A stretch of DNA of 64,000 bases. Origin: Geodermatophilus telluris (GTDB taxonomy: Bacteria > Actinomycetota > Actinomycetes > Mycobacteriales > Geodermatophilaceae). The translations under genes were made by a program, and so were the position numbers. The notes under the pieces were generated by a model. It ran no database searches. It had not been told where the DNA came from and saw only the letters and a program-made list of their open reading frames with translations. The stretch covers positions 992,001 through 1,056,000 of the forward strand of contig NZ_FMZF01000001.1 in NCBI RefSeq assembly GCF_900102745.1, read 5' to 3'. This document shows positions 1 through 64,000 of this stretch, in pieces (position 1 is the stretch's first letter; each line of letters opens with the position of its first letter).

Positions 1-1383
1 CAGCACGCTCTCCAGCTCGAACGGGCTGATCTTGTAGTCGCTGGCCTTGAACACGTCGTCGGTGCGCCCGACGTAGGTGATGTAGCCGTCGGCGTCCCGG
101 GTCGCGACGTCGCCGGTGTGGTAGTACCCGCCGGCCATCGCCTCGGCCGCCCGCTCCGGGTCGCCCTGGTAGCCGGTCATCAGGCTCAGCGGCCGCTGCG
201 AGAGGTCCAGGCAGATCTCGCCGTCGTCGCCCTGCTGCCCGGTGACCGGGTCGACCAGCACCACCGGCACGCCCGGCAGTGGCCGGCCCATCGAGCCCGG
301 CCGCACCTCGGCACCGGCCGGGTTGCCCACCGACGCCGTCGTCTCGGTCTGGCCGTACCCGTCGCGCAGGGTGAGCCCCCAGTGCCGGCGCACCTGCTCG
401 ATGACCTCGGGGTTGAGCGGCTCGCCGGCGGCGATGACCTCCCGCAGCTGCCCGGGCCCGCCCGACAGGTCGGCCTGGATGAGCATCCGCCACACGGTCG
501 GCGGCGCGCAGAACGTGGTGATCCCGGCCTTGCGGACGCGGGTGAGCATCGCGGTGGCGTCGAAGCGCCTGTAGTTGGCCAGGTAGACGGTCGCCTCGGC
601 CGCCCACGGCGCGAAGAAGCAGCTCCACGCGTGCTTGGCCCAGCCCGGCGAGCTGATGTTGAGGTGCACGTCACCGGGCTGCACGCCCAGCCAGTACATC
701 GTCGACAGGTGCCCGACCGGGTAGCTGACCTGGGTGTGCTCGACCAGCTTGGGCCGGCTGGTGGTGCCGCTGGTGAAGTACAGCAGCAGCGGGTCGCCGG
801 GCTCGGTGCCCGGGTGGCCGAGCGGCGCGTCCGGCGCGCCGGCGGCGTCGGCGTAGGGCGCCCAGCCGGCGGCCTCCCCGCCGACGACCACCCGTCCGTA
901 GTCGCCCGGGACGTCGGCGAACTTGCCGGCCTCGGCGACGTCGGCGACGACGTGGCGGGCGCCGGTGCGGCCGATGCGGTCGGTCAGGTCGGCCGGCGGC
1001 AGCGCGGTCGTGGTCGGCATGATCACCGCGCCGAGCTTCATCACGGCGAGCATGGACTCCCACAGCTCGACCCGGTTGCCGAGCATGAGGACGACGCGGT
1101 CGCCGCGCCGCACGCCGCGCTCGCGCAGCCACGCGGCCACCTGGTCGGAGCGGCGGGACAGCTCGGCGAACGACCAGCGGCCCTCGCTGCCGTCGTCCTC
1201 GCTGATGACCAGGCCGGGCCGGTCGACGCCGCGGGCGACCTCGTCGAACCAGTCGACCGCCCAGTTGAACGGCCCCTCGATCACCGGCCAGCGGAACTCG
1301 GCCGCCGCCCTCACGGGGTCGCCGCGCAGCGCGAGCAGCTGGTCGCGGGCGGCGCGGTAGGCGGAGGTGGCGGTGCCGGGCAT
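1..1383 (-). CDS. Acyl-CoA synthetase, AMP-forming (3' end cut by window edge)
   Basis: Member of the ANL superfamily that activates a carboxylic acid as acyl-AMP and transfers it to CoA. About 460 residues are visible from an ATG at 1383. The AMP-binding loop reads YFTSGTTSRPKLVEHT, followed by SPGWAKHAWSCFFAPW, the acyl-binding segment DGYGQTETT and the hinge-proximal YHTGDVATRDADGYITYVGRTDD. The C-terminal lid with the catalytic lysine lies beyond base 1. The TSRPKLVEHT variant is typical of medium-chain/AcsA-like members, so a short- or medium-chain fatty or aromatic acid is the likely substrate (inference). It is divergent from a GAF-LuxR regulator, and a dyad lies in the shared promoter region, which suggests local control. 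Confidence 0.9.
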   Translation of the reverse strand, partial: MPGTATSAYRAARDQLLALRGDPVRAAAEFRWPVIEGPFNWAVDWFDEVARGVDRPGLVISEDDGSEGRWSFAELSRRSDQVAAWLRERGVRRGDRVVLMLGNRVELWESMLAVMKLGAVIMPTTTALPPADLTDRIGRTGARHVVADVAEAGKFADVPGDYGRVVVGGEAAGWAPYADAAGAPDAPLGHPGTEPGDPLLLYFTSGTTSRPKLVEHTQVSYPVGHLSTMYWLGVQPGDVHLNISSPGWAKHAWSCFFAPWAAEATVYLANYRRFDATAMLTRVRKAGITTFCAPPTVWRMLIQADLSGGPGQLREVIAAGEPLNPEVIEQVRRHWGLTLRDGYGQTETTASVGNPAGAEVRPGSMGRPLPGVPVVLVDPVTGQQGDDGEICLDLSQRPLSLMTGYQGDPERAAEAMAGGYYHTGDVATRDADGYITYVGRTDDVFKASDYKISPFELESVL

Positions 1384-1501
1384 CGGCGGCTCCTCGTCGG
1401 GCGGGGTGCGGACCGGTGCATGGTCCGCCCGGCTCCCGGCGCGCCGCCACCCCCGTTCGCGCCGGTCGGCCGGAGGGCCGCCGGGGCCGCCGGGCGCCCC
1501 G

Positions 1502-1531
1502 GTGACCTGCGGTAACGTGACCCCGGTCACG
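1502..1531. promoter_or_regulatory. GTGACC/GGTCAC operator-like repeats in divergent promoter
   Basis: CGTGACC (1516-1522) and GGTCACG (1525-1531) form a dyad with a 2-base spacer. A further direct half-site GTGACC sits at 1502-1507. A -10-like TAACGT (1513-1518) for the plus-strand regulator overlaps the dyad. The position between the acyl-CoA synthetase and the LuxR-type gene suits an autoregulatory operator, which is inferred only. Confidence 0.4.
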
Positions 1532-1561
1532 AGCGTCGCCGCCGAGCGAGGAGGTCTGAGC

Positions 1562-2434
1562 GTGTCCCTGCCGGCAGCCGCGCGCCCCGACGACCGCGAC
1601 GCGCTGCGCGCCGCCGTCCGGGAGGTCCGCGCGGGCTCGGGGATGAGCGTGGCGTTCGCCGGCCCGGTGGGCAGCGACAGCGTCCGCATCGAGGAGATCG
1701 TCGGCGCGCGCACCCGCTACCTGCGGGGGCTGGACGTGCGCTCCGGCGCGGGGCTGGGCGGCCGGGTGCTGCGGGAGGGCCGGCCGGCCGGCGTCGAGGA
1801 CTACTCCAGCGCGCTGGACATCACCCACGACTACGACGGCCCGGTGCTGGCCGAGGGGCTGTGCACGGTCGCCGCCGCGCCGGTGCTGGTCACCGGCCGC
1901 CCGCGGGCGGTGCTCTACGCGGCCAGCAGGGAGAACGGGTCGGTGGGCGACCGGGTGCGCGACGCGCTGGGCCGGGCGGCGGCGCGGATGGCCGCCGAGC
2001 TCGCCGTCCGCGACGAGGTGGACCGCCGGCTGGCCCTGATGGCCGCGGCGTCCTCCGGCCCGCCGGCCGACGCGGACCCGGCCCGGTGGGAGGAGGTGCG
2101 CGCCGTGCACGCCGACCTGCGGCTGGCCGCCCAGGCCACCGAGGACGCCGCGCTGCGCGACCGGCTGCTGGCCGCCTGCACCCGGCTGGCGGCGCTGGGC
2201 GGGAGCCGCGAGGAGTCCGGGCCGGGACCGGCCGTGCCGGTGCACCTGTCCGGCCGCGAGGTCGACGTGCTCACCCAGGTGGCGCTGGGCTGCAGCAACC
2301 GCGAGGCGGCCGCCCGGCTGTCGCTGCGCCCGGAGACGGTGAAGAGCTACCTCGGCTCGGCGATGACCAAGCTCGACGCGCACACCCGCCTGGAGGCCGT
2401 CGTCCGCGCGCGCCGGCTCGGCCTGCTGCCCTGA
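1562..2434 (+). CDS. GAF domain LuxR-type transcriptional regulator
   Basis: A 290-residue regulator. The N-terminal 165 residues read as a GAF sensor (IEEIVGARTRYLRGLDVRSGAGLGGRVL, then AAPVLVTGRPRAVLYAA). The C-terminus is a LuxR helix-turn-helix (LSGREVDVLTQVALGCSNREAAARLSL, then ETVKSYLGSAMTKLDAHTR). There is no receiver domain, so it probably responds to a small ligand. GTG at 1562 was chosen because a strong GAGGAGG lies just upstream; the frame stays open further upstream without a better start. This architecture commonly sits next to acyl-CoA synthetase genes in actinobacteria, and here it is divergent from one, so it may control fatty or aromatic acid activation (inference). Confidence 0.88.
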   Translation: MSLPAAARPDDRDALRAAVREVRAGSGMSVAFAGPVGSDSVRIEEIVGARTRYLRGLDVRSGAGLGGRVLREGRPAGVEDYSSALDITHDYDGPVLAEGLCTVAAAPVLVTGRPRAVLYAASRENGSVGDRVRDALGRAAARMAAELAVRDEVDRRLALMAAASSGPPADADPARWEEVRAVHADLRLAAQATEDAALRDRLLAACTRLAALGGSREESGPGPAVPVHLSGREVDVLTQVALGCSNREAAARLSLRPETVKSYLGSAMTKLDAHTRLEAVVRARRLGLLP

Positions 2435-2441
2435 CGGCGGC

Positions 2442-3476
2442 TCAGCGCCGCACGCGGGCCAGGGCGGCGCGGGCGTCGTCGTCGAGGCGGCGCACCAGCT
2501 CGCCGGCGGGCAGCGGCTCGACCAGGCGGTGGGCCTGCCCGGCCCACATGTTGACCCCGCCGGCGTCCCCGGCCGCTCGGGCGGCGGCGCGCAGCGGCGT
2601 GGTCAGGTGGTGCACCTGCGGGTAGGCCGACGGCGCGGCCGCGGAGTGCTCGGTGAGGAAGCGGTTGACCAGCCCGCGGGCGCGCCGCCCGCTGAAGGCG
2701 CGGGTCAGCGCGGTCGCCCCGACGGCGGTGAGCGCCTCGCGGTGCGCCGGGGAGGTGCCGGCCTCGGGGCAGGCCAGGAACGCCGTCCCGAGCTGGGCGG
2801 CCTCCGCGCCGGCCACGAGCACCGCGGCCACCGAGGGCCCGTCGACCAGCCCGCCGGCGGCGACCATCGGCAGGTCCGCGGCCCGGGCGACCAGCCGCAG
2901 CAGCGCCAGCAGCCCGTACTCCCCCGCCCCGTCGTCGTCGCGGAAGCCGCCGCGGTGCCCGCCGGCCTCGACGCCCTGCACGACGAGGGCGTCCGCGCCG
3001 ACGTCGCGGGCGGCCACCGCCTCCTCCGGGGTGGTGACCGTGACCAGCACCAGCGCGCCGGCGTCGTGCAGCGTCGCGACGACGTCCGGGCGGGGCAGGC
3101 CGAAGGTGAACGACACCACCGGCACCCGCTCCTCGACGCAGACGGCGACCTTGGCCTCCCACGCGTCGTCGTCGTCGTACCGCGGGTCGCCGAGCTCGAC
3201 GCCCCACCGGTCGGCCTCGGCCCGCAGCTCGGCGGCGTAGCGGCGCACCGCCTCGTCGTCGGCGCGGGGCCCGGGCAGGAAGACGTTGACGCCGACCCGC
3301 GCCCCCGTCATCCCCCGGACGGCGCGGACGTCGTCGCGGACCGCCTCCGGCGTGCGGTAGCCCGCGGCCAGGAAGCCGAGCCCGCCGGCCTCCGACACCG
3401 CGGCCGCCAGGGCCGGCGTGGACGGCCCGCCGGCCATCGGCGCCTGCACGACCGGTCGGGTCAGCTCGAGCACCAC
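2442..3476 (-). CDS. Nitronate monooxygenase (2-nitropropane dioxygenase family)
   Basis: FMN-dependent TIM-barrel enzyme of 344 residues that oxidises alkyl nitronates such as propionate-3-nitronate. It opens with the family motif ELTRPVVQAPMAGGPSTPALAAAVSEAGGLGF. It also carries the GVEAGGHRGG loop, which contains the catalytic-histidine region of class I enzymes, and the phosphate-binding PMVAAGGLVDG and GTAFLACPEAG segments. The start is one of two adjacent GTG codons (3476 or 3473). It follows the AAA-VWA gene by 10 bases on the same strand, so the two are probably co-transcribed. Role is probably detoxification; the family assignment is firm and the substrate is not known. Confidence 0.9.
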   Translation of the reverse strand: MVLELTRPVVQAPMAGGPSTPALAAAVSEAGGLGFLAAGYRTPEAVRDDVRAVRGMTGARVGVNVFLPGPRADDEAVRRYAAELRAEADRWGVELGDPRYDDDDAWEAKVAVCVEERVPVVSFTFGLPRPDVVATLHDAGALVLVTVTTPEEAVAARDVGADALVVQGVEAGGHRGGFRDDDGAGEYGLLALLRLVARAADLPMVAAGGLVDGPSVAAVLVAGAEAAQLGTAFLACPEAGTSPAHREALTAVGATALTRAFSGRRARGLVNRFLTEHSAAAPSAYPQVHHLTTPLRAAARAAGDAGGVNMWAGQAHRLVEPLPAGELVRRLDDDARAALARVRR

Positions 3477-3486
3477 GCGGCCATCC

Positions 3487-5367
3487 TCACCCCAGCAGGC
3501 GGGTGAGCGCCGGGCCGAGGTCGCGCACCGTGCGCACCATCTGCGCCGTCCCCCCACCGCGGGCGGCCAGCGACCGGGCGGCCTCCTCGGCCTCGGGCGT
3601 GGGCAGCGGGCAGAGCACGTGCAGCCGGTCGAACCCGCCGAGCGCGGACTCCGGCGGGTCGCCGGTGGTGTGCAGGCAGTCCGACAGCAGGACGACGACC
3701 CGCTCGTCGGCGACCTCGGCGGCGAGCTGCTGGCGCGCGGCGCGCAGCGCACCGGCGAGGTCGGTCATCCCGTGGCCGCGCAGGGTCAGCAGGTGGGTGA
3801 CGACGTCCTCGGCGGCCCGGCGCTGCCCCTGCCGCTGCACCACCTCGACCTCGCGGCCGAAGGTGATCAGGCTGGTGTGCAGCCGCTCGTCGCCGGTGAG
3901 CACGACACCGGCCGCGGCGACCGCGGCGATCGCCACCCCCAGGCCGGTCATCGAGCCGGAGGTGTCCACGGCCAGGCACACCGCCCGCCGGAGCCCGGTC
4001 CAGCGGCGGGTGACCAGGTCGCCGGGCTGCAGCGGGGTGCCGAGGTCCCAGCGGTCGAGGGTGCGGTCGAGGTCGAGGTCGCCGTCCCCGCGCCGGTCGG
4101 GCACCAACCGGCGGGTGCCGCGGGTGCGGGTGCGGCCCACCCGCCCCACCTGCAGGAACACCCGGCCGGCCAGCCGCCGGGCCGCCGCGCGCAGCTCCCG
4201 GTCGGTGGCGGCGGCGAGGTCGGTGAGCAGCGCGGCCGCGGCGTCGGCGTCCTCGGCCATCAGCGCGGCGAAGGCCTCCTCGTCGAGCTCCCCGACCTCG
4301 GGGCTGACCTCCTCGAAGGCCTCGTGCCGGGCGGCCATCTCCCGGCGGCTGGTCTGCCGGCGCGTGCTGCCCCCGCCGCGGCGGTCGCGGCGCAGCGAGG
4401 ACGCGGAGTCAGGGCCCGCCGGGGACTCCGGCGGGCCCTCACCTTTTCCCGAGCCGTCCCCGGGGTCGGGCTCGGCGGGCGGGGGGTCCTGCTCGTCGGG
4501 CGGGGGTGGGCCGGTCTCGGGCCAGACGTCGTCGAGGATGTCGTCGATGACCGCCTCGGGGGTCCGCTCGACGCCGTCGGCGACGCGGATCCGGCCCGAC
4601 AGCGCGGCGTAGGCGGCGTCCCGGGCGGTCTCGCGGGCGCCCTCGGCCCCCAGGCCCGACTGCCCGCGCACGTCGAGCAGCCCGCCGAGCAGCAGCACGA
4701 GGTCGGTGGCGCCGCGCACCGAGGAGCCCATCCGGACGTCGCGGTGCTCGCGCGAGGCACGCACCAGCCGGACGGCCAGGCCGATCAGCGCCGGCGGCGC
4801 CCCGGTGACCGCGCCGACGATCGCCCGCTCGGCGGCGGCGTCCTGGTAGCCGAGCACGACGCGGCACATGCGGTCGGCAATCGCCTGCCCGACCCGCGCG
4901 GTGCCGATGGCGTCGAACGGGTTCATCGCGGCGATCAGCCGGAACCCCGCCGCCGCCCGCACGTGACCCAGCCGCGGCACGGTGATCTCGCCCTCGGTGA
5001 GCACCGTGATGAGGACGTTGAGCGTCTCCTCGGGGATCCGGTTGAGCTCCTCGAGGTAGAGCAGCCCGTGCCCGCGCATCGCCGTCAGCAGCGGCCCGTC
5101 GGTGAAGCTCTCGGGCACGTACCCCTCGGCGAGCACGGCGGCGGGGTCGTACTGGCCGATGAGGCGGGCCGGCGTCAGCTCGGCGTTGCCCTCGACGAAG
5201 ACGACCTCCTGGCCGGCGTCGGCGGCGATGGCGCGCAGCAGCGTCGACTTGCCCGTGCCCGGCGGCCCCTCGAGGACGACGTGCCGGTTGGTGCGCAGCG
5301 CGACGGCGAGCACCTCGCGCTCCCGCTGCAACCCGATGACCGGGTGCGGCGCGGTCGGGTTCCCCAC
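3487..5367 (-). CDS. Fused MoxR-type AAA ATPase and von Willebrand A protein
   Basis: A 626-residue cytoplasmic protein joining two modules that are usually separate. Residues 1-270 are a MoxR/CbbQ-like AAA+ ATPase: Walker A GPPGTGKS at 34-41, Walker B LLYLEELN around 102-109, and sensor segment RLIAAMNPFDAIGT. An acidic, Pro/Gly-rich linker follows (about 285-345). The C-terminal VWA domain carries an intact MIDAS motif DTSGS at 468-472. Pairs of this kind act as chaperones that remodel metalloenzymes (CbbQ/CbbO, NorQ/NorD, Mg-chelatase). It sits at the downstream end of a run holding a separate MoxR/VWA pair. The target is unknown, and a Mg-chelatase-like annotation would be an alternative. 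Confidence 0.85.
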   Translation of the reverse strand: MGNPTAPHPVIGLQREREVLAVALRTNRHVVLEGPPGTGKSTLLRAIAADAGQEVVFVEGNAELTPARLIGQYDPAAVLAEGYVPESFTDGPLLTAMRGHGLLYLEELNRIPEETLNVLITVLTEGEITVPRLGHVRAAAGFRLIAAMNPFDAIGTARVGQAIADRMCRVVLGYQDAAAERAIVGAVTGAPPALIGLAVRLVRASREHRDVRMGSSVRGATDLVLLLGGLLDVRGQSGLGAEGARETARDAAYAALSGRIRVADGVERTPEAVIDDILDDVWPETGPPPPDEQDPPPAEPDPGDGSGKGEGPPESPAGPDSASSLRRDRRGGGSTRRQTSRREMAARHEAFEEVSPEVGELDEEAFAALMAEDADAAAALLTDLAAATDRELRAAARRLAGRVFLQVGRVGRTRTRGTRRLVPDRRGDGDLDLDRTLDRWDLGTPLQPGDLVTRRWTGLRRAVCLAVDTSGSMTGLGVAIAAVAAAGVVLTGDERLHTSLITFGREVEVVQRQGQRRAAEDVVTHLLTLRGHGMTDLAGALRAARQQLAAEVADERVVVLLSDCLHTTGDPPESALGGFDRLHVLCPLPTPEAEEAARSLAARGGGTAQMVRTVRDLGPALTRLLG

Positions 5368-5406
5368 GCGGTTCCTCCCTCGGCTCCTGCCTCGACGGCG
5401 GACGGC

Positions 5407-5448
5407 GAGGCCTGCACACCGGCCCGTGCGGACCAGTGTGCAGGCCTC
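5407..5448 (-). terminator. Hairpin after alcohol dehydrogenase gene
   Basis: Perfect 13-bp stem (5407-5419 with 5436-5448) and 16-base loop, beginning 8 bases past the stop codon of the minus-strand alcohol dehydrogenase. No U-tract is visible, as is usual in high-GC actinobacteria. Confidence 0.6.
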
Positions 5449-5455
5449 GGGGAGG

Positions 5456-6595
5456 TCAGGCCGGGGTGCCCTCCAGCGGCGGGGTGTCGAACACGATCAC
5501 GCCGCGGATGTTCTTGCCGTTGACCAGGTCCTCGTAGCCCTCGTTGACCTGGTCGAGGGTGTAGGTCTTGGTGATCAGCTCGTCGAGCTTGAGGTCGCCC
5601 GACTGGTAGAGCTCGATCATCTTCGGGATGTCGTGGAACGGGTCGCCGGAGCCGAACAGGCTGCCCTTGACCGTCTTCTCGAACAGCGTGAGCAGCGAGC
5701 TGCTCAGCTCGATGTTGTTCTTCGTCGGGTCGGCCAGGCCGGTGATGACCGCCGTGCCGCCCTTGCGGATGGTGTTGACCGCGTCGGTGACCACCTTGGC
5801 GTCGACCACGCCGACGGTGATGATCGCCTTGTCCGCCCCGACGCCGCGGGTCAGCTCCTGGACCAGCTCCTGGGCCTCCTCGGCGGTCTCGCAGCTGTGC
5901 GTGGCGCCCAGCTGCTCGGCGGCCTCCCGCTTGTTGGGCAGCGGGTCGACGGCGATCACGTTGCGCGCCCCGGCCAGCGCCGCGCCCTGCACGCTGTTGA
6001 TGCCGATGCCGCCGATGCCGTAGATGACGATCGTGTCGCCGGGCTCGGTGGCCGCCGCGTGCACCGCGGACCCCCAGCCGGTCGGCACGCCGCAGCCGAT
6101 GAGCACGACCTTGTCCAGCGGCAGGTCGGGGTCGACCTTCACCGCGGAGTTCTCGCTGATCACGGCGCGCTCGGAGAACGTGCCGAGCATGCACATGCCG
6201 CCGTAGTCGTTGCCCTCGGCGTCGTGGAAGCGGAACGTGCCGTCGGGCAGGTTGCCCACGAGGATCGACGCGCCCATGTCGCAGAGGTTCGACTTGCCCG
6301 TCGAGCACCAGCGGCAATGGCCGCAGACCGGCAGGAACGAGCAGACGACGTGGTCGCCGGGCTGCAGCCGGGTGACGCCCGGCCCGACCTTCTCGATGAT
6401 CCCGGCGCCCTCGTGGCCGCCGACGATCGGGAACTGCGGGACGATGTCGCCGTGCCGCAGGTGCTCGTCGGAGTGGCACAGGCCGGCGGCGACGTAGCGG
6501 ATGAGCACCTCGCCGGCCTTCGGCTCGTCGAGCTCGAGCTCGGTGATCTCGAACGGCTGCCCGGTGTCGCGCAGCACCGCTGCCCTGGTCTTCAT
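5456..6595 (-). CDS. NDMA-dependent (mycofactocin-type) zinc alcohol dehydrogenase
   Basis: A 379-residue medium-chain zinc alcohol dehydrogenase. Visible are the catalytic zinc ligand Cys40 (GLCHSDEH), His61-Glu62 (GGHEGAG) and the four structural-zinc cysteines at 91, 94, 97 and 105. The nucleotide-binding loop is YGIGGIGINS. Overall sequence (MKTRAAVLRDTGQPFEITEL at the start, long CMLGTFSERAVI segment) matches the actinobacterial NDMA-dependent family. In those enzymes the NAD cofactor is tightly held and is reoxidised by the peptide-derived carrier mycofactocin. ATG at 6595 has a GGGAGGG ribosome site. No mycofactocin genes are in the window. Substrate is probably a primary alcohol, not determinable here. 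Confidence 0.88.
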   Translation of the reverse strand: MKTRAAVLRDTGQPFEITELELDEPKAGEVLIRYVAAGLCHSDEHLRHGDIVPQFPIVGGHEGAGIIEKVGPGVTRLQPGDHVVCSFLPVCGHCRWCSTGKSNLCDMGASILVGNLPDGTFRFHDAEGNDYGGMCMLGTFSERAVISENSAVKVDPDLPLDKVVLIGCGVPTGWGSAVHAAATEPGDTIVIYGIGGIGINSVQGAALAGARNVIAVDPLPNKREAAEQLGATHSCETAEEAQELVQELTRGVGADKAIITVGVVDAKVVTDAVNTIRKGGTAVITGLADPTKNNIELSSSLLTLFEKTVKGSLFGSGDPFHDIPKMIELYQSGDLKLDELITKTYTLDQVNEGYEDLVNGKNIRGVIVFDTPPLEGTPA

Positions 6596-6710
6596 CGACC
6601 CTCCCGTCCTCGGCCGCCGCGGCTCGACGGCACGTCCTCGGTCCGGCCATCGTTCGGCCGCCGGTGTGACGGGGGCCACCCCCGGACGGGGGTGGCCCGG
6701 GGTGGGGACC

Positions 6711-7286
6711 TCAGCGGCGGCGGGGCAGGACCCGGCGGGCGTCCCCGGCCCGCGCCGCGTCCAGGGGCACCGCGCTGGTGAGCACGGCCGGCCCCAGCCG
6801 CAGCACGCCGTCGGTCAGCGGCGCGCACCGCACGCCACCGCGGCCGCGCAGCCCGCGGTGCGCGCCGGGCGCGAGCACGGTGTCCAGCCAGGCGCACGGG
6901 TGGGCCGGGCGGCCGCCCTGCAGCAGCACCACGCCCTCCCCGCAGTCGAGGGCGAACCGCTCACCGCGCAGCGCCTCGACCTCCGCCCCGCGCAGGACGA
7001 CGTTCCGGCGGGCCAGCAGCGGGTCGAGCGGGCCGGTGCCCAGCTCGGCGGCCAGCGCCTCGACCGACTCGGCGGCCAGCACGGTGACGGCGGCGTCCCG
7101 GTGCGCGGGCCGGCCGGCGTAGCGGTCCCCCACAATCCCGTGCCCGGCGCGCACCTCGACCCGCGCGACCCGGTCGCCGTCCTGGGCCGGGACACCCCCG
7201 CCGGGCCGCCCGTCGTAGCGGTGCACCGGCGAGACCAGCAGTCCCACCACCTCGACGTCGCAGGTGAACGGCAGGTCGGCACTCAC
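6711..7286 (-). CDS. MOSC domain protein
   Basis: A 191-residue protein with a MOSC (molybdenum cofactor sulfurase C-terminal) fold: HGIVGDRYAG near residue 50, AAVTVLAAESVEAL, RRNVVLRG, and a cysteine in GGRPAHPCAWLD. MOSC proteins bind molybdenum cofactor or sulfur and take part in cofactor trafficking or sulfuration. It lies 102 bases downstream of xdhC on the same strand, fitting a helper role for the molybdoenzyme maturation cluster. A stand-alone MOSC protein of this length resembles YiiM-like hydroxylaminopurine reductases, but no ferredoxin domain is attached. Specific activity is unknown. Confidence 0.82.
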   Translation of the reverse strand: MSADLPFTCDVEVVGLLVSPVHRYDGRPGGGVPAQDGDRVARVEVRAGHGIVGDRYAGRPAHRDAAVTVLAAESVEALAAELGTGPLDPLLARRNVVLRGAEVEALRGERFALDCGEGVVLLQGGRPAHPCAWLDTVLAPGAHRGLRGRGGVRCAPLTDGVLRLGPAVLTSAVPLDAARAGDARRVLPRRR

Positions 7287-7388
7287 CTCCCACTCCCCGT
7301 GATCATCGGCAGGTGGACGCCCGGCACGCCGGCCGCGACGACCACACGCCGATGACCACGGCGGGTCGTCGGGGTCCGGGAGACCTCG

Positions 7389-8510
7389 TCACCGTTCCGC
7401 GGTGCGGTGGATGGGCCCCTCGGTGCCGGTCAGCCGCTCCCCCGACCCGCCCCAGCGCCCGGCGATGATCTCGGCGGCGATGGAGACGGCCGTCTCCTCG
7501 GGGGTGCGGGCGCCGAGGTCGAGGCCGATGGGCGAGGAGAGCCGGGTCAGCTCGTCCTCGGTCAGCCCGGCCTCGCGCAGCCGGTCCAGCCGCTCGTCGT
7601 GGGTGCGCCGCGACCCCATCGCGCCGACGTAGGCCACCGGGAGCCGCAGCGCCACCTCCAGCAGCGGCACGTCGAACTTCGGGTCGTGGGTGAGCACGCA
7701 GAGCACCGTGCGCTCGTCGATCCGGCCGGCGTCGACCTCGGCCTGCAGGTAGCGGTGCGGCCACTCGACGACGACCTCGTGCGCGTCGGGGAACCGGCGG
7801 GCGGTGGCGAACACCGGCCGCGCGTCGCACACGGTCACCCGGTAGCCGAGGAAGGCCCCGACCCGGGCGACGGCGGCGGCGAAGTCGATGGCGCCGAACA
7901 CCACCATCCGAGCGGGCGGGGCGAACGAGGAGACGAACAGGGTCAGCTCGTCGCCGCGCCGCTCGCCGTCGTGGCCGTAGGTCAGCGTGCCGGTGCGACC
8001 GGCGGCGAGCATGCCGCGGGCGTCGTCGGCGACGGCGTCGTCGAGGCGCTGCAGCCCGAGGGAGCCGGAGCTGCGGTCGGGCCAGAGCACCAGCCGCCGG
8101 CCGATCCGGTCCTCCGGCCCGCGCACCACGGTGACGACGGCGACCGGCTCGTGGCGGCCCACCGACTCGGCGATCTCGCCCAGCTCGGGGAAGGACTCGC
8201 GCGACACCGGCTCGACGAAGACGTCGAGGATGCCGCCGCAGGTCAGGCCGACGGCGAAGGCGTCGTCGTCGCTCACGCCGTAGCGCTCCAGCGTCGGGAC
8301 GCCGGTCTCGACGACGTCCTTGGCCTCCTCGTAGACCGCCCCCTCGACGCAGCCGCCGGACACGCTGCCGACCGCGGTGCCGTCGGGTCCGACCAGCATG
8401 GACGCCCCGGCCGGCCGCGGCGCCGAGCGCCAGGTGGCCACCACCGTCCCCATCCCGACCGTCTCCCCGGCCTGCCACCAGCCGACCAGGTCGTCGAGCA
8501 CGTCACGCAC
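7389..8510 (-). CDS. XdhC/CoxF family molybdenum cofactor maturation protein
   Basis: A 373-residue member of the XdhC family, which binds and sulfurates the molybdenum cofactor and inserts it into xanthine dehydrogenase/CO dehydrogenase-type enzymes. The N-terminal XdhC_CoxI domain has SVSGGCVEGAVYEEA near residue 50 and GLTCGGILDVFVEP near residue 93. The C-terminal Rossmann domain begins MVVFGAIDFAAAVARVGAFLG, with the usual GxGxxA loop altered to GAIDFA. It ends with the family signature VAYVGAMGSRRTHDERLDRL and SSPIGLDLGARTPEETAVSI. GTG at 8510 has an AGAGAGG site upstream. It follows the CoxE-like gene by 29 bases, so it is probably in one operon with coxD and coxE. Confidence 0.9.
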   Translation of the reverse strand: MRDVLDDLVGWWQAGETVGMGTVVATWRSAPRPAGASMLVGPDGTAVGSVSGGCVEGAVYEEAKDVVETGVPTLERYGVSDDDAFAVGLTCGGILDVFVEPVSRESFPELGEIAESVGRHEPVAVVTVVRGPEDRIGRRLVLWPDRSSGSLGLQRLDDAVADDARGMLAAGRTGTLTYGHDGERRGDELTLFVSSFAPPARMVVFGAIDFAAAVARVGAFLGYRVTVCDARPVFATARRFPDAHEVVVEWPHRYLQAEVDAGRIDERTVLCVLTHDPKFDVPLLEVALRLPVAYVGAMGSRRTHDERLDRLREAGLTEDELTRLSSPIGLDLGARTPEETAVSIAAEIIAGRWGGSGERLTGTEGPIHRTAER

Positions 8511-8539
8511 CGTCGTCCACCTCTCTGTCGCCCGCCTGC

Positions 8540-9652
8540 TCAGGCACGGGAGATCACCCCCGACAACTCCTCGAAGGCCGCCAGGCTGTGCCCGGCGACG
8601 AACGCGTCGACCGAGGGCAGCGCGGCCTGCATCCCCGCGGTGAGCGGCTCGTAGCCGTCCCGGCCCTTGTGCGGGTTGACCCAGACCACGGCGTGCGCCA
8701 GCCGTCGCAGCCGCGCCATCTGCTCGCCCAGCAGGTCGGCGCTGCCGCGCTCCCAGCCGTCGCTGCACACGACGACGACGGCTCCCCGGGCGGTGCCGCG
8801 CTGGCCCCAGCGGTCGAGGAAGGCCTTGAGCACCTCGCCGAGCCGGGTGCCGCCGGACCAGTCCGGGATGGCCTCGCCGCTGGCGGTCAGCGCGCGGTCG
8901 GGGTCGCGCAGCCGCAGCTCGCGGGTGACGCGGGTGAGCCGGGTGCCCACGGTGAAGACCTCGGTCGAGGCCGGCCGGGCGCGCACCGCCGCGTGCGCGA
9001 AGCGCAGCAGCGCGTCGGCGTAGGGCGCCATGGACCCGGAGACGTCGACCAGCAGGACCACCCGCCGGGGCCGGGGCCGCGCCCGCCGGTGCAGCAGCCG
9101 GGTGACCTCCCCGCCGTCGCGCAGCGCCCGCCGCACGGTCCGCGAGGCGTGCACCGAGCCGTGCGGGGCGGCGCGGCGGCGGCGGGACGCGCGCATCGGC
9201 GTCGCCGGCACCAGCAGCGCGAACAGCCGGCGCAGGTGCTCCCGCTCGGCCGGCGTGAGGTCGGCGACGTCGCGGTGCCGCAGCACCTCCTGGCCGCTGG
9301 CCTGCGCGGCCAGGTCCGGGCTGTCCTCGCCCTCCTCGCCGGTGCCCGTGCCGGCGTCCAGCGGCGCGGAGGAGGCGAGCGTGGGCGGCTTCTGCGCCGC
9401 GGGGGTGGTCCGCCGGGGCGCCTCGCCGCCGAAGTACGCGGCGAAGGCGGCGTCGTAGCGGTCGAGGTCGTCGGGCCCCGCGCACAGGGTCAGCCGGCCG
9501 GCCCAGTAGACGTCGGTCGGGTCGAGGACGTCGAGCGCGGCGACCGCCGAGAGCATCGCCTCCACCCGGTCCGGTGAGGCCGCGACCCCGGCCGCCCGCA
9601 GCGTCCGCGCGAACCCGAGCACGACGCCGACGACGTCCCGCTCAGCCGCCAC
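8540..9652 (-). CDS. coxE: CoxE-like von Willebrand factor A protein
   Basis: A 370-residue VWA protein of the CoxE family. Residues 1-80 are helical, 80-160 a low-complexity Arg/Gly-rich linker, and the VWA domain starts near 195 with MIDAS motif DVSGS at 203-207 and the later SGGTRLGEVL and VVVVCSDGWERG strands. In carboxydotrophs CoxE works with the AAA ATPase CoxD to assemble the copper-sulfur-molybdenum centre of CO dehydrogenase. Its start overlaps the end of the MoxR gene by 11 bases, as is usual for coxDE. The coxLMS structural genes are not in this window, so the client could be any xanthine-oxidase-family enzyme. Confidence 0.85.
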   Translation of the reverse strand: MAAERDVVGVVLGFARTLRAAGVAASPDRVEAMLSAVAALDVLDPTDVYWAGRLTLCAGPDDLDRYDAAFAAYFGGEAPRRTTPAAQKPPTLASSAPLDAGTGTGEEGEDSPDLAAQASGQEVLRHRDVADLTPAEREHLRRLFALLVPATPMRASRRRRAAPHGSVHASRTVRRALRDGGEVTRLLHRRARPRPRRVVLLVDVSGSMAPYADALLRFAHAAVRARPASTEVFTVGTRLTRVTRELRLRDPDRALTASGEAIPDWSGGTRLGEVLKAFLDRWGQRGTARGAVVVVCSDGWERGSADLLGEQMARLRRLAHAVVWVNPHKGRDGYEPLTAGMQAALPSVDAFVAGHSLAAFEELSGVISRA

Positions 9653-10559
9653 CGAACAGCGCTCCGCGGGCGAGCGAGTGCACCCGGTCGGTGTCCTCGC
9701 GGTACTTGAGCACCGCCCCGAGCGTGCGCGCGGCGAGGTCGGGGTCGAGGTCGCGCGCGCCGAGGGCGTGCAGCGCGGTGGCCCAGTCCATCGCCTCGGC
9801 CACGCCGGGGGGCTTGAGCAGGTCGAGCGTGCGCAGCTTCGCCGCCGCCCGGGCCACCTCGCGCGCCAGCTGCTCGGTCACCTGCGGCAACCGGGTGCGC
9901 AGGATGGCGACCTCGCGGTCGAAGTCCGGGTGCTGCAGCCAGTGGTAGAGGCAGCGGCGCTTGAGCGCGTCGTGCACCTCGCGGGTGCGGTTGGAGGTGA
10001 GCACCACCAGCGGCGGGACCTCCGCGCGCACGGTGCCGAGCTCCGGGATGGAGATGGTGAAGTCCGACAGCACCTCGAGCAGGAAGGCCTCGAACTCGTC
10101 GTCGGCGCGGTCGACCTCGTCGACCAGCAGCACGCTGGGGGAGTCCTCCAGGGCCTGCAGCAGCGGGCGGGCCAGCAGGAAGCGGCGGTCGTAGAGGGAG
10201 GCCTCCAGCCGCTCGGTGTCGCCGGTGGCGTGCGCGGCCTCGGCGGCGCGCAGGTGCAGCAGCTGGCGGCCGAAGTCCCAGTCGTAGAGCGCCTGGCTGG
10301 CCTCGAGGCCCTCGTAGCACTGCAGCCGGTAGACCGGGCGGCCGGTGACCTCTGCCAGCGCCCGCGCCAGTGCCGTCTTGCCGACCCCGGCCTCCCCCTC
10401 CAGGAACAGCGGCCGGCGCATGACCAGGGCCAGGTAGGCGGCGGTCGCCAGCCCCTCGTCGGGCAGGTACCCGGTGTCCCGCAGCGCGGCGGCCAGCGCG
10501 TCGGGCCCGTCGAACGGGACGCCGGGCGCGGACGACGGGGCAGCCGTGGTCTCGGTCAC
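9642..10559 (-). CDS. coxD: MoxR-type AAA+ ATPase, CoxD-like
   Basis: A 305-residue AAA+ ATPase of the MoxR/CoxD family. Walker A GEAGVGKT is at residues 55-62, Walker B SVLLVDEVD at 142-150, followed by FEAFLLEVLSDF and sensor 1 PLVVLTSNRTREVHDALKRRCLYHW. CoxD-type proteins act as ATP-driven chaperones with CoxE in maturation of molybdenum hydroxylases. It is the first gene of the minus-strand group coxD-coxE-xdhC-MOSC. ATG at 10559. The QCYEGLEASQALYDW segment is characteristic of the CoxD subfamily and distinguishes it from generic MoxR. Confidence 0.88.
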   Translation of the reverse strand: MTETTAAPSSAPGVPFDGPDALAAALRDTGYLPDEGLATAAYLALVMRRPLFLEGEAGVGKTALARALAEVTGRPVYRLQCYEGLEASQALYDWDFGRQLLHLRAAEAAHATGDTERLEASLYDRRFLLARPLLQALEDSPSVLLVDEVDRADDEFEAFLLEVLSDFTISIPELGTVRAEVPPLVVLTSNRTREVHDALKRRCLYHWLQHPDFDREVAILRTRLPQVTEQLAREVARAAAKLRTLDLLKPPGVAEAMDWATALHALGARDLDPDLAARTLGAVLKYREDTDRVHSLARGALFGGG

Positions 10560-10630
10560 GCCGCGAGCATCCCACCTCCGGGACGGGGGGACCCACCGCC
10601 GGTCGGGCAGGTGCCCGCCCGCTCACGGCG

Positions 10631-10668
10631 CGACGGCCGGCCGGAGGAGGTCCTCCGGCCGGCCGTCG
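10631..10668 (-). terminator. Strong hairpin after PRC-barrel gene
   Basis: Perfect 18-bp stem (10631-10648 with 10651-10668) and a 2-base loop, 40 bases past the stop of the minus-strand PRC-barrel gene. It would insulate that gene from the coxD operon. Confidence 0.65.
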
Positions 10669-10707
10669 CGGTCAGGTGGTGGGCGTCCCTCCCGCAGGAG
10701 GGGGCGC

Positions 10708-11739
10708 TCAGCGCCCGATCTTGCCGTCGTTGTCGCGGTCGAGGGCGTCCTTCGCCTTCTGCACCAGACCGCGGTCGTCGCGACCCGTGGTCCCGGTGCC
10801 CGCGACGCCGGTCGTGCCGCCGTCGACCTCGATCTGCTCCTTGCGGACGTCGCCGCTCACGGTCTCCTGACCGGTCACGGTCTCGGTGTCCAGGCGGACG
10901 CGCTCGACAGGGGTGGCCTCCTTGGAGACGACGGGACGCTCGGCGTGCAGCGTGACCTCGTGCTCCTCCTCGGAGATGGTCGGGCCGTCCATGGCGTTGG
11001 GCATGTTCGACTCGGTGATCGGCTCGCGCTCGACCCGGACCTCCTCGCGCGAGACCGGCACGGTCTCGGTCACGTTCTCGGTCACGACGTACTTGCGCAG
11101 CCGCGCCCGGCCGACCTCCTCGCGGCGGGTGCCCACCTCGAGGTGCTCCTCCGAGCGGGTCATCGCGTTGTCGGTCGTCGGGCCGGAGGTGTCGCGGCCG
11201 ACAGTGCCGGCGCGGTTCTCCATCCGGTCCGGGATGCCGTCGCGGTCGCGGTCGCCCACGGTCCCGGTGGTGCCCGCGGCCATCCCGGCGGTGCCGGTGC
11301 CCGCGGTGGTCAGGTCCTGGTCACCGCGGGTCTGGTCCATCGAGTAGGTGCCCGCGGTGCCGGTGTCCGTGGTGCCGCGGCCCGTGGTCTGCGTGGTGGT
11401 CTGGCCCGTCGTCTGCGTGCCGGAGCCGTAGCCCACGCCGTAGTACCGGTACAGCTCCTGCTCCTCCTGCGGGGAGAGGTGGCCGTCGGTGTCGATCTTC
11501 GGGGCGTCCTTGACCTGGGCCTTGCTCACGTGCACGCGCAGGCCGTCGTTGGTCAGGTCCGCCTCGCGGAGGGGGACGAAGGACTCCTTGGTGCCGAACA
11601 GACCGGTGCGCACCGTGGCCCACTCCGGCTGACCCGTCTCGTCGTCCAGGTAGACCTCCGAGACGGAGCCGATCTTGTCGCCGGAGTCGTCGTAGACGTC
11701 CTGTCCGATCACGCGGCTGATGGTGTCGGTGCCGATCAT
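10708..11739 (-). CDS. PRC-barrel and DUF2382 stress protein
   Basis: A 343-residue hydrophilic protein. Residues 1-80 form a PRC-barrel domain (IGQDVYDDSGDKIGSVSEVYLDD, then PEWATVRTGLFG). The middle is a Gly/Thr/Gln low-complexity stretch. The C-terminal half is DUF2382 (EEHLEVGTRREEVGRARLRKYV, then VSREEVRVEREPI). Two Asp-rich loops, DRDRDGIPDRM and the C-terminal DRDNDGKIGR, look like EF-hand/type-3-repeat calcium sites. ATG at 11739 was preferred because GGGAG lies about 11 bases upstream; an in-frame ATG at 11757 lacks such a site. DUF2382 proteins are common in stress-tolerant bacteria, but no biochemical role is established. Confidence 0.88.
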   Translation of the reverse strand: MIGTDTISRVIGQDVYDDSGDKIGSVSEVYLDDETGQPEWATVRTGLFGTKESFVPLREADLTNDGLRVHVSKAQVKDAPKIDTDGHLSPQEEQELYRYYGVGYGSGTQTTGQTTTQTTGRGTTDTGTAGTYSMDQTRGDQDLTTAGTGTAGMAAGTTGTVGDRDRDGIPDRMENRAGTVGRDTSGPTTDNAMTRSEEHLEVGTRREEVGRARLRKYVVTENVTETVPVSREEVRVEREPITESNMPNAMDGPTISEEEHEVTLHAERPVVSKEATPVERVRLDTETVTGQETVSGDVRKEQIEVDGGTTGVAGTGTTGRDDRGLVQKAKDALDRDNDGKIGR

Positions 11740-12060
11740 CGTCGTTCTCGCTCCCATCTGAGCTCTGGTGTTTCGGTCGTGTGGATGGGTGACCAGGGAG
11801 GACGCCCCGAAACGGACGGAGTCGATCTCTTCGGGCGGCGACGCCGGGTGACCGCCGTCGCCGACGCGCGGAGACCGTCCCGGCGGTCGGTTGGTCACGG
11901 CGTCCGCGCAGGTCAGTGCGGCGCCGAGCAGATCCGGACGACGTCGTCCGCCGTCCGACGCGTCGTCACGCGCCGCGAGGACCCTGCCGCCCGGGCGTGT
12001 CGTGCACCGGGCACGGCGCGCCGCCACCACGTGGCCGCCGTCATCGGCTCTCCTGGGGAG
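11740..12060. other. Divergent intergenic region, no gene seen
   Basis: A 321-base gap between the minus-strand PRC-barrel gene and the plus-strand DUF3097 gene. It should hold both promoters, but I see no clear -35/-10 pair. The alternative GTG start of the DUF3097 gene at 12031 lies inside it. No RNA or conserved small reading frame is evident. Confidence 0.4.
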
Positions 12061-12870
12061 GTGCCGCCCCGCTCGCCCTACGACGACCTGGTGCACCCGC
12101 GCACGGTGAGGAAGCCGCCGCCGCAGGTGGCCGCCGAGCGCGACCTCGTCGTCGAGGACCCCAGCTCGGGGTTCGTCGGTGCCGTCGTCCGCTGCGAGAA
12201 GGACGTCGTCCACCTCGAGGACCGCTTCGGGCGCGTCCGCGCCTACCCCCTGGGCCCGGGCTTCTGGGTCGACGGGCGGCCGGTCGCGCTGGTGCGGCCG
12301 ACGCCGAAGGGCCCGGTGACGCCCACCCGCAGCGCGTCCGGGTCCACCTACGTCGCCGGGGCGCGGGCCCGCGTCGCCCGCGAGGGCCGCGTCTACGTCG
12401 AGGGCAAGCACGACGCCGAGCTGGTCGAGAAGGTCTGGGGCCACGACCTGCGCATCGAGGGCGTCGTCGTGGAGCCGCTGCACGGCGTCGACGACCTGCC
12501 GGGCATCGTCCGCGACTTCCGGCCCTCGGAGGGACGGCGGCTGGGCGTGCTGGTCGACCACCTGGTCCGCGGGTCGAAGGAGTCGCGGATCGCCGAGCAG
12601 GTGACCGGCGAGCACGCGCTCGTCGTCGGCCACCCGTTCATCGACATCTGGCAGGCGGTCAAGCCCTCCGTCGTCGGCATCCGCGCGTGGCCGACCGTGC
12701 CGAAGGGTGAGGACTGGAAGACCGGCGTCTGCCGCCGGCTGGGCTGGGAGGACGACACCGGCTACGTCTGGGCGCAGCGCATCCTGGCGCGCGTCCGCAC
12801 GTGGACCGACCTCGAGCCCGCGCTGATCGGCCGCGTCGAGGAGCTCATCGACTTCGTCACCCAGGACTGA
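12061..12870 (+). CDS. DUF3097 family protein
   Basis: A 269-residue protein of the actinobacterial DUF3097 family, function unknown. Conserved stretches include RSPYDDLVHPR at the start, DLVVEDPSSGFVGAVVRCEK, FWVDGRPVALVRP, RVYVEGKHDAELVEKVWGHDLR and VLVDHLVRGSKESRIAEQV. The EGKHDAELVEKVWG and GVLVDHLVRGSKE segments resemble the Toprim-like metal-binding core of primase/topoisomerase proteins (inference from motif spacing). The start is uncertain: GTG at 12061 fits the family N-terminus but touches the GGGGAGG ahead of it, and GTG at 12031 is a longer option. Convergent with the aldo/keto reductase. Confidence 0.88.
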   Translation: MPPRSPYDDLVHPRTVRKPPPQVAAERDLVVEDPSSGFVGAVVRCEKDVVHLEDRFGRVRAYPLGPGFWVDGRPVALVRPTPKGPVTPTRSASGSTYVAGARARVAREGRVYVEGKHDAELVEKVWGHDLRIEGVVVEPLHGVDDLPGIVRDFRPSEGRRLGVLVDHLVRGSKESRIAEQVTGEHALVVGHPFIDIWQAVKPSVVGIRAWPTVPKGEDWKTGVCRRLGWEDDTGYVWAQRILARVRTWTDLEPALIGRVEELIDFVTQD

Positions 12871-12916
12871 CGCCCGTCCGCCTCCCGTCGAGATCGCGCA
12901 ATCTCGACCGCTGTGC

Positions 12917-12960
12917 CGCCCGGGACGGGCGAGATCACGTGATCTCGCCCGTCCCGGGCG
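12917..12960. terminator. 44-bp perfect palindrome between convergent genes
   Basis: Each 22-base half is the exact reverse complement of the other, giving a bidirectional terminator between the DUF3097 gene (stop 12870) and the aldo/keto reductase (stop 12968). A smaller hairpin, CGAGAT(N6)ATCTCG, lies at 12889-12906 and shares the GAGAT/ATCTC core. Confidence 0.7.
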
Positions 12961-12967
12961 CGGGAGG

Positions 12968-13807
12968 TCAGCGGGGCACGTAGTCGAAGGTGTCCGGGTC
13001 GGGGCCGGTGCGCTCGCCGCGGTCGAGGCCGGTGAGGGCGGCCATGTCGCCGGTGTCGAGCTCGAAGTCGAACAGCGCGAAGTTCTCCTCGACCCGGCTG
13101 CGGGTCACCGACTTCGGGAAGACGACGTCGCCGCGCTGCACGTGCCAGCGGAGCACGACCTGCGCCGGCGTGCGGCCCGTCTTCTCGGCGATGCGGGTGA
13201 CCACCGGGTCGCCGAGCACCTTGCCCTGGGCGATCGGCGACCAGGCCTCGGTGACGATCTCGTGGTCGGCGTCGAAGGCCCGCACCTCGTCGTTGGCGAG
13301 GTAGGGGTGCACCTCGATCTGGTTGACCGCCGGGCGCAGCTCGCTCTCGGCGAAGAGCCGCCGCAGGTGGTGCGGGTTGAAGTTGGAGACGCCGACGGCG
13401 CGGCACCGGCCGCTCGCGTAGATCTCCTCCATCGCCTTCCACGTCTCGACGTAGTCGACGTCGATCGTGGGCAGCGGCCAGTGGACGAGGAACAGGTCGA
13501 GCTGGTCGAAGCCGAGGTCGGCCAGCGTCTGGTCGAAGGCGCGCAGCGCGTCGTCGCGGCGGTGGAAGCCGTTGTTGAGCTTGCTGGTGACGAACACCTC
13601 CGACCGGTCGACGCCGGACTCGCGGACCGCCTGGCCGACCTCCTTCTCGTTGCCGTACATCTCGGCGGTGTCGATGTGCCGGTAGCCGACCTCGAGCGCG
13701 GTGCGGGTCGCCTCGACGGTCTCCTCCGGCGGGATCTGGTACACGCCGAAGCCCAGCTGCGGGATCTCGACGCCGTTGTTCAGGCGGATGGTGGGCACGG
13801 TGGCCAC
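12968..13807 (-). CDS. Aldo/keto reductase
   Basis: NADPH-dependent oxidoreductase of 279 residues with the full (beta/alpha)8 signature. The catalytic tetrad is Asp46 and Tyr51 (HIDTAEMYGNE), Lys76 (VTSKL) and His109 (FLVHWP). The cofactor-binding VFPKSVTRSRVEENFALFDFEL segment lies near the C-terminus. It resembles the 2,5-diketo-D-gluconate reductase-like AKR5 group. GTG at 13807 was chosen because a GAGGGAGAG ribosome site precedes it. Substrate is unknown; such enzymes reduce small aldehydes and methylglyoxal. Confidence 0.9.
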   Translation of the reverse strand: MATVPTIRLNNGVEIPQLGFGVYQIPPEETVEATRTALEVGYRHIDTAEMYGNEKEVGQAVRESGVDRSEVFVTSKLNNGFHRRDDALRAFDQTLADLGFDQLDLFLVHWPLPTIDVDYVETWKAMEEIYASGRCRAVGVSNFNPHHLRRLFAESELRPAVNQIEVHPYLANDEVRAFDADHEIVTEAWSPIAQGKVLGDPVVTRIAEKTGRTPAQVVLRWHVQRGDVVFPKSVTRSRVEENFALFDFELDTGDMAALTGLDRGERTGPDPDTFDYVPR

Positions 13808-13881
13808 GGGCTCTCCCTCTCGGTCGTGGACGGTGGGCGGCGCGCCACTCCATGGCGCGCCAGGCTCCCCGTCCTGCGCGG

Positions 13882-15153
13882 CTACCCGCCGACCGCGTCC
13901 CCAACCCGTGACACGGGTCCCTCGACCGCGGCCGCCGGGCGGCGGCGCAGCAGCGGCGCCCCGGCCAGGGCGATGAGCGCGGCCGCGGCGGCCGCCAGCG
14001 CCGGGACGGCGAAGGCCCGCTGGGCGCCCCACGCGTCGACGGCGGCACCGGCCAGCGCCGAGCCCGCGGTGACACCGAGGGTCAGCCCGGTGTTGGTCCA
14101 GGCCAGCGCCTCGGTGAGCGCCGACCGCGGCACCCGCGACTCGGCCAGCGACGCCCCCGACACCAGCACGGGCGCGACGGCGAGCCCGGCGAGGAAGCCG
14201 GCGCCGACCAGCAGCGGCAGCGAGGAGACCGTCCACAGCGCCTGGGCGGCCAGCCCGAAGGCGACGGCGGTGACGAGGAAGCGGGCGGCCAGCGAGCCGC
14301 GCAGCCGGGCGACGCCGTAGGCCAGGCCGGCCAGCAGGCTCCCCCCGGCGTAGAGCGCCAGCGCCAGGCCCGCGAGCGCCGGCGCGCCGACCGACTCGGC
14401 GAACCCCACGACCACGACGTCCATGGCGCCGAAGACGGTGCCCACCCCGAGGTAGGCGGCGCACACGACGAGCACCGCGGGGGTGAGCGCGGCCGTCCGC
14501 CGCCGCGCCGGTCCGGCGGTGTCCGGCACGACCGGCGGCTCGGTGCCGCGCTGCCGGGCCAGCCAGACCCCGCCGACCGTGCCGAGCACGATGCCGGTGG
14601 TGAAGCCGGCGGCCGGCGCCACGAGGGTGCCGAGCACGGTGACCAGCGGCGGGCCGACGACGAACACCACCTCGTCGACGACGGCCTCGAAGGCGAAGGC
14701 GGTCTGCCGGCGCTCGGCGTCGGCCAGGGCGGCCGCCCACCGGGAGCGCACCATCGCGCCGATGTTGGGCAGGCTCGCGCCGGTCAGCGCGGCGAGCAGG
14801 AACCAGCTCCAGGTGGGCGCGTCGCCGACGACGACGGCCACCAGCGACAGGCCGGTGACCAGGTAGGCGGCCATGGCGCGGCGCAGCACGGCGCCCTGCC
14901 CGCGGCGGTCCATGGCCCGCGACCACAGCGGCCCGGCGACGGCGGCGGAGAGCGCCAGCGTCCCGGAGACGGCGCCGGCCAGCGCGTAGCTGCCGGAGTA
15001 GCCCTCGACGAGCAGCACGGCGCCCAGGCCCAGCATGGGCAGCGGCAGCCGCGCGACCCAGCCTGCGAGGGAGAACCAGGCCGAGCCCGGGACGGCGGTG
15101 AACAGGTGGGCGTACGGCCCGAGGACGGGGCGCAGCACGGTGCGGGGTGACAC
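13882..15153 (-). CDS. Major facilitator superfamily transporter
   Basis: A membrane protein of about 423 residues with roughly 12 hydrophobic segments. The loop between helices 2 and 3 reads LWSRAMDRRGQGAVLRRAM, the MFS motif A region. GTG at 15153 (VSPRTVLRPVLGPYAHLF) was preferred; the reading frame extends upstream to 15294 with an Arg-rich, non-conserved stretch. It is probably an exporter of drugs or metabolites, but substrate cannot be deduced. A 192-base gap separates it from the divergent secreted-protein gene. Confidence 0.85.
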   Translation of the reverse strand: MSPRTVLRPVLGPYAHLFTAVPGSAWFSLAGWVARLPLPMLGLGAVLLVEGYSGSYALAGAVSGTLALSAAVAGPLWSRAMDRRGQGAVLRRAMAAYLVTGLSLVAVVVGDAPTWSWFLLAALTGASLPNIGAMVRSRWAAALADAERRQTAFAFEAVVDEVVFVVGPPLVTVLGTLVAPAAGFTTGIVLGTVGGVWLARQRGTEPPVVPDTAGPARRRTAALTPAVLVVCAAYLGVGTVFGAMDVVVVGFAESVGAPALAGLALALYAGGSLLAGLAYGVARLRGSLAARFLVTAVAFGLAAQALWTVSSLPLLVGAGFLAGLAVAPVLVSGASLAESRVPRSALTEALAWTNTGLTLGVTAGSALAGAAVDAWGAQRAFAVPALAAAAAALIALAGAPLLRRRPAAAVEGPVSRVGDAVGG

Positions 15154-15345
15154 GGGTTCTCTCGCGCTTCCTGGCCACAGGCGAGTGCGGGGGTGCCCGC
15201 CGGACCCTCGGGTGGCGTCCTCGACGGTAGCCAACCGGCCGGTCCGGCGTCGTGCCGGTTTCCGCGGTGCCCGCGTGTCGTCCCGCTGGTACATGAAAGT
15301 TCATGCACTCTGGGTGACGTCCCGCACACCGTCCGAAGGAGCCCC

Positions 15346-16215
15346 GTGGCCCCCTCCCCGCGGCAGCACCGCCCGCTGCCCCTCCGCCTCCTGCTGGTCC
15401 TGCTGCTCGCGCTGACCGCCCTGCTCGTCCCCGGCACTGCGTGGGCCGGCAGCGACGACGGCGCCGGCGAGGGGGGCGGCGCCGGCGGCGACTTCTCCGT
15501 CACCGTCAACGGCCGGACCTACAACCCCGCCGCCGGTCGCGAGACCCGCCTGCAGGGCGTGACGCCGACCGGGCCGATCGTCGTCCGTGGCACGCACGTC
15601 ACCTACAGGATCGACCCGGCGACGCTGGGTGTCTACGACTACACGCTGACCGGCGCGCCGAGCCCGGAGCGCATGGTCACCGCCCCGACCGTCGTGTTCG
15701 CCGCCAAGGTCCCCGTCCTCACCGCGACCCAGCTCGGTGGCGTCCGGATCAGCGACCTGCGCCTGCGCGACGACGTCCTGGTCACCGAGTTCAGCACCGC
15801 CGCCGGCAAGTTCAAGGTCCAGTCGAAGGACGCCCCGCAGGGCGGCATCTTCCAGATGGAGCAGGAGTTCGGCACCGCGGTCGAGTTCGTGCACACCCTC
15901 GGCACCGGCCTCTACTACTTCGTCAACCCGTACACCGGGAAGGTCAACTTCGGCGACGGCGTGGCCGCCGACGCCACGCACCAGATGCTCCTGGGCAAGG
16001 ACAGCCCGCAGGTGGCCACGAAGCTCGCCCAGACGGCCACCTCGACCCGCTGGTCGGTCGCCTCCGGCGGCCGCATGGGCGGCGTGCTCGGCGAGGACTC
16101 GGTCGAGCTGTCGGCCGGCGCCACCAACTGCACGACCGACTGCCAGGCGCAGAACCGCATCCAGGGCTCGGTGCCGGTGCCGCCGGACCCGATCGCCCCC
16201 ACCCCGATCGGCTGA
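15346..16215 (+). CDS. Secreted protein of unknown function
   Basis: A 289-residue protein with a clear Sec signal peptide: basic start, hydrophobic run LLLVLLLALTALLVP and probable cleavage after GTAWA (about residue 34). A short Gly-rich stretch follows, then a soluble domain with repeated beta-rich segments such as FSVTVNGRTYNPAAGRE, VVRGTHVTYRIDPATLGVYDYTLTG and GLYYFVNPYTGKVNFGDG. A pair of cysteines near the C-terminus (NCTTDCQ) could form a disulfide. GTG at 15346 follows GAAGGAG. I do not recognise the family. No membrane anchor or lipobox is present, so it is probably released or wall-associated. Confidence 0.82.
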   Translation: MAPSPRQHRPLPLRLLLVLLLALTALLVPGTAWAGSDDGAGEGGGAGGDFSVTVNGRTYNPAAGRETRLQGVTPTGPIVVRGTHVTYRIDPATLGVYDYTLTGAPSPERMVTAPTVVFAAKVPVLTATQLGGVRISDLRLRDDVLVTEFSTAAGKFKVQSKDAPQGGIFQMEQEFGTAVEFVHTLGTGLYYFVNPYTGKVNFGDGVAADATHQMLLGKDSPQVATKLAQTATSTRWSVASGGRMGGVLGEDSVELSAGATNCTTDCQAQNRIQGSVPVPPDPIAPTPIG

Positions 16216-16250
16216 ACCACCCACCGGCGTGCAACGTCGGTGCAGCACTC

Positions 16251-16297
16251 CGCATCCGCGGACGCGGCGGGAAGACCCCGTCGCGTCCGCGGATGCG
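16251..16297 (+). terminator. Hairpin after secreted-protein gene
   Basis: Perfect 16-bp stem (16251-16266 with 16282-16297) and 15-base loop, 36 bases downstream of the secreted-protein stop codon and upstream of moaA. Confidence 0.65.
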
Positions 16298-16349
16298 GCG
16301 TCTCCGGGCCCGTCCGGCGCAGCTCGGCGACGCGATCGGGTTCCGCCAC

Positions 16350-16355
16350 TACATT
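16350..16355 (+). promoter_or_regulatory. -10 element for leaderless moaA
   Basis: TACATT ends 7 bases before the moaA GTG at 16363. Initiation would therefore fall at or next to the start codon, matching the lack of a ribosome site. No convincing -35 is seen. Confidence 0.45.
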
Positions 16356-16362
16356 CGCAGGC

Positions 16363-17427
16363 GTGAGCGCGACCCCCCTCCCCGACCCCCGGACCCGTCC
16401 CTCCGACGGCGCCCCGGCCGGCGTCGCGCCCGGGACCGGCGGGCTGGTCGACCGGCACGGCCGGGTGGCCACCGACCTGCGCGTCTCGCTGACCGACCGC
16501 TGCAACCTGCGCTGCACCTACTGCATGCCGCCCGAGGGGCTGCAGTGGCTGCCCAAGGTCGAGCAGCTCACCGACGACGAGGTCGCCCGGCTGGTCCGCA
16601 TCGGCGTCGAGGAGCTCGGCATCCGCGAGGTCCGCTTCACCGGCGGCGAGCCGCTGCTGCGCCCGGGACTGGTCGGCATCGTCGCCGCGGCCACCGCGCT
16701 CGCGCCCCGGCCCGAGGTCAGCCTCACCACCAACGCCATCGGCCTGGCGCGCGTCGCCCCCGCCCTGGCCGATGCCGGCCTGGACCGCATCAACGTCAGC
16801 CTCGACACCCTCGACCGCGAGCGGTTCCGGCAGCTGACCCACCGCGACCGGCTCGACGACGTCCTCGCCGGGCTGCGGGCCGCCCAGGACGCCGGGCTCA
16901 CGCCGGTCAAGGTCAACGCGGTCCTGCTGCGCGGCATCAACGAGGCCGACGCCGTCCCCCTGCTCGACTTCTGCCTCGAGCACGGCTACCAGCTGCGCTT
17001 CATCGAGCAGATGCCGCTGGACGCCCACCACGCGTGGACCCGCGGCGAGATGGTGACCGCGGAGGACATCCTCGAGCGGCTGTCGGCCGCGCACGACCTC
17101 ACGCCCGACACCGAGGAGCGGGGGTCGGCTCCCGCCGAGCGCTGGCTGGTCGACGGCGGGCCGGCCACGGTCGGGGTGATCGCCTCGGTCACCCGCTCCT
17201 TCTGCGGCACCTGCGACCGCACCCGGCTCACCGCCGACGGCCAGATCCGCAACTGTCTGTTCGCCCGCGAGGAGTCCGACCTGCGGACGGCGATGCGCGA
17301 GGGCGCCAGCGACGCCGAGCTGGCCGACCGCTGGCGGATCGCCACGCTGGCCAAGCTCCCCGGCCACGGCATCGACGACCCGAGCTTCCTGCAGCCGAGC
17401 CGGCCGATGTCGGCCATCGGCGGCTGA
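16363..17427 (+). CDS. moaA: GTP 3',8-cyclase MoaA
   Basis: Radical SAM enzyme for the first step of molybdenum cofactor synthesis, converting GTP to 3',8-cyclo-7,8-dihydro-GTP. The 354-residue protein has the N-terminal [4Fe-4S] motif CNLRCTYC (Cys47, Cys51, Cys54) and the SAM-binding FTGGEPLLRP. The second cluster is CGTCDRTRLTADGQIRNC (Cys281, Cys284, Cys298), which binds GTP. The C-terminus ends in the required Gly-Gly tail (MSAIGG). GTG at 16363 sits just after a -10 element, so the transcript is probably leaderless. A moaD-like gene follows 5 bases later; moaC is not in the window. Confidence 0.96.
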   Translation: MSATPLPDPRTRPSDGAPAGVAPGTGGLVDRHGRVATDLRVSLTDRCNLRCTYCMPPEGLQWLPKVEQLTDDEVARLVRIGVEELGIREVRFTGGEPLLRPGLVGIVAAATALAPRPEVSLTTNAIGLARVAPALADAGLDRINVSLDTLDRERFRQLTHRDRLDDVLAGLRAAQDAGLTPVKVNAVLLRGINEADAVPLLDFCLEHGYQLRFIEQMPLDAHHAWTRGEMVTAEDILERLSAAHDLTPDTEERGSAPAERWLVDGGPATVGVIASVTRSFCGTCDRTRLTADGQIRNCLFAREESDLRTAMREGASDAELADRWRIATLAKLPGHGIDDPSFLQPSRPMSAIGG

Positions 17428-17432
17428 GCCCC

Positions 17433-17681
17433 GTGGCCGGGACCGTCACCGTCCGCTACTTCGCCGGCGCCCGCGCGGCCGCCGGCGTGGACACCGAGAC
17501 CCGCGCGGCCGGCACGCTCGAGGAGCTGGTCGGCGCGATGGTCGCGGCCCACGGCGAGCGGCTGGGGAAGGTGCTCACCGCCTGCTCGTTCCTGGTCGAC
17601 GGGACGCAGACGCGCGACCGCGCGGTGCCGCTGTCGCCCGGGGCCACGGTCGACGTGCTGCCCCCCTTCGCGGGAGGATGA
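17433..17681 (+). CDS. moaD: MoaD/ThiS family sulfur carrier protein
   Basis: An 82-residue beta-grasp ubiquitin-like protein ending in Gly-Gly (VDVLPPFAGG). That tail is adenylated and thiocarboxylated so the protein can donate sulfur to precursor Z through molybdopterin synthase. It follows moaA by 5 bases, which favours the MoaD role over ThiS. Its partner MoaE is encoded about 4.5 kb away at 22153-22578. Start is GTG at 17433. Confidence 0.88.
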   Translation: MAGTVTVRYFAGARAAAGVDTETRAAGTLEELVGAMVAAHGERLGKVLTACSFLVDGTQTRDRAVPLSPGATVDVLPPFAGG

Positions 17682-17738
17682 CCGTCCGCCTGTGAGCAGG
17701 CCTGCCCGTCCGAACCCCTCCTCCCCCCGGGTCGCGCC

Positions 17739-19127
17739 GTGATCGAGTGGCTGCTGGTCCTCGTCGGCGTCCTGCTCGTCCTGGCCTGCGCCGGCTTCGT
17801 GGCCTTCGAGTTCTCCCTGGTCACCGTCGACCGGGCCACCGTCGAGCGGGAGGCCGCCGCGGGTGTGCGCGGGGCGCCGGGCGTGCTCGCCGCGCTGCGC
17901 ACGCTGTCCACGCAGCTGTCGGGCGCCCAGCTCGGCATCACCGTCACCAACCTGGCCATCGGCTTCGTGGCCGAGCCCTCCATCGCGGCGCTGCTGCGCG
18001 GGCCGCTGGAGTCGGTGGGCCTGTCCGGCGCCGCGGCCCGGTCGGTCTCGATCACCCTCGCCCTGGTGCTGGCCACCGTGCTCACCATGGTCTTCGGCGA
18101 GCTGGTGCCCAAGAACGTGGCGATCAGCGAGCCGCTGCGCACCGCGAAGGCGGTCGCGGGCTTCCAGGGCGGCTTCACCCGCGCCACCGCGCTGGTCATC
18201 CGGCTGCTCAACGGCTGGGCCGACGTCCTGCTGCGCCGGCTCTTCGGTGTCGAGCCCCAGGAGGAGCTGGCCTCGGCCCGCTCCCCGGAGGAGCTGACCT
18301 CGCTGGTCCGCCGCTCGGGCCGGCAGGGGACGCTGCCGGCCGAGACGGCGGTGCTGCTGGAGCGCGGCCTGGCCTTCGGTGAGCTGCGCGCCAGCGACGC
18401 CGCCACCCCGCGCACCCGGATGACCACCGTGGACGCCGGGGCGCCGGTCGCCGCGGTGCTCACCGTCGCCCGCGAGTCGGGTCACTCGCGCTTCCCCGTG
18501 GTCACTCCCGCCGGGGTCGACGACGTGGTGGGGATGGTGCACGTGAAACACGCCCTCGCCGTCGCCCGCGACCGGCGGGAGGACACCCCCGTGTCGGCGG
18601 TGATGCTGCCGGCGCTGTTCGTGCCGACCTCGCGCCGCCTCGACGACCTGCTCGGTGACCTGCGCCGGGGCGGCCTGCAGATGGCCGTCGTCGTCGACGA
18701 GTACGGCGGCACCGACGGCGTGGTGACCGTCGAGGACCTCGTCGAGGAGCTGGTCGGCGACCTCAGCGACGAGCACGACACCGAGACCGGGGACGCCGTC
18801 GTCGACCGCGGCGACGGGACCTGGTCGGTGTCGGGCCTGCTGCGCCCCGACGAGGTCGCGGCGGCCACCGGCCTGGCCGTCCCGTCCGACCGGCACTACG
18901 AGACCCTCGGCGGCCTCGTGCTGCACGTGCTGGGCCGCATCCCCGACGTCGGCGACCGGATCGAGGCGCGGCCCACGCTGCCGCCCGAGCTGGCCGCCGA
19001 GGCCGAGGGCCTGCCGGCCGGGGTGTGGGTGCAGGTCGAGCGGGTCGACGGCACCCGCGTGGAGCGGGCCGTCGTCGGCGGCCTGCCCGCGACGTCCGGC
19101 GACGAGCAGGAGGACGACCGTGGGTGA
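17739..19127 (+). CDS. CorC/HlyC-type membrane protein with CBS pair (first of two)
   Basis: A 462-residue member of the CNNM/CorC family. The N-terminal DUF21 domain has about four membrane segments, starting MIEWLLVLVGVLLVLACAGF, with a conserved LGITVTNLAIGF helix and the motif FGELVPKNVAIS. A CBS pair follows (SGHSRFPVVTPAGVDDVVGMVHVK, then LQMAVVVDEYGGTDGVVTVEDLVEELVGD), and then a CorC_HlyC domain. Members act in Mg2+/Co2+ export or membrane integrity. Translation starts at GTG 17739 and the end overlaps the next paralogue by 8 bases, so the pair is one operon. Confidence 0.9.
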   Translation: MIEWLLVLVGVLLVLACAGFVAFEFSLVTVDRATVEREAAAGVRGAPGVLAALRTLSTQLSGAQLGITVTNLAIGFVAEPSIAALLRGPLESVGLSGAAARSVSITLALVLATVLTMVFGELVPKNVAISEPLRTAKAVAGFQGGFTRATALVIRLLNGWADVLLRRLFGVEPQEELASARSPEELTSLVRRSGRQGTLPAETAVLLERGLAFGELRASDAATPRTRMTTVDAGAPVAAVLTVARESGHSRFPVVTPAGVDDVVGMVHVKHALAVARDRREDTPVSAVMLPALFVPTSRRLDDLLGDLRRGGLQMAVVVDEYGGTDGVVTVEDLVEELVGDLSDEHDTETGDAVVDRGDGTWSVSGLLRPDEVAAATGLAVPSDRHYETLGGLVLHVLGRIPDVGDRIEARPTLPPELAAEAEGLPAGVWVQVERVDGTRVERAVVGGLPATSGDEQEDDRG

Positions 19128-20184
19128 CTGGGTCGGCGTCCTCGTCGCCGTCGTGCTGCTGCTGGCCAACGCGTTCTTCGTCGGCGCGGAGTTCGCGCTG
19201 ATCTCCGCGCGCCGCTCGTCGATCGAGCCGCTGGCCGAGGCCGGCTCGCGCCGCGCCCGGACGACGCTGGCGGCGATGGAGCGGGTGTCGCTGATGATGG
19301 CCGGCGCCCAGCTCGGCATCACCGTCTGCTCGCTGGGCCTGGGCGCCATCGGTGAGCCCGCGGTCGCGCACCTGCTCGAGCCGGTGTTCGCGCTGCTGTC
19401 GGTGCCCGAGGCGCTGGTGCACCCGATCGCCTTCGTCCTCGCGCTCACCCTCGTCGTGGCGCTGCACGTGGTGATCGGCGAGATGGTGCCCAAGAACCTG
19501 GCGCTGGCCGGACCCGACCGCGCGGCGCTGGCGCTGGCCCCGCCGCTGGCCGCCGTCGTCACCGTCCTCAAGCCGGTCATCGTCGCCCTCAACGCGCTGG
19601 CCAACGGCGCGCTGCGGCTGCTGCGGGTGCAGCCCCGCGACGAGGTGGCCAGCGCCTTCACCCGCGACGAGGTGGCCGGCCTCATCGACGAGTCGCGGGC
19701 CGGCGGCCTGCTCGACGAGCGCGGCCACGAGCTGCTCACCGGCGCGCTGGGTCTGGAGGACCGCGACACCCGCTCGGTGCTCATCCCGCGGGCGGCGCTG
19801 ACCGTCGTCGCGCCGGGCGACGGCACCGCCGCCGTCGAGCGGGCGGCCGCGGCGACCGGTTTCTCCCGCTTCCCCGTGGCCGACGGCGACCGGCTGCTCG
19901 GCTACGTGCACGTCAAGGACGTGCTGGTGCCCGACGGCGCCCCCGAGCCACGGGTCCGCGACATCACCCGCCCGCTGCCGCGGGTGGACGCCGCCGACGA
20001 CCTGCGCCGCACCCTCGGCGTCATGCAGGCAGGGCGGGCCCAGTTCGCCGCGGTGGCCGACGGCGGCCGGGTGGTCGGCGTGGTGGCCCTGGAGGACATC
20101 CTGGAGGAGCTCGTGGGCGAGATCCGCGACGCCGCCCACCGGGACTCGGCGACCCGGAACACCGAGAGGACGGGAGCACGATGA
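19120..20184 (+). CDS. CorC/HlyC-type membrane protein with CBS pair (second of two)
   Basis: A 354-residue paralogue of the preceding gene. The DUF21 transmembrane domain has AQLGITVCSLGLGAIGEPAV and GEMVPKNLALAGPDRAALAL, followed by a CBS pair (ATGFSRFPVADGDRLLGYVHVKDV, then FAAVADGGRVVGVVALEDILEELVGEI). It ends right after the CBS domains, so the CorC_HlyC C-terminal domain present in its neighbour is missing. Tandem pairs like this are common in actinobacteria and may form heterodimers. Start GTG at 19120 overlaps the upstream stop; the end overlaps the next gene in an ATGA. Confidence 0.88.
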   Translation: MGDWVGVLVAVVLLLANAFFVGAEFALISARRSSIEPLAEAGSRRARTTLAAMERVSLMMAGAQLGITVCSLGLGAIGEPAVAHLLEPVFALLSVPEALVHPIAFVLALTLVVALHVVIGEMVPKNLALAGPDRAALALAPPLAAVVTVLKPVIVALNALANGALRLLRVQPRDEVASAFTRDEVAGLIDESRAGGLLDERGHELLTGALGLEDRDTRSVLIPRAALTVVAPGDGTAAVERAAAATGFSRFPVADGDRLLGYVHVKDVLVPDGAPEPRVRDITRPLPRVDAADDLRRTLGVMQAGRAQFAAVADGGRVVGVVALEDILEELVGEIRDAAHRDSATRNTERTGAR

Positions 20185-20399
20185 GCTTCATCGACAAGGC
20201 GAAGGCCAAGGCGGAGGAACTGCTCGGCCGGGCCGAGGAGGTCTACGGCCAGTCGCACGGCGACGCCGCCGCCCAGGTGGCCGGGGAGGCGCACCGGCTG
20301 GAGGCGGAGGTGGAGCTGGAGGAGGAGCGCGCCCAGGAGGCCGCCCGCGGCTCCGGCACGCCCCGGCCGACCGACGAGGACGGCCGCACGGTCGGCTGA
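20181..20399 (+). CDS. Small charged helical protein, CsbD-like
   Basis: A 72-residue, highly charged protein (MSFIDKAKAKAEELLGRAEE, then LEAEVELEEERAQEAA) predicted to be mostly amphipathic helix. It resembles CsbD/YjbJ-type stress proteins in composition and opening motif, though similarity is weak. Its ATG overlaps the stop of the upstream CorC gene (ATGA at 20181-20184), so it is translationally coupled and the third gene of the operon. Function unknown. Confidence 0.7.
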   Translation: MSFIDKAKAKAEELLGRAEEVYGQSHGDAAAQVAGEAHRLEAEVELEEERAQEAARGSGTPRPTDEDGRTVG

Positions 20400-20410
20400 C
20401 CGGCGCGGGG

Positions 20411-20473
20411 CTCAGCCGTCCGGGCGCGGGGCTCAGCCGTCCAGGCGCAGGGCTCAGCCGTCCAGGCGCAGGG
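20411..20473. repeat. Three 21-bp tandem repeats spanning a stop codon
   Basis: Units 20411-20431, 20432-20452 and 20453-20473 differ at only a few positions. Each contains TCA (TGA on the minus strand) in the same frame. The unit copies the last codons (LRLDG, stop) of the phosphatase gene, so the 3' end has been duplicated twice beyond the functional stop at 20454. Confidence 0.75.
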
Positions 20474-22031
20474 CGACCAGGGCGACGTCGTCCTCGGGCC
20501 GGTCCTGCACCAGCCGCTCGATGAGCTCGTCGCAGAGCGCGCCGAGCGGGCGGTCGGCGAGCTGACGGGCCGCGGCCACCAGCCGGGCCATGCCCGCGTC
20601 GAGGTCGCTGCCGCGCCGCTCGACCAGCCCGTCGGTGTAGAGCAGGACCGTCGTCCCGGGTTCCAGGGCGATCCGCGACTCGGTCCGCGGGCCGGCCGGG
20701 TCGACGCCGAGCAGCAGGTCGCCGGGGCCCTCCGGCAGGGCGACCGGGGTGCCGCCGGGCCGCAGCAGCAGCGGCGGCAGGTGGCCGGCGTTGGACCAGC
20801 ACATCCGCGTGCGCCCGGTCCCGGCGTCCTCCGGCAGCCGCTCGAAGCGGGCCACGGCGGCGGTGGCCAGCGTGTCGACGCCGAGGGTGGCCATCGCGCT
20901 GTCCAGCCCGCGCAGCAGCTCGGCCGGGCCGGCGTCGCTGTAGACGGCGATCCCGCGCAGCAGCGAGCGCAGCTGCCCCATCGCCGCGGCCGCCGCGGTG
21001 TCGTGCCCGACCACGTCGCCGATGACCAGCGTCGTCCCCCCGCCCGGCTGGGCGAAGGCGTCGTACCAGTCGCCACCGACCCGCGCGGCCTCGGCGGCCG
21101 GGGTGTAGCGCACCGCGATCCGGCCCAGCTCCGAGCGGCGCGGCCGGGTGAGCAGGCTGCGCTGCAACGCCTCGGCGAGCTGGCGCTGGCGGGCGAAGAG
21201 CCGGACGTTGTCGAGGGCCAGGCCCACCCGGCCGGCCACCTCGCGGGCGGTGAGCGGGTCGACCGGGCTGGCCCCGGCGAGGAAGGTGAGCGCGCCGATG
21301 ACCCGCTCCCGGCCGGGCAGCGGCACGGCCAGCACCGCCGGCGTGCCCAGCGCGCGGTAGAGCGCGTGCGCCTCGGAGTCGGGCATGGCGGCCAGCACGT
21401 CGGCGCCGTCGGCGGCCACGGTCTGGCCGGCCAGCGCCCGCACCACCGGCGCCACCGCGGGCATGGCCGGCAGCCGCACCGCCGCGTACCGGGCCAGGAC
21501 GTCGCGGAGGGCCGGGTCGCGGTGCCACGACCCCAGGTCGCGCGGGCGCCCCTCGTCGTCGAGGACGGTGAGCAGGCAGCCCTCGCCCAGCTCGGGCACC
21601 ACCAGGCGCGGGATGCGGCGCACCGCCTCGGCCAGGTCCAGCGTGCCGGTCAGCTCGCCGCCGACCCGGGCCAGCAGCGCCAGGCGGTCCTGCGCGAGCC
21701 GGCGGTCGGTGACGTCGGAGAGGTAGAGCGCCAGGCCGCCGTCCAGCGGCACGGCGCGCACCTCGAACCAGCGGTCGAGCGGGGCCGGGTGGAAGGCCTC
21801 GACGGTCTGCGCGTGCCCGGTGGCCACCGCCTGGCGGTAGGCGTGGCCGAACTCGCTGTCGACGGTGGCCGGGAACGCGGCCCAGTAGTCGGTGCCGACC
21901 AGCTCGTCCCAGGTCCGGCCGAGGACGGCCTCACCGGCCGCGTTGACGTAGGTGACCCGCCAGTCCGCGTCGACGGAGAGGTAGCACAGGGGCATCGCCT
22001 CGAGGTGGGCGTCCCGCTGCGGCGCGACCAC
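20454..22031 (-). CDS. PAS-GAF-SpoIIE serine phosphatase
   Basis: A 525-residue cytoplasmic signalling protein. Residues 1-115 are a PAS domain (CYLSVDADWRVTYVNAAGEAVLGR), 125-285 a GAF domain, and about 295-525 a PP2C-type SpoIIE domain. The SpoIIE domain has the metal-binding motifs VGGDWYDAF, VIGDVVGHD, SNAGHLPPLLL and the final RPEDDVALVALRL. Such proteins dephosphorylate anti-anti-sigma factors and so tune alternative sigma factors. GTG at 22031 was chosen because GGGAGG lies about 9 bases upstream; the frame continues to a TTG at 22124. It is a close paralogue of the larger phosphatase at 58482-61103. Confidence 0.88.
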   Translation of the reverse strand: MVAPQRDAHLEAMPLCYLSVDADWRVTYVNAAGEAVLGRTWDELVGTDYWAAFPATVDSEFGHAYRQAVATGHAQTVEAFHPAPLDRWFEVRAVPLDGGLALYLSDVTDRRLAQDRLALLARVGGELTGTLDLAEAVRRIPRLVVPELGEGCLLTVLDDEGRPRDLGSWHRDPALRDVLARYAAVRLPAMPAVAPVVRALAGQTVAADGADVLAAMPDSEAHALYRALGTPAVLAVPLPGRERVIGALTFLAGASPVDPLTAREVAGRVGLALDNVRLFARQRQLAEALQRSLLTRPRRSELGRIAVRYTPAAEAARVGGDWYDAFAQPGGGTTLVIGDVVGHDTAAAAAMGQLRSLLRGIAVYSDAGPAELLRGLDSAMATLGVDTLATAAVARFERLPEDAGTGRTRMCWSNAGHLPPLLLRPGGTPVALPEGPGDLLLGVDPAGPRTESRIALEPGTTVLLYTDGLVERRGSDLDAGMARLVAAARQLADRPLGALCDELIERLVQDRPEDDVALVALRLDG

Positions 22032-22152
22032 GGGCGTGCACCTCCCGTCGCTGCGGTGACGGCCGGAGAGCGCCCCACCCTCGGAGTCAGCGCCTGTTGT
22101 GCCACGGGCGTCCGACCCGGTCAAGCACCCGCGCCGCGGCGCACCACCGGAC

Positions 22153-22578
22153 TCAGGGGCAGGCGACCCACTCCTCGGCGCCGTCGGTGAAGACCTGCCG
22201 CTTCCAGATCGGCAGCCGCTTCTTCACCTCGTCCACGAGCTCGGCGCAGGCGCGGAAGGCCTCGCCGCGGTGCGCGGCGCTGACCGCGCAGGCCAGCGCC
22301 ACGTCGCCGATGCCCAGCAGGCCGACCCGGTGCGAGACGGCGACCGCGCGGACCCCGGGCCGGGCGGCGAACTCCTCGGCCAGCTCGACGACCACCTGCT
22401 CCGCCGTCGGGTGGCCGACGTACTCCAGCTCGGTCACCGACCGGCCGCCGTCGACGTCGCGGACGACGCCGGAGAAGGAGACGACGGCCCCGGCACCGCG
22501 GTCGGCCACCGCCTGCTCGTGCTCGGCGACCGACAGCGGCTCGTCGACGACTCGGGCGATCAGAAGGCCGGCGGTCAC
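22153..22578 (-). CDS. moaE: Molybdopterin synthase catalytic subunit MoaE
   Basis: A 141-residue MoaE, which together with thiocarboxylated MoaD converts cyclic pyranopterin monophosphate to molybdopterin. Conserved segments are VVSFSGVVRD, LEYVGHPTAEQ, VAVSHRVGLLGIGDVALACAVSAAHR and EVKKRLPIWKRQVFTDG, which contains the catalytic lysines. GTG at 22578 overlaps the stop of the upstream mocA-like gene by 4 bases, so it is translationally coupled as the last gene of the mod/moa operon. Confidence 0.95.
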   Translation of the reverse strand: MTAGLLIARVVDEPLSVAEHEQAVADRGAGAVVSFSGVVRDVDGGRSVTELEYVGHPTAEQVVVELAEEFAARPGVRAVAVSHRVGLLGIGDVALACAVSAAHRGEAFRACAELVDEVKKRLPIWKRQVFTDGAEEWVACP

Positions 22579-23156
22579 GGCGCCGAAGCTACCCCGCCGG
22601 GCGGCACGTCGAGGTCGACCGGGTCGGCCAGGCCGGTGCAGTCGACCTCGGTGACGGCGTGCGCGGCCAGGTAGCGGCGGGCGCCCTCGTCACCCGTGGC
22701 GGTGGTGGCCACCCCGGCCCAGTGCTCCCGGCCCAGGAGCACCGGGTGGCCGCGGACGCCGTCGTAGGTGGCGACGGCCAGCGCGTCGGGGGCGGCGTGC
22801 GCGGCGACCGTGCGCAGCGCCTCCGGCGTCATCCCGGGCATGTCCACGAGGGTGACCAGGGCGGCGTCGACCCGCCCCGGCCAGCCGCGCAGGCCGTCCA
22901 GGCCGGTGCGCAGGCTCGAGGCCATGCCGGTCTCCCAGTCGCGGTTGGCCAGCACGGTGGCGCCGTCGAGGTCGGCGGTGCGCCAGACGTCCACCGCCCG
23001 GGCGCCGAGGACGACGAGCACCGGGTCGCACACCGCCCGCGCCGTCCGCACCGCCCGCTCGACCAGCAGGCTGCCCCCGTACTCGACCAGGGCCTTGGGC
23101 ATCCCGTAGCGGCGTCCCCCGCCCGCGGCGAGGACCAGACCGGCGACCGTGCTCAC
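22575..23156 (-). CDS. mocA: Molybdenum cofactor nucleotidyltransferase, MocA-like
   Basis: A 193-residue NTP transferase with the opening LVLAAGGGRRYGMPKALVEYGG, the acidic metal site LVDMPGMT and YDGVRGHPVLL. The RGHPVLL motif and the absence of MobA-specific features point to MocA, which makes the cytosine dinucleotide cofactor used by xanthine-oxidase/CO-dehydrogenase enzymes. MobA, by contrast, makes the guanine form. This matches the XdhC and CoxDE genes 13-15 kb away. It lies 27 bases downstream of modC and overlaps moaE by 4 bases. CTP versus GTP preference is inferred. Confidence 0.8.
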   Translation of the reverse strand: MSTVAGLVLAAGGGRRYGMPKALVEYGGSLLVERAVRTARAVCDPVLVVLGARAVDVWRTADLDGATVLANRDWETGMASSLRTGLDGLRGWPGRVDAALVTLVDMPGMTPEALRTVAAHAAPDALAVATYDGVRGHPVLLGREHWAGVATTATGDEGARRYLAAHAVTEVDCTGLADPVDLDVPPGGVASAP

Positions 23157-23183
23157 GCCCGCCAGCCTGTCACCGCGCTCCTG

Positions 23184-24236
23184 TCAGCGTGCGTAGACGG
23201 TGACCTCGGAGGCCTTGACCACCGCCCACACCGGCGAGCCCGGCGCCAGCCCCAGCTCGGCGAACGCGGTCGCGGTGACGTCGGCGAGCAGCGGCACCTC
23301 GCCGTCGAGCTCGCAGCGCACCGTGGAGCCGTGCGGGGTCGCCCCGGCCACCCGCGCCGGCCAGGCGTTGCGCGGGCTGCCCGCGGGCCGGGACGGGTAG
23401 AGCGCCACCGACTCCGGGCGGATGGCCACCAGCACCGGGCCGGCCGCGGGCTCGGCGACCGCGACCGTCCCGCCACCGGCCAGCCGCACGGTCAGCCCCT
23501 CCCCCGTGCCGGGCAGCAGCGAGAGCCCGACCAGCCGGGCCACGTAGTCGGTGCGCGGGTGCCGGGCGACGTCGGCGGGCGTGCCGGCCTGCACGACGGC
23601 GCCGTCCTCGACCACCAGCACCCGGTCGGCCAGCGCCGTCGCGTCGACCGGGTCGTGGGTGACCAGCACGGTGCTGCCCCCGAACTCCGCGAGGTGGCGG
23701 CGCAGCTCGGCGCGCACGGCCAGCCGGGTGCGGGCGTCGAGCGCCGACAGCGGCTCGTCGAGCAGCAGCAGCGCGGGGTCGCCGACGAGCGCGCGGGCCA
23801 GCGCCGCCCGCTGCGCCTGCCCGCCGGAGAGCTGCCCGGGCCGGCGGGCGCCGAGGTCGGCCAGGCCCACCCGGTCGAGCCACCCGGCCGCCGCCCGCCG
23901 CGCCGCGGCCCGCGACGCCCCCCGGGTGCGCGGGCCGAAGGCGACGTTGTCCAGCACCGACAGGTGGGGGAAGAGCAGGTGGTCCTGGAAGACCATGCCG
24001 AGGGGGCGCCGGTGGGCGGGCAGGTGCACGCCGGCCGCGACGTCGTCCCACGGCCGCCCGTCGACGGCCACCCGGCCACCGTCGGGCGGCAGCAGGCCGG
24101 CGAGCACACGCAGCAGCGTGGACTTGCCCGCGCCGTTGGGCCCGAGGACGGCGAGCACCTCGCCGTCGGCGACCTCGAGGCCGACGTCGACGGGGAGCGT
24201 GCCCCGGCGGACGACGACGTGCGCCTGCAGGCTCAC
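23184..24236 (-). CDS. modC: Molybdate ABC transporter ATPase
   Basis: A 350-residue ATP-binding subunit of the molybdate importer. Walker A GPNGAGKS is near residue 33, Q-loop VFQDHLLFPHLSVLDNV, signature LSGGQAQRAALARAL, Walker B LLLLDEPLSALD and switch VTHD. The C-terminal 100 residues hold TOBE-type folds (LVAIRPESVALY, then VRCELDGEVPLLADVTATAFAELGL) that bind oxyanion for regulation. GTG at 24236 overlaps the modB stop by 4 bases. It energises uptake together with ModB and ModA at the cytoplasmic membrane. Confidence 0.93.
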   Translation of the reverse strand: MSLQAHVVVRRGTLPVDVGLEVADGEVLAVLGPNGAGKSTLLRVLAGLLPPDGGRVAVDGRPWDDVAAGVHLPAHRRPLGMVFQDHLLFPHLSVLDNVAFGPRTRGASRAAARRAAAGWLDRVGLADLGARRPGQLSGGQAQRAALARALVGDPALLLLDEPLSALDARTRLAVRAELRRHLAEFGGSTVLVTHDPVDATALADRVLVVEDGAVVQAGTPADVARHPRTDYVARLVGLSLLPGTGEGLTVRLAGGGTVAVAEPAAGPVLVAIRPESVALYPSRPAGSPRNAWPARVAGATPHGSTVRCELDGEVPLLADVTATAFAELGLAPGSPVWAVVKASEVTVYAR

Positions 24237-25030
24237 CCGGCCGCTCCCCCGCGGCCGAGCCAGCGGTCGCGCAGCAGCAGGAGGGTGGCCACCGAGACGA
24301 GGAGGAGGACCAGGGAGAGCACGATCGCCGCCTGCGGGTCGCGCTGCAGCGCCAGGTAGACGGCGAGCGGCATCGTCTGCGTGGTGCCGGGAAAGTTGCC
24401 GGCGAAGGTGATCGTGGCGCCGAACTCCCCCAGGGCCCGGGCCCAGCACAGCACCGCGCCCGCGGCGACGCCCGGGGCCACCAGCGGGAGGGTGACCCGG
24501 CGGAAGGTGGTCCAGCGGTCGGCGCCGAGGGTGGCGGCGGCGTCCTCGTAGCGGGCGTCGGCGGCCCGCAGCGCGCCCTCGACGCTGATCACGAGGAAGG
24601 GCATCGCCACGAACGTCTCGGCGATGACGACGGCGGCGGTGGTGAACGGGATGGTGACCCCGGTGGTCCCGGCCAGCCAGCTGCCGACGATGCCCTGCCG
24701 CCCCAGCACGAGGAACAGCGCGACGCCGCCGACGACCGGGGGCAGCACCAGCGGCACGGTGACCAGCGCCCGCAACACCGCCCGGCCCCGCGCCCGCGAG
24801 CGGGCCAGCACCCAGGCCAGCGGCACGCCGAGCACGACGGAGACCGCGGTGGCCAGCGTGGCCGAGAGCAGCGACAGCCGCAGCGCCTGCCCGACGCCGG
24901 GCGCGGTGAGCAGCGTGCCCAGCTGCGTCCAGGGGGTCCTGACCAGCAGCCCGGCCAGCGGCAGGACGAGGAAGGCGACCGCGAGGGTGGCCGGGACCAG
25001 CAGCGGCGCCGGCGTGCGCTCGCGCCTCAC
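24233..25030 (-). CDS. modB: Molybdate ABC transporter permease
   Basis: A 265-residue inner-membrane permease with about six hydrophobic segments. The coupling (EAA) loop reads DAAATLGADRWTTFRRVTLPLVAPGVAAG, contacting ModC. The GEFGATITFAGNFPGTTQTMPLAVY segment is characteristic of ModB. GTG at 25030 overlaps the modA stop by 4 bases and the 3' end overlaps modC by 4 bases. Confidence 0.93.
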   Translation of the reverse strand: MRRERTPAPLLVPATLAVAFLVLPLAGLLVRTPWTQLGTLLTAPGVGQALRLSLLSATLATAVSVVLGVPLAWVLARSRARGRAVLRALVTVPLVLPPVVGGVALFLVLGRQGIVGSWLAGTTGVTIPFTTAAVVIAETFVAMPFLVISVEGALRAADARYEDAAATLGADRWTTFRRVTLPLVAPGVAAGAVLCWARALGEFGATITFAGNFPGTTQTMPLAVYLALQRDPQAAIVLSLVLLLVSVATLLLLRDRWLGRGGAAG

Positions 25031-25818
25031 GGGGCGCGGAAGCCGGCCGCCTCGAGCGCCTGCTGCCCCTCGGCGGAGCGGACGAGGTCGACGAAGGCCC
25101 GCGCGCCGTCGGGGTTGGGCGCGGCGGCCAGCGTGCACAGCGGGTAGTCGGTGACGGCGTCCTCGGCCTCCGGGAAGGCGATGCCCTCGACGGCGTCCCC
25201 GGCGGCGACGACGTCGGTGGCGTAGACCAGCGCGGCGTCGACCTCGCCGAGCTCCACCTTGGTGAGCGCGGCGCGCACGTCCTCCTCCTGGGTGTCGGGG
25301 CGCGCGGTCACGCCGGCGGCGGCGAAGACGTCCTCGGCGGCCGCGCCGCAGGGCACCTCGGGGGCGCAGACGGCGAGGGTGAGGTCCTCGCGGCCGAAGT
25401 CGGCCAGCCCGGTGACGCCGGCGGGGTTGCCCGCGGGGACGGCGATCTGCAGCACGTTGGCGGTGAAGACGGCCGGCTCGCCGTCGGCCAGGCCGGCGTC
25501 GGTGACCACCGCCATCTGCGTGCCGTTGGCCGAGGCGAACACGTCGGCCGGGGCGCCCTGGGTGAGCTGGGTGGCCAGCGCCGAGCTGCCGGCGAAGTTG
25601 AACTGCACGGTCAGCCCGTCGTGGTCGTCCTCCAGCCGCTGGCCGAGGTCGGTGAACACGTCGGTGAGCGAGGCCGCCGCGAAGACGGTCACCGTGCCGG
25701 TGGGGCCGCCCGGCGACGCCTCGGCCGTCGACGCCGCGGCGCCGTCGTCGCCACCGCCGCACCCGGCGGCCGTCAGCACCGCCGCCGCCAGTGCCGCGAG
25801 GACCCGTCCGCTCCGCAT
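25027..25818 (-). CDS. modA: Molybdate-binding lipoprotein
   Basis: A 263-residue periplasmic-type binding protein, anchored as a lipoprotein in this Gram-positive cell. The signal peptide ends in lipobox LTAAGC with Cys20. The mature part opens GTVTVFAAASLTDVFTDL, typical of ModA. It continues with FNFAGSSALATQLTQGAPADVFASAN, which provides oxyanion-binding serines, and AALVYATDVVAAGD near the C-terminus. ATG at 25818, 42 bases after the HTH-TOBE gene. Tungstate binding cannot be excluded. Confidence 0.94.
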   Translation of the reverse strand: MRSGRVLAALAAAVLTAAGCGGGDDGAAASTAEASPGGPTGTVTVFAAASLTDVFTDLGQRLEDDHDGLTVQFNFAGSSALATQLTQGAPADVFASANGTQMAVVTDAGLADGEPAVFTANVLQIAVPAGNPAGVTGLADFGREDLTLAVCAPEVPCGAAAEDVFAAAGVTARPDTQEEDVRAALTKVELGEVDAALVYATDVVAAGDAVEGIAFPEAEDAVTDYPLCTLAAAPNPDGARAFVDLVRSAEGQQALEAAGFRAP

Positions 25819-25860
25819 GCGCGGGACACTAGCGCGTCTGAGTCCGCCGGTGCGGAGGCG

Positions 25861-26256
25861 TCACGGCACGTCGACGCTCACCTGCGTCGCCTTGACGGTG
25901 GCGACGGCGCGCACGCCGACCTCGAGGCCCAGCTCGTCGGCGGCCTCCCGGGACATCAGCGAGACCAGCCGGAAGGGCCCGGCCTGGATCTCCACCTGCG
26001 CCATGACGGTGTCGCGGACGACGCGGGTGACGATGCCGGCGAGCCGGTTGCGGGCCGACGAGCCGCGGGTGGCGCCGGGCTCGGGTGCCTCGTGCAGGTC
26101 CGCGGCGAGCCGGGCGAGGTCGGCGCCGTCGACGTGCGCCGGCCCGCCGCCCTCGCGCGAGGCAGCCAGCCGGCCACTGTCCACCCAGCGGCGCACCGTG
26201 TCGTCGCTGACCCCGAGCAGGGCCGCGGCCTCGGCGATCCGGTAGCTGGTCGTCAC
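25861..26256 (-). CDS. HTH-TOBE (Mop) molybdate-responsive regulator candidate
   Basis: A 131-residue two-domain protein. Residues 1-50 are an excisionase/MerR-like helix-turn-helix (YRIAEAAALLGVSDDTVRRWVDSGRL). Residues 66-131 are a single Mop/TOBE domain (ARNRLAGIVTRVVRDTVMAQVEIQAG, then LMSREAADELGLEVGVRAVATVKATQVSV) that binds molybdate or tungstate. It is the first gene of the mod operon, so it probably senses molybdate and controls modABC in place of ModE, whose HTH is of a different type. Autoregulation is inferred. GTG at 26256; the gene is divergent from the GGDEF-EAL gene. Confidence 0.85.
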   Translation of the reverse strand: MTTSYRIAEAAALLGVSDDTVRRWVDSGRLAASREGGGPAHVDGADLARLAADLHEAPEPGATRGSSARNRLAGIVTRVVRDTVMAQVEIQAGPFRLVSLMSREAADELGLEVGVRAVATVKATQVSVDVP

Positions 26257-26372
26257 CCGCGGCAGGCTAGTGGCCGGCCCCGCGCGACCCGGGGTGTAGG
26301 GCCGCCCGCCGGGGGCAGGGAGGACGCAGCCGGCAGCCGTCCGGTCGAGGGGGACAGGGGGACGCGACGAGC

Positions 26373-28700
26373 ATGCGCCGGTGGCGCGGTCCGCTGATCG
26401 TCTCGGTGGCGTACCTGGGGTTCTGGCTGGGGCTGGACGCCGTCGCCAGCGTCTTCCAGGCCCGGCAGGAGGTGTCGCTGTGGTACCCGCCCACCGGGCT
26501 GAGCTTCGCCCTGCTGCTCGTGTTCGGGCTGCGCTACGCCCCGCTGCTGCTGCTGACCGACCCGCTGCACGGGCTGGTGGTGAGCGGACCGGACGTCAGC
26601 TGGGTCAGCATCGGGCTCAGCGCCGTCGTCAGCACCGTCGTCTACACGACCGCGGCCTGGCTGCTGCTCCGTCGGCTGCGGATCGACCCGCGCCTGCCCG
26701 GCCAGCGGGACGCCGTCTGGCTGCTCGCGCTGGCCGCCGTCGCCGGGCCGTTCGTCGTCGCCGTCGTCCAGGTCCTCCAGTACACGGTCGTCGGGCTGCT
26801 GACCTGGGGTGAGCTGTTCCGCGGCGTCCTCGGCTTCTGGTCCGGCCGGGCCACGGGCGTCGGGGTGCTCACCCCCGCGCTGCTCGTCGCGAGCCGGGCG
26901 GTGCCCGCGCTGTGGCGGGACCGGCCGCCGCTGCCCGGCCCGCCCCGGGACGGGCCCGGGCACGAGCGCCCGGTGTGGCCGGGCCGGCTGCGGCCGCGGT
27001 GGGCCGGCCGGCTCGCCGCCCGGGTGGTGGACGAGCGGCTGGAGATCGCCGGGCAGGCGGCGCTGCTGCTCGCGACGCTGTACCTGGCCTACGGCGAGCC
27101 GGCGGTCGGCGGGCTGGACCTGGCCTACCTGGTGTACGTGCCGCTGATCTGGATCGCCGTCCGCGGCGGGCTGCCCCGCGTGGTGTTCGCCGTCCTCGTG
27201 GCCAACGCCGTCGCCGTGGCCCTGGTCGGCCGGGACGTCGTGGACAGCCCGCTGCGCCTGCAGCTCGGCCTGGTGACCCTCACCCTGGCCGGCCTGATGC
27301 TCGGCGCGCTGGTCACCGGGCGGCAGGCCAGCGTCGCGGCCGCCGAGCACGCGGCCGTGCACGACTCGCTCACCGGGCTGGCCAACCGCGTCCTGCTCAT
27401 GGACCGCCTGGAGGCCGCGGCGCACCGGGCGGAGCGCAGTCCCGACAGCCGGTTCGCGGTGCTCTACTGCGACCTCGACGGCTTCAAGGGGGTCAACGAC
27501 CAGCTCGGGCACGACGCCGGCGACGAGCTGCTCGTCGCGGTCGCGCGCCGGCTGGAGGGGGCGGTGCGGCCCGGCGACCTGGTCAGCCGCCTCGGCGGGG
27601 ACGAGCTCGCCGTCCTCCTCGACGGCGTGACCGGCGTCGAGGAGGCGGCCGGGGTGGCCGAGCGGCTGCTCGCCGCGCTGGCCGAGCCGTGTGCCCTCGA
27701 CGGCCGGGAGGTCGTCGTCACCGGCAGCGTCGGGGTGGCCGTCGCCGACGCCGAGGGGCTGGCCCGGCCGCGGCTGCGCGAGGGGCGCGGGGGCCCGGCC
27801 GGCCCGGACGGCGACGGGCACGCCGAGGAGGTGCTCCGGGCGGCCGACATGGCGCTGCAGCGCGCCAAGGCGACCGGGGGCAACCGCTACGAGGTCTTCA
27901 ACGAGCCGCTGCGCCGCCAGACCCGGGACCGGCTGGGCCTGCGGGCGGCGCTGCGCCACGCGGTCGGGGCCGGCGCGGTGACCGTCGCCTACCAGCCGAT
28001 CGTGCGGGTGGCCGACGGCCGGCTGGCGGCCGTGGAGGCGCTCGCCCGGTGGCGCGACCCCGAGCGCGGGGAGGTGCCGGCGGCCGAGTTCATCCCCGCG
28101 GCCGAGGAGACCGGGCTGATCCACGAGCTCGGCGTGCAGGTGCTCGAGCAGGCCTGCGGCCAGGCCGCGCGGTGGCGACGGGTCTTCGGTCCCGCCGCCA
28201 CCCCGCGGGTGGCGGTCAACGTCTCGACCCGTCAGCTGCTGCTCGCCGACTTCGCCCCACGCGTCCTCGGCCTGCTCGACCGCCTCGGGCTGCCCGCGGA
28301 CGCCCTCGAGCTGGAGATGACCGAGTCCTGCGCCGTGGAGCCGGGGGCGCGGGCGGCCCTGGAGCGCTTCACCGCGGCGGGCGTCACGCTCGCCGTGGAC
28401 GACTTCGGCACGGGGTACTCCAGCTTCGCCGCGCTGCGGGAGCGGACACCGCAGGCCTTCAAGCTCGACCGCTCCTTCGTCGCGCGGCTGCCGGACGACC
28501 GCCCGACCGACGCGATCGTGTCCGCCGTCCTCGCGCTGGCCGGGCACCTGGGCGCCACCGTCACCGCCGAGGGCGTGGAGACCGAGGAGCAGCTCCGGCG
28601 TCTGCGGGAGCTGGGGTGCCCCCAGGTCCAGGGCTTCCTCCTGGGCGGACCGGCGAGCGCGGAGCGGATCGAGCGGGACTGGCTCAGCGGTCCGCGGTGA
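26373..28700 (+). CDS. MASE1-GGDEF-EAL cyclic di-GMP enzyme
   Basis: A 775-residue membrane signalling protein. Residues 1-310 form a MASE1-like sensor with about eight membrane segments, including SLWYPPTGLSFALLLVFGLRYAP. A GGDEF domain follows (DSLTGLANRVLLMDRL, then SRLGGDELAVLLDG) with GGDEL in place of GGDEF, which may weaken cyclase activity. The EAL domain is well conserved: AVEALARWRDPERG, NVSTRQL, LEMTES, DDFGTGYSSF, KLDRSFV, AEGVETEEQ and QGFLLGG. It probably degrades or balances c-di-GMP in response to a membrane or oxygen-related cue (inference). Start ATG at 26373. Confidence 0.9.
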   Translation: MRRWRGPLIVSVAYLGFWLGLDAVASVFQARQEVSLWYPPTGLSFALLLVFGLRYAPLLLLTDPLHGLVVSGPDVSWVSIGLSAVVSTVVYTTAAWLLLRRLRIDPRLPGQRDAVWLLALAAVAGPFVVAVVQVLQYTVVGLLTWGELFRGVLGFWSGRATGVGVLTPALLVASRAVPALWRDRPPLPGPPRDGPGHERPVWPGRLRPRWAGRLAARVVDERLEIAGQAALLLATLYLAYGEPAVGGLDLAYLVYVPLIWIAVRGGLPRVVFAVLVANAVAVALVGRDVVDSPLRLQLGLVTLTLAGLMLGALVTGRQASVAAAEHAAVHDSLTGLANRVLLMDRLEAAAHRAERSPDSRFAVLYCDLDGFKGVNDQLGHDAGDELLVAVARRLEGAVRPGDLVSRLGGDELAVLLDGVTGVEEAAGVAERLLAALAEPCALDGREVVVTGSVGVAVADAEGLARPRLREGRGGPAGPDGDGHAEEVLRAADMALQRAKATGGNRYEVFNEPLRRQTRDRLGLRAALRHAVGAGAVTVAYQPIVRVADGRLAAVEALARWRDPERGEVPAAEFIPAAEETGLIHELGVQVLEQACGQAARWRRVFGPAATPRVAVNVSTRQLLLADFAPRVLGLLDRLGLPADALELEMTESCAVEPGARAALERFTAAGVTLAVDDFGTGYSSFAALRERTPQAFKLDRSFVARLPDDRPTDAIVSAVLALAGHLGATVTAEGVETEEQLRRLRELGCPQVQGFLLGGPASAERIERDWLSGPR

Positions 28701-28713
28701 CGCGCCGGGAGGT

Positions 28714-28740
28714 CTGTGGACGACGGCCCGGCGTCCACAG
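28714..28740 (+). terminator. Hairpin after GGDEF-EAL gene
   Basis: Nine-bp stem CTGTGGACG/CGTCCACAG (28714-28722 with 28732-28740) and 9-base loop, 14 bases past the stop codon, flanked by further GC pairing. Confidence 0.45.
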
Positions 28741-28782
28741 GCGTCCCGGGCGGTGTCCGGCCGCCGGGGCAGCATCGCCGGC

Positions 28783-30000
28783 ATGAGCACCCCGACCGCC
28801 GACGACGCCTGGCTGCGCGACCTGCTGCTCGGGGGCGACTGCCGTCCCGGCGGCGACGACGCGGACGGGGTCGCCGGCGTCCTGGCCGCGCGCGACCCCG
28901 GCGTGGACGGGTCCGGCGCCGCCACCGACGCGCTGCTGTCGGCCCTCACCGACGTCTGGGAGCGCGGCTGGCAGCCCGCCGACGTCGCGCACGCGGTCCG
29001 TCGCGGGTCGGGCGCCCGGACGGCGCGGCTGGCGGTGGCCCTGCTCGCCGAGGACGCCCGGGTGACCGGCGCGGCGTCGCGGGCGCCGGGACCGTGGGTT
29101 GAGCAGCTGAGTGAGATCGGGGCGCTGGCGGAGGGCACCCCGGCCGGGGTCGCGGGCTGGTACCGGGCGGAGGGGCGGCCGGCGGGTGAGGCGTGGCGCG
29201 AGGTGCTGTGGCTGGCCACCACGCTGCGCACGCTCCCCCGCGTGGAGCGGCTGCTGCCCCCGCCGTCCGCCTGGGGTGCGGGGACCCGCCGCCCGGTGGC
29301 GGCGTCCCCGCCCGACGACGCGCGGGTGCTGCGGCGCATCCGGGCGCTGCTGGCCAAGGCGGAGTCCACGGAGTTCCCCGAGGAGGCGGAGGCGCTCACC
29401 GGCAAGGCGCAGGAGCTGATGACCCGCCACGCGGTGGACACCGCACTCCTCGACGGCGGCACGGCGCCACGCCGCACGGACGTCGCCACCCGCCGGGTGC
29501 ACGTCGTCGACCCCTACGTCCGGGCGAAGGTGCAGCTGCTCGACGTGGTCGCCCGCGCCAACGGCGTCCGGCTGGTCTGGTACCCCGACCTGGGCATCGC
29601 CACCCTGGTCGGCGTCGCCACCGACCTCGACGCGGTCGAGCTGCTGTTCACCTCGCTGCTGCTCCAGGTCGGCCAGGCACTCGGCGCGGCCGAGCGGGCG
29701 GCCGGCCGTCGGTCGGCCTCCCGTGCCTTCCGCCGCGCGTTCCTGCTGGGCTACGCCGGCCGCGTCGGGGAGCGGTTGACGAGCGCCCGCGAGCAGGCGA
29801 CGACGGCCGCGGCCACGGAGCGCGGGGTGGACCTGCTGCCCGTGCTGCGCTCCCGGCAGGAGACCGTCGAGGAGGCGTTCACCGAGCTGTTCCCCGGCGT
29901 GCGCAGCAGCCGCAGCCGCTCGTCCGTGGACGGCGCCGGCTGGCGGGCCGGTCGCTCCGCCGCCGACGCCGCCGACGTCGGTTCCCGCCGCCTGCGGTAG
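28783..30000 (+). CDS. DUF2786 domain protein
   Basis: A 405-residue protein. The DUF2786 segment lies near residues 185-225 (VLRRIRALLAKAESTEFPEEAEALTGKAQELMTRHAVD). The region before it is an Ala-rich helical domain, and the region after it resembles the DUF7168-like C-terminal half common in this family (LVWYPDLGIATLVGVATDLDAVELLFTSLLLQ). Function is unknown; homologues occur in actinobacterial chromosomes and phages. ATG at 28783 was chosen over an in-frame upstream start at 28753. It is followed by the HNH gene, whose left inverted repeat starts 8 bases after the stop. Confidence 0.85.
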   Translation: MSTPTADDAWLRDLLLGGDCRPGGDDADGVAGVLAARDPGVDGSGAATDALLSALTDVWERGWQPADVAHAVRRGSGARTARLAVALLAEDARVTGAASRAPGPWVEQLSEIGALAEGTPAGVAGWYRAEGRPAGEAWREVLWLATTLRTLPRVERLLPPPSAWGAGTRRPVAASPPDDARVLRRIRALLAKAESTEFPEEAEALTGKAQELMTRHAVDTALLDGGTAPRRTDVATRRVHVVDPYVRAKVQLLDVVARANGVRLVWYPDLGIATLVGVATDLDAVELLFTSLLLQVGQALGAAERAAGRRSASRAFRRAFLLGYAGRVGERLTSAREQATTAAATERGVDLLPVLRSRQETVEEAFTELFPGVRSSRSRSSVDGAGWRAGRSAADAADVGSRRLR

Positions 30001-30007
30001 CCGACCC

Positions 30008-30028
30008 GGCCGCGTCTCCGCGGGAACG
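30008..30028 (-). repeat. Left copy of 21-bp inverted repeat flanking HNH gene
   Basis: The sequence, containing the core GCGTCTCCGCGGGAACG, is the exact reverse complement of 31835-31855. The core itself is an imperfect palindrome around CCGCGG. It begins 8 bases after the DUF2786 stop. Confidence 0.8.
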
Positions 30029-30053
30029 GTACCCGCCTCTGACCTGCACTTTC

Positions 30054-30067
30054 TGTCACTGGTGACA
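30054..30067. promoter_or_regulatory. TGTCAC-N2-GTGACA dyad in HNH promoter
   Basis: Six-base arms (30054-30059 and 30062-30067) with a 2-base spacer sit directly upstream of a -10-like TACGAT (30070-30075). A protein bound here would block the promoter. The cognate regulator is not known. Confidence 0.45.
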
Positions 30068-30075
30068 CCTACGAT

Positions 30076-30091
30076 CCGAACACGTGATCGA
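30076..30091 (+). promoter_or_regulatory. LexA (SOS) box upstream of HNH gene
   Basis: CCGAACACGTGATCGA matches the actinobacterial LexA consensus TCGAAC(N4)GTTCGA at 10 of 12 defined positions. It lies between the -10 (TACGAT, 30070-30075) and the AGGAGG ribosome site, where bound LexA would stop transcription. Mycobacterial 13E12-family HNH genes are known members of the SOS regulon, which supports the call. Confidence 0.65.
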
Positions 30092-30103
30092 TCAGGAGGC
30101 GTC

Positions 30104-31831
30104 GTGTCCGAGCCGAGCAGCACCCCCCACCCGTCCGGCAGTCCCCTGCCCGAGCTGGCCCGGGCCATCACCGCCGGCGCCGTCCGGCTCGCGGCCGCCA
30201 CCGCCGCCTGGCTGCGCCTGGTCGCCGAGTTCGACGAGCGCGGCGGCTGGCACGGCTGGGGCACCCGCTCGTGCGGGCACTGGTTGTCCTGGCAGTGCGG
30301 GCTGGCGCCGGGCGCGGCCCGCGAGCACGTGCGCGTGGCCCGGGCCCTGCGGTCCCTGCCCCTCGTCGAGACGGCGTTCGCCGACGGCCGCCTGTCGTAC
30401 TCCGAGGTCCGGGCGCTCACCCGCATCGCCGAGCCCGACACCCAGCAGTCGTTGCTCGACCTCGCGCTGTCGGTCACCGCGGCGCAGCTGGAGCGCTTCG
30501 TCCGCTCGTGGCGGCGCGCCGGCCGCCCCGATGGCGACCGTCCCGAGAGCCGGGAGTCCTTCGACTACTCCTGGGACGACGACGGGATGCTGGTCCTCCG
30601 CCTGCGGATGCGCGCGGAACCCGGTGCAGAGGTGCTGGCCGCCGTCGAGTCGCTCGCCGAGCGCGAGGCCCGCCGCGAGCGGGCGCAGAACGCACGCACC
30701 CGGGAGGCCGGTCCGGCGCCGGGCTCGGGCTGGCAGGAGCGGCAGGAGCTGCACCGCCGCTGCGCGGACGACGACGAGCTGACCGGCCTGGCCCGCGAGC
30801 GCACCACCGCCCGCCGGCTGGCCGCCCTCGCGTCACTGGCCCGCGCCGGTGTCCACGCCGACCGCCGCCCCGGCGACCCGCCCCGGCGCGAGGTCGTCGT
30901 GCACGTCGACGCGGCCGTCCTCGCCGACGACTCGGCCGCCGGACGGGCGCACCTCGACGGCGGTCCCGCCCTGACTCCCGCCCAGGCACGCAGCGTGCTC
31001 TGTGACGCCACGGTCCTCACCATGCTGGAGCGCGGCGGGGAACCGCTCGCCCTCGGTCGCAGACGGCGGCGGGCGAGCACGGGCCAGCGGCGGGCCCTCC
31101 TGCGGCGCGACGGCGGCTGCGCCCGCCCCGGTTGCCCGGAGACGCGCGTCGAGCGGCTGCACGCCCACCACCTGCGGCACTGGCTGTTCGGCGGGCGGAC
31201 CGACCTGGACAATCTGGTGCTGCTCTGCGACGTGGACCACGGCCTCGCGCACGACCTCGGCCTGGTGATGACGCGCGCCGACGGGCGGCTCGTCGTCACC
31301 GCACCGGACGGGCGCCACGTCTGGGGCACCGCCGACGCCGCCTTCCGCGGCGGCCTGGCCGGTCTCGACGACCACCCGCCCACCGCAGGAGCCGGGACCG
31401 AGCCGACCACCGCCGACCCCCTCACCGGCGTCCACCCGATCGACGAGGTCGTCGGCCGCCGGCCGGTGCCCGCTCCCCGCCGGACCGGGGACGCCCGGGC
31501 GACCGGGCACGCCGGTGCGAGGAGGGCGCCGGCCGGGCGGCGGGGACGCCCCGGCGGGAGCCGTCCGACCCGCGGGGTGCCCGTGTCGACAGGACCCTCC
31601 GCCGGTCCGCGCGCCGGCCGCACGTCCGGCCCCGCGGGCGAGAGGCGGTCCGGGCGGCAGGACGCCGCCGCCATGGGCAAGACCCTGTTCCCCGCGGGCG
31701 AGCCGCTCCTCGCCGACGGGATGCCCGTGACCGGCGAGCGGATGGACCTGCGGTACGCGGTCGGGGTGCTCATGGACCACCGCGACCGGCTGCGCCGGCT
31801 CACCGGCGGGGACGCGGCGTCCGGCGGCTGA
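30104..31831 (+). CDS. DUF222/13E12 repeat family HNH endonuclease
   Basis: A 575-residue protein of the REP13E12 family. DUF222 occupies about residues 15-300 (AWLRLVAEFDERGGWHGWGTRSCGHWLSWQCGL, then VRVARALRSLPLVETAFADGRLSYSEVRALTRIA). An HNH nuclease motif follows near 335-385, RRDGGCARPGCPETRVERLHAHH then GGRTDLDNLVLLCDVDH, with intact metal-binding residues and a CxxxxC pair. The C-terminal 190 residues are Pro/Arg-rich and low-complexity. GTG at 30104 follows AGGAGG. An SOS-type box precedes it and inverted repeats flank it. Family members are multicopy and linked to mobile or phage attachment sites in mycobacteria; catalytic role is unproven. Confidence 0.9.
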   Translation: MSEPSSTPHPSGSPLPELARAITAGAVRLAAATAAWLRLVAEFDERGGWHGWGTRSCGHWLSWQCGLAPGAAREHVRVARALRSLPLVETAFADGRLSYSEVRALTRIAEPDTQQSLLDLALSVTAAQLERFVRSWRRAGRPDGDRPESRESFDYSWDDDGMLVLRLRMRAEPGAEVLAAVESLAEREARRERAQNARTREAGPAPGSGWQERQELHRRCADDDELTGLARERTTARRLAALASLARAGVHADRRPGDPPRREVVVHVDAAVLADDSAAGRAHLDGGPALTPAQARSVLCDATVLTMLERGGEPLALGRRRRRASTGQRRALLRRDGGCARPGCPETRVERLHAHHLRHWLFGGRTDLDNLVLLCDVDHGLAHDLGLVMTRADGRLVVTAPDGRHVWGTADAAFRGGLAGLDDHPPTAGAGTEPTTADPLTGVHPIDEVVGRRPVPAPRRTGDARATGHAGARRAPAGRRGRPGGSRPTRGVPVSTGPSAGPRAGRTSGPAGERRSGRQDAAAMGKTLFPAGEPLLADGMPVTGERMDLRYAVGVLMDHRDRLRRLTGGDAASGG

Positions 31832-31834
31832 GCG

Positions 31835-31911
31835 CGTTCCCGCGGAGACGCGGCCCAGCCGATCCCCCGCGTTCCCGCGGAGACGCAGCCCACCCGTTCC
31901 CGCGGAGACGC
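31835..31911 (+). repeat. Right inverted repeat and two further motif copies after HNH gene
   Basis: The 17-base core CGTTCCCGCGGAGACGC occurs at 31835-31851, 31870-31886 and 31895-31911. The first copy, extended to 31855, is the exact reverse complement of 30008-30028. A small tandem GGAGACGC duplication follows the third copy. They lie between the HNH stop and the recQ start. Confidence 0.8.
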
Positions 31912-31985
31912 GGAGACGCGATCACGACGAGGCGGCTCGGCGTCCAGCAGCGTTCCGTTTGCCGATCTCGGGCCCCGGGCAGCGC

Positions 31986-33704
31986 GTGCCGGTGCCCCGA
32001 GAGAAGCAGGACAACCCCGCCGGGGGTTCGGCCTCCGTCCGGACCCGCCGGCTGCGGGAGACGGCCCGCGACGTCCTCGGCTTCGACGGGTTCCGCCCCG
32101 GCCAGGAGCAGGCCATGCAGTCCGTCCTCGCCGGCCGGGACACGCTCGCCGTGCTGCCCTCGGGCGCCGGCAAGTCGGCCGTCTACCAGGTGGCCGGCCA
32201 GCTGCTCGACGGGCCGGTGCTCGTGGTCTCGCCCCTCATCGCGCTGCAGCGCGACCAGGTCGAGCGGCTCGCCGAGCTCGGTGACGCCGTCGGCCGGGCC
32301 GCGCAGCTCAACTCCAGTCTGTCGGCCGGTGACCAGCGGGAGGCCGTGGAGGGGCTGACGGACGGAACGGTCCGCTACCTGTTCCTGGCCCCCGAGCAGC
32401 TGGCCAAGCCCGAGGTGGTCGAGGCCGTCCGCGACGCCTCCCCCGCCCTGTTCGTCGTCGACGAGGCGCACTGCGTCTCCGCGTGGGGCCACGACTTCCG
32501 CCCCGACTACCTGCGGCTCGGCCAGGTCGTCGAGCAGCTCGGCCACCCGACGGTGCTGGCGCTGACCGCCACCGCCGCCCCGCCGGTGCGCGCCGAGATC
32601 GTCGAGCGGCTGTCGATGCGCGACCCCGAGGTCGTCGTCGCCGGGTTCGACCGCCCCGAGATCCGGCTGGAGGTCGACCACCACGCCGACGCGCACGCCA
32701 AGCGGCAGGCGGTCGTCGACCGGACGGCCGGCGAGGTCGAGGCCGGCCGCGGCCCCGGCATCGTCTACAGCGCCACCCGCAAGGGCACCCTCGACCTCGC
32801 CGAGGCGCTCACCGAGCGCGGCCTGCGCGCCCGGCCGTACCACGCCGGCCTGAAGAAGACCGAGCGCGAGGACACCCAGCGCGCGTGGATGGACGACGAG
32901 CTCGACGTCGTCGTCGCCACCACCGCGTTCGGGATGGGCATCGACAAGCCCGGCACCCGCTTCGTCGTGCACGCCGAGCCGGCCGACTCCGTCGACAGCT
33001 ACTACCAGGAGATCGGCCGGGCCGGCCGCGACGGCGACCCCGCGCTCGCCGTCCTGGTGTACCGGCAGGAGGACCTCGGCCTGCGCCGCTTCTTCGCCGC
33101 CGGCGCCCCGGCCGAGGAGGAGCTGCAGCAGGTGGCGGGGCTGGTCGCCGCCGCGCCGGCCGCGGGAGTGGACGACGGCGTCGACGTCAAGCAGCTGCGC
33201 GAGGAGACCGGCCGCGGCGCCACCCCGCTGGCCCGCGACCTCAACCTGCTCGAGCAGGTGTCCGCCGTCGTCCTCGACGACGAGGGCGCCGCCCACCCCG
33301 CCGAGGGCGCCCCGGCGCCCGGCGAGGCCGCCCGGGCGGCCCGCGAGCTGGCCGAGCACCACGAGCGCGTCGACCAGAGCCGCGTGGAGATGATGCGCGG
33401 CTACGCCGAGACCACCGAGTGCCGCCGCCAGTACCTGCTCGGCTACTTCGGCGAGCAGCTCGAGGAGCCGTGCGGCAACTGCGACAACTGCTCGGCGGGC
33501 ACCTCCCACGAGCAGCCCGCCGGCGACGACGCCGACACGCCCTTCGCGCCCGAGACGCCGGTGGTGCACACCGAGTGGGGCCCCGGCGTGGTCATGCGGG
33601 TGGAGGACGACCGCGTCGTCGTCCTGTTCGAGGAGGTCGGCTACAAGACGCTCGCGCTCGCGGCGGTCGAGCGCAACGACCTGCTGCAGGTCCGCGGGGC
33701 CTGA
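31986..33704 (+). CDS. RecQ-family ATP-dependent DNA helicase
   Basis: A superfamily 2 3'-5' helicase of about 572 residues for recombination and repair. It has a Q-motif-like GFDGFRPGQEQAMQSVLAGRD, Walker A PSGAGKSAVYQ, DEAH box FVVDEAHCVSAWGHDFRPDY, motif III TATAAPP, and motifs V and VI (ATTAFGMGIDKPGTRFVVHAEPADS, EIGRAGRDGDPA). The RecQ zinc site follows as CRRQYLLGYFGEQLEEPCGNCDNC. There is no HRDC domain; a short SH3-like end (HTEWGPGVVMRVEDDRVVVLFEEVGYKTL) replaces it. The start is uncertain: GTG 31986 is used, and TTG 31959 and GTG 31992 are alternatives. Confidence 0.9.
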   Translation: MPVPREKQDNPAGGSASVRTRRLRETARDVLGFDGFRPGQEQAMQSVLAGRDTLAVLPSGAGKSAVYQVAGQLLDGPVLVVSPLIALQRDQVERLAELGDAVGRAAQLNSSLSAGDQREAVEGLTDGTVRYLFLAPEQLAKPEVVEAVRDASPALFVVDEAHCVSAWGHDFRPDYLRLGQVVEQLGHPTVLALTATAAPPVRAEIVERLSMRDPEVVVAGFDRPEIRLEVDHHADAHAKRQAVVDRTAGEVEAGRGPGIVYSATRKGTLDLAEALTERGLRARPYHAGLKKTEREDTQRAWMDDELDVVVATTAFGMGIDKPGTRFVVHAEPADSVDSYYQEIGRAGRDGDPALAVLVYRQEDLGLRRFFAAGAPAEEELQQVAGLVAAAPAAGVDDGVDVKQLREETGRGATPLARDLNLLEQVSAVVLDDEGAAHPAEGAPAPGEAARAARELAEHHERVDQSRVEMMRGYAETTECRRQYLLGYFGEQLEEPCGNCDNCSAGTSHEQPAGDDADTPFAPETPVVHTEWGPGVVMRVEDDRVVVLFEEVGYKTLALAAVERNDLLQVRGA

Positions 33705-33813
33705 GCGCCGGTGGCGGCCCACCCCATCGGGCGCTCGCCCTGCGCGACCGCGCGGGGCCGTCGATGATCAAGCGGATGTCCGGGCGCGGCGCCCGGCTGG
33801 GAGGAGTGCACGG

Positions 33814-35460
33814 GTGAAGGTCCTGGGGATCAACGCCATCTACCACGACCCGGCGGCGGCGCTCGTCGTCGACGGGGAGGTCGTGGCCGCGGCGGAGGAG
33901 GAGCGCTTCAGCCGGCGCAAGCACGGCAAGCGCCCGCTGCCGTGGAGCGCCTGGGAACTGCCCGAGCTGTCGGCGGCCTGGTGCCTGAGGCACGCCGGCA
34001 TCCGCCCCGAGGAGCTCGACGCGGTCGCCTACTCCTTCGACCCGGCGCTGATGGTCACCCCCGAGGAGACCGGCCTGTTCGACGACGGCGACGTCATGCG
34101 CCAGAAGTACGCGCAGATGGCGCCGGACTTCCTCGCCCACGCGCTGCCGGGCCTCGACCCCGCGAAGGTGCACTTCGTCAAGCACCACGTCGCGCACGCG
34201 GCGTCGGCCGGCAAGGCGGCGCCGCAGCGCGACAACGCCGTCCTCGTGCTCGACGGCCGCGGCGAGGCGCACAGCCACCTGGCCGGGCGTTACGTCGACG
34301 GGCAGCTGGAGGTCCTGGCCGGGCAGTCGCTCCCCCACTCCCTGGGCCTGATGTACGAGGAGCTCACCGACCACCTGGGCTTCCTGCGCAGCTCCGACGA
34401 GTTCAAGGTCATGGCGATGGCCTCCTACGGCAAGCCGCGCTTCCTCGGCGAGCTGTCCGAGCTCATCCGGGCCACCGGCGACGGCGGCTTCGTCACCGAG
34501 CGCATCGACTTCACCGAGTTCGCCCCCCGCCTGGGCAAGGACGAGCCGTGGACCGAGGCCCACGCCGACCTCGCCGCCAGCGTGCAGACCCGGCTGGAGG
34601 AGGTGCTGGTCGACCTGGCCCGCTGGGTGCACGAGCAGACCGGCGAGAAGACCCTCACGATGGCCGGCGGCACCGCGCTCAACTGCGTGGCCAACACCCG
34701 CATCCTCGCCGAGAGCCCGTTCGAGCAGGTCTGGGTGCAGCCGGCCGCCGGCGACGCCGGCACGGCGCTCGGCGCGGCCCTGCACGTGGCCGCCGAGCTC
34801 GGCGAGCGCACCGAGCCGATGCCCGGCGCGGCGCTGGGCCGCGGCTGGACCGACGACGAGATCGAGCGGTGGCTCGAGACCGCGGCGATCGACTACGAGC
34901 GCCCGGACGACGTCGCCGAGGCCGTGGCCGAGGTGCTCGCCGACAACGGCATCGTCGCCTGGTTCCAGGGCCGCAGCGAGTACGGTCCGCGGGCGCTGGG
35001 CCACCGGTCCCTGCTGGCCCACCCCGGCTTCCAGGCCAACCTCGAGCGGATGAACGACGTCAAGGGCCGCGAGCAGTTCCGCCCGGTGGCGCCCATGGTG
35101 CTGCTGGAGCGGGCGCCGGACATCTTCAGCCGCGGCCCGATCCCCTCGCCGTACATGCTGTTCGTGCACGACGTCGCCGAGGAGTGGCGCGACCGCATCC
35201 CCACGGTCACCCACGTCGACGGCACCGCGCGCATCCAGACGATCGACCCCGACACCGAGCCGCTGGTGCACCGGATGATCTCCGCCTTCGAGCGGCGCAC
35301 CGGGCTGCCCGTCGTCGTCAACACCAGCCTCAACACCGCCGGCCGGCCGATGGTCGACGACCCCCGCGACGCCCTGGAGTGCTTCGGCTCGGCGCCGGTC
35401 GACCTGCTGGCCATCGGCCCGTTCGTCGTCCGCCGACCGCGACCGACGCCGCGCCCCTGA
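33814..35460 (+). CDS. Carbamoyltransferase, NodU/CmcH family
   Basis: A 548-residue enzyme that transfers carbamoyl from carbamoyl phosphate to a hydroxyl group of a sugar or natural product. The N-terminal ASKHA/Kae1-like domain opens MKVLGINAIYHDPAAALVVDG and includes the metal ligands HHVAHAASA and the catalytic pocket GLMYEELTDHLGF. The C-terminal YrdC-like domain reads GRSEYGPRALGHRSLLA, then GREQFRPVAPMVL and NTSLNTAGRPMV. GTG at 33814 follows GGGAGGAG. No nodulation, antibiotic or polysaccharide genes are nearby, so the acceptor is unknown. It stands alone between a recQ gene and a terminator. Confidence 0.92.
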   Translation: MKVLGINAIYHDPAAALVVDGEVVAAAEEERFSRRKHGKRPLPWSAWELPELSAAWCLRHAGIRPEELDAVAYSFDPALMVTPEETGLFDDGDVMRQKYAQMAPDFLAHALPGLDPAKVHFVKHHVAHAASAGKAAPQRDNAVLVLDGRGEAHSHLAGRYVDGQLEVLAGQSLPHSLGLMYEELTDHLGFLRSSDEFKVMAMASYGKPRFLGELSELIRATGDGGFVTERIDFTEFAPRLGKDEPWTEAHADLAASVQTRLEEVLVDLARWVHEQTGEKTLTMAGGTALNCVANTRILAESPFEQVWVQPAAGDAGTALGAALHVAAELGERTEPMPGAALGRGWTDDEIERWLETAAIDYERPDDVAEAVAEVLADNGIVAWFQGRSEYGPRALGHRSLLAHPGFQANLERMNDVKGREQFRPVAPMVLLERAPDIFSRGPIPSPYMLFVHDVAEEWRDRIPTVTHVDGTARIQTIDPDTEPLVHRMISAFERRTGLPVVVNTSLNTAGRPMVDDPRDALECFGSAPVDLLAIGPFVVRRPRPTPRP

Positions 35461-35466
35461 GCAGTG

Positions 35467-35494
35467 GCCGGGCCCGCCCGCGGGCGGGCCCGGC
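35467..35494 (+). terminator. 28-bp palindromic hairpin after carbamoyltransferase
   Basis: Perfect palindrome centred between 35480 and 35481, beginning 6 bases past the stop codon. The rest of the 235-base gap to the next gene shows no reading frame that I support. Confidence 0.65.
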
Positions 35495-35695
35495 AGCCGG
35501 CGTCCCCCCACGGGGTGAGGACGCCGAACCGGGACGGCGGCAGCGCGCGAAGACCGCGTGCACCACCGCCCCGCCGGTCACGGTCCGGACACGACGCTCC
35601 TCCGTATGGATGAGTTCCGGTTCCCCCCGACCCGCCGGGGTACCGCTGGAACGACGCGCGCCACTCGGCCGCGCACCACACACTCGGAGGACCCC

Positions 35696-36136
35696 ATGGC
35701 ATCGACCGGTTCCGCCGGCGCCCGCCCGGCCAAGGCCTGGCCGCAGACCCTCTCACTCGTCTTCGGCGTGGTCTACCTGCTCGTCGGCATCGTCGGCTTC
35801 TTCGTCACCGGCTTCGACTCCTTCGCCGACAACGCGCAGGACGAGATGCTGCTCATCTTCATGATCAACCCGCTGCACAACATCGTGCACATCGTCATCG
35901 GCCTGGCCGGCATCGCGCTGTCCCGCACACTGGCCGGCGCCCGCACCTACGGCTGGCTGCTCGCCGTCGGCTACGCCGCCGCCTTCGTCTACGGCCTCAT
36001 CGCCATCGGCCAGAGCTGGGACTTCCTCAACGTCAACGCTGCCGACAACGTGCTGCACGTGGCCACCGCGATCGTCGGGCTGGTCATCGCACTGGGCCCG
36101 GTGAACGACCGGATCGCCCGTCCCACGCACGCCTGA
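35696..36136 (+). CDS. DUF4383 membrane protein
   Basis: A 146-residue integral membrane protein with four predicted helices ([71 protein letters not shown]). It carries two Asn-x-x-His motifs typical of DUF4383 ([12 protein letters not shown] and [11 protein letters not shown]). Function unknown; the family is widespread in actinobacteria. ATG at 35696 has a CGGAGG site at good spacing. It is flanked by terminators on both sides, so it is monocistronic. Confidence 0.9.
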
Positions 36137-36164
36137 CGCGACCCCGTCCCAGGACGGGACCGCG

Positions 36165-36194
36165 GAGCCGGGCACCTCTGGAGGTGCCCGGCTC
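36165..36194 (+). terminator. Hairpin after DUF4383 gene
   Basis: Perfect 14-bp stem GAGCCGGGCACCTC/GAGGTGCCCGGCTC with a 2-base loop, 28 bases after the stop codon. Confidence 0.7.
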
Positions 36195-36267
36195 CTCGTC
36201 GTCCCGGGCCCGGGGGAGGCGGCGGAACGGGACCGGACCCCGGTGCGACGGCGGTCACGCAGCGGTC

Positions 36268-36273
36268 TACCTT
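36268..36273 (+). promoter_or_regulatory. -10 element for leaderless acyl-CoA dehydrogenase gene
   Basis: TACCTT ends 6 bases before the ATG at 36280. There is no ribosome site upstream of that ATG, which supports leaderless initiation. Confidence 0.4.
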
Positions 36274-36279
36274 CCGACC

Positions 36280-37491
36280 ATGGACTTCGCCCTCTCCGCC
36301 CGAGCCGAGGACGTCTGCGGCCGGATGTGGGACTTCATGCGTGAGCAGGTCTTCCCCGCCGAGCCGGTCTACGACGCCTGGCGCGCCGAACGCGGCCACG
36401 ACGACCACGGACACCCCCCGGTCCTCGAGGACCTCAAGAAGGAGGCCCGTGCCCGCGGCCTCTGGAACCTGTTCCACCACGAGCTCGGTGGTCTGAGCAA
36501 CCTCGAGTACGCCTCGGTCGCCGAGGTCATGGGCTGGTCGCCGGTCATCGCCCCCGAGGCCACCAACTGCGGTGCGCCCGACACGGGCAACATGGAGACG
36601 CTCATGCTGTTCGGCACGCCCGAGCAGAAGCAGCGCTGGCTCGACCCGCTGCTGGAGGGCGAGATCCGCTCGGGCTTCGCGATGACCGAGCCCGACGTCG
36701 CCTCCTCCGACGCGCGCAACATCCAGACCTCGATCGTGCGCGACGGCGACGAGTACGTGATCAACGGCCGCAAGTGGTGGACGTCGGGGGCCGCCGACGA
36801 GCGGTGCCAGATCTTCATCGTCATGGGCAAGACCGACCCCGAGGGCGCCCCGCACCGGCAGCAGTCGATGGTGCTGGTCCCGCGCGACACCCCGGGCCTG
36901 GAGATCGTCCGGCACCTGCCGGTCTTCGGGTACCAGGACCAGCACGGCCACTCCGAGCTGCGCTTCACCGACGTCCGCGTGCCGGTGTCGAACATCCTCG
37001 CCGGCGAGGGCGACGGCTTCATGATCGCCCAGGCCCGGCTCGGCCCCGGCCGCATCCACCACTGCATGCGCGCCATCGGCATGGCCGAGCGCGCGCTCAT
37101 GCTCCTGGTCGAGCGGGCCAAGCAGCGGGTCGCCTTCGGCCGGCCCCTGGCCGAGCAGGGCACGGTGCGCGAGGCGATCGCGCTGTCGCGCATGGAGATC
37201 GACCAGGCTCGGCTCTACGTGCTCAAGACCGCCGACCTGATCGACAAGTACGGCGCCAAGGGCGCCCGCACCGAGATCTCGGCCATCAAGGTGGCCGCGC
37301 CGCGGGTCGCGCTCGACGTCATCGACCGGGCCATCCAGGTGCACGGCGGCGCCGGCGTCAGCAACGACACCGTGCTGGCCCGCTTCTACGCCAGCGCACG
37401 GACGCTGCGGATCGTCGACGGCCCCGACGCCGTGCACGTCCGCGGCGTGGCCAAGGAGGAGCTCGCCCGCGAACGCCCCTGGGTCGGCTGA
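36280..37491 (+). CDS. Acyl-CoA dehydrogenase
   Basis: A 403-residue flavoenzyme of the ACAD10/11-like branch that oxidises acyl-CoA thioesters at C2-C3, passing electrons to ETF. Conserved segments are [22 protein letters not shown], the FAD-binding [39 protein letters not shown], and the C-terminal [26 protein letters not shown] at 36280 fits leaderless translation and the family N-terminus. Acyl chain preference is not evident; ACAD10/11-type enzymes use branched or long chains, some after hydroxyl phosphorylation. Confidence 0.92.
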
Positions 37492-37526
37492 CGGAGGACC
37501 CCCTGCAGCGGGGACCCACCGACGTC

Positions 37527-37560
37527 GCGGGGGCGGCACCCGGCCGGGTGCCGCCCCCGC
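37527..37560. terminator. 34-bp palindrome between convergent genes
   Basis: Perfect palindrome lying between the acyl-CoA dehydrogenase stop (37491) and the minus-strand small-protein stop (37582), serving both directions. Confidence 0.7.
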
Positions 37561-37581
37561 CCGTGTCCGGGGGTCAGGGGG

Positions 37582-37782
37582 TCAGGGGGTCAGGGACGAA
37601 CCGAAGCCCCCGCCCGCCAGCTTGGCCATCAGCTGGGTGCGGTCGAGGCCGACCTCGGACAGCGCGTCGCCGTCCCGGTCGGTGTCGATCTCGTCGGGCA
37701 GGCGCGCCTCGACCTTCTCCGCCGTGTCGTTGTCACCTTCGGTGCGCAGCACCCGCAGCAGTTCCTGCTTGTCCAGCTTCAC
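37582..37782 (-). CDS. Small hypothetical protein with Asp-rich loop
   Basis: A 66-residue protein (VKLDKQELLRVLRTEGDNDT at the start, then ARLPDEIDTDRDGDALSEVGL). The DTDRDGDAL loop resembles an EF-hand calcium loop, but only one is present. GTG at 37782 has a GGAGGA site in good position, and codon use is normal for the region. Similar short proteins are common and unassigned in Geodermatophilus-like genomes (from memory). The stop codon lies within an 8-bp tandem repeat (GTCAGGGG x3, 37573-37596). Confidence 0.72.
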   Translation of the reverse strand: MKLDKQELLRVLRTEGDNDTAEKVEARLPDEIDTDRDGDALSEVGLDRTQLMAKLAGGGFGSSLTP

Positions 37783-38033
37783 GTGCTTCCTCCGTCCTGG
37801 GGACCCACCGTCCCCCGGAGTGTGGTGCGGCCCACCCCGGGCGGCAAACGGGCGGCCGGTCCGCGCCGGACACGCCGGACCCACCTGGGCCGACGCCGTC
37901 CACGCGGGCCGTCCGCAGCCGTCCCCCCGCGCATCCCGCGACGTCGAGGAGGCCCCCACCGGGGCCCTCCCGGCCCTACCGTGGCCCCCCGGCCACACGC
38001 GGGGCCGGCCCGACCCGTCCGACGGGGGACGCC

Positions 38034-39230
38034 ATGAGCCAGCCGCCCGGAGCCCTCCCCTGGGGCCAGCCGCCCGCCTGGGGTCAGCAGTCCGGCGGGG
38101 GTCAGCAGCCCGGCGGGGGCCAGCAGCCCCCACCCCCGTGGAGCCCGCCCCCCGCCTGGGGTCAGCAGCCCGGCGGGCCGCCGCCGTGGTCACCGGCTGC
38201 ACCCCCCGCCGCCCCGCCGCGCCGGTCGCGCCGCGGGCTGTGGATCGCCGTCGGCGCCGCGCTGCTCGTGCTCGTCGTCGCGGCGGGCGTGGTGGTCTTC
38301 CTGCTCACCCGCCCGGTCGACCCGCCCACCGGCGTGACCGCCGAGCTCGCGGACGACGGCGTCGCCGTGCGCTGGGACGCCGTCGAGGGCGCCACCGGTT
38401 ACGAGGTCCGCCGCGACGGCGACGTGCTGGGCACCACCGCCACCACCAGCTACGTGGACGACGGGACCGAGAGCGGCACCGAGTACCGCTACTCGGTGAC
38501 CGCGCTGGAGGACGGCGACCGGTCCGAGACGGTGCCCGCCACCGACCCCGTGGTCACGCCGGTCGCCCCGACCGCGCGCATCGCCCTGACCACCGACGGC
38601 GCCGACGTCGTCGTCGAGTGGGACACCGTCACCGGAGCCGACGCCTACGAGGTGAGCCGCGACGGCACCGTCCTGGCCACCGACCTCACCGACGCGACCT
38701 ACCGCGACGCCGGCGTCCCGCTGGGCGACCACACCTGGCAGGTCACCGCCGTCGACCGGGACGGCGCCGGCAGCACGGCCGAGGCGCAGAGCGCGTCGCT
38801 GTTCACCCGGGGCCCGTGGCAGGAGGCGTGGGAGCTGGCGACGGCCTTCCCCGAGCTGCTGCCGGCCGAGCCCGGCGGCCTCGGCTGGTCCGACGGCACG
38901 TGCGACCGGGCACCGCCCGAGGGGGCGCAGGCCCTCGTCGTCTGCGACTACCCCACCGGCGTCCACGTCGAGATCAGCCAGTTCGCCGACCGGGCGCAGT
39001 GGCAGGCCCGGCTCGACGCCGCGCTGGCCGGGAGCACCGGGCCCGGCACCTGGTCCTACGGCGACGGGCCGGCCCAGGGTGACCTGCTGGAGAGCCCCGA
39101 CGGCGGGCTGGCCTGGAAGTACCTCACCTTCTACGCCCAGGACCTCTCGCTCGTCGGCGTCTACGTGGCCTGGGAGGGCCACACGCAGGACGACATCGAC
39201 GGCGCCTGGTTCGCCGAGGCGCCCTTCTAG
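38034..39230 (+). CDS. Membrane-anchored fibronectin type III protein
   Basis: A 398-residue single-pass membrane protein. Residues 1-65 are a cytoplasmic Pro/Gly/Gln/Trp-rich region with repeated PPAWGQQ and GGGQQP units. A transmembrane helix follows (GLWIAVGAALLVLVVAAGVVVFLL). Two fibronectin III domains lie outside: PTGVTAELADDGVAVRWDAVEGATGYEVRRDG, then RIALTTDGADVVVEWDTVTGADAYEVSRDG. The C-terminal 130 residues (WELATAFPELLPAEPGGLGW, then GLAWKYLTFYAQDLSLVGVY) form an unassigned extracellular domain with a likely disulfide (CDRAP to VVCDYP). ATG at 38034. It may bind wall polymers, which is inferred. Confidence 0.82.
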   Translation: MSQPPGALPWGQPPAWGQQSGGGQQPGGGQQPPPPWSPPPAWGQQPGGPPPWSPAAPPAAPPRRSRRGLWIAVGAALLVLVVAAGVVVFLLTRPVDPPTGVTAELADDGVAVRWDAVEGATGYEVRRDGDVLGTTATTSYVDDGTESGTEYRYSVTALEDGDRSETVPATDPVVTPVAPTARIALTTDGADVVVEWDTVTGADAYEVSRDGTVLATDLTDATYRDAGVPLGDHTWQVTAVDRDGAGSTAEAQSASLFTRGPWQEAWELATAFPELLPAEPGGLGWSDGTCDRAPPEGAQALVVCDYPTGVHVEISQFADRAQWQARLDAALAGSTGPGTWSYGDGPAQGDLLESPDGGLAWKYLTFYAQDLSLVGVYVAWEGHTQDDIDGAWFAEAPF

Positions 39231-39236
39231 GACCGC

Positions 39237-39431
39237 TCAGCGGGCGCGGGACCGGCGCAGCAGCAGCGCCCCGGTCCCGAGCAGCGCGGCCGCCAGGACG
39301 AGCTGCCCGGCGCCCACGCCCGCCCGGCCGCTGCCGAACCAGGTCGGTGAGCTGACCAGCAGCACCGCGCCGATGCCCAGCACCAGCAGCGCCACCAGCC
39401 GCTCGCGCCGCGCGTCCCGTGGGGTGCCCAT
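39237..39431 (-). CDS. Small two-helix membrane protein
   Basis: A 64-residue protein with two hydrophobic helices (LVALLVLGIGAVLLV and GQLVLAAALLGTGALLLRR) and a basic C-terminus. ATG at 39431 follows GGAGCGGAGG. No family is recognised. It ends 6 bases from the convergent fibronectin gene stop and lies upstream of no other gene in the same unit; the LCP gene is 98 bases further upstream on the same strand. Confidence 0.7.
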   Translation of the reverse strand: MGTPRDARRERLVALLVLGIGAVLLVSSPTWFGSGRAGVGAGQLVLAAALLGTGALLLRRSRAR

Positions 39432-39529
39432 GCCGCCTCCGCTCCTGCCGGGACCGGTCCCGGCTGCCGACGAGCCAACCAGACGGCGGTCCGGCGGCGC
39501 CGCACCCCTCACCGGCACCCGGGCGCAGG

Positions 39530-41110
39530 TCAGCCGTTCTTCGACGGCGGCTCCCCCGCGTCCAGGGCCTCCTGGGCACGCACCGGGTCGAACGCGCAGG
39601 CGTCGCCGACGTCGGTCGCGGGGACGGCCGGCGGCGGCTCCGGCGTCTGCCCCGCCGCGTCGGCCTCCGAGCCGGCGGCCTGGTCGCCCGGGGCGGCGGG
39701 CGGCGCGGACGACGCCGGCGCGGCCGGGGCGATGGACTCCTGCACGATCTGCCGCATGCGGTCGTAGTCGGGGTAGGCCGGGTCGATCACGCTGTCGTCG
39801 AACACGACGCTGCGGATCTCGGCGTCCTTGACCATGAACGCCACGTCGACGAAGTCGTCGAGCACGGACCGCGGGATGTCGGTGCTGACGATGTCCTGCG
39901 TGGTCGCGGCCAGCTCCTGGTACTGCTCGAGCAGGGTGATCGGGTCGGCCTCGTCGATGATCGCCTTGATGGTGCACCGCTGGCGGTCCATGCGGTCGTA
40001 GTCGGTCAGCCCGTAGCGGCCCCGCGCGAACTGCAGGGCGGTGTACCCGTCCATCCGCTGGTCCGGGCCCGGCGCGATGTAGTCGTCGGGGAGCTCCTGG
40101 CCGGTGATGCCGTTGATCGGCACGTAGTAGTTGACGTTCACCGTGATCCCGCCGAGGGCGTCGACCAGCCGGCTGAACCCGTCGAGGTTGACCAGCACGA
40201 AGTAGTCGATGTCGAGGCCCAGCGCCTCACCGACGCCGAGCTTGAGGAAGTCCGCGCCGGGGTCGTCGGTGGGGCCGAGGACGTCGGGGTGCGCCGCGGG
40301 CCCGTTGCGGTAGACGGAGTTGAGCAGGCTCTCGCTCTCGCTGCCGGCGTCGAAGCCGTCCGGGTAGAGCTCGGCGAGCGGGCTGTCGGCGGGGAAGGGC
40401 AGGTCCTCGAGGTTGCGCGGCAGGCTGAACAGCGCCGTCGCGCCGGTGTCGGTGTCGATGCTGGCCACGATCACCGTGTCGGTGCGCACGCCCTCGCGGC
40501 CCTCGCCGCCGTCGCCACCGAGCAGCAGCACGTTGACCCGCTCCTGCGTGCCGAACGGGTCACTCTCGTCGTCGACGGTGGCCGACCGGCGGTCGTCGCC
40601 GAACACGCCGTCGAGCAGCCCCTGCTGGGCCACCGCGGCCTCGCCGACGCGGAAGGCGGGGTAGGCGGCGCCGGCGACGAGGGCGGCCACGAGCAGGGCG
40701 CCCACGGCGAGGCGGGGCCGGCTGCTGCGACGAGGCAGCAGCGAGCGGTAGCCGGTGACCACGACGGCGGCCCACGCCAGCAGCAGCACCACGAGGCCGA
40801 CGAGCACCCAGGTCAGCCGGGTCGGGTCGACGGCCAGCCGGGCGGCGGTGCGCTGCCCAGCGGTGGCCAGCCAGACGCCGCCGCCCAGGAGCAGCAGGAA
40901 GACGAGCAGGACGGCGGCACCCAGCCGGCGCCGCCCGGACGCCAGGAACGCGGTGCCGGGGACGACGGCGTTGGCGACGGTCAGCCCCAGGACGGCGGCC
41001 AGCGACCGCCGCTCGGGCCGCCGCCGACCGCGCCGGCCGTCCTCCGCCGCGGGTACCGGCGGGAGGGCCGGGGCGTCGCCGATCGGGCGGGTGAGGTCGT
41101 CGCGGCTCAC
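39530..41110 (-). CDS. LytR-CpsA-Psr (LCP) family cell-wall ligase
   Basis: A 526-residue membrane protein that attaches anionic polymers such as teichoic acid or arabinogalactan-type glycans to peptidoglycan. The N-terminus has three to four helices (residues about 40-165), and the extracellular LCP domain starts with VNVLLLGGDGGEGREGVRTDTVIVASID. Catalytic and lipid-phosphate-binding Arg/Asp residues are seen in RTDTVI, FSLPRNLED and YTALQFARGRYGLTDYDRMDRQR. A Pro/Ala-rich tail follows. The multi-helix N-terminus is longer than the usual single anchor. GTG at 41110. Confidence 0.9.
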   Translation of the reverse strand: MSRDDLTRPIGDAPALPPVPAAEDGRRGRRRPERRSLAAVLGLTVANAVVPGTAFLASGRRRLGAAVLLVFLLLLGGGVWLATAGQRTAARLAVDPTRLTWVLVGLVVLLLAWAAVVVTGYRSLLPRRSSRPRLAVGALLVAALVAGAAYPAFRVGEAAVAQQGLLDGVFGDDRRSATVDDESDPFGTQERVNVLLLGGDGGEGREGVRTDTVIVASIDTDTGATALFSLPRNLEDLPFPADSPLAELYPDGFDAGSESESLLNSVYRNGPAAHPDVLGPTDDPGADFLKLGVGEALGLDIDYFVLVNLDGFSRLVDALGGITVNVNYYVPINGITGQELPDDYIAPGPDQRMDGYTALQFARGRYGLTDYDRMDRQRCTIKAIIDEADPITLLEQYQELAATTQDIVSTDIPRSVLDDFVDVAFMVKDAEIRSVVFDDSVIDPAYPDYDRMRQIVQESIAPAAPASSAPPAAPGDQAAGSEADAAGQTPEPPPAVPATDVGDACAFDPVRAQEALDAGEPPSKNG

Positions 41111-41285
41111 CGGCGCACCCGTCGGGCGGCCCCGGTCATCGCGTCGTCCGGACGGCGGTCATCCGGCCATCGTCCCACTGGTCCCTGGCAGTCACGGCGG
41201 CTCCGTACCCCGTGAACGCGCAGGTCACCCGATGGGACGTGACCTCGGTCTCGGTCCACCGCCGACGGCCGGGACGGCACCCGCA

Positions 41286-41291
41286 TAGGGT
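41286..41291 (+). promoter_or_regulatory. -10 element for exonuclease III gene
   Basis: TAGGGT ends 8 bases before GTG 41300. It favours that codon over GTG 41294, which would lie upstream of the expected transcription start. Confidence 0.4.
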
Positions 41292-41299
41292 CGGTGCTC

Positions 41300-42103
41300 G
41301 TGCGCCTCGCGACGTGGAACGTCAACTCCATCCGCACCCGCGCCGACCGGGTGGCCGCCTGGCTGCAGCGCCGCGACGTCGACGTCCTGGCGCTGCAGGA
41401 GACCAAGTGCCGCGACGACCAGTTCCCGGAGCAGCGCTTCCGCGAGCTGGGCTACGAGGTGGCGCACGTGGGCCACTCGCAGTGGAACGGCGTCGCCGTG
41501 CTGTCCCGGGTCGGCCTGACCGACGTCGAGGTGGGCTTCCCCGGCATGCCGACCTGGGCGGCGAAGGAGGGCGCCGACCCCACTGTGGAGGCCCGGGCGC
41601 TGGGCGCCACCTGCGGCGGGGTGCGGGTGTGGAGCCTGTACGTGCCCAACGGCCGGGCGCTGGGCGACCCGCACTACGACTACAAGCTCGAGTGGCTGGC
41701 CGCGCTGCGCACCGCGGCCGGCGGCTGGCTGGCCGCCGACCCCACCGCGCAGGTGGCCCTGGTCGGTGACTGGAACATCGCCCCGCAGGACGACGACGTG
41801 TGGGACGTGCGGGTGTTCGCGACCTCCACGCACGTCTCCGAGCCCGAGCGGGCGGCGTTCCGGGCCGTGGTCGAGACCGGGTACACCGACGTCGTCCGGC
41901 CGCTGGCACCCGGCCCGGGCGTCTACACGTACTGGGACTACACCCAGCTGCGCTTCCCGCGCCGCGAGGGCATGCGGATCGACTTCCAGCTCTGCTCCCC
42001 CGCGCTGGCCGGCCGGGTGACGAACGCCCTGATAGACCGCGAGGAGCGCAAGGGCAAGGGCGCCAGCGACCACGCCCCCGTGGTGGTCGAGCTGTCCGAC
42101 TAG
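41300..42103 (+). CDS. xth: Exodeoxyribonuclease III
   Basis: AP endonuclease and 3'-5' exonuclease of base excision repair, 267 residues. All hallmark motifs are present: WNVNSIRTR near the start, the metal ligand Glu34 in ALQETKCRDDQFP, SLYVPNGRALGDPHYDYKLEW, GDWNIAPQDDDVWD and the catalytic SDHAPVVVEL at the C-terminus. GTG at 41300 is preferred; an in-frame GTG at 41294 is possible. It stands alone and is divergent from the LCP gene. Confidence 0.94.
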   Translation: MRLATWNVNSIRTRADRVAAWLQRRDVDVLALQETKCRDDQFPEQRFRELGYEVAHVGHSQWNGVAVLSRVGLTDVEVGFPGMPTWAAKEGADPTVEARALGATCGGVRVWSLYVPNGRALGDPHYDYKLEWLAALRTAAGGWLAADPTAQVALVGDWNIAPQDDDVWDVRVFATSTHVSEPERAAFRAVVETGYTDVVRPLAPGPGVYTYWDYTQLRFPRREGMRIDFQLCSPALAGRVTNALIDREERKGKGASDHAPVVVELSD

Positions 42104-42203
42104 CGGTGCGCCGGGGCGTCGTGTCCCCCGTGCGCGGCGCGGGTAGCAGCAGCGGCACGGCCTCCGGGTGCCCGGGCTCCCGGGCGGCCCAGACCCGGCG
42201 GTC

Positions 42204-42941
42204 CTACCTCGTGGCCGCCGGGTCGCCCCCGTGCCCCGTCCGGGGCGGCCGGGGGACCTCGCCGGTCTCCACCAGCCGACGGGCGATCTCCCGCAGCTTG
42301 ACGTTGCTCTGCTGGGACAGCCGGCTGAGCACGCCGAAGGCCTGGTCGGCGGTGATCCTCAGCCGCTCCATGAGGATGCCCTGCGCCTGCCCGATGAGGG
42401 TCCGGGTGGCCATCACCGAGCGCAGGTGCTCCTCGGTGCGCGCGCTGGTGACCGCGACCGCGGCCTGGGCGGCGAAGGCCAGCGCCTCGCCGCGGGTCTG
42501 CGCGTCGAAGGCACCCCGGCGGGGGGAGTACAGGTTCAGCCCGCCCAGGCTCTCCTGGTCGGCGTCGGTGAACAGCTGCAGCGACAGGCTGCTGCGGATG
42601 CCGGTCTGCTCGGCGACGGCCCGCGACCACCGGGGATAGCGCTCGTCGGCGGTCATGTCGTCGATCTGGAAGGTCTCCTGCTCCCAGATGGCGTCCAGGC
42701 ACGGCCCCTCGGTGAGCTCGTACTGCAGCTCGTCGGCCCGGGCCGCCCGGTCGTCGCTGGTCGCCGGGGTGTCCACCTCGCGGCGCTGCCGGACGAGGGA
42801 CACGCTGGCCCACACCTGCGGGCCCAGGGTGGCCGCGGCGGCGTCGACCACCCGTTGCAGGGTGTGCTGCTCGTCGGGCTCGTTGAGCAGCTCGCGCGCG
42901 ACGGCGGCCAGGCGCTCGTCGAAGTCACGTTCTCCGGGCAC
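42204..42941 (-). CDS. GAF-ANTAR RNA-binding antiterminator
   Basis: A 245-residue regulator. The GAF domain occupies residues 15-165 (TLQRVVDAAAATLGPQVWASVSLV, then GIRSSLSLQLFTDADQESLGGLNLYS). An ANTAR domain follows near 175-235 (TLIGQAQGILMERLRITADQAFGVLSRLSQQSNVKLREIARRLVE). ANTAR proteins bind two-hexaloop RNA and prevent termination. No obvious hexaloop target was found next to it. GTG at 42941 follows GAGGAG. It is divergent from the AraC-type gene, across a 210-base gap. Confidence 0.9.
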   Translation of the reverse strand: MPGERDFDERLAAVARELLNEPDEQHTLQRVVDAAAATLGPQVWASVSLVRQRREVDTPATSDDRAARADELQYELTEGPCLDAIWEQETFQIDDMTADERYPRWSRAVAEQTGIRSSLSLQLFTDADQESLGGLNLYSPRRGAFDAQTRGEALAFAAQAAVAVTSARTEEHLRSVMATRTLIGQAQGILMERLRITADQAFGVLSRLSQQSNVKLREIARRLVETGEVPRPPRTGHGGDPAATR

Positions 42942-43151
42942 GCCGGATCTCCTCGTGTCGGCCACCGTCCCGGCTGTTCGAGGCTGGCGACCTGCGGGGC
43001 CTCCCCCGCACCACCGTGGATCGTGCACGCCGCCTGCCGGGACCGGCAGGACGAGGACGTGCTCCGCGGGCTGCTCCCGACGGGTCCGGCTGCGTAGCCT
43101 GTCGCCCAGGACCGGCAGTCGGCCCGTCGGCTCCGCACCCCAGGAGGCCGC

Positions 43152-44138
43152 ATGTCCGTCCCGCAGGCGCGGCCCGGTCTCGTCCAGCGGTCCTCGTTCT
43201 CCTCCAGCGACGAGGCGGCGGTCACCGAGTTCATCCGCCGGATGTACGCCGACAACACGTCACGCTTCGCGCCGATCAGGAACGGCGCACGGTTCTCGGC
43301 ACTCACCCACGACACGCCCGTGATCGGCGCGGACCGCGTGCGCACGTCCATCGACTACACCGGCACCTCTGGCGAGGGCTTCTCCGACTACGTCTTCTTC
43401 GTCGTGCACGCCGGCAGCGTGCAGGTGGGCAGTCGCGTCTCCGAGACGGTCGCGTCCGCCGGGGACGTCGCCTTCTACCCGATCGGCGTGTCGGTCGACT
43501 TCGCCATGCACGGTTTCGACGTGACCACCGTGCGACTGCCGGCCGAGCGGATCGCGCGGGTCGCCGAGGACGCCACGGGTCTGCCGGGCACGGGGCTGCG
43601 GTTCTCCGGCACCACGCCCGTCTCGCCGTCGATGCACCGCTACTGGCGGTCGCTGCTCGGCCTGGTCAGCGGAGCCCTGATGGACCCCGTGTCCCCGCTC
43701 GACTCACCCCTGCTCGCCGAGGAGATGGCGCGCGCCGTCGCCACCGCTGCGCTGCACGTCTTCCCGAACACGACGCTGAGCCGTCAGCACGTGCCCGGCC
43801 CCGGCGTCGTCGCACCGGCAGCGGTCCGCCGGGCCGTCGCCCACATCGAGGCCCACGCCCACCTGCCCCTGCGCCTCGACGAGATCGCGGCGGCAGCGGG
43901 GACCAGCGCCCGCGCCCTGCAGTACGGGTTCCGGCGGCACCTCGACACGACACCCCTCGGGTACCTGCGTCGCGTGCGGCTCGAGGGCGCGCGCCGGGAA
44001 CTGCGCGACGCCGACCCGGCGCGCGGGGACACCGTCGCCGCCGTCGCCCGGCGCTGGGGGTTCGCCAAACCCGACCGTTTCGCCGCCGCCTACCGCTCGG
44101 CCTACGGGGTCCCGCCGAGCCACACGCTGCGCACGTGA
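43152..44138 (+). CDS. AraC family transcriptional regulator
   Basis: A 328-residue regulator. The N-terminal 200 residues are a cupin-like AraC-binding domain (VFFVVHAGSVQVGSRVSETVASAGDVAFYPIG). The C-terminal 100 residues hold the double helix-turn-helix (AVAHIEAHAHLPLRLDEIAAAAGTSARALQYGFRRHLDTTPLGYLRRVRLEGARREL, then VAAVARRWGFAKPDRFAAAYRSAYG). The layout matches the XylS/AraC group with a Feo/CbdR-like sensor. ATG at 43152 follows AGGAGG; a -10-like TAGCCT lies at 43095-43100. No catabolic gene is adjacent, so the target is unknown. Confidence 0.9.
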   Translation: MSVPQARPGLVQRSSFSSSDEAAVTEFIRRMYADNTSRFAPIRNGARFSALTHDTPVIGADRVRTSIDYTGTSGEGFSDYVFFVVHAGSVQVGSRVSETVASAGDVAFYPIGVSVDFAMHGFDVTTVRLPAERIARVAEDATGLPGTGLRFSGTTPVSPSMHRYWRSLLGLVSGALMDPVSPLDSPLLAEEMARAVATAALHVFPNTTLSRQHVPGPGVVAPAAVRRAVAHIEAHAHLPLRLDEIAAAAGTSARALQYGFRRHLDTTPLGYLRRVRLEGARRELRDADPARGDTVAAVARRWGFAKPDRFAAAYRSAYGVPPSHTLRT

Positions 44139-44222
44139 GCGGGCCGGCCACCTCATCGGACGGGTAGCGGCGCCTCCCATCGCGACCTCCGGCCGGCCCG
44201 GCCGCACCGTGCCCCCGAACAG

Positions 44223-44609
44223 CTACGCGGTGCCAGGACCGGCGACGGCAGCACCGTCACCGCCGTCGCGGCCCGCGGGGGTCGCACCCCTCGCCGCTGC
44301 ACCGGCCGCCGCTGCACCGGGCGTCACCGCGCCGCTCACGGCGCGCTGCCCGGCCAGACACTGCGCGCTGGACGCGAGGTCGGCGGCCAGCCACGTCCGA
44401 CGGACCTCCAACTGCCGGCGGAGGGCCTGCGCCCGTGCCCGGAAGACCTCCAGCTCGTCGGCCAGCTCGCGCGCGGCTCGCCGGGCCTGGTCCGCGTGCG
44501 CACGGTCCAGGTGGGCACGGTCCACCGCGGTCCCGGGACGACGTCCCGGGACCGGTCCCACCGCGCGGACCGTGTCGGCCACTGCGTCCTCCGCGTTCCA
44601 GTCCCCCAC
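44223..44609 (-). CDS. Hypothetical protein with coiled-coil segment
   Basis: A tentative 128-residue reading frame with normal third-position bias. The middle (residues about 30-80) is a charged helix likely to form a coiled coil (ARRAARELADELEVFRARAQ). The C-terminus is Ala/Gly-rich. GTG at 44609 is chosen because the frame upstream (to 44708) is an Arg-rich, non-protein-like stretch; no strong ribosome site is seen. No family is recognised. The 229 bases from 44610 to 44838 hold nothing else I can support. Confidence 0.45.
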   Translation of the reverse strand: MGDWNAEDAVADTVRAVGPVPGRRPGTAVDRAHLDRAHADQARRAARELADELEVFRARAQALRRQLEVRRTWLAADLASSAQCLAGQRAVSGAVTPGAAAAGAAARGATPAGRDGGDGAAVAGPGTA

Positions 44610-44838
44610 GTCTCGGCGCCCCGGACGACGGCGCCGGGTGCGGACACGGTCCGCCCGGGCTCGGCGCGACCCGCTCGTCGCAGTGACCACCGCCCTCGGC
44701 GCCACCACTCAGTGAAGACGCCGACCCGGCCCCCGCGCTCGTCGCCGGCCTGCGCTGCTGCGTGTCGTGGGGGTGTCGGTGCGCCTCCCGGGGGTGAGCG
44801 GACGGGGGAGCTCTCCGGCAGGGGACCGGGGCGGGGTC

Positions 44839-46011
44839 CTAGCGGAGCTCCCGCGGGTCCGGCCGGGCCCCGGCGACCGGCCGCGACGCCAGCAGCACGG
44901 CTCCGCCGGCCGCCAGCCCGGCGGCGGTCAGGAACGCCGCCGGGATCCCGCCCGCCGACGCGACGAGACCCAGGAGGAGCGGACCGCCGCCGAGCCCCAG
45001 GTCGATGAACACGCTGGCCGTCCCCGCGGCGCTGCCCCGCTGGGAGGGCGGCACCCGGCTGAACACGGCCGCGAACACCGCCGGGGTCAGGAAGGCGGTG
45101 CCCACCGCCAGCGAGGCCGTCCCCGCGAGGAGGCCCTCCGCCGACGGCACCGCGGCGACGAGGGTCAGGCCGGCGGCCGAGGCGCCGAGGGCCGCGGCGG
45201 CCAGGCGCAGCGGTGGCACGCGGTCGGGCAGGGTGGCGAACACCGTGCGGCAGACGACCACGACGAGCCCGAACAGCCCCAGCACCGTGCTCCACGCGTC
45301 CAGGCCGATCCGGGCGGCGTGCAGGGGGGCGAACGCCGTGAAGCCGCCGACAACGGCCACCCCGGCGAGCAGGCCGATCCCGGGGAGCAGCACGGCGGGG
45401 TGGAGCAGCGGCGGTGCGGCGGACGGCCCGGACACCGGCTCCAGGGTCTCCGGCACCCGGGCGGCGAGCAGCGCGGCGACGGCCAGCAGCACCGCGCCGC
45501 CCGCCCAGACGGCCGCGAAGCCACCCGAGCCGAGCAGCGCCTGACCGACGACAGGCCCGACGGCGATCCCGACGTAGAGGGCCAGCGAGTTGTAGCTGAG
45601 CGCCTCACCGGCCCGGCCGGCCGGCGCCAGGTCGGCCAGGGCCGCGAAGCCGGCGACGACGTACAGCGCCTCCGCCGCCCCCAGCAGCAGGCGCAGCACC
45701 ACCAGCCAGGCCAGGTCGGTCACCAGCAGGTGACCGAGCACCAGCACGGCGAGCAGCGAGGCGCCGCCGACCAGCAGCGGTCGGCGGCCGTGGCGGTCGG
45801 CCCACCGGCCGGCCAGCGGACGCAGGACCAGGGTCGTCACGCCGGACGCGCCGACGGCGACGCCGACCGCGGCCGGCCCCCCGTCCAGCGGCCCCGTCAC
45901 GAAGAAGGGGGTCACCCCGAGCAGCGCGCCCGTGGCGGTGCAGTAGGCCAGGTCGGACACGGTCAGCGCGACGAACGCCGGCGTGAACAGCGTGTCCGGC
46001 CGGCGCCGCAT
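44839..46011 (-). CDS. Major facilitator superfamily transporter
   Basis: A 390-residue transporter with about 12 membrane segments. MFS motif A reads GRWADRHGRRPLLVGG between helices 2 and 3. The opening TLFTPAFVALTVSDLAYCTATGALLGVTPFFV and the GEALSYNSLALYVGIAVGPVVG segment resemble drug/metabolite efflux proteins. ATG at 46011. It lies 46 bases downstream of the proW-like gene on the same strand and may be the last gene of that transcription unit, but a direct link is not evident. Confidence 0.88.
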   Translation of the reverse strand: MRRRPDTLFTPAFVALTVSDLAYCTATGALLGVTPFFVTGPLDGGPAAVGVAVGASGVTTLVLRPLAGRWADRHGRRPLLVGGASLLAVLVLGHLLVTDLAWLVVLRLLLGAAEALYVVAGFAALADLAPAGRAGEALSYNSLALYVGIAVGPVVGQALLGSGGFAAVWAGGAVLLAVAALLAARVPETLEPVSGPSAAPPLLHPAVLLPGIGLLAGVAVVGGFTAFAPLHAARIGLDAWSTVLGLFGLVVVVCRTVFATLPDRVPPLRLAAAALGASAAGLTLVAAVPSAEGLLAGTASLAVGTAFLTPAVFAAVFSRVPPSQRGSAAGTASVFIDLGLGGGPLLLGLVASAGGIPAAFLTAAGLAAGGAVLLASRPVAGARPDPRELR

Positions 46012-46057
46012 GGCGCGGCACGCTACTCCCGGGACCCGTTCCCGGACCGGGCCGCGC

Positions 46058-46984
46058 TCAGCCGGGCTGCTGCGCGCCGACCGCCGACGGGCGGACCGCG
46101 GTGTCCGCGGCCGGTGCGCTGCGCTGCCGGCCGGCCCGCGCCTGACGGAACCGGGACAGCACCGACCGCTGCCCGAAGGCGCCGGTCAGGCGGTCGAGGA
46201 AGACCGCGAGCAGGACGACGGCCAGCCCGCCCTCGAAGCCGCTGGCGACGTCGAGCTGGGTGACGGCGCGGACGACGACCGCGCCGAGCCCCGCGGCGCC
46301 GAGCAGGCCGGCCGTGACCACCATCGACAGCGCCAGCATGATCACCTGGTTGACGCCGGCCATGATCGCCGGCAGCGCCAGCGGCAGCTGCACCTCGCGC
46401 AGCACCTGACCGGGCCGGGCGCCGAAGGCCTGCGCGGCCTCGACCACCTCGCGGTCCACCTGGCGGATGCCCAGCTCGGTGAGCCGGACCCCGGGCGGGA
46501 TGGCGAACAGGATCGTCGCCACGACGCCGGGCACGACGCCCACGCCGAAGAAGAAGACGGCGGGGATCAGGTAGACGAACACCGGCGTGGTCTGCATCGA
46601 GTCCAGCACCGGCCGGACCGCGACGCTGACCGCCCGGTGCCGCGCCGCCAGGATGCCGAGCGGGACGGCGATCGCCGCGGCGATCACCGCGGCCACGAGC
46701 ACCAGCGCCAGCGTCTGCATCGTCTCGACCCAGAGCTCGAGCGACACCACCAGCAGGAACGCCAGCAGCGCGTAGAGCGCCAGCCACGGGCCGCGCAGCA
46801 GCAGCGCCAGCACGGTGAAGACCACGATCCAGACCACCGGCGGCGGGGAGACCAGCGCGTCGGTCAGCCCGTCGACGAGGACCTGCATGACCGCGGAGAT
46901 CGCGTCGAACAGCCAGGGCACCGCGGCGAGCAGCCAGTCGATGAGGTCGGCGACCCACTGGCCGAGCGGGAGGTGCGGGATCAC
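46058..46984 (-). CDS. proW: Glycine betaine/proline-type ABC permease
   Basis: A 308-residue membrane permease with about seven helices. The coupling loop EAAQAFGARPGQVLREVQLPLALPAIMAGVNQVIMLALSM is the ProW/OpuAB signature. GTG at 46984 overlaps the ATPase stop by 4 bases, showing translational coupling. With the ATPase and lipoprotein it forms an osmoprotectant importer; choline or carnitine are alternative substrates. Confidence 0.9.
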   Translation of the reverse strand: MIPHLPLGQWVADLIDWLLAAVPWLFDAISAVMQVLVDGLTDALVSPPPVVWIVVFTVLALLLRGPWLALYALLAFLLVVSLELWVETMQTLALVLVAAVIAAAIAVPLGILAARHRAVSVAVRPVLDSMQTTPVFVYLIPAVFFFGVGVVPGVVATILFAIPPGVRLTELGIRQVDREVVEAAQAFGARPGQVLREVQLPLALPAIMAGVNQVIMLALSMVVTAGLLGAAGLGAVVVRAVTQLDVASGFEGGLAVVLLAVFLDRLTGAFGQRSVLSRFRQARAGRQRSAPAADTAVRPSAVGAQQPG

Positions 46985-48189
46985 GGGCGCCTCCCCCGGA
47001 CCGGGACGGCCGACAGCGCGTCGAGCACCGCCGCCCGCGGGACGACGCCGAGCAGCCGCCCGTCGCCGTCGAGGACGCCGAGCGGCACCGGGTGCCGGCC
47101 GACGAGGTGCACGAACTCCACGACCGGCCGGTCGGCCCCGGTCGTGGCGAAGTCGGCGACCAGCTCGTACGGGCCGATCGCCGTCCGGCCCTCCTGCACC
47201 GCCCGGGCGAGCAGGTCGTCGCGGGCCACGCCGGCGACGCGCCGCTCGCCGTCGAGCACGTAGACGCCGTTGGCCTCCGCCCCGCCCAGCGCCCGGAGCA
47301 CGTCCCCGGGCCGGTCACCGACCCGGGCGGTCAGCCGGGGCTCGCGCAGCAGGTCACCGGCGGTGAGCACCCGGGTCCGGTCGACGTCGGAGGTGAAGTC
47401 GGCGACGTAGTCGTCGGCGGGCGCGGAGATGATCTCCGGGCCGGTGCCCAGCTGCACGGTGCGGCCGTCCTTGAGCATGAGGATCCGGTCGCCCAGCCGC
47501 ATGGCCTCGTTGAGGTCGTGGGTGATGAACACGATCGTCTTGGCCAGGTCCGACTGCAGCCGCTCCAGCAGGTCCTGCATGTCGCGGCGGATGAGCGGGT
47601 CGAGCGCGGAGAACGGCTCGTCCATCAGCAGCACCTCGGAGTCCGCGGCCAGCGCGCGGGCCAGGCCCACGCGCTGGCGCATGCCCCCGGAGAGCTCGTC
47701 GGGCCGGGCGCCGGCCCGGTCGATGAGCCCCACCGTCTCCAGTGCCCAGTCCGCCCGCTGCCGCTGCTCGGCGGCGGGGGCGCCGCGGACCTTGAGCGCG
47801 TACGCGGCGTTCTCGCGCACCGTGCGGTGCGGGAGCAGCGCGAAGTGCTGGAAGACCATGCTGATCTTCTGGTTGCGCACCGTCCGCAGCGCGGCGTCGT
47901 CGAGCGCCCGCAGGTCGCGGCCGTCGACCTCGACGGTGCCGGCGCTCGGCTCGATGAGCCGGTTGAGCAGCCGGACCAGCGTGGACTTGCCCGATCCCGA
48001 CAGGCCCATGACGACGAACAGCTCCCCGCGCTCGACGGCGAAGTCGACGTCGTGGACCGCGAGCGTGGCCCCGGTCCGGCGCAGGATCTCGTCGCGCCCG
48101 TGGCCGTCGGCGGCCAGCCGCAGCGCCTCCTGCTCCCGCGCGCCGAAGACCTTCGTCAGGCCCGTGACGCGCAGCACCGGCGGCGCCAC
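46981..48189 (-). CDS. proV: Glycine betaine/proline-type ABC ATPase with CBS domains
   Basis: A 402-residue ATPase of the ProV/OpuAA group. Walker A GLSGSGKST is at residues 62-70, Q-loop VFQHFALLPHRTVRENAAY, signature LSGGMRQRVGLARALA, Walker B VLLMDEPFSALDP and switch FITHD. The family insertion before Walker A (ALRLAADGHGRDEILRRTGATLAVHDV) is present. A C-terminal CBS pair (about 285-402) would sense ionic strength, the osmotic trigger in OpuA. GTG at 48189 begins 2 bases after the binding-protein stop. Confidence 0.92.
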   Translation of the reverse strand: MAPPVLRVTGLTKVFGAREQEALRLAADGHGRDEILRRTGATLAVHDVDFAVERGELFVVMGLSGSGKSTLVRLLNRLIEPSAGTVEVDGRDLRALDDAALRTVRNQKISMVFQHFALLPHRTVRENAAYALKVRGAPAAEQRQRADWALETVGLIDRAGARPDELSGGMRQRVGLARALAADSEVLLMDEPFSALDPLIRRDMQDLLERLQSDLAKTIVFITHDLNEAMRLGDRILMLKDGRTVQLGTGPEIISAPADDYVADFTSDVDRTRVLTAGDLLREPRLTARVGDRPGDVLRALGGAEANGVYVLDGERRVAGVARDDLLARAVQEGRTAIGPYELVADFATTGADRPVVEFVHLVGRHPVPLGVLDGDGRLLGVVPRAAVLDALSAVPVRGRRP

Positions 48190-48191
48190 CG

Positions 48192-49157
48192 TCAGCCGAT
48201 CCACTCGTCGATCTGGTCGCCGTGGGCGTCGACCCACTCGCGCGCCACGGTGGCGACGTCCTCGCCGTCGACGTCGACCGCCTTCTGCATCTCCTCCATC
48301 TCCTCGACGGAGATGCGGAAGTCCGTCAGCAGGTCGACGAAGCCCGGGGCCTGCTCGGCGAGCTCGTCGCTGGCGGCGATGTTGGCGCTGTAGGAGGGCA
48401 TCGCGCAGGCGCCGTCCCCCTCGGTCAGGCAGCCGTCGGTGTAGGGCGTGGGCTCCTCGAGCTGGACCATGTCGTACTGCGCGAACACCGCGTGCGGGTG
48501 GTAGAGGTACAGCACGATCGGCTCCTCGCGGCTGTAGCTGTTCTCCAGCTGCGCCAGCTCGGCCGCCTCGCTGGACACCACGTGCTCGAGGCCGATGCCG
48601 TACCCCTGCAGCCGCTTGGCGTTCTGCTCGGTGGTGATGTAGCCGGGGTCGGCGTCGTAGAACTTGTTCCCCAGCTCGTCGGCGTAGTCGTTGAGCTGGG
48701 TGACGCTGGTCAGCCCCTCCAGCGGCCCGCCGGGCTCGACGGCGTAGGCCGGCACGAACCAGCCCTGCGCGGCGTCGCCGTACGTCTCCGACACGATCTG
48801 CACCCGGTCGCTCGCCGAGTCCGCCAGCTCCTGCTGGTTGGGCAGGGCGACCTCGGTGAGCAGGTCGACGTCCCCGCGCTGCGCCCCGGCCCAGGCCGCG
48901 GCCGGGTCCAGCTGCGTGGTGGCCAGGGAGGACACGCCCAGGTCGGGGTGGTCGGCGGCGATCTCGCCGAGGATGCCGTTGGTCAGCCCCGCCGCGGTCC
49001 AGCTGAACTGCGCCGCCTGCACGGTGATGCCGTCACCGCTGCCGCCGCTGCCGCCGCCCGACCCGGCCTCCTCGCTGGTGCACCCGGCGACGGTGGCGGT
49101 GAGCAGGGCGGTCAGGGCCACCGCGGACGCGCGGGGCCGGAGGGGGGTGCGCTGCAT
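48192..49157 (-). CDS. proX: Glycine betaine-binding lipoprotein
   Basis: A 321-residue substrate-binding protein with signal peptide and lipobox TVAGC (Cys26), followed by a Gly/Ser linker. The mature domain is of the OpuAC type: ITVQAAQFSWTAAGLTNGILGEIAAD, then DVDLLTEVALPNQQELAD and PIVLYLYHPHAVFAQYDMVQLEEP, rich in the Trp/Tyr residues that cage quaternary amines. First gene of the proX-proV-proW unit. ATG at 49157. Ligand identity (betaine, proline betaine, choline) is not resolved. Confidence 0.88.
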   Translation of the reverse strand: MQRTPLRPRASAVALTALLTATVAGCTSEEAGSGGGSGGSGDGITVQAAQFSWTAAGLTNGILGEIAADHPDLGVSSLATTQLDPAAAWAGAQRGDVDLLTEVALPNQQELADSASDRVQIVSETYGDAAQGWFVPAYAVEPGGPLEGLTSVTQLNDYADELGNKFYDADPGYITTEQNAKRLQGYGIGLEHVVSSEAAELAQLENSYSREEPIVLYLYHPHAVFAQYDMVQLEEPTPYTDGCLTEGDGACAMPSYSANIAASDELAEQAPGFVDLLTDFRISVEEMEEMQKAVDVDGEDVATVAREWVDAHGDQIDEWIG

Positions 49158-49218
49158 GGGGCTCTTCTTCCGTGGGGGCGCCGGACCCGGACGGGTGCGA
49201 CGGGGGTGGAGCGTGCCA

Positions 49219-49252
49219 CGAGGCGCAGACCCCGGGTGGGGCCTGCGCCTCG
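49219..49252 (-). terminator. Hairpin between TauD gene and proX
   Basis: Ten-bp outer stem CGAGGCGCAG/CTGCGCCTCG (49219-49228 with 49243-49252), extended by inner CCCC/GGGG pairing. It lies downstream of the TauD-like gene and upstream of proX. Confidence 0.5.
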
Positions 49253-49272
49253 TCGCGCGCTGGGGAGGACTG

Positions 49273-49318
49273 CGGTCGGGCCGGCGGCCCGCGGGTCAGC
49301 GGGCCGCCGGCCCGACCG
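49273..49318 (-). terminator. Large hairpin with TauD stop codon in its loop
   Basis: A perfect 20-bp stem (49273-49292 with 49299-49318) and 6-base loop. The TGA of the TauD-like gene (49296-49298) lies in the loop, so half the stem is coding sequence for the protein C-terminus. Confidence 0.65.
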
Positions 49319-50189
49319 GTGCATCCCCGCGGAGGGTGATGCGGTGCATGACGCGGCGCTGGTCGCCATAGTCCCGGTTGGCGTAGTGCACCGTCGAGCG
49401 GTTGTCCCACATGACGACGTCACCGACCGACCAGCGGTGCCGCACGATGTGCTCCGGCTTGGTGATGTGCGCGTAGAACAGGTCCAGCAGGTACCGGCTC
49501 TCGGCGTCGGACACGCCCTCGATGTGGGAGACGAAGCCGGGGTTGACGAACAGGCCCTTGCGGCCGGTCTCCGGGTGCACGCGCACGACGGGGTGCGCCA
49601 CCGGGACCAGGGCGCGGAACTCCTCGCCCTCCCACTTCGTCCGCTCCTCGCGCTGGGCGAGGTAGTAGCCGAACTCCCGGGTGCCGTCGTGCACCGCGAC
49701 GAGCTGGTCGGCCAGGCGCTGCACGGGCTCGCTCAGCGAGCGGTAGGCCAGCTCCAGGTCGGCCCACTGGGTGTCCCCGCCGGTGGGCGGGAGGACGACG
49801 GCCCGCAGCACCGACCCGAGCGGGGGCCGGCGCACGAAGGTGACGTCGGTGTGCCAGACGTCGGCGAAGCCGCCGGTGGCGCTGTCGAGGGCGTAGATCT
49901 CCGGGTGCTGGTCGTCGACGCCGGGGACGACGGGGTGCGACTCGGTGACCTCGCCGAGGCGGCGGCCGAGCGCGATCTGGCTGTCCGGGTGCAGGTCGTG
50001 CTGCTCGGAGAAGAACAGCACCTTGTACTCGGCGAGGGCGGCGCGGACGGCGCGGACCTGGTCGTCGGTGGCGCGGCTGAGGTCGACGCCGTGGACGCGG
50101 GCACCGATGGTCGGCTCGAGGCGCTCGAGGTCGAGGGCCCCGGCGTCGTCGTCGGCGGGCGTGGTCGGGGCAGCGGCGAGCAGGGTCAT
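49296..50189 (-). CDS. TauD/TfdA family 2-oxoglutarate-dependent dioxygenase
   Basis: A 297-residue Fe(II)/2-oxoglutarate dioxygenase. The facial triad is visible: His113 and Asp115 in VWHTDVTF and distal His282 in VMHRITLRG, whose arginines bind 2-oxoglutarate. Other family segments are GARVHGVDLSR, FFSEQHDLHPDSQIALGRRLGE and VMWDNRSTVHYANRDYGDQRR. Members release sulfite from taurine or alkylsulfonates, or cleave herbicide ethers. A Cys-containing leader peptide upstream points to sulfur control, so sulfonate oxidation is the best guess. ATG at 50189 with a GGAG site. Confidence 0.9.
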   Translation of the reverse strand: MTLLAAAPTTPADDDAGALDLERLEPTIGARVHGVDLSRATDDQVRAVRAALAEYKVLFFSEQHDLHPDSQIALGRRLGEVTESHPVVPGVDDQHPEIYALDSATGGFADVWHTDVTFVRRPPLGSVLRAVVLPPTGGDTQWADLELAYRSLSEPVQRLADQLVAVHDGTREFGYYLAQREERTKWEGEEFRALVPVAHPVVRVHPETGRKGLFVNPGFVSHIEGVSDAESRYLLDLFYAHITKPEHIVRHRWSVGDVVMWDNRSTVHYANRDYGDQRRVMHRITLRGDAPVGPAAR

Positions 50190-50236
50190 GCGAGGTCTCC
50201 GGAGGTGGGTGCGGGCAGGCGGGACGGGGCGGGGGG

Positions 50237-50326
50237 TCAGGCCCGACAGAGCGCGCTCGCGCACCGCAGCAGGTCGACGTGCCGGCGCTCGACGAGCGCA
50301 AAGCACACAAACCCGACCAAGTGCAT
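50237..50326 (-). CDS. Short Cys-containing leader peptide (attenuator) of TauD gene
   Basis: A 29-residue reading frame starting ATG at 50326 and stopping 47 bases before the TauD-like start codon. Its C-terminal part, ERRHVDLLRCASALCRA, matches the RRHVDLLR...SALC pattern of short leader peptides found ahead of sulfur-assimilation genes in actinobacteria (recalled from the family; not searched here). Cysteine codons near the end would let ribosomes stall when cysteine is scarce, changing expression of the downstream gene. A -10-like TACGGT (50334-50339, minus strand) ends 7 bases before its ATG, so the transcript would start at or next to the leader ATG. Confidence 0.75.
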   Translation of the reverse strand: MHLVGFVCFALVERRHVDLLRCASALCRA

Positions 50327-50333
50327 GCGGATT

Positions 50334-50339
50334 ACCGTA
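50334..50339 (-). promoter_or_regulatory. -10 element for leader peptide and TauD gene
   Basis: On the minus strand TACGGT ends 7 bases before the leader ATG (50326), placing the transcription start at or next to that codon. No -35 is evident. Confidence 0.4.
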
Positions 50340-50548
50340 GCGGGTGCTCCGCCTCCCGGGACAGGGGGTCCCGGCCGCCCGCCGTCCTCCCTGCGGGTGA
50401 CGCGCGCGGCGCCCGGGGACCGGTCGGCGGCCCGACCTGCCGAGACAGGAGGGGTCGGTCCGGACGGGAGGGGTGCGTGGTGGCGCAGTCGGGCGTGCGG
50501 GTCGCGACCCTGTCGCGGCGGCGCGGGCCTGTGGCACCGTCTGAACCC

Positions 50549-53062
50549 ATGTCGCGCCCGGCCGGGGACCAGACGCTGGGCGACCTGGCGCGCTCGGTCC
50601 GGGTGGTCGGGCCGGACACCCCCGTCGCCACCGTGGAGGCGCTGCTGCTGCGCCGTCCGGCGGGCACGCCGTGGCTGGTCGTGCAGGGCACGGACGGCCC
50701 GGTGCTCCTGGGCCGCGGCTGGCTGGAGGCGATGCGGGCCGGGACCGGCAGTGACGGCGTCCCGCCGGCCGGCTCCCGCCCCGTCGCGGAGGTGGCGCCG
50801 CGGGGCACGCTCGTCGTCCCCGCCGGCTCCACCGTCGGCGAGGCCGCGGCCCTGCTGGCGGAGCGGCGGCGCAGCGGGGAGGACGTGCCCGAGGCGATCG
50901 TCGTGGTCTGCGCCGAGGACGTCGGCGTCGTCCCGGTCGCCACGCTGTTCGAGCAGCTCGCGCACCACTACGCGTACCGCGCCGTGCACGACCCGCTCAC
51001 CGGCCTGCCCAACCGGCTCTTCCTCGAGGACCAGGTGCAGCCCCCCGGCGGCTTCCGGCCCGGGGCGCTGTTCTTCGTCGACCTCGACCGCTTCAAGGAC
51101 GTCAACGACCACTTCGGCCACGCCGCCGGCGACGAGGTGCTGGCCCAGTTCGCCCGGCGGCTGCGCTCGCTGGCGCGGTCGGGCGACCTGGTGGCCCGGC
51201 TCAGCGGCGACGAGTTCGTCCTGGTCACCGCCGACCGGCTCGGCCGGGACGAGGCCGACGCGCTGGCGCAGCGCATCCTGCTCGCCGCCGACGCACCGGT
51301 GGTCGTGCGCGGCGCGAACGGCAGCGAGGAGCTGGTCGCCATCGGTGCCAGCGTGGGAATCGCGCAGGCCCCGGCCGGGGAGGGCCCCGCGGGACCGGAC
51401 GCGCTCGACCGGCTCGTCACCGAGGCCGACACGGCGATGTACCGGGCCAAGACCCTCGGCCGCGGCCGCTGGGCGCACTTCGCGCCCGAGCTGCTCGAGG
51501 ACCGCGAGCACGGCGACGTGGTGCGGGCGCGGCACCTGCTGGAGCGCCGGCTGCGGGCGGCGGTGGACCGCGGCGGGCTCAGCGTGCAGTACCAGCCCGT
51601 GGTCGCGCTGCCCTCCGGCCGGACCACCGGCGTCGAGGCGCTGGCCCGCTGGCACGACGAGGAGCTGGGCTGGGTCGCCCCCGACCGGTTCGTCCCGCTC
51701 GCCGAGGACACCGGCCTGATCGTCGACCTCGGCCGGTGGGTGCTGCGCACCGCCTGCCGGGAGGCGGCGGGCTGGCCGGTCCCGCCGTCCGGGCCGGCCC
51801 CGACCGTGGCGGTCAACGTGTCCCCGGTGCAGCTGGTGCAGCGCGGCTTCGTCGACGAGGTCGTGGCGGCCCTGGCCGAGTCCGGGCTGGCGCCCGACCG
51901 GCTGTGCCTGGAGATCACCGAGACCGCGGCCATCACCGACCTGGCGGCCACCGCGGCGCGGCTCGAGGAGCTCCGCGGGCTGGGCGTGCGGCTGGCCCTC
52001 GACGACTTCGGCGCCGGCCACTCGGCGCTGTCCCTGCTGCGGCACCTGCCGGTGGACCTGGTGAAGATCGACCGGTCGTTCGTCGAGCGGGTCACCACCG
52101 ACACCGCCGACGCCGTCCTGGTGCGCCTGGTCGTCGAGGCGGCGCACGGGCTCGGCCGCAAGGTGTGCGCGGAGGGCGTGGAGACGCCGGAGCAGGCGCG
52201 GCAGCTGGTCGCGCTGGGCTGCGACTCCGCGCAGGGCTGGCTGTTCGGCCGCCCGGCCGACGTCCCCGCTCTCGCCGCCCGGCCCGGCACGGTGGGGACG
52301 GACGAGGTGTCCGGCCCGGCACCGCTGCCCCTGGCCGGCAGCGACGAGGTGGTCGTCGTCTCCACCCCCGGCCGCGTCATCACCTACGCGTCGGCCACCG
52401 CGGGCCCGGTGCTCGGGTGGCTGCCGCAGGAACTGTTGGGCGCGTCGGTGCTCACCCTGCTGCACCCCGAGGACGTCGACCGCGTGCTCACCGGGCAGCC
52501 GGTGGCGCGCGACGGCGGCGCGGAGGGCACCGTGCACCGCGCCCTGCACCGCGACGGCACCGTGCGGTGGCTGCGCACCTCGGTGCAGCGGCTGACCGAC
52601 GCGTCGGGCACGCTCCGCGAGGTCGTCACCGTGTCCCGCGACGTGACGGCGGCGGTGGCGGCCCAGGAGGCGCTGGCCGAGAGCGAGTCGATGTTCCGGC
52701 ACGCCTTCGACGACGCGCCGATCGGCATGGCCCTCACCGACCTCGACGGCCGCTTCATCCGCGTGAACAAGGCCTTCGCGGCCCTGGTGGGGCGGGCGCC
52801 GGAGGAGCTGGCGCCGATGACCGTCGCCGACGTCACCCACCCCGAGGACCTCGCCCAGGACGACGCCAACCTCACGGAGGTCCGCACCGGCGCCGTCGAC
52901 GGGCACCTGGTGACCAAGCGCTACCTGCGCGCCGACGGCACGGCCTTCCTCGCCCGCGTGCACGCCGCCGTCGTCGTGGACCGCTCGCAGCGGCCCTCGC
53001 ACGTCTTCGCCCACGTCGTCGAGCTCGGCGGCGACGTCCCCGGCGTCGCGCCGCGGGGCTGA
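50549..53062 (+). CDS. CBS-like GGDEF-EAL protein with two C-terminal PAS domains
   Basis: An 837-residue soluble c-di-GMP protein. Residues 1-135 resemble a CBS pair (SVRVVGPDTPVATVEALLLRRPAGTPWLVVQ). The GGDEF domain has HDPLTGLPNRLFLEDQV and LVARLSGDEFVLVT (SGDEF, a variant active in known cyclases). The EAL domain has VEALARW, NVSPVQL, EITETA, DDFGAGHSAL, KIDRSFV, AEGVETPEQ and QGWLFGRP. Two PAS domains follow (about 600-710 and 715-830; MFRHAFDDAPIGMALTDLDGRF). Sensors after the output domains reverse the usual order. ATG at 50549 with the frame open upstream; divergent from the TauD leader. Confidence 0.88.
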   Translation: MSRPAGDQTLGDLARSVRVVGPDTPVATVEALLLRRPAGTPWLVVQGTDGPVLLGRGWLEAMRAGTGSDGVPPAGSRPVAEVAPRGTLVVPAGSTVGEAAALLAERRRSGEDVPEAIVVVCAEDVGVVPVATLFEQLAHHYAYRAVHDPLTGLPNRLFLEDQVQPPGGFRPGALFFVDLDRFKDVNDHFGHAAGDEVLAQFARRLRSLARSGDLVARLSGDEFVLVTADRLGRDEADALAQRILLAADAPVVVRGANGSEELVAIGASVGIAQAPAGEGPAGPDALDRLVTEADTAMYRAKTLGRGRWAHFAPELLEDREHGDVVRARHLLERRLRAAVDRGGLSVQYQPVVALPSGRTTGVEALARWHDEELGWVAPDRFVPLAEDTGLIVDLGRWVLRTACREAAGWPVPPSGPAPTVAVNVSPVQLVQRGFVDEVVAALAESGLAPDRLCLEITETAAITDLAATAARLEELRGLGVRLALDDFGAGHSALSLLRHLPVDLVKIDRSFVERVTTDTADAVLVRLVVEAAHGLGRKVCAEGVETPEQARQLVALGCDSAQGWLFGRPADVPALAARPGTVGTDEVSGPAPLPLAGSDEVVVVSTPGRVITYASATAGPVLGWLPQELLGASVLTLLHPEDVDRVLTGQPVARDGGAEGTVHRALHRDGTVRWLRTSVQRLTDASGTLREVVTVSRDVTAAVAAQEALAESESMFRHAFDDAPIGMALTDLDGRFIRVNKAFAALVGRAPEELAPMTVADVTHPEDLAQDDANLTEVRTGAVDGHLVTKRYLRADGTAFLARVHAAVVVDRSQRPSHVFAHVVELGGDVPGVAPRG

Positions 53063-53075
53063 GCGGCCTCCCCGG

Positions 53076-54074
53076 TCACCCCGGCCGGCGGCCGAGCTCC
53101 GCCAGCAGCCCGGCCTCCCGGGCGGCGCTCAGCCCGGCTCCCCGCGGCCGGTCGAGCCCCTGCGCGCGCTCCCACGCCAGCAGGTCGGCGAGCAGCTCCT
53201 CCCGGGGGCGGTGGCGCAGCCCCGCGGCCGCCGCGCGCGCCCCGGAGCGGGCCGACCAGCCCCGGTCCTCCGGCGCCGGCAGCCACAGCGCCATCGACTC
53301 CTCCCCCATCCAGGGCTCGACGCCCCGCTCGAGCAGCCAGTCGGAGGACGCGGGCACCACCGGCCCGGTGTGCCCGGCCACCGTGCGGGAGGCGGCCACC
53401 CACTCGCCGAACGGCACGACCGGGCCGACGGCGTCGAACACGCCGGTGACGGACCGGTCCGCGCACCCGACCAGCCAGCCCGCGAGGTCGCGGACGTCGA
53501 CCACCTGGGTGGGCAGGTCGGGGGTGTCGGGCACGAGCAGCGGCCCGTGCGGGTCGCGCGCGGCGCGGGCGACCCAGGCGCCGGAGCGGCCGGTGTGGTC
53601 GCCGGGGCCGCCGACGAGCCCGGCGCGGGCCACGAGCAGGCGCTCCCCCACCGCGGCCCGGGACAGCTCCTCGCAGGCGACCTTGGCCGGCCCGTACAGC
53701 TCCCGCCCGACCCGCGGCTCGTCGGTGGCCCGGCCCACCGGGTCGGTCTCGTCCCCGCCCGGCGTCGTCCGGGAGGCGTAGGCGCTGACCGAGGAGACGT
53801 AGGTCCAGTGCCGGGCCCGGTCGCCCAGCGCCGCCAGCGCCTCGCGGACGGACGCCGGCTGCCAGGACACCTCCACCACGGCGTCCCACTCCCGGCCGGC
53901 GACCGCGTCGTAGGCGCCGGGGCGCTCGCGGTCGGCGGCGACCAGCCGGGCGCCGTCGGCCACCCCGCCGGACCGCCCGCGCGCCAGGCAGGTGACCGCG
54001 TGCCCCCGGGCCAGCGCCTGCCGCGACACCTCACGGCCCAGCCAGGCCGTCCCGCCGAGCACCAGCACGTCCAC
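53076..54074 (-). CDS. NAD-dependent epimerase/reductase (extended SDR)
   Basis: A 332-residue Rossmann protein. The nucleotide-binding start [21 protein letters not shown] carries the GGTxxLG variant of the SDR glycine motif. [14 protein letters not shown] and the [12 protein letters not shown] segment provide the active-site Tyr and Lys (YxxxK). The [13 protein letters not shown] segment is typical of sugar-nucleotide epimerase-like reductases. GTG at 54074. Substrate unknown. Its 3' end lies 13 bases from the convergent GGDEF-EAL stop. Confidence 0.85.
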
Positions 54075-54147
54075 GTCCCCACCCTGCCACCGGGGCGCCG
54101 GCCGGCAGGGGCCGTCCGCTCCCGGCGCAGCGGGCCCGGCCGCCCGC

Positions 54148-54894
54148 TCAGCCGCCCAGCAGGCCGTCGACCACGGTGGCCAGGCCGCCGGCCAGGGCGA
54201 TCGTCAGCGCGCCGGTGCGGGCGACGGCGGGCGGCACCCGGGTGGCCAGCGCCGTCCCGCCCACCACGCCGGCGGCGAGCGCGGCGGCCGCGGAAGCCCA
54301 CGTCGTCCCCGGCAGCACGGGCATCCCCCGGACCGCCACCGCCGTGGCGCCGACGGCGGCGAAGCACAGCTGTGCGGTCGCCGCGAAGGCGGACTGCGCC
54401 CACCGGGTGGCCACCGCGTACGCCGTGAGCGCCGGACCGCCGACGCCCGCGGTCGCGGTGAGGAAGCCGGTGGCCGCGCCGGCGACCAGGGTCGTCCCGG
54501 GGTGCGCCGGCCCCGGCGGCCCGCCGACGCCCCAGCGGCCCAGGGCCAGGACGGCCAGCAGCGACAGGACGACGGTGCCGCCGACCAGCACCTGGAGCAC
54601 GGCGACCGGGACCGCCCGGGCGAGGAGGGCGCCCGGGACGACGGCAGCCAGGGCGGGCACCAGCAGCAGCACGCCGCGGCGCAGGTCGACGTCGCGGTAC
54701 ACCTGTCCCAGCACCAGCAGCGCCACCGCGACGCCGAGCGCGTTGGCGACGAGGACGCCGGTGACCGGCCCGGTGAGGAGCACGAGGAAGGGCGCCGCGA
54801 CGAGGCTGAAGCCCAGGCCGGTGACCCGCTGCGTCACCGCCCCGGCGGCGACGGCGGCCGCGAGGCCCAGGGTGGGCAGCCAGGCGCCGGACAC
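54148..54894 (-). CDS. TauE/SafE family sulfite exporter
   Basis: A 248-residue permease with about eight helices. The repeated TauE/SafE signature appears as [23 protein letters not shown] in the first half and [24 protein letters not shown] in the second. Members export sulfite, sulfoacetate or related organosulfur anions. GTG at 54894 has GAGGG upstream; the adjacent GGGAG overlaps it. About 4 kb away is a TauD-like dioxygenase that would release sulfite, a possible functional link though not an operon. It is divergent from the photoproduct lyase gene. Confidence 0.88.
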
Positions 54895-54996
54895 CTCCCG
54901 ACCCTCGCCGACGGCGGCGTGCAGGGCGACCCGGAGCACACCCGGCCGGCCGCCGGCCGGGGCATGGGCGGCACCCGGCGGGTGTTGCACCAGGCG

Positions 54997-56124
54997 ATGA
55001 CCGCGCTGCTCACCCCGCCCGTCGCCCCCTCCCCCGCCGACCTCACCGTCCTCCCGGCCCCGTCCCGGCTGTGGACGCCGAAGCGGGTCCTGGTCACCCG
55101 CTCGGCCGCCGAGCGCCCGCACGGTCAGCGCGTCCTCGCGCGGCTCGAGGCCGCCGGCGTCGACGGGATCGAGCTGCTGCGCGGTGACCGGCTGCCCTCC
55201 CTGCGCGGCGACGACGACCGCGCCGCGTTCATGGCCGCCAAGGACACGATGGCGCTCGTCGTGCCGCCGCCGTCCAAGCGGAGGCTGCAGCCCATCCCGC
55301 CGTCGGCGGACTTCCGGCTCGACCTCGCCGAGGGCTGCCCGGCGCACTGCCAGTACTGCTACCTCGCCGGCTCGCTCGGTGGCCCGCCGATCACCCGCGT
55401 GTGGGCCGACCTCGACGAGGTCCTCGACGGCCTCGACGGCTACGTCGGCCGCGGGACGATCACCTCCGGCACGCTCGAGCGCGGCGGTGAGGGGACGACG
55501 TTCGAGGCGTCCTGCTACACCGACCCGCTGGCCATCGAGCACCTGACCGGCGGCCTGGCGCGGATGGTCGAGCACTTCGGCACCCACGAGTGGGCCGGCC
55601 CGGTGCAGCTGCGCGCCACCACCAAGTTCGACGACGTCGCCGGCCTGCTGGCCCTCCCCCACGGCGGGCGCACCCGCCTGCGGTTCTCGGTCAACGCGTC
55701 CTCGGTCGACCGCCGGTTCGAGGGTGCGACGGCCAAGGTGCCGGCCCGGCTGCGGGCGCTGTCGGCGGTGGCGGCGGCCGGGTACCCGGTCGGCGTCACC
55801 ATCGCGCCGATCATGCCGGTGGAGGGCTGGCAGGAGCAGTACGCCGAGCTGCTCGACGGCATCGCTGCCGCCGTCCCGGCCGGGCACGACCTGACCGTCG
55901 AGTGCATCACCCACCGCTTCACGCCGGGCAGCAAGGAGACGCTGCTCGACTGGTACCCGCGGACCAGGCTCGAGATGGACGAGTCCCGCCGCACCACCAA
56001 GCGGGGGAAGTTCGGCTCGGTCAAGCACGTCTACCGCAAGGAGACGATGGCCGAGCTGCGTGGCTGGTTCGAGCCCGAGGTCGCCGAGCGGCTGCCCGAG
56101 GCCCGCCTCCTGTACTGGACGTGA
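54997..56124 (+). CDS. splB: Spore photoproduct lyase-like radical SAM enzyme
   Basis: A 375-residue radical SAM protein. The [4Fe-4S] motif is CPAHCQYCYL (Cys114, Cys118, Cys121). Downstream, FEASCYTDPLAIEHL places Cys173 where Bacillus SplB has its hydrogen-donor cysteine. The C-terminal RFTPGSKETLLDWYPRTRLEMDESRR and KRGKFGSVKHVYRKE match the family. SplB reverses the thymine dimer called spore photoproduct. This lineage is not endospore-forming, so it probably repairs UV damage in desiccated cells (inference). ATG at 54997; ATG 54964 is an in-frame alternative. Confidence 0.85.
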   Translation: MTALLTPPVAPSPADLTVLPAPSRLWTPKRVLVTRSAAERPHGQRVLARLEAAGVDGIELLRGDRLPSLRGDDDRAAFMAAKDTMALVVPPPSKRRLQPIPPSADFRLDLAEGCPAHCQYCYLAGSLGGPPITRVWADLDEVLDGLDGYVGRGTITSGTLERGGEGTTFEASCYTDPLAIEHLTGGLARMVEHFGTHEWAGPVQLRATTKFDDVAGLLALPHGGRTRLRFSVNASSVDRRFEGATAKVPARLRALSAVAAAGYPVGVTIAPIMPVEGWQEQYAELLDGIAAAVPAGHDLTVECITHRFTPGSKETLLDWYPRTRLEMDESRRTTKRGKFGSVKHVYRKETMAELRGWFEPEVAERLPEARLLYWT

Positions 56125-56130
56125 GGCGGC

Positions 56131-56170
56131 TCCCGGCCTCCCGTCACCCGAGGGTGACGGGAGGCCGGGA
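56131..56170. terminator. Bidirectional hairpin between convergent genes
   Basis: Perfect 19-bp stem (56131-56149 with 56152-56170) and 2-base loop between the stops of the photoproduct lyase (56124) and formaldehyde dehydrogenase (56176) genes. Confidence 0.75.
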
Positions 56171-56175
56171 CGTCC

Positions 56176-57393
56176 TCAGGCGGGGATCAGGCCGTTCGGG
56201 TTCAGCACGTACTTCTTCGCCGCCCCCTGGTCGAACTCCTGGTAGCCGCGCGGGGCGTCCTCCAGCGGGATCACCTCGGCGTTGACCGCCTTCGCGATCT
56301 GCACCCGGTCGTGCAGGATCGCCATCATCAGCTGGCGGTTGTAGCGCATGACCGGGCACTGGCCGGTGGTGAACGCGTGCGACTTCGCCCAGCCCAGGCC
56401 CAGCCGGATGGACAGCGAGCCGACCTTGGCCGCCTCGTCCACCGCACCCGGGTCACCGGTGACGTAGAGGCCCGGGATGCCGAGGGCACCGCCGGCCCGG
56501 GTGATGTCCATCAGCGAGTTCAGCACGGTCGCCGGGGCCTCCTGCTGGGAGCCGGGGCCGTGCCCGCGGGCCTCGAAGCCGACGGCGTCGACGCCGCAGT
56601 CCACCTCGGGCTCACCCAGGATCTCCGCGATCTGGTCCTTCGGGTCGCCCTTCGAGACGTCGACGGTCTCGCACCCGAAGCTGCGTGCCTGAGCGAGTCT
56701 GTCGGCGTTGAGGTCGCCCACGATGACCACCGCGGCGCCGAGCAGCTGGGCGGAGGCCGCGGCCGCGAGCCCGACCGGGCCGGCTCCGGCGATGTAGACC
56801 GTCGAGCCGGTGCCGACGCCGGCGGTCACGCAGCCGTGGTAGCCGGTCGGGAAGATGTCCGACAGCATCGTGAGGTCGCGGATCTTGGCGAGCGCCTGGT
56901 CGCGGTCGGGGAACTTCAGGCAGTTCCAGTCGGCGTACGGGACCATCACGTACTCGGCCTGGCCGCCGGTCCAGCCGCCCATGTCGACGTAGCCGTACGC
57001 CGAGCCCGGCCGGTCGGGGTTGACGTTCAGGCAGATGCCGGTCTTGCCCTCCTTGCAGTTGCGACAGCGCCCGCAGGCGATGTTGAACGGCACGCTGACG
57101 ATGTCGCCGACCTGGAGGAACTCCACGTCGGAGCCCTTCTCGACGATCTCGCCGGTGATCTCGTGGCCGAGCACCAGACGTTCGGGCGCCGTCGTGCGCC
57201 CGCGGACCATGTGCTGGTCGCTGCCGCAGATGTTCGTGGCCACCGTCCGCAGGATGACCCCGTGGGGGGTCTTGCGGCCGACGTTGGCCGGGTTGACCCC
57301 CGGCCCCTCCTTGAGCTCCAGCCCGGGGTAGTCCAGGTCGGCCACCTCGACCTTGCCCGGCCCCATGTACATGACAGCCTTGTTGCCAGCCAC
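56176..57393 (-). CDS. fdhA: Glutathione-independent formaldehyde dehydrogenase
   Basis: A 405-residue zinc medium-chain dehydrogenase that oxidises formaldehyde to formate with NAD and no thiol cofactor. The opening GNKAVMYMGPGKVEVADLDYP and the Cys in ATNICGSDQHM match the Pseudomonas putida-type enzyme. So do LGHEITGEIVEKG, the structural zinc set CGRCRNCKEGKTGIC and the long insertion AYGYVDMGGWTGGQAEYVMVPYADWN. The cofactor loop is GAGPVGLAAAASA. GTG at 57393 follows an AGGGGA site. It is divergent from yaaA, with a dyad in between. Confidence 0.92.
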   Translation of the reverse strand: MAGNKAVMYMGPGKVEVADLDYPGLELKEGPGVNPANVGRKTPHGVILRTVATNICGSDQHMVRGRTTAPERLVLGHEITGEIVEKGSDVEFLQVGDIVSVPFNIACGRCRNCKEGKTGICLNVNPDRPGSAYGYVDMGGWTGGQAEYVMVPYADWNCLKFPDRDQALAKIRDLTMLSDIFPTGYHGCVTAGVGTGSTVYIAGAGPVGLAAAASAQLLGAAVVIVGDLNADRLAQARSFGCETVDVSKGDPKDQIAEILGEPEVDCGVDAVGFEARGHGPGSQQEAPATVLNSLMDITRAGGALGIPGLYVTGDPGAVDEAAKVGSLSIRLGLGWAKSHAFTTGQCPVMRYNRQLMMAILHDRVQIAKAVNAEVIPLEDAPRGYQEFDQGAAKKYVLNPNGLIPA

Positions 57394-57509
57394 ACGCGTC
57401 CCCTGACTCTTCTCGTCCGGGGACGGGTCACCGCCCGCCCCCGTGTCGCGTCCGCGCCGGTCGGTGCGGGCGTCCCCCCGCCCGTCGCGGTCCCCGGGCG
57501 GGTGGCCTA

Positions 57510-57529
57510 TGTCACACCACCGGGTGACA
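57510..57529. promoter_or_regulatory. TGTCAC-N8-GTGACA dyad between fdhA and yaaA
   Basis: Perfect 6-base arms at 57510-57515 and 57524-57529 in the 196-base divergent region. It has the same half-sites as the dyad in the HNH promoter (30054-30067) but a longer spacer. It may be an operator; the regulator is unknown. Confidence 0.4.
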
Positions 57530-57575
57530 CGCGGCAAGAGGAGTGCGCCCCGGACGGCCCGGGGAGGCCCGTGCC

Positions 57576-57581
57576 TACCCT
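57576..57581 (+). promoter_or_regulatory. -10 element for leaderless yaaA
   Basis: TACCCT ends 8 bases before GTG 57590, so the transcript probably begins at or near the start codon. Confidence 0.4.
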
Positions 57582-57589
57582 GGGTCCCC

Positions 57590-58336
57590 GTGCTCGTGCT
57601 GCTGCCGCCCTCGGAGACCAAGTCCCCCGACGGCGACGGCACCCCGCTCGACCTCGCCGCGCTCGGCTCGCCCGAGCTGACGCCGGTCCGCGCGACGCTG
57701 GTCGACGCGCTGGTCACCCTGGCCGCCGACCCGCCCGCGGCCCGCGCCGCGCTGGGCCTCTCCCCCGGCCAGGACGCCGAGATCGCCCGCAACGCCGCGC
57801 TGCGCAGCAGCCCCACGACGCCGGCCGCCCGGCGCTACACCGGCGTGCTCTACGACGCCCTCGACGTGCGCTCGATGACCCGCGCGCAGCGGGCGCGGGC
57901 CGACCGGCGGCTCGCCGTCGGCTCGGCGCTGTTCGGGCTGCTGCGGGCCACCGACCCGATCCCCGCCTACCGCCTGTCAGCGGGCGCCTCGCTGCCCGGG
58001 CTGCCGACCCTGCGGACGCTGTGGCGGCCGGCCCTCGGCCCGCTGCTGGCCGGTACCGGCGAGCTCGTCGTCGACCTGCGCAGCGGCGGGTACCGGGCAC
58101 TGGCCCCGGTGCCCGGCGCGGTCACCGTCGAGGTCCTGAGCGCGCGGCCCGACGGCACGCGCGCGGTGGTCAGCCACGCCAACAAGGCGCACAAGGGGCG
58201 GGTGGCCCGCCTGCTGGCCACCACCACGGCCGAGCCGGACGGCGCGGTGCGGGTGCGGGCGCTGCTGCGGCGCGCCGGGTTGCACGTGGAACACGACGGC
58301 GGGACGGCGCTCACCCTGGTGCTCCCGCCGGTCTGA
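57590..58336 (+). CDS. yaaA: YaaA family peroxide stress protein
   Basis: A 248-residue DUF328/YaaA protein. It opens with LVLLPPSETKSPDGDG, the conserved PPSETK motif, and has ARRYTGVLYDALD, AVGSALFGLLRATDPIPAYRLSAG and the C-terminal SHANKAHKGRVARLL. YaaA limits free iron and oxidative DNA damage in E. coli and binds DNA in a helix-hairpin-helix-like fold. GTG at 57590 follows a -10 element, so it is probably leaderless. Confidence 0.9.
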   Translation: MLVLLPPSETKSPDGDGTPLDLAALGSPELTPVRATLVDALVTLAADPPAARAALGLSPGQDAEIARNAALRSSPTTPAARRYTGVLYDALDVRSMTRAQRARADRRLAVGSALFGLLRATDPIPAYRLSAGASLPGLPTLRTLWRPALGPLLAGTGELVVDLRSGGYRALAPVPGAVTVEVLSARPDGTRAVVSHANKAHKGRVARLLATTTAEPDGAVRVRALLRRAGLHVEHDGGTALTLVLPPV

Positions 58337-58481
58337 CGGGCTGCCGGTCACGGATGGTGAGGGGCGGTGTGTGAGCCGTCAGACCTGTTGGCCGCAACCC
58401 GGGTCCCCTACGATGCTCTGCGGCAGCCCGTTCGAACAGCGGACGGACCGACTGCCGCATCGAGTCGGCTCCGAGCCGGAC

Positions 58482-61103
58482 ATGAGAGGTTCGGTGGACG
58501 ACACGTCGCGGCCCCACCCGGGGGGTCCGGTAGCTGACCCGCGCGCGGCCGCGGAGGTCCTCCAGGCCGACCGGCCCCGCGCCGACGCCGCCCGCCGGCT
58601 CCGGCTGCGCGACGCCAGCGCCGCGCTCGACCGGATCGCGGAGCTCGCCGCCCGGCTCCTCGGCGCCCCGATCGCGCAGGTCTCGCTGCTCGACGACGTC
58701 CAGGTCGTCGTGTCGGCCGTCGGCCTGCCCGCGGGCACGGTGGGCAGCGAGACGCCCCTGGAGGCCTCCGCCTGCGCGGTCGCCGCCGCGGAGCGCACCC
58801 CCTACGCCGTCCCGGACGCGCACGCCGACCCCCGGGTGGGCGACCTGCCGCCGGTGACCGCCGGCGCCGTCGGCGCCTACCTGGGAGCGCCCCTGGTCGA
58901 CTCCGAGGGCCACACCGTCGGGGTGCTGTGCGTGGTGGCCCCCGCGCCGCGCCCGTGGTCGGACACCGACGTCAGCACGCTGCGGCAGCTGGCCGACGCC
59001 GCCGTCACCGAGCTGGAGCTCGCCGCGCTCACCACCGCGTACGAGAGCGACCGGCTGCGCTGGGGGCTGGCCATCGACGCCGCGGGCATCGGCACCTTCG
59101 ACTGGGACCTGCGCACCGGCGAGCTGACCTGGGACGCCCGGCTCATCGAGATGTTCGGCTACACCGCCGAGACCTTCGGTGGCGACATCGAGGCGTTCAA
59201 CCGGCGGGTGCACCCCGACGACCTGGCGCGGGTCACCGACGCCCTGCAGGTCAGCATCGCCGCCTGCGGTGACTACGAGGCCGAGTACCGCGTCGTGTGG
59301 CCCGACGGCGAGACCCGCTGGGTGCAGGCCCGCGGGCGCACGCTCAGCGACGAGGCCGGCCGGGCCACCCGCGTGCTGGGCGCCGCCTACGACACCACCG
59401 CCGAGCGCGCGGCCGGCGTGCGGGTGACGCGGGTGCTCGAGGCCATGCCGGCCGGCTTCTACTCCCTCGACCGGGAGTGGCGCTTCACCCACGTCAACGC
59501 CGAGGCCGAGCGGCTGCTCGGGCGCACCCGCGACGAGCTGCTCGGCCAGGAGCTGTGGACCGCGTTCCCCGCCGCGCCCGGCAGCGTCTTCGAGGAGAAC
59601 TACCGCGCCGCCGTGCGCACCGGGACCCCCGTGCAGTTCGACGCGCACTACCCCGCGCCGCTCAACGGCTGGTACGAGCTGCGGGCGTGGCCGAGCCCGG
59701 AGGGGCTCTCGGTCTACTTCCTCGAGGTCACCGAGCGCCGCCGGGTGCAGGACCGCGCCGAGCGCAGCGCCCAGCGGCTGGCACTGCTCGCCCAGGTCAG
59801 CGCGGAGCTGGCCGGCGCGCTGGACGCGGAGTCGGCGACCGCCCACCTGCCGCGGCTGGTGGTCCCCGCGCTGGCCGACTGGTGCATCGTCACCGTGGTC
59901 GACGCCGACGGCCGGCCGCGCGACGTGGGCCACTGGCACGTCGACCCCGCCGCCCGCGCGCTGGTCGAGCGCTACGCCGCCGTCCGGCTCGACACCATGC
60001 CGGCCACGGCGCCGCTCATGCGGGCGCTGCTCACCGGCGAGCCGGTCATGGAGACCGCCGACGCCGTCCGCGGCCTGCTGCCCGAGGGCGAGGCCCGCGA
60101 CCTGCTCACCACGCTGGCCCCCGAGTCGGGGGTCTGCCTCCCGCTGCGGGGCCGCGACCGCACGCTCGGCGTCATGACGCTGTACTTCCGGCGCGGCTGG
60201 GCCCCGCGCGAGGAGGACCTGGCCACGGCCCAGGACGTCGCCGCCCGGGCCGGCCTGGCGCTGGACAACGCCCGCCTCTACGGGCAGCAGCGGGCCCTGG
60301 CCGAGGGCCTGCAGCGCAGCCTGCTCACCGAGCCGCCCGAGCCCGACCACGCCGAGATCGCCGTCCGGTACCTGCCGGCCGCCGAGGCCGCCCGGGTCGG
60401 CGGCGACTGGTACGACGCCTTCCTGCAGCCGGGCGGGGCGACGATGGTGGTCATCGGCGACGTCGTCGGGCACGACACCGAGGCCGCCGCCGCCATGGGG
60501 CAGCTGCGCGGGCTGCTGCGCGGCATCGCCACCTACAGCGACGCCGGCCCCGGCGAGGTGCTGCGCGGCCTGGACGCCTCCATGGCGCTGCTGCAGACCC
60601 GGGTGCTGGCCACCGCGACGGCGGCCCGCTTCGAGCAGACCGCCGACGAGCTGCGGCGGGGGGTCACCCGGATGCGCTGGGCCAACGCGGGGCACCTGCC
60701 GCCGCTGGTGGTCAACCCCGACGGCAGCGTGGCCGAGCTGGCCTCCTGGCGCGGCGACCTGCTCCTCGGCGTCGACCCCCGGGCGACCCGCGAGGAGTCG
60801 GTGGTGACCCTCGACCGGGGCGCGACCGTGCTGCTGTTCACCGACGGGCTCATCGAGCGGCGCGACGCCGACCTCGACGCGGGGATGACCCGGCTGCGGG
60901 AGGCGCTGCGGGAGCTGGCCGGCCGGCCGCTGCAGGAGCTGCTCGACGAGGTGCTCGAGCGGCTCGTCGACGGCCGGCCGGAGGACGACGTCGCCCTGGT
61001 CGCGGTGCGCCTGCACCGCCAGGACCGGCCGCGGCCGCTGGACGCTGGTCCCAACCGCGTCCCCGACCTCGTCCCGGACGACCCGGCGAGCCCCCTCCCC
61101 TAG
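58482..61103 (+). CDS. GAF-PAS-PAS-GAF-SpoIIE serine phosphatase
   Basis: An 873-residue cytoplasmic phosphatase. A GAF domain spans about residues 20-180, a PAS (PAS_3-like, FDWDLRTGELTWDARLIEMFGY) 190-305, a second PAS 310-425 and a second GAF 430-590. SpoIIE PP2C follows at 605-845 with VGGDWYDAF, VIGDVVGHDTEAAAAMGQLR, WANAGHLPPLVV, LFTDGLIERR and RPEDDVALVAVRL. It is a paralogue of the phosphatase at 20454-22031, with an added N-terminal GAF-PAS. Likely acts on anti-anti-sigma factors. ATG at 58482 is used; GTG at 58494 is an alternative. Confidence 0.88.
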   Translation: MRGSVDDTSRPHPGGPVADPRAAAEVLQADRPRADAARRLRLRDASAALDRIAELAARLLGAPIAQVSLLDDVQVVVSAVGLPAGTVGSETPLEASACAVAAAERTPYAVPDAHADPRVGDLPPVTAGAVGAYLGAPLVDSEGHTVGVLCVVAPAPRPWSDTDVSTLRQLADAAVTELELAALTTAYESDRLRWGLAIDAAGIGTFDWDLRTGELTWDARLIEMFGYTAETFGGDIEAFNRRVHPDDLARVTDALQVSIAACGDYEAEYRVVWPDGETRWVQARGRTLSDEAGRATRVLGAAYDTTAERAAGVRVTRVLEAMPAGFYSLDREWRFTHVNAEAERLLGRTRDELLGQELWTAFPAAPGSVFEENYRAAVRTGTPVQFDAHYPAPLNGWYELRAWPSPEGLSVYFLEVTERRRVQDRAERSAQRLALLAQVSAELAGALDAESATAHLPRLVVPALADWCIVTVVDADGRPRDVGHWHVDPAARALVERYAAVRLDTMPATAPLMRALLTGEPVMETADAVRGLLPEGEARDLLTTLAPESGVCLPLRGRDRTLGVMTLYFRRGWAPREEDLATAQDVAARAGLALDNARLYGQQRALAEGLQRSLLTEPPEPDHAEIAVRYLPAAEAARVGGDWYDAFLQPGGATMVVIGDVVGHDTEAAAAMGQLRGLLRGIATYSDAGPGEVLRGLDASMALLQTRVLATATAARFEQTADELRRGVTRMRWANAGHLPPLVVNPDGSVAELASWRGDLLLGVDPRATREESVVTLDRGATVLLFTDGLIERRDADLDAGMTRLREALRELAGRPLQELLDEVLERLVDGRPEDDVALVAVRLHRQDRPRPLDAGPNRVPDLVPDDPASPLP

Positions 61104-61124
61104 CGGGAGGAGGGGGCTCGCCGG
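61083..61124 (+). terminator. Hairpin with phosphatase stop codon in its loop
   Basis: Perfect 16-bp stem (61083-61098 with 61109-61124) and 10-base loop holding the TAG stop (61101-61103). It also lies 6 bases from the stop of the convergent acyl-CoA ligase, so it may serve both genes. Confidence 0.65.
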
Positions 61125-61130
61125 TGCCGG

Positions 61131-62789
61131 CTACCGGTCGCGCAGCTCCCGGCGGAGGATCTTGCCGGTGGTGGTCTTGGGCAGCTCCTCGACGAACTCC
61201 ACCGACCGCGGGTACTTGTAGGCCGCCATCCGCTCCTTCGCCCAGGCGACGACCTCCTCGGGCGTCACCGAGGCGCCGGGCTTGAGCGAGACGAAGGCCT
61301 TCACCGTCTCGCCGCGGTAGGCGTCGGGCACCCCGACCACCGCGACCTCGCGCACCGCCGGGTGGCCGTAGAGGACGTCCTCGACCTCGCGGGGCCACAC
61401 CTTGTAGCCGGCCGCGTTGATCATGTCCTTCTTGCGGTCGACCAGGTAGAACCAGCCCTGCTCGTCCATGAAGCCGACGTCGCCGGTGCGCAGCTCCCCG
61501 CCCGGCAGCGACTCCGCCGTCGCCTCCGGCCGGTTCCAGTAGCCCGGCACGACCTGCGGCCCGGACGTGGCGATCTCCCCCACCTCGCCGGGCGGCAGCT
61601 CGCTGCCGTCCTCGCCCAGGATGCGGACGACCGTGTTGTAGACCGGGACGCCCACCGACAACGCCCCGGAGTTCGGGTCCACCGGCGCCCGCACGCCCAT
61701 GGGGACCGCGTGCGAGGGCGAGTTGGTCTCGGTCAGGCCGTAGATGTTGTGGATGTAGCGGCCCGTCCTCTCCTCGAAGGCGTCGGTGACCGCGGGCGCG
61801 ATCGGGGCGCCGCCGGAGTAGAGGGTGCGCAGCGACGCGAAGTCCTCCCGGCCCACCCCCTCCACGCCCGACAGCGCGATGAACACCGTGATCGCCCCGA
61901 CGGTGAACGTCGGCCGGTGCTCGCGGATGGCGTCGAGCACCACCTCGGGGTGGAACCGGTGGGCCAGCACCAGCGGGCAGGGCAGCAGCAGCGCGAGCGC
62001 GACGTGCCCGACGAGCCCGGTGATGTGGAACAGCGGCGCGACGCCGAGGACGACGTCGTCGGGCGTGAGCCGCATCCACTCCCGGTAGGTGCAGGCGTTG
62101 AACACCATGGTCGCGTGGGTGTTCATCGCGCCCTTGGGGCGTCCGGTGGTGCCCGACGTGTAGGTCAGGATCGCCACGTCGTCCCCGGCGAGCGGCACCG
62201 GCGCCGGGGTGCGCCCGGCGTGGGTCCGCAGCAGCTCGGCCAGGTCGAGGGTGCCCTCCTGCCGCGACCGGACGACGTCGCCGAGCACGCGGGCGTCGTC
62301 GCGGGACTGGTGGTCCAGCGGCGAGCAGGTGACCACGGTCTGCACCTTGGTCTCCCCGCTGGCGACGACGTCGCGCGCCACCGACTCGTAGAGCTGCTCG
62401 AGGCACAGCAGCGCCGTCGCCCCGGAGTCGCTGAGCAGGTAGGTGAGCTCGCCGGCCTTGTTCATCGGGTTGATCGCCACCGCCGCGCCGCCGGCCTTCC
62501 ACGCGCCGAGCAGCGCGATGACGAACGCCGGGTCGTTCTGCACGTAGACGCCCATCCGGTCGCCGGGCGCGAACCCGTTGTCGGTGAGCGCGACGGCGAG
62601 GGCGTCGGAGGCGGCGTCGAGGTCGGCGAGGGTGAGCTCGCCGTCGAAGTAGCGGATCGCCACGGTGTCGGGCGCCGCCGCGAGGGAGGCGCGGAAGACG
62701 TCGAGCAGCGTGTCGTGCTCGGGGGTGATGTCGGCCGGCTGGCCCTCGCCGTAGAGGGACAGCCACGGCCGGTCGGCGTAGACGCTCAT
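61131..62789 (-). CDS. AMP-dependent acyl-CoA ligase
   Basis: A 552-residue ANL superfamily ligase, complete. AMP-binding loop LTYTSGTTGRPKGAM, acyl/adenine pocket LYSGGAPIAPAV and NIYGLTETNSPSH, aspartate motif RTGDVGFMDEQGWFYLVDRKKDMINAAGYKVWPREVE, and the catalytic lysine in PKTTTGKILRREL at the C-terminus. It resembles long-chain/4-coumarate-type ligases. It follows the cyclase-family gene by 19 bases, so the two probably share a transcript and pathway. Substrate unknown. ATG at 62789. Confidence 0.9.
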   Translation of the reverse strand: MSVYADRPWLSLYGEGQPADITPEHDTLLDVFRASLAAAPDTVAIRYFDGELTLADLDAASDALAVALTDNGFAPGDRMGVYVQNDPAFVIALLGAWKAGGAAVAINPMNKAGELTYLLSDSGATALLCLEQLYESVARDVVASGETKVQTVVTCSPLDHQSRDDARVLGDVVRSRQEGTLDLAELLRTHAGRTPAPVPLAGDDVAILTYTSGTTGRPKGAMNTHATMVFNACTYREWMRLTPDDVVLGVAPLFHITGLVGHVALALLLPCPLVLAHRFHPEVVLDAIREHRPTFTVGAITVFIALSGVEGVGREDFASLRTLYSGGAPIAPAVTDAFEERTGRYIHNIYGLTETNSPSHAVPMGVRAPVDPNSGALSVGVPVYNTVVRILGEDGSELPPGEVGEIATSGPQVVPGYWNRPEATAESLPGGELRTGDVGFMDEQGWFYLVDRKKDMINAAGYKVWPREVEDVLYGHPAVREVAVVGVPDAYRGETVKAFVSLKPGASVTPEEVVAWAKERMAAYKYPRSVEFVEELPKTTTGKILRRELRDR

Positions 62790-62808
62790 CGTCGTCCCCT
62801 CGGGCCGG

Positions 62809-63762
62809 TCACTTGACGGCGAGCGGGTTGACCGGGGCGCCCGTGGCCTGGTGGATCTTCAGCGGGGCGGCGGCGTAGAGGAAGGTGTACTGGCCGTCCG
62901 CGGCGCAGTCCTCGGCCAGCTCCTCCAGGTCGGCGATCTCGCTGAGGGTCACCCCGAGGTTGCGCATCAGCGCGCAGTGCAGCGGCAGCGCCGTCCCGTT
63001 GTTCGGGTCGTAGGTGACCTCGTTGGCGATGGTGTCCGTGGTCAGGTTGGGGATCTCCATGTCCTGGAACCACCGCACCAGCTCGGGGCTGTAGACCAGG
63101 CCGGGCTCGTTGAAGCCCTCGTAGAACGCCTCGCCCTGGTCGAAGAACAGCTGCAGGAAGTTGGTCCGGATCAGCAGCACGTCGCGCTTCTCGATCGGGG
63201 TGCCCTGGGCCTCGGCACAGGCCACGAGGTCCTCGTGGGTGAAGGTCTCGCCCTTGTCGAGGTGGGGCTTGCCGCGGAAGCGGGCCACGTCGAGCAGGAT
63301 CCCGCGGCCGACGACGCCCTTGCGCGCGATCGGCTCGACACTGGCCCGGTCCAGGCCGCCGACGGTGGAGCGCGCGTCGTAGCCGTTCCAGATCTGTCCG
63401 TCGTACCAGACGTGGCCGAGGGCGTCGTACTGCGTGGAGCCCTGGAGGAAGGCGTTGATCTTGTCGTCGGCGTAGTGCAGGCCGCCGGGGAACTGCGGGG
63501 CGTCCGGGGAGTCCCAGGAGGCCTCGTCGAGGATCATCGTCCGCTCCGCCGGCGAGCGCCCCGGCCAGACCGGGTCGCCCTTCGGGTCGCCGATCAGCCG
63601 CTGGAGGGTGAAGACCTTCCCCTGCCGCACGTGCCGCACGCCGCGCAGGACCTCGTCGGCGGTGAGGTAGTTCAGCGCCCCGACCTCGTCGTCGTCCCCC
63701 CACTTGCCCCAGTTCTTCGGTGCGTCGGCGAGGACCTCGGTCATGGCGGGCACGTCGGCCAC
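62809..63762 (-). CDS. Cyclase family (kynurenine formamidase-like) hydrolase
   Basis: A 317-residue member of the metal-dependent cyclase/hydrolase fold. The metal-binding region reads STQYDALGHVWYDGQIWNGYD, where Asp and His bind zinc or manganese. Other segments are ARFRGKPHLDKGETFTHEDLVAC and TIANEVTYDPNNGTALPLHCALMRNLGV. The family includes kynurenine formamidase, isatin hydrolase and polyketide cyclases. With the ligase downstream it may process an aromatic acid precursor (inference). GTG at 63762. Confidence 0.85.
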   Translation of the reverse strand: MADVPAMTEVLADAPKNWGKWGDDDEVGALNYLTADEVLRGVRHVRQGKVFTLQRLIGDPKGDPVWPGRSPAERTMILDEASWDSPDAPQFPGGLHYADDKINAFLQGSTQYDALGHVWYDGQIWNGYDARSTVGGLDRASVEPIARKGVVGRGILLDVARFRGKPHLDKGETFTHEDLVACAEAQGTPIEKRDVLLIRTNFLQLFFDQGEAFYEGFNEPGLVYSPELVRWFQDMEIPNLTTDTIANEVTYDPNNGTALPLHCALMRNLGVTLSEIADLEELAEDCAADGQYTFLYAAAPLKIHQATGAPVNPLAVK

Positions 63763-63908
63763 GGTGTCTCCCTGCTGTCGGGCCCCGGACCAGCACGTCC
63801 TCCGGGGCGGGAAAGGTGGCCAGCGTCACAAACCGGTAACGGCCGTGTCAACGCGGAGCGGACCGCGCCGTACCGGAGGCCCGCGCCGCCGCCCCGCCGC
63901 CCCGCTGC

Positions 63909-64000
63909 TCAGCGCGGGCGCTCGCGGCGGACGGTCACCTTCCGGCCCTTGACCGTGCTCCCCCGGAGCGCCGTGATCACGTCCTCGGCGGCGGCCGCGG
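63909..64000 (-). CDS. C-terminal end of probable DEAD-box RNA helicase (partial)
   Basis: Only the last 30 codons are visible: AEDVITALRGSTVKGRKVTV followed by RRERPR and stop. The TVKGRKVTVRRER pattern matches the end of the DbpA-type RNA-binding domain of DEAD/DEAH-box RNA helicases, in which a GKKVTVRRER-like strand closes the fold. The 5' part lies beyond the window, so the assignment rests on this short stretch. The 146-base gap upstream of the cyclase gene shows no other feature. Confidence 0.5.
   Translation of the reverse strand, partial: AAAAEDVITALRGSTVKGRKVTVRRERPR

Follow-up and report, generated by a model that had tools for sequence, protein, structure and literature searches.

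Cysteine-rich leaderless uORFs have been described in mycobacteria (PMC4633059), and these mycobacterial leaderless cysteine leaders are cysteine-responsive, according to the account of Canestrari 2020 given in PMC9031893; Rho has been proposed to act at mycobacterial cys leaders (PMC1262725). In the TnaC leader peptide, Trp12, Asp16 and Pro24 are the key residues, and the stalled TnaC ribosome blocks the Rho site (PMC8429421). The locus reported here, from Geodermatophilus telluris, carries a short leader ORF ahead of a gene for a TauD-like dioxygenase. The leader, the dioxygenase gene and a −10-like hexamer all lie on the minus strand of the 64-kb window, as the whole stretch of DNA that was analysed is called below, and the features of the locus are the following:

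50334..50339, minus strand: −10-like hexamer TACGGT (fits TANNNT), 7 nt 5′ of the leader ATG; TANNNT is kept in 18 Geodermatophilaceae-type loci
50237..50326, minus strand: leader peptide ORF MHLVGFVCFALVERRHVDLLRCASALCRA, ATG start, 29 codons; 32.6 bits to NF042934, kept in 18/18 loci
50261..50263, minus strand: Cys22 codon TGC (position +4, not the invariant Cys); TGC in 18/18
50246..50248, minus strand: Cys27 codon TGT, corresponding to the family's invariant UGU, two codons 5′ of the stop; TGT in 18/18 TauD leaders
50239..50237, minus strand: leader stop codon TGA
50190..50236, minus strand: C-rich, G-poor spacer from the leader stop to the tauD start, candidate Rho loading tract
50200..50197, minus strand: GGAG ribosome-binding site inside the spacer
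49296..50189, minus strand: TauD/TfdA-family Fe(II)/2-oxoglutarate dioxygenase, 297 aa (Pfam PF02668, E 3.3e-64)
48192..49157, minus strand: OpuAC/ProX-type substrate-binding protein (Pfam PF04069; TIGR03414 below cut-off)
46981..48237, minus strand: ProV/ChoV-type ABC ATPase (TIGR01186, 373.5 bits, above cut-off)
46058..46984, minus strand: ProW/ChoW-type permease (Pfam PF00528; TIGR03416, 318 bits, below cut-off)

The start codon of the dioxygenase gene occupies 50189..50187, so the gap to the leader is exactly 47 nt. A preliminary description of this DNA had proposed a 29-codon frame 47 bases ahead of the dioxygenase, for which it gave no strand, and this frame was recovered at 50326..50237 on the minus strand, ahead of 50189; the span that it had assigned, 50190-50339, covers the −10-like hexamer, the leader ORF and the gap. 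Its claim of a −10 placed for leaderless translation is supported as well; a leaderless start is predicted from the position of TACGGT 7 nt ahead of the leader ATG, and class-wide such a placement was found for 69 of 153 leaders vs 4 of 306 control frames. The leader contains Cys8, Cys22 and Cys27 as its only Cys residues, with no contiguous Cys codons.

An MFS transporter gene (44839-46011, minus strand) adjoins the operon; no homolog of it was found behind the permease gene among the relatives examined, and it probably lies outside the operon. The listed start of a long divergent ORF (50279-53062, plus strand), GGDEF/EAL-like by eye, overlaps the leader on the opposite strand, and the true start of this ORF is probably further downstream than listed.

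The leader matched the NCBIfam model NF042934 (‘putative leader peptide’) over residues 10-27 with an E value of 4.1e-08, its score lying above the curated cut-off of 27 bits, and a partial match to NF042936 (Ms4527A family Cys-rich leader) reached 22.8 bits, below the cut-off of 45. Matches to NF042934 were detected in 56 of 61 relatives and in 199 of 297 genomes of the class, and none in 14 control genomes; the genome of the window holds five at E <= 0.001, four of them above cut-off. The actinobacterial leader family that the preliminary description placed ahead of sulfur genes is a real one. A literature text search on the names and motif of the family returned nothing relevant. The leader and the −10 element are kept in each of the 18 distinct TauD loci of the Geodermatophilaceae type that have upstream DNA, and synonymous divergence is lower in the leader (0.116) than in tauD (0.324). 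Given the NF042934 score, the empty control genomes and this conservation, the leader ORF is not a chance frame. The leader at the tauD locus is a member of the actinobacterial NF042934 family, a kind already known, and in the explanation that we consider probable as a whole its translation would be leaderless.

The order leader-tauD-OpuAC-ProV-ProW is common to most Geodermatophilaceae-type relatives, and NF042934-family leaders of their own also precede tauD in Pseudonocardia, several Rhodococcus and Antrihabitans. Most TauD orthologs from genomes other than those of Geodermatophilaceae, Pseudonocardia and the Rhodococcus type lack a leader immediately ahead, a point against the overall explanation given below. 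In Nonomuraea, Micromonospora-type genomes, Streptomyces and Gordonia, tauD mostly closes an operon that runs permease / binding protein / ATPase / tauD, and in a few such operons a leader lies near the operon head (loci L025 and L078). The importer genes tested in examples from Nonomuraea, Gordonia and Streptomyces had TauA, TauB and TauC as their best NCBIfam matches, below the cut-offs. Variant leaders with VDH replacing VDL were seen at two loci (L163 and L165), about 150-340 nt ahead of more distant tauD genes.

In a class-wide survey of 163 loci, 173 leaders were collected and the first genes that follow them were grouped, with heuristic and in part rough gene calls and with groups named by the Pfam matches of their representatives. 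By our count, at least 143 of the 173 leaders (~83%) precede a clear sulfur gene, in agreement with the preliminary description. The first genes encode rhodanese (35), sulfite reductase (29), DUF4395 (22), cysteine dioxygenase (20), a cysteine-synthase-type PLP enzyme (9), PAPS reductase (7), family-5 binding proteins (6), ThiS/CysO (4), APS kinase, NMT1-type binding proteins and sulfatase (3 each), and CbiX and TauD (2 each, one of the latter being the tauD of the window); single cases include serine acetyltransferase, TauE and a siroheme-synthase-like enzyme, and sulfonate-type binding proteins are also among the products. Four of the five leaders in the genome of the window clearly precede sulfur genes, the paralogs standing ahead of DUF4395 followed by a sulfurtransferase, of a cysteine-dioxygenase-family gene followed by a rhodanese, and of TauE/SafE.

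Some of these targets deserve separate mention. A leader of the family in the genome of the window, ALSRRRHIDLRRTSSALCPAR (locus L001, contig C5), lies ahead of an FAD-NAD(P)-binding protein (PF13454), for which we know of no sulfur role, and is among the few with UGC at the invariant Cys. Leaders ahead of cysteine-dioxygenase-family genes were found at L003 and at the loci of cluster 3 (e.g. L108, L195 and L247), most of them with a distinct motif, RLWRRVHMDLVRYAGCVCRPSC. Cysteine dioxygenase nominally degrades cysteine, the opposite of what a starvation response would call for; as such a nominally catabolic gene is also found under these leaders, the direction of control may differ between targets. 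At L268 and L269 a family leader precedes the alpha subunit of a 2-oxoacid:ferredoxin oxidoreductase, a possible iron-sulfur link.

When the codons of the leaders were compared, the invariant Cys, nine residues after the Asp, was encoded by UGU in 148 of 151 distinct class-wide leaders, compared with a background of ~9% UGU among the Cys codons of the genes behind the leaders; the leaders come from related genomes, so that these counts are not independent events, and they span ~30 groups of downstream genes. In a separate set of TauD loci, with many close relatives among them, the codon was UGU in 42 of 42 leaders. As the matches were picked by protein profile only, codon choice was free of selection in the sampling. 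Other Cys codons of the same leaders, from the motif to +8, follow the background (61 UGC and 3 UGU at +2; 52 UGC and 8 UGU at +7), those at +10 and +11 are mixed, and farther on usage moves back toward the background. The departure in codon use amounts to 3.34 bits at the invariant Cys; the Ser at +6 (AGC) follows with 1.26, and all other positions stay below 1. Among 153 class-wide leaders, the base that follows the UGU, at codon +10, is C in 123, T in 21, A in 8 and G in just 1. UGU as a general feature of gene ends was considered and rejected, as the final 12 codons of ordinary genes contain 51 Cys codons of which 4 are UGU. Avoidance of RNA structure was rejected too, as a swap to C has a smaller stabilising effect at +9 than at +2 or +7.

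The peptide itself is also constrained. Each position of the core R..(x3)..DLxR-x5-C, as defined in this analysis, is kept in 151-153 of 153 distinct leaders, with R(−4), D(0), L(+1) and R(+3) invariant in 152-153 of them, and the leader of the window carries the whole core as R14, D18, L19, R21 and C27. The invariant Arg(−4) uses five codons freely, so that selection at this position acts on the amino acid. This conservation of the peptide could be taken as the mark of a small protein with its own job, merely placed ahead of sulfur genes, but it is limited to the last ~20 residues, the ORF precedes dozens of unrelated sulfur genes in cis, and a near-absolute synonymous choice at one codon is needless for protein function, so this explanation is very improbable. 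The UGU bias together with the invariant R..(x3)..DLxR suggests that the leader is not a plain poly-Cys attenuator but stalls the ribosome at one UGU codon with the help of the nascent peptide.

The same residues could belong to a TnaC-like arrest peptide whose signal is not charged tRNA but a small molecule, either free cysteine or some other sulfur metabolite. Such a peptide would account for the invariance of R(−4), D(0), L(+1) and R(+3) while the codons of Arg(−4) vary, and for the C-rich gap downstream, and when UGU occupies the A site, R(−4) lies 12 and D(0) 8 residues ahead of the residue in the P site, which is the TnaC spacing. The match may however be a coincidence, as TnaC is non-homologous and arrests at a stop codon, and the Cys codon is also explained by a simple tRNA-charging sensor; we regard this explanation as unlikely. 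For the whole family, from Streptomyces to mycobacteria, it is conceivable, though we would not count on it, that the leaders are one codon-specified arrest peptide and not simple cysteine-codon attenuators. The nascent R..(x3)..DLxR would then predispose the ribosome to stalling at one sensor codon, which is UGU and almost never UGC; sulfur status might be sensed by way of slow wobble decoding or of the state of tRNA-Cys, and the stall would be passed on to Rho-dependent termination in a TnaC-like way.

The region between the leader and tauD was analysed for possible output steps. Self-complementary GCGCTC/GAGCGC segments within the leader would suit an attenuator of the classical type, in which hairpins compete and transcription ends at an intrinsic terminator, but no terminator-like site and no T run were detected in the gap, the leader-tauD region gave no Rfam match, and the local GCGCTC-GTC-GAGCGC hairpin was rejected because by inspection it is not kept at L158-L161; a mechanism of this type is disfavoured and hardly to be expected. 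RNAalifold predicted a long helix within the 18 leaders.

A translation attenuation mechanism, in which the ribosome-binding site of tauD would be hidden by RNA pairing as long as no ribosome is stalled on the leader, has a precedent in the cysteine genes of M. smegmatis, which have been so described (PMC13236596), and in the free RNA the GGAG is predicted to be largely base-paired, with a mean unpaired value of 0.19. When a ribosome stalled at the UGU was modelled by masking, however, the predicted GGAG accessibility of the 18 loci hardly changed (0.19 to 0.23), and the sequence of the gap is not conserved over these loci. Translation attenuation is rather unlikely in our judgement.

The gap is strongly C-rich and G-poor. 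C minus G in the spacer ranks within the top 0.02% of all minus-strand positions of the window; Geodermatophilaceae-type gaps have C 0.59 and G 0.21, with a C−G of 0.378 vs 0.056 in gaps between tandem genes (p 1e-10), and family-wide the gaps reach 0.169 vs 0.056 in control gaps (p 7e-10). A C-rich, G-poor gap would fit Rho-dependent control, and Rho-dependent termination is our candidate for the output step, at slightly less than even confidence. How a Rho site in the gap would be blocked is not obvious, as a ribosome at Cys27 would cover little past the stop codon.

The dioxygenase gave PDB matches to P. putida TauD, E. coli TauD and AtsK. When it was aligned to the E. coli enzyme, the Fe(II) ligands fell at H113, D115 and H268 and the 2-oxoglutarate ligands at T140 and R279, with residue roles as known from TauD structures. 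The sulfonate ligands H70, V102 and R270 of E. coli TauD are kept as H85, V116 and R283 and are identical in all 81 aligned orthologs. The amine side is not kept, with Y73 replaced by V88 and S158 by E172, and N95 falls opposite a gap or A109, depending on the alignment. The local importer is of the ProXVW betaine/choline type and not TauABC. As the Glu at the position of E172 is near-universal in the orthologs, whichever importer type they have, the change of importer need not mean a change of substrate. The substrate may also be a sulfate ester, since AtsK, an alkylsulfatase, has the same sulfonate-side residues. Because the orthologs elsewhere end TauABC-like operons and the sulfonate ligands are kept, the assignment as a putative sulfur-starvation sulfonate dioxygenase, made from sequence, is well supported. 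The preliminary description was right in substance, and its interpretation is supported.

Overall, a leader-controlled, cysteine-responsive organosulfur operon is the probable explanation of the locus. Cysteine supply would control four genes, the tauD-like dioxygenase followed by a betaine/choline-type ABC importer. Transcription would start at or beside the leader ATG, with the ribosome translating the leader at once; with plentiful Cys-tRNA it would reach the stop and leave, and the downstream genes would be poorly expressed. When cysteine is short, the ribosome would stall at Cys27 (UGU), aided by R..(x3)..DLxR in the exit tunnel, which would lead to more expression of tauD and the importer, and the dioxygenase would free sulfite from the imported sulfonate. 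We infer cysteine as the signal at the tauD locus and the UGU as the place of stalling; the stall at Cys27 on short charged tRNA-Cys is proposed on the basis of family membership and of the published cysteine response of the mycobacterial leaders.

On this explanation, the dioxygenase-importer operon, which otherwise has no assignment, would be assigned to the sulfur-starvation response of Geodermatophilaceae, and a search for leaders would be a cheap route to further organosulfur genes in actinobacteria. The contrast between the near-absolute UGU and the UGC used at other places in these peptides is a sharp clue to the mechanism of cysteine-responsive leaders in a large group, with mycobacteria and antibiotic producers among its members. 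Within the literature accessible to us, in which Canestrari 2020 figures through the accounts of PMC9031893 and PMC13236596, no description was found of the position-specific UGU bias or of an operon of TauD and a betaine-type importer under such a leader.

When compared with the known systems, the dioxygenase shares with the TauD of E. coli and P. putida and with Pseudomonas AtsK the Fe and 2-oxoglutarate ligands and the His/Val/Arg sulfonate side, and differs from E. coli TauD in the two replaced residues of the amine side. The cysS leader uORFC-8-2 of Rhodobacterales (PMC8632094) is also a leader ORF with Cys codons near its end, but it differs in the dominance of UGC, in having an intrinsic terminator and in its conserved stems. 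With TnaC of E. coli the leader shares a C-rich region after the stop, proposed in the window as a Rho site, and its R(−4)/D(0)/P-site spacing equals that of Trp12/Asp16/Pro24, which is a parallel and not homology, as no sequence homology is seen by inspection and the arrest of TnaC is brought about by free tryptophan. The polycysteine sORFs of Canestrari 2020 have contiguous Cys codons, in the accounts accessible to us, whereas Cys8, Cys22 and Cys27 stand apart in the leader of the window; as far as the same accounts describe them, the mycobacterial leaderless Cys sORF attenuators share with it the leaderless start, Cys near the C-terminus, sulfur genes downstream and the lack of an intrinsic terminator. 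With the NF042934 leaders, classed as cis_reg_atten under a model that itself names no mechanism, nothing excludes membership, and the leader of the window has their C-terminal motif, a similar size and a sulfur gene downstream.
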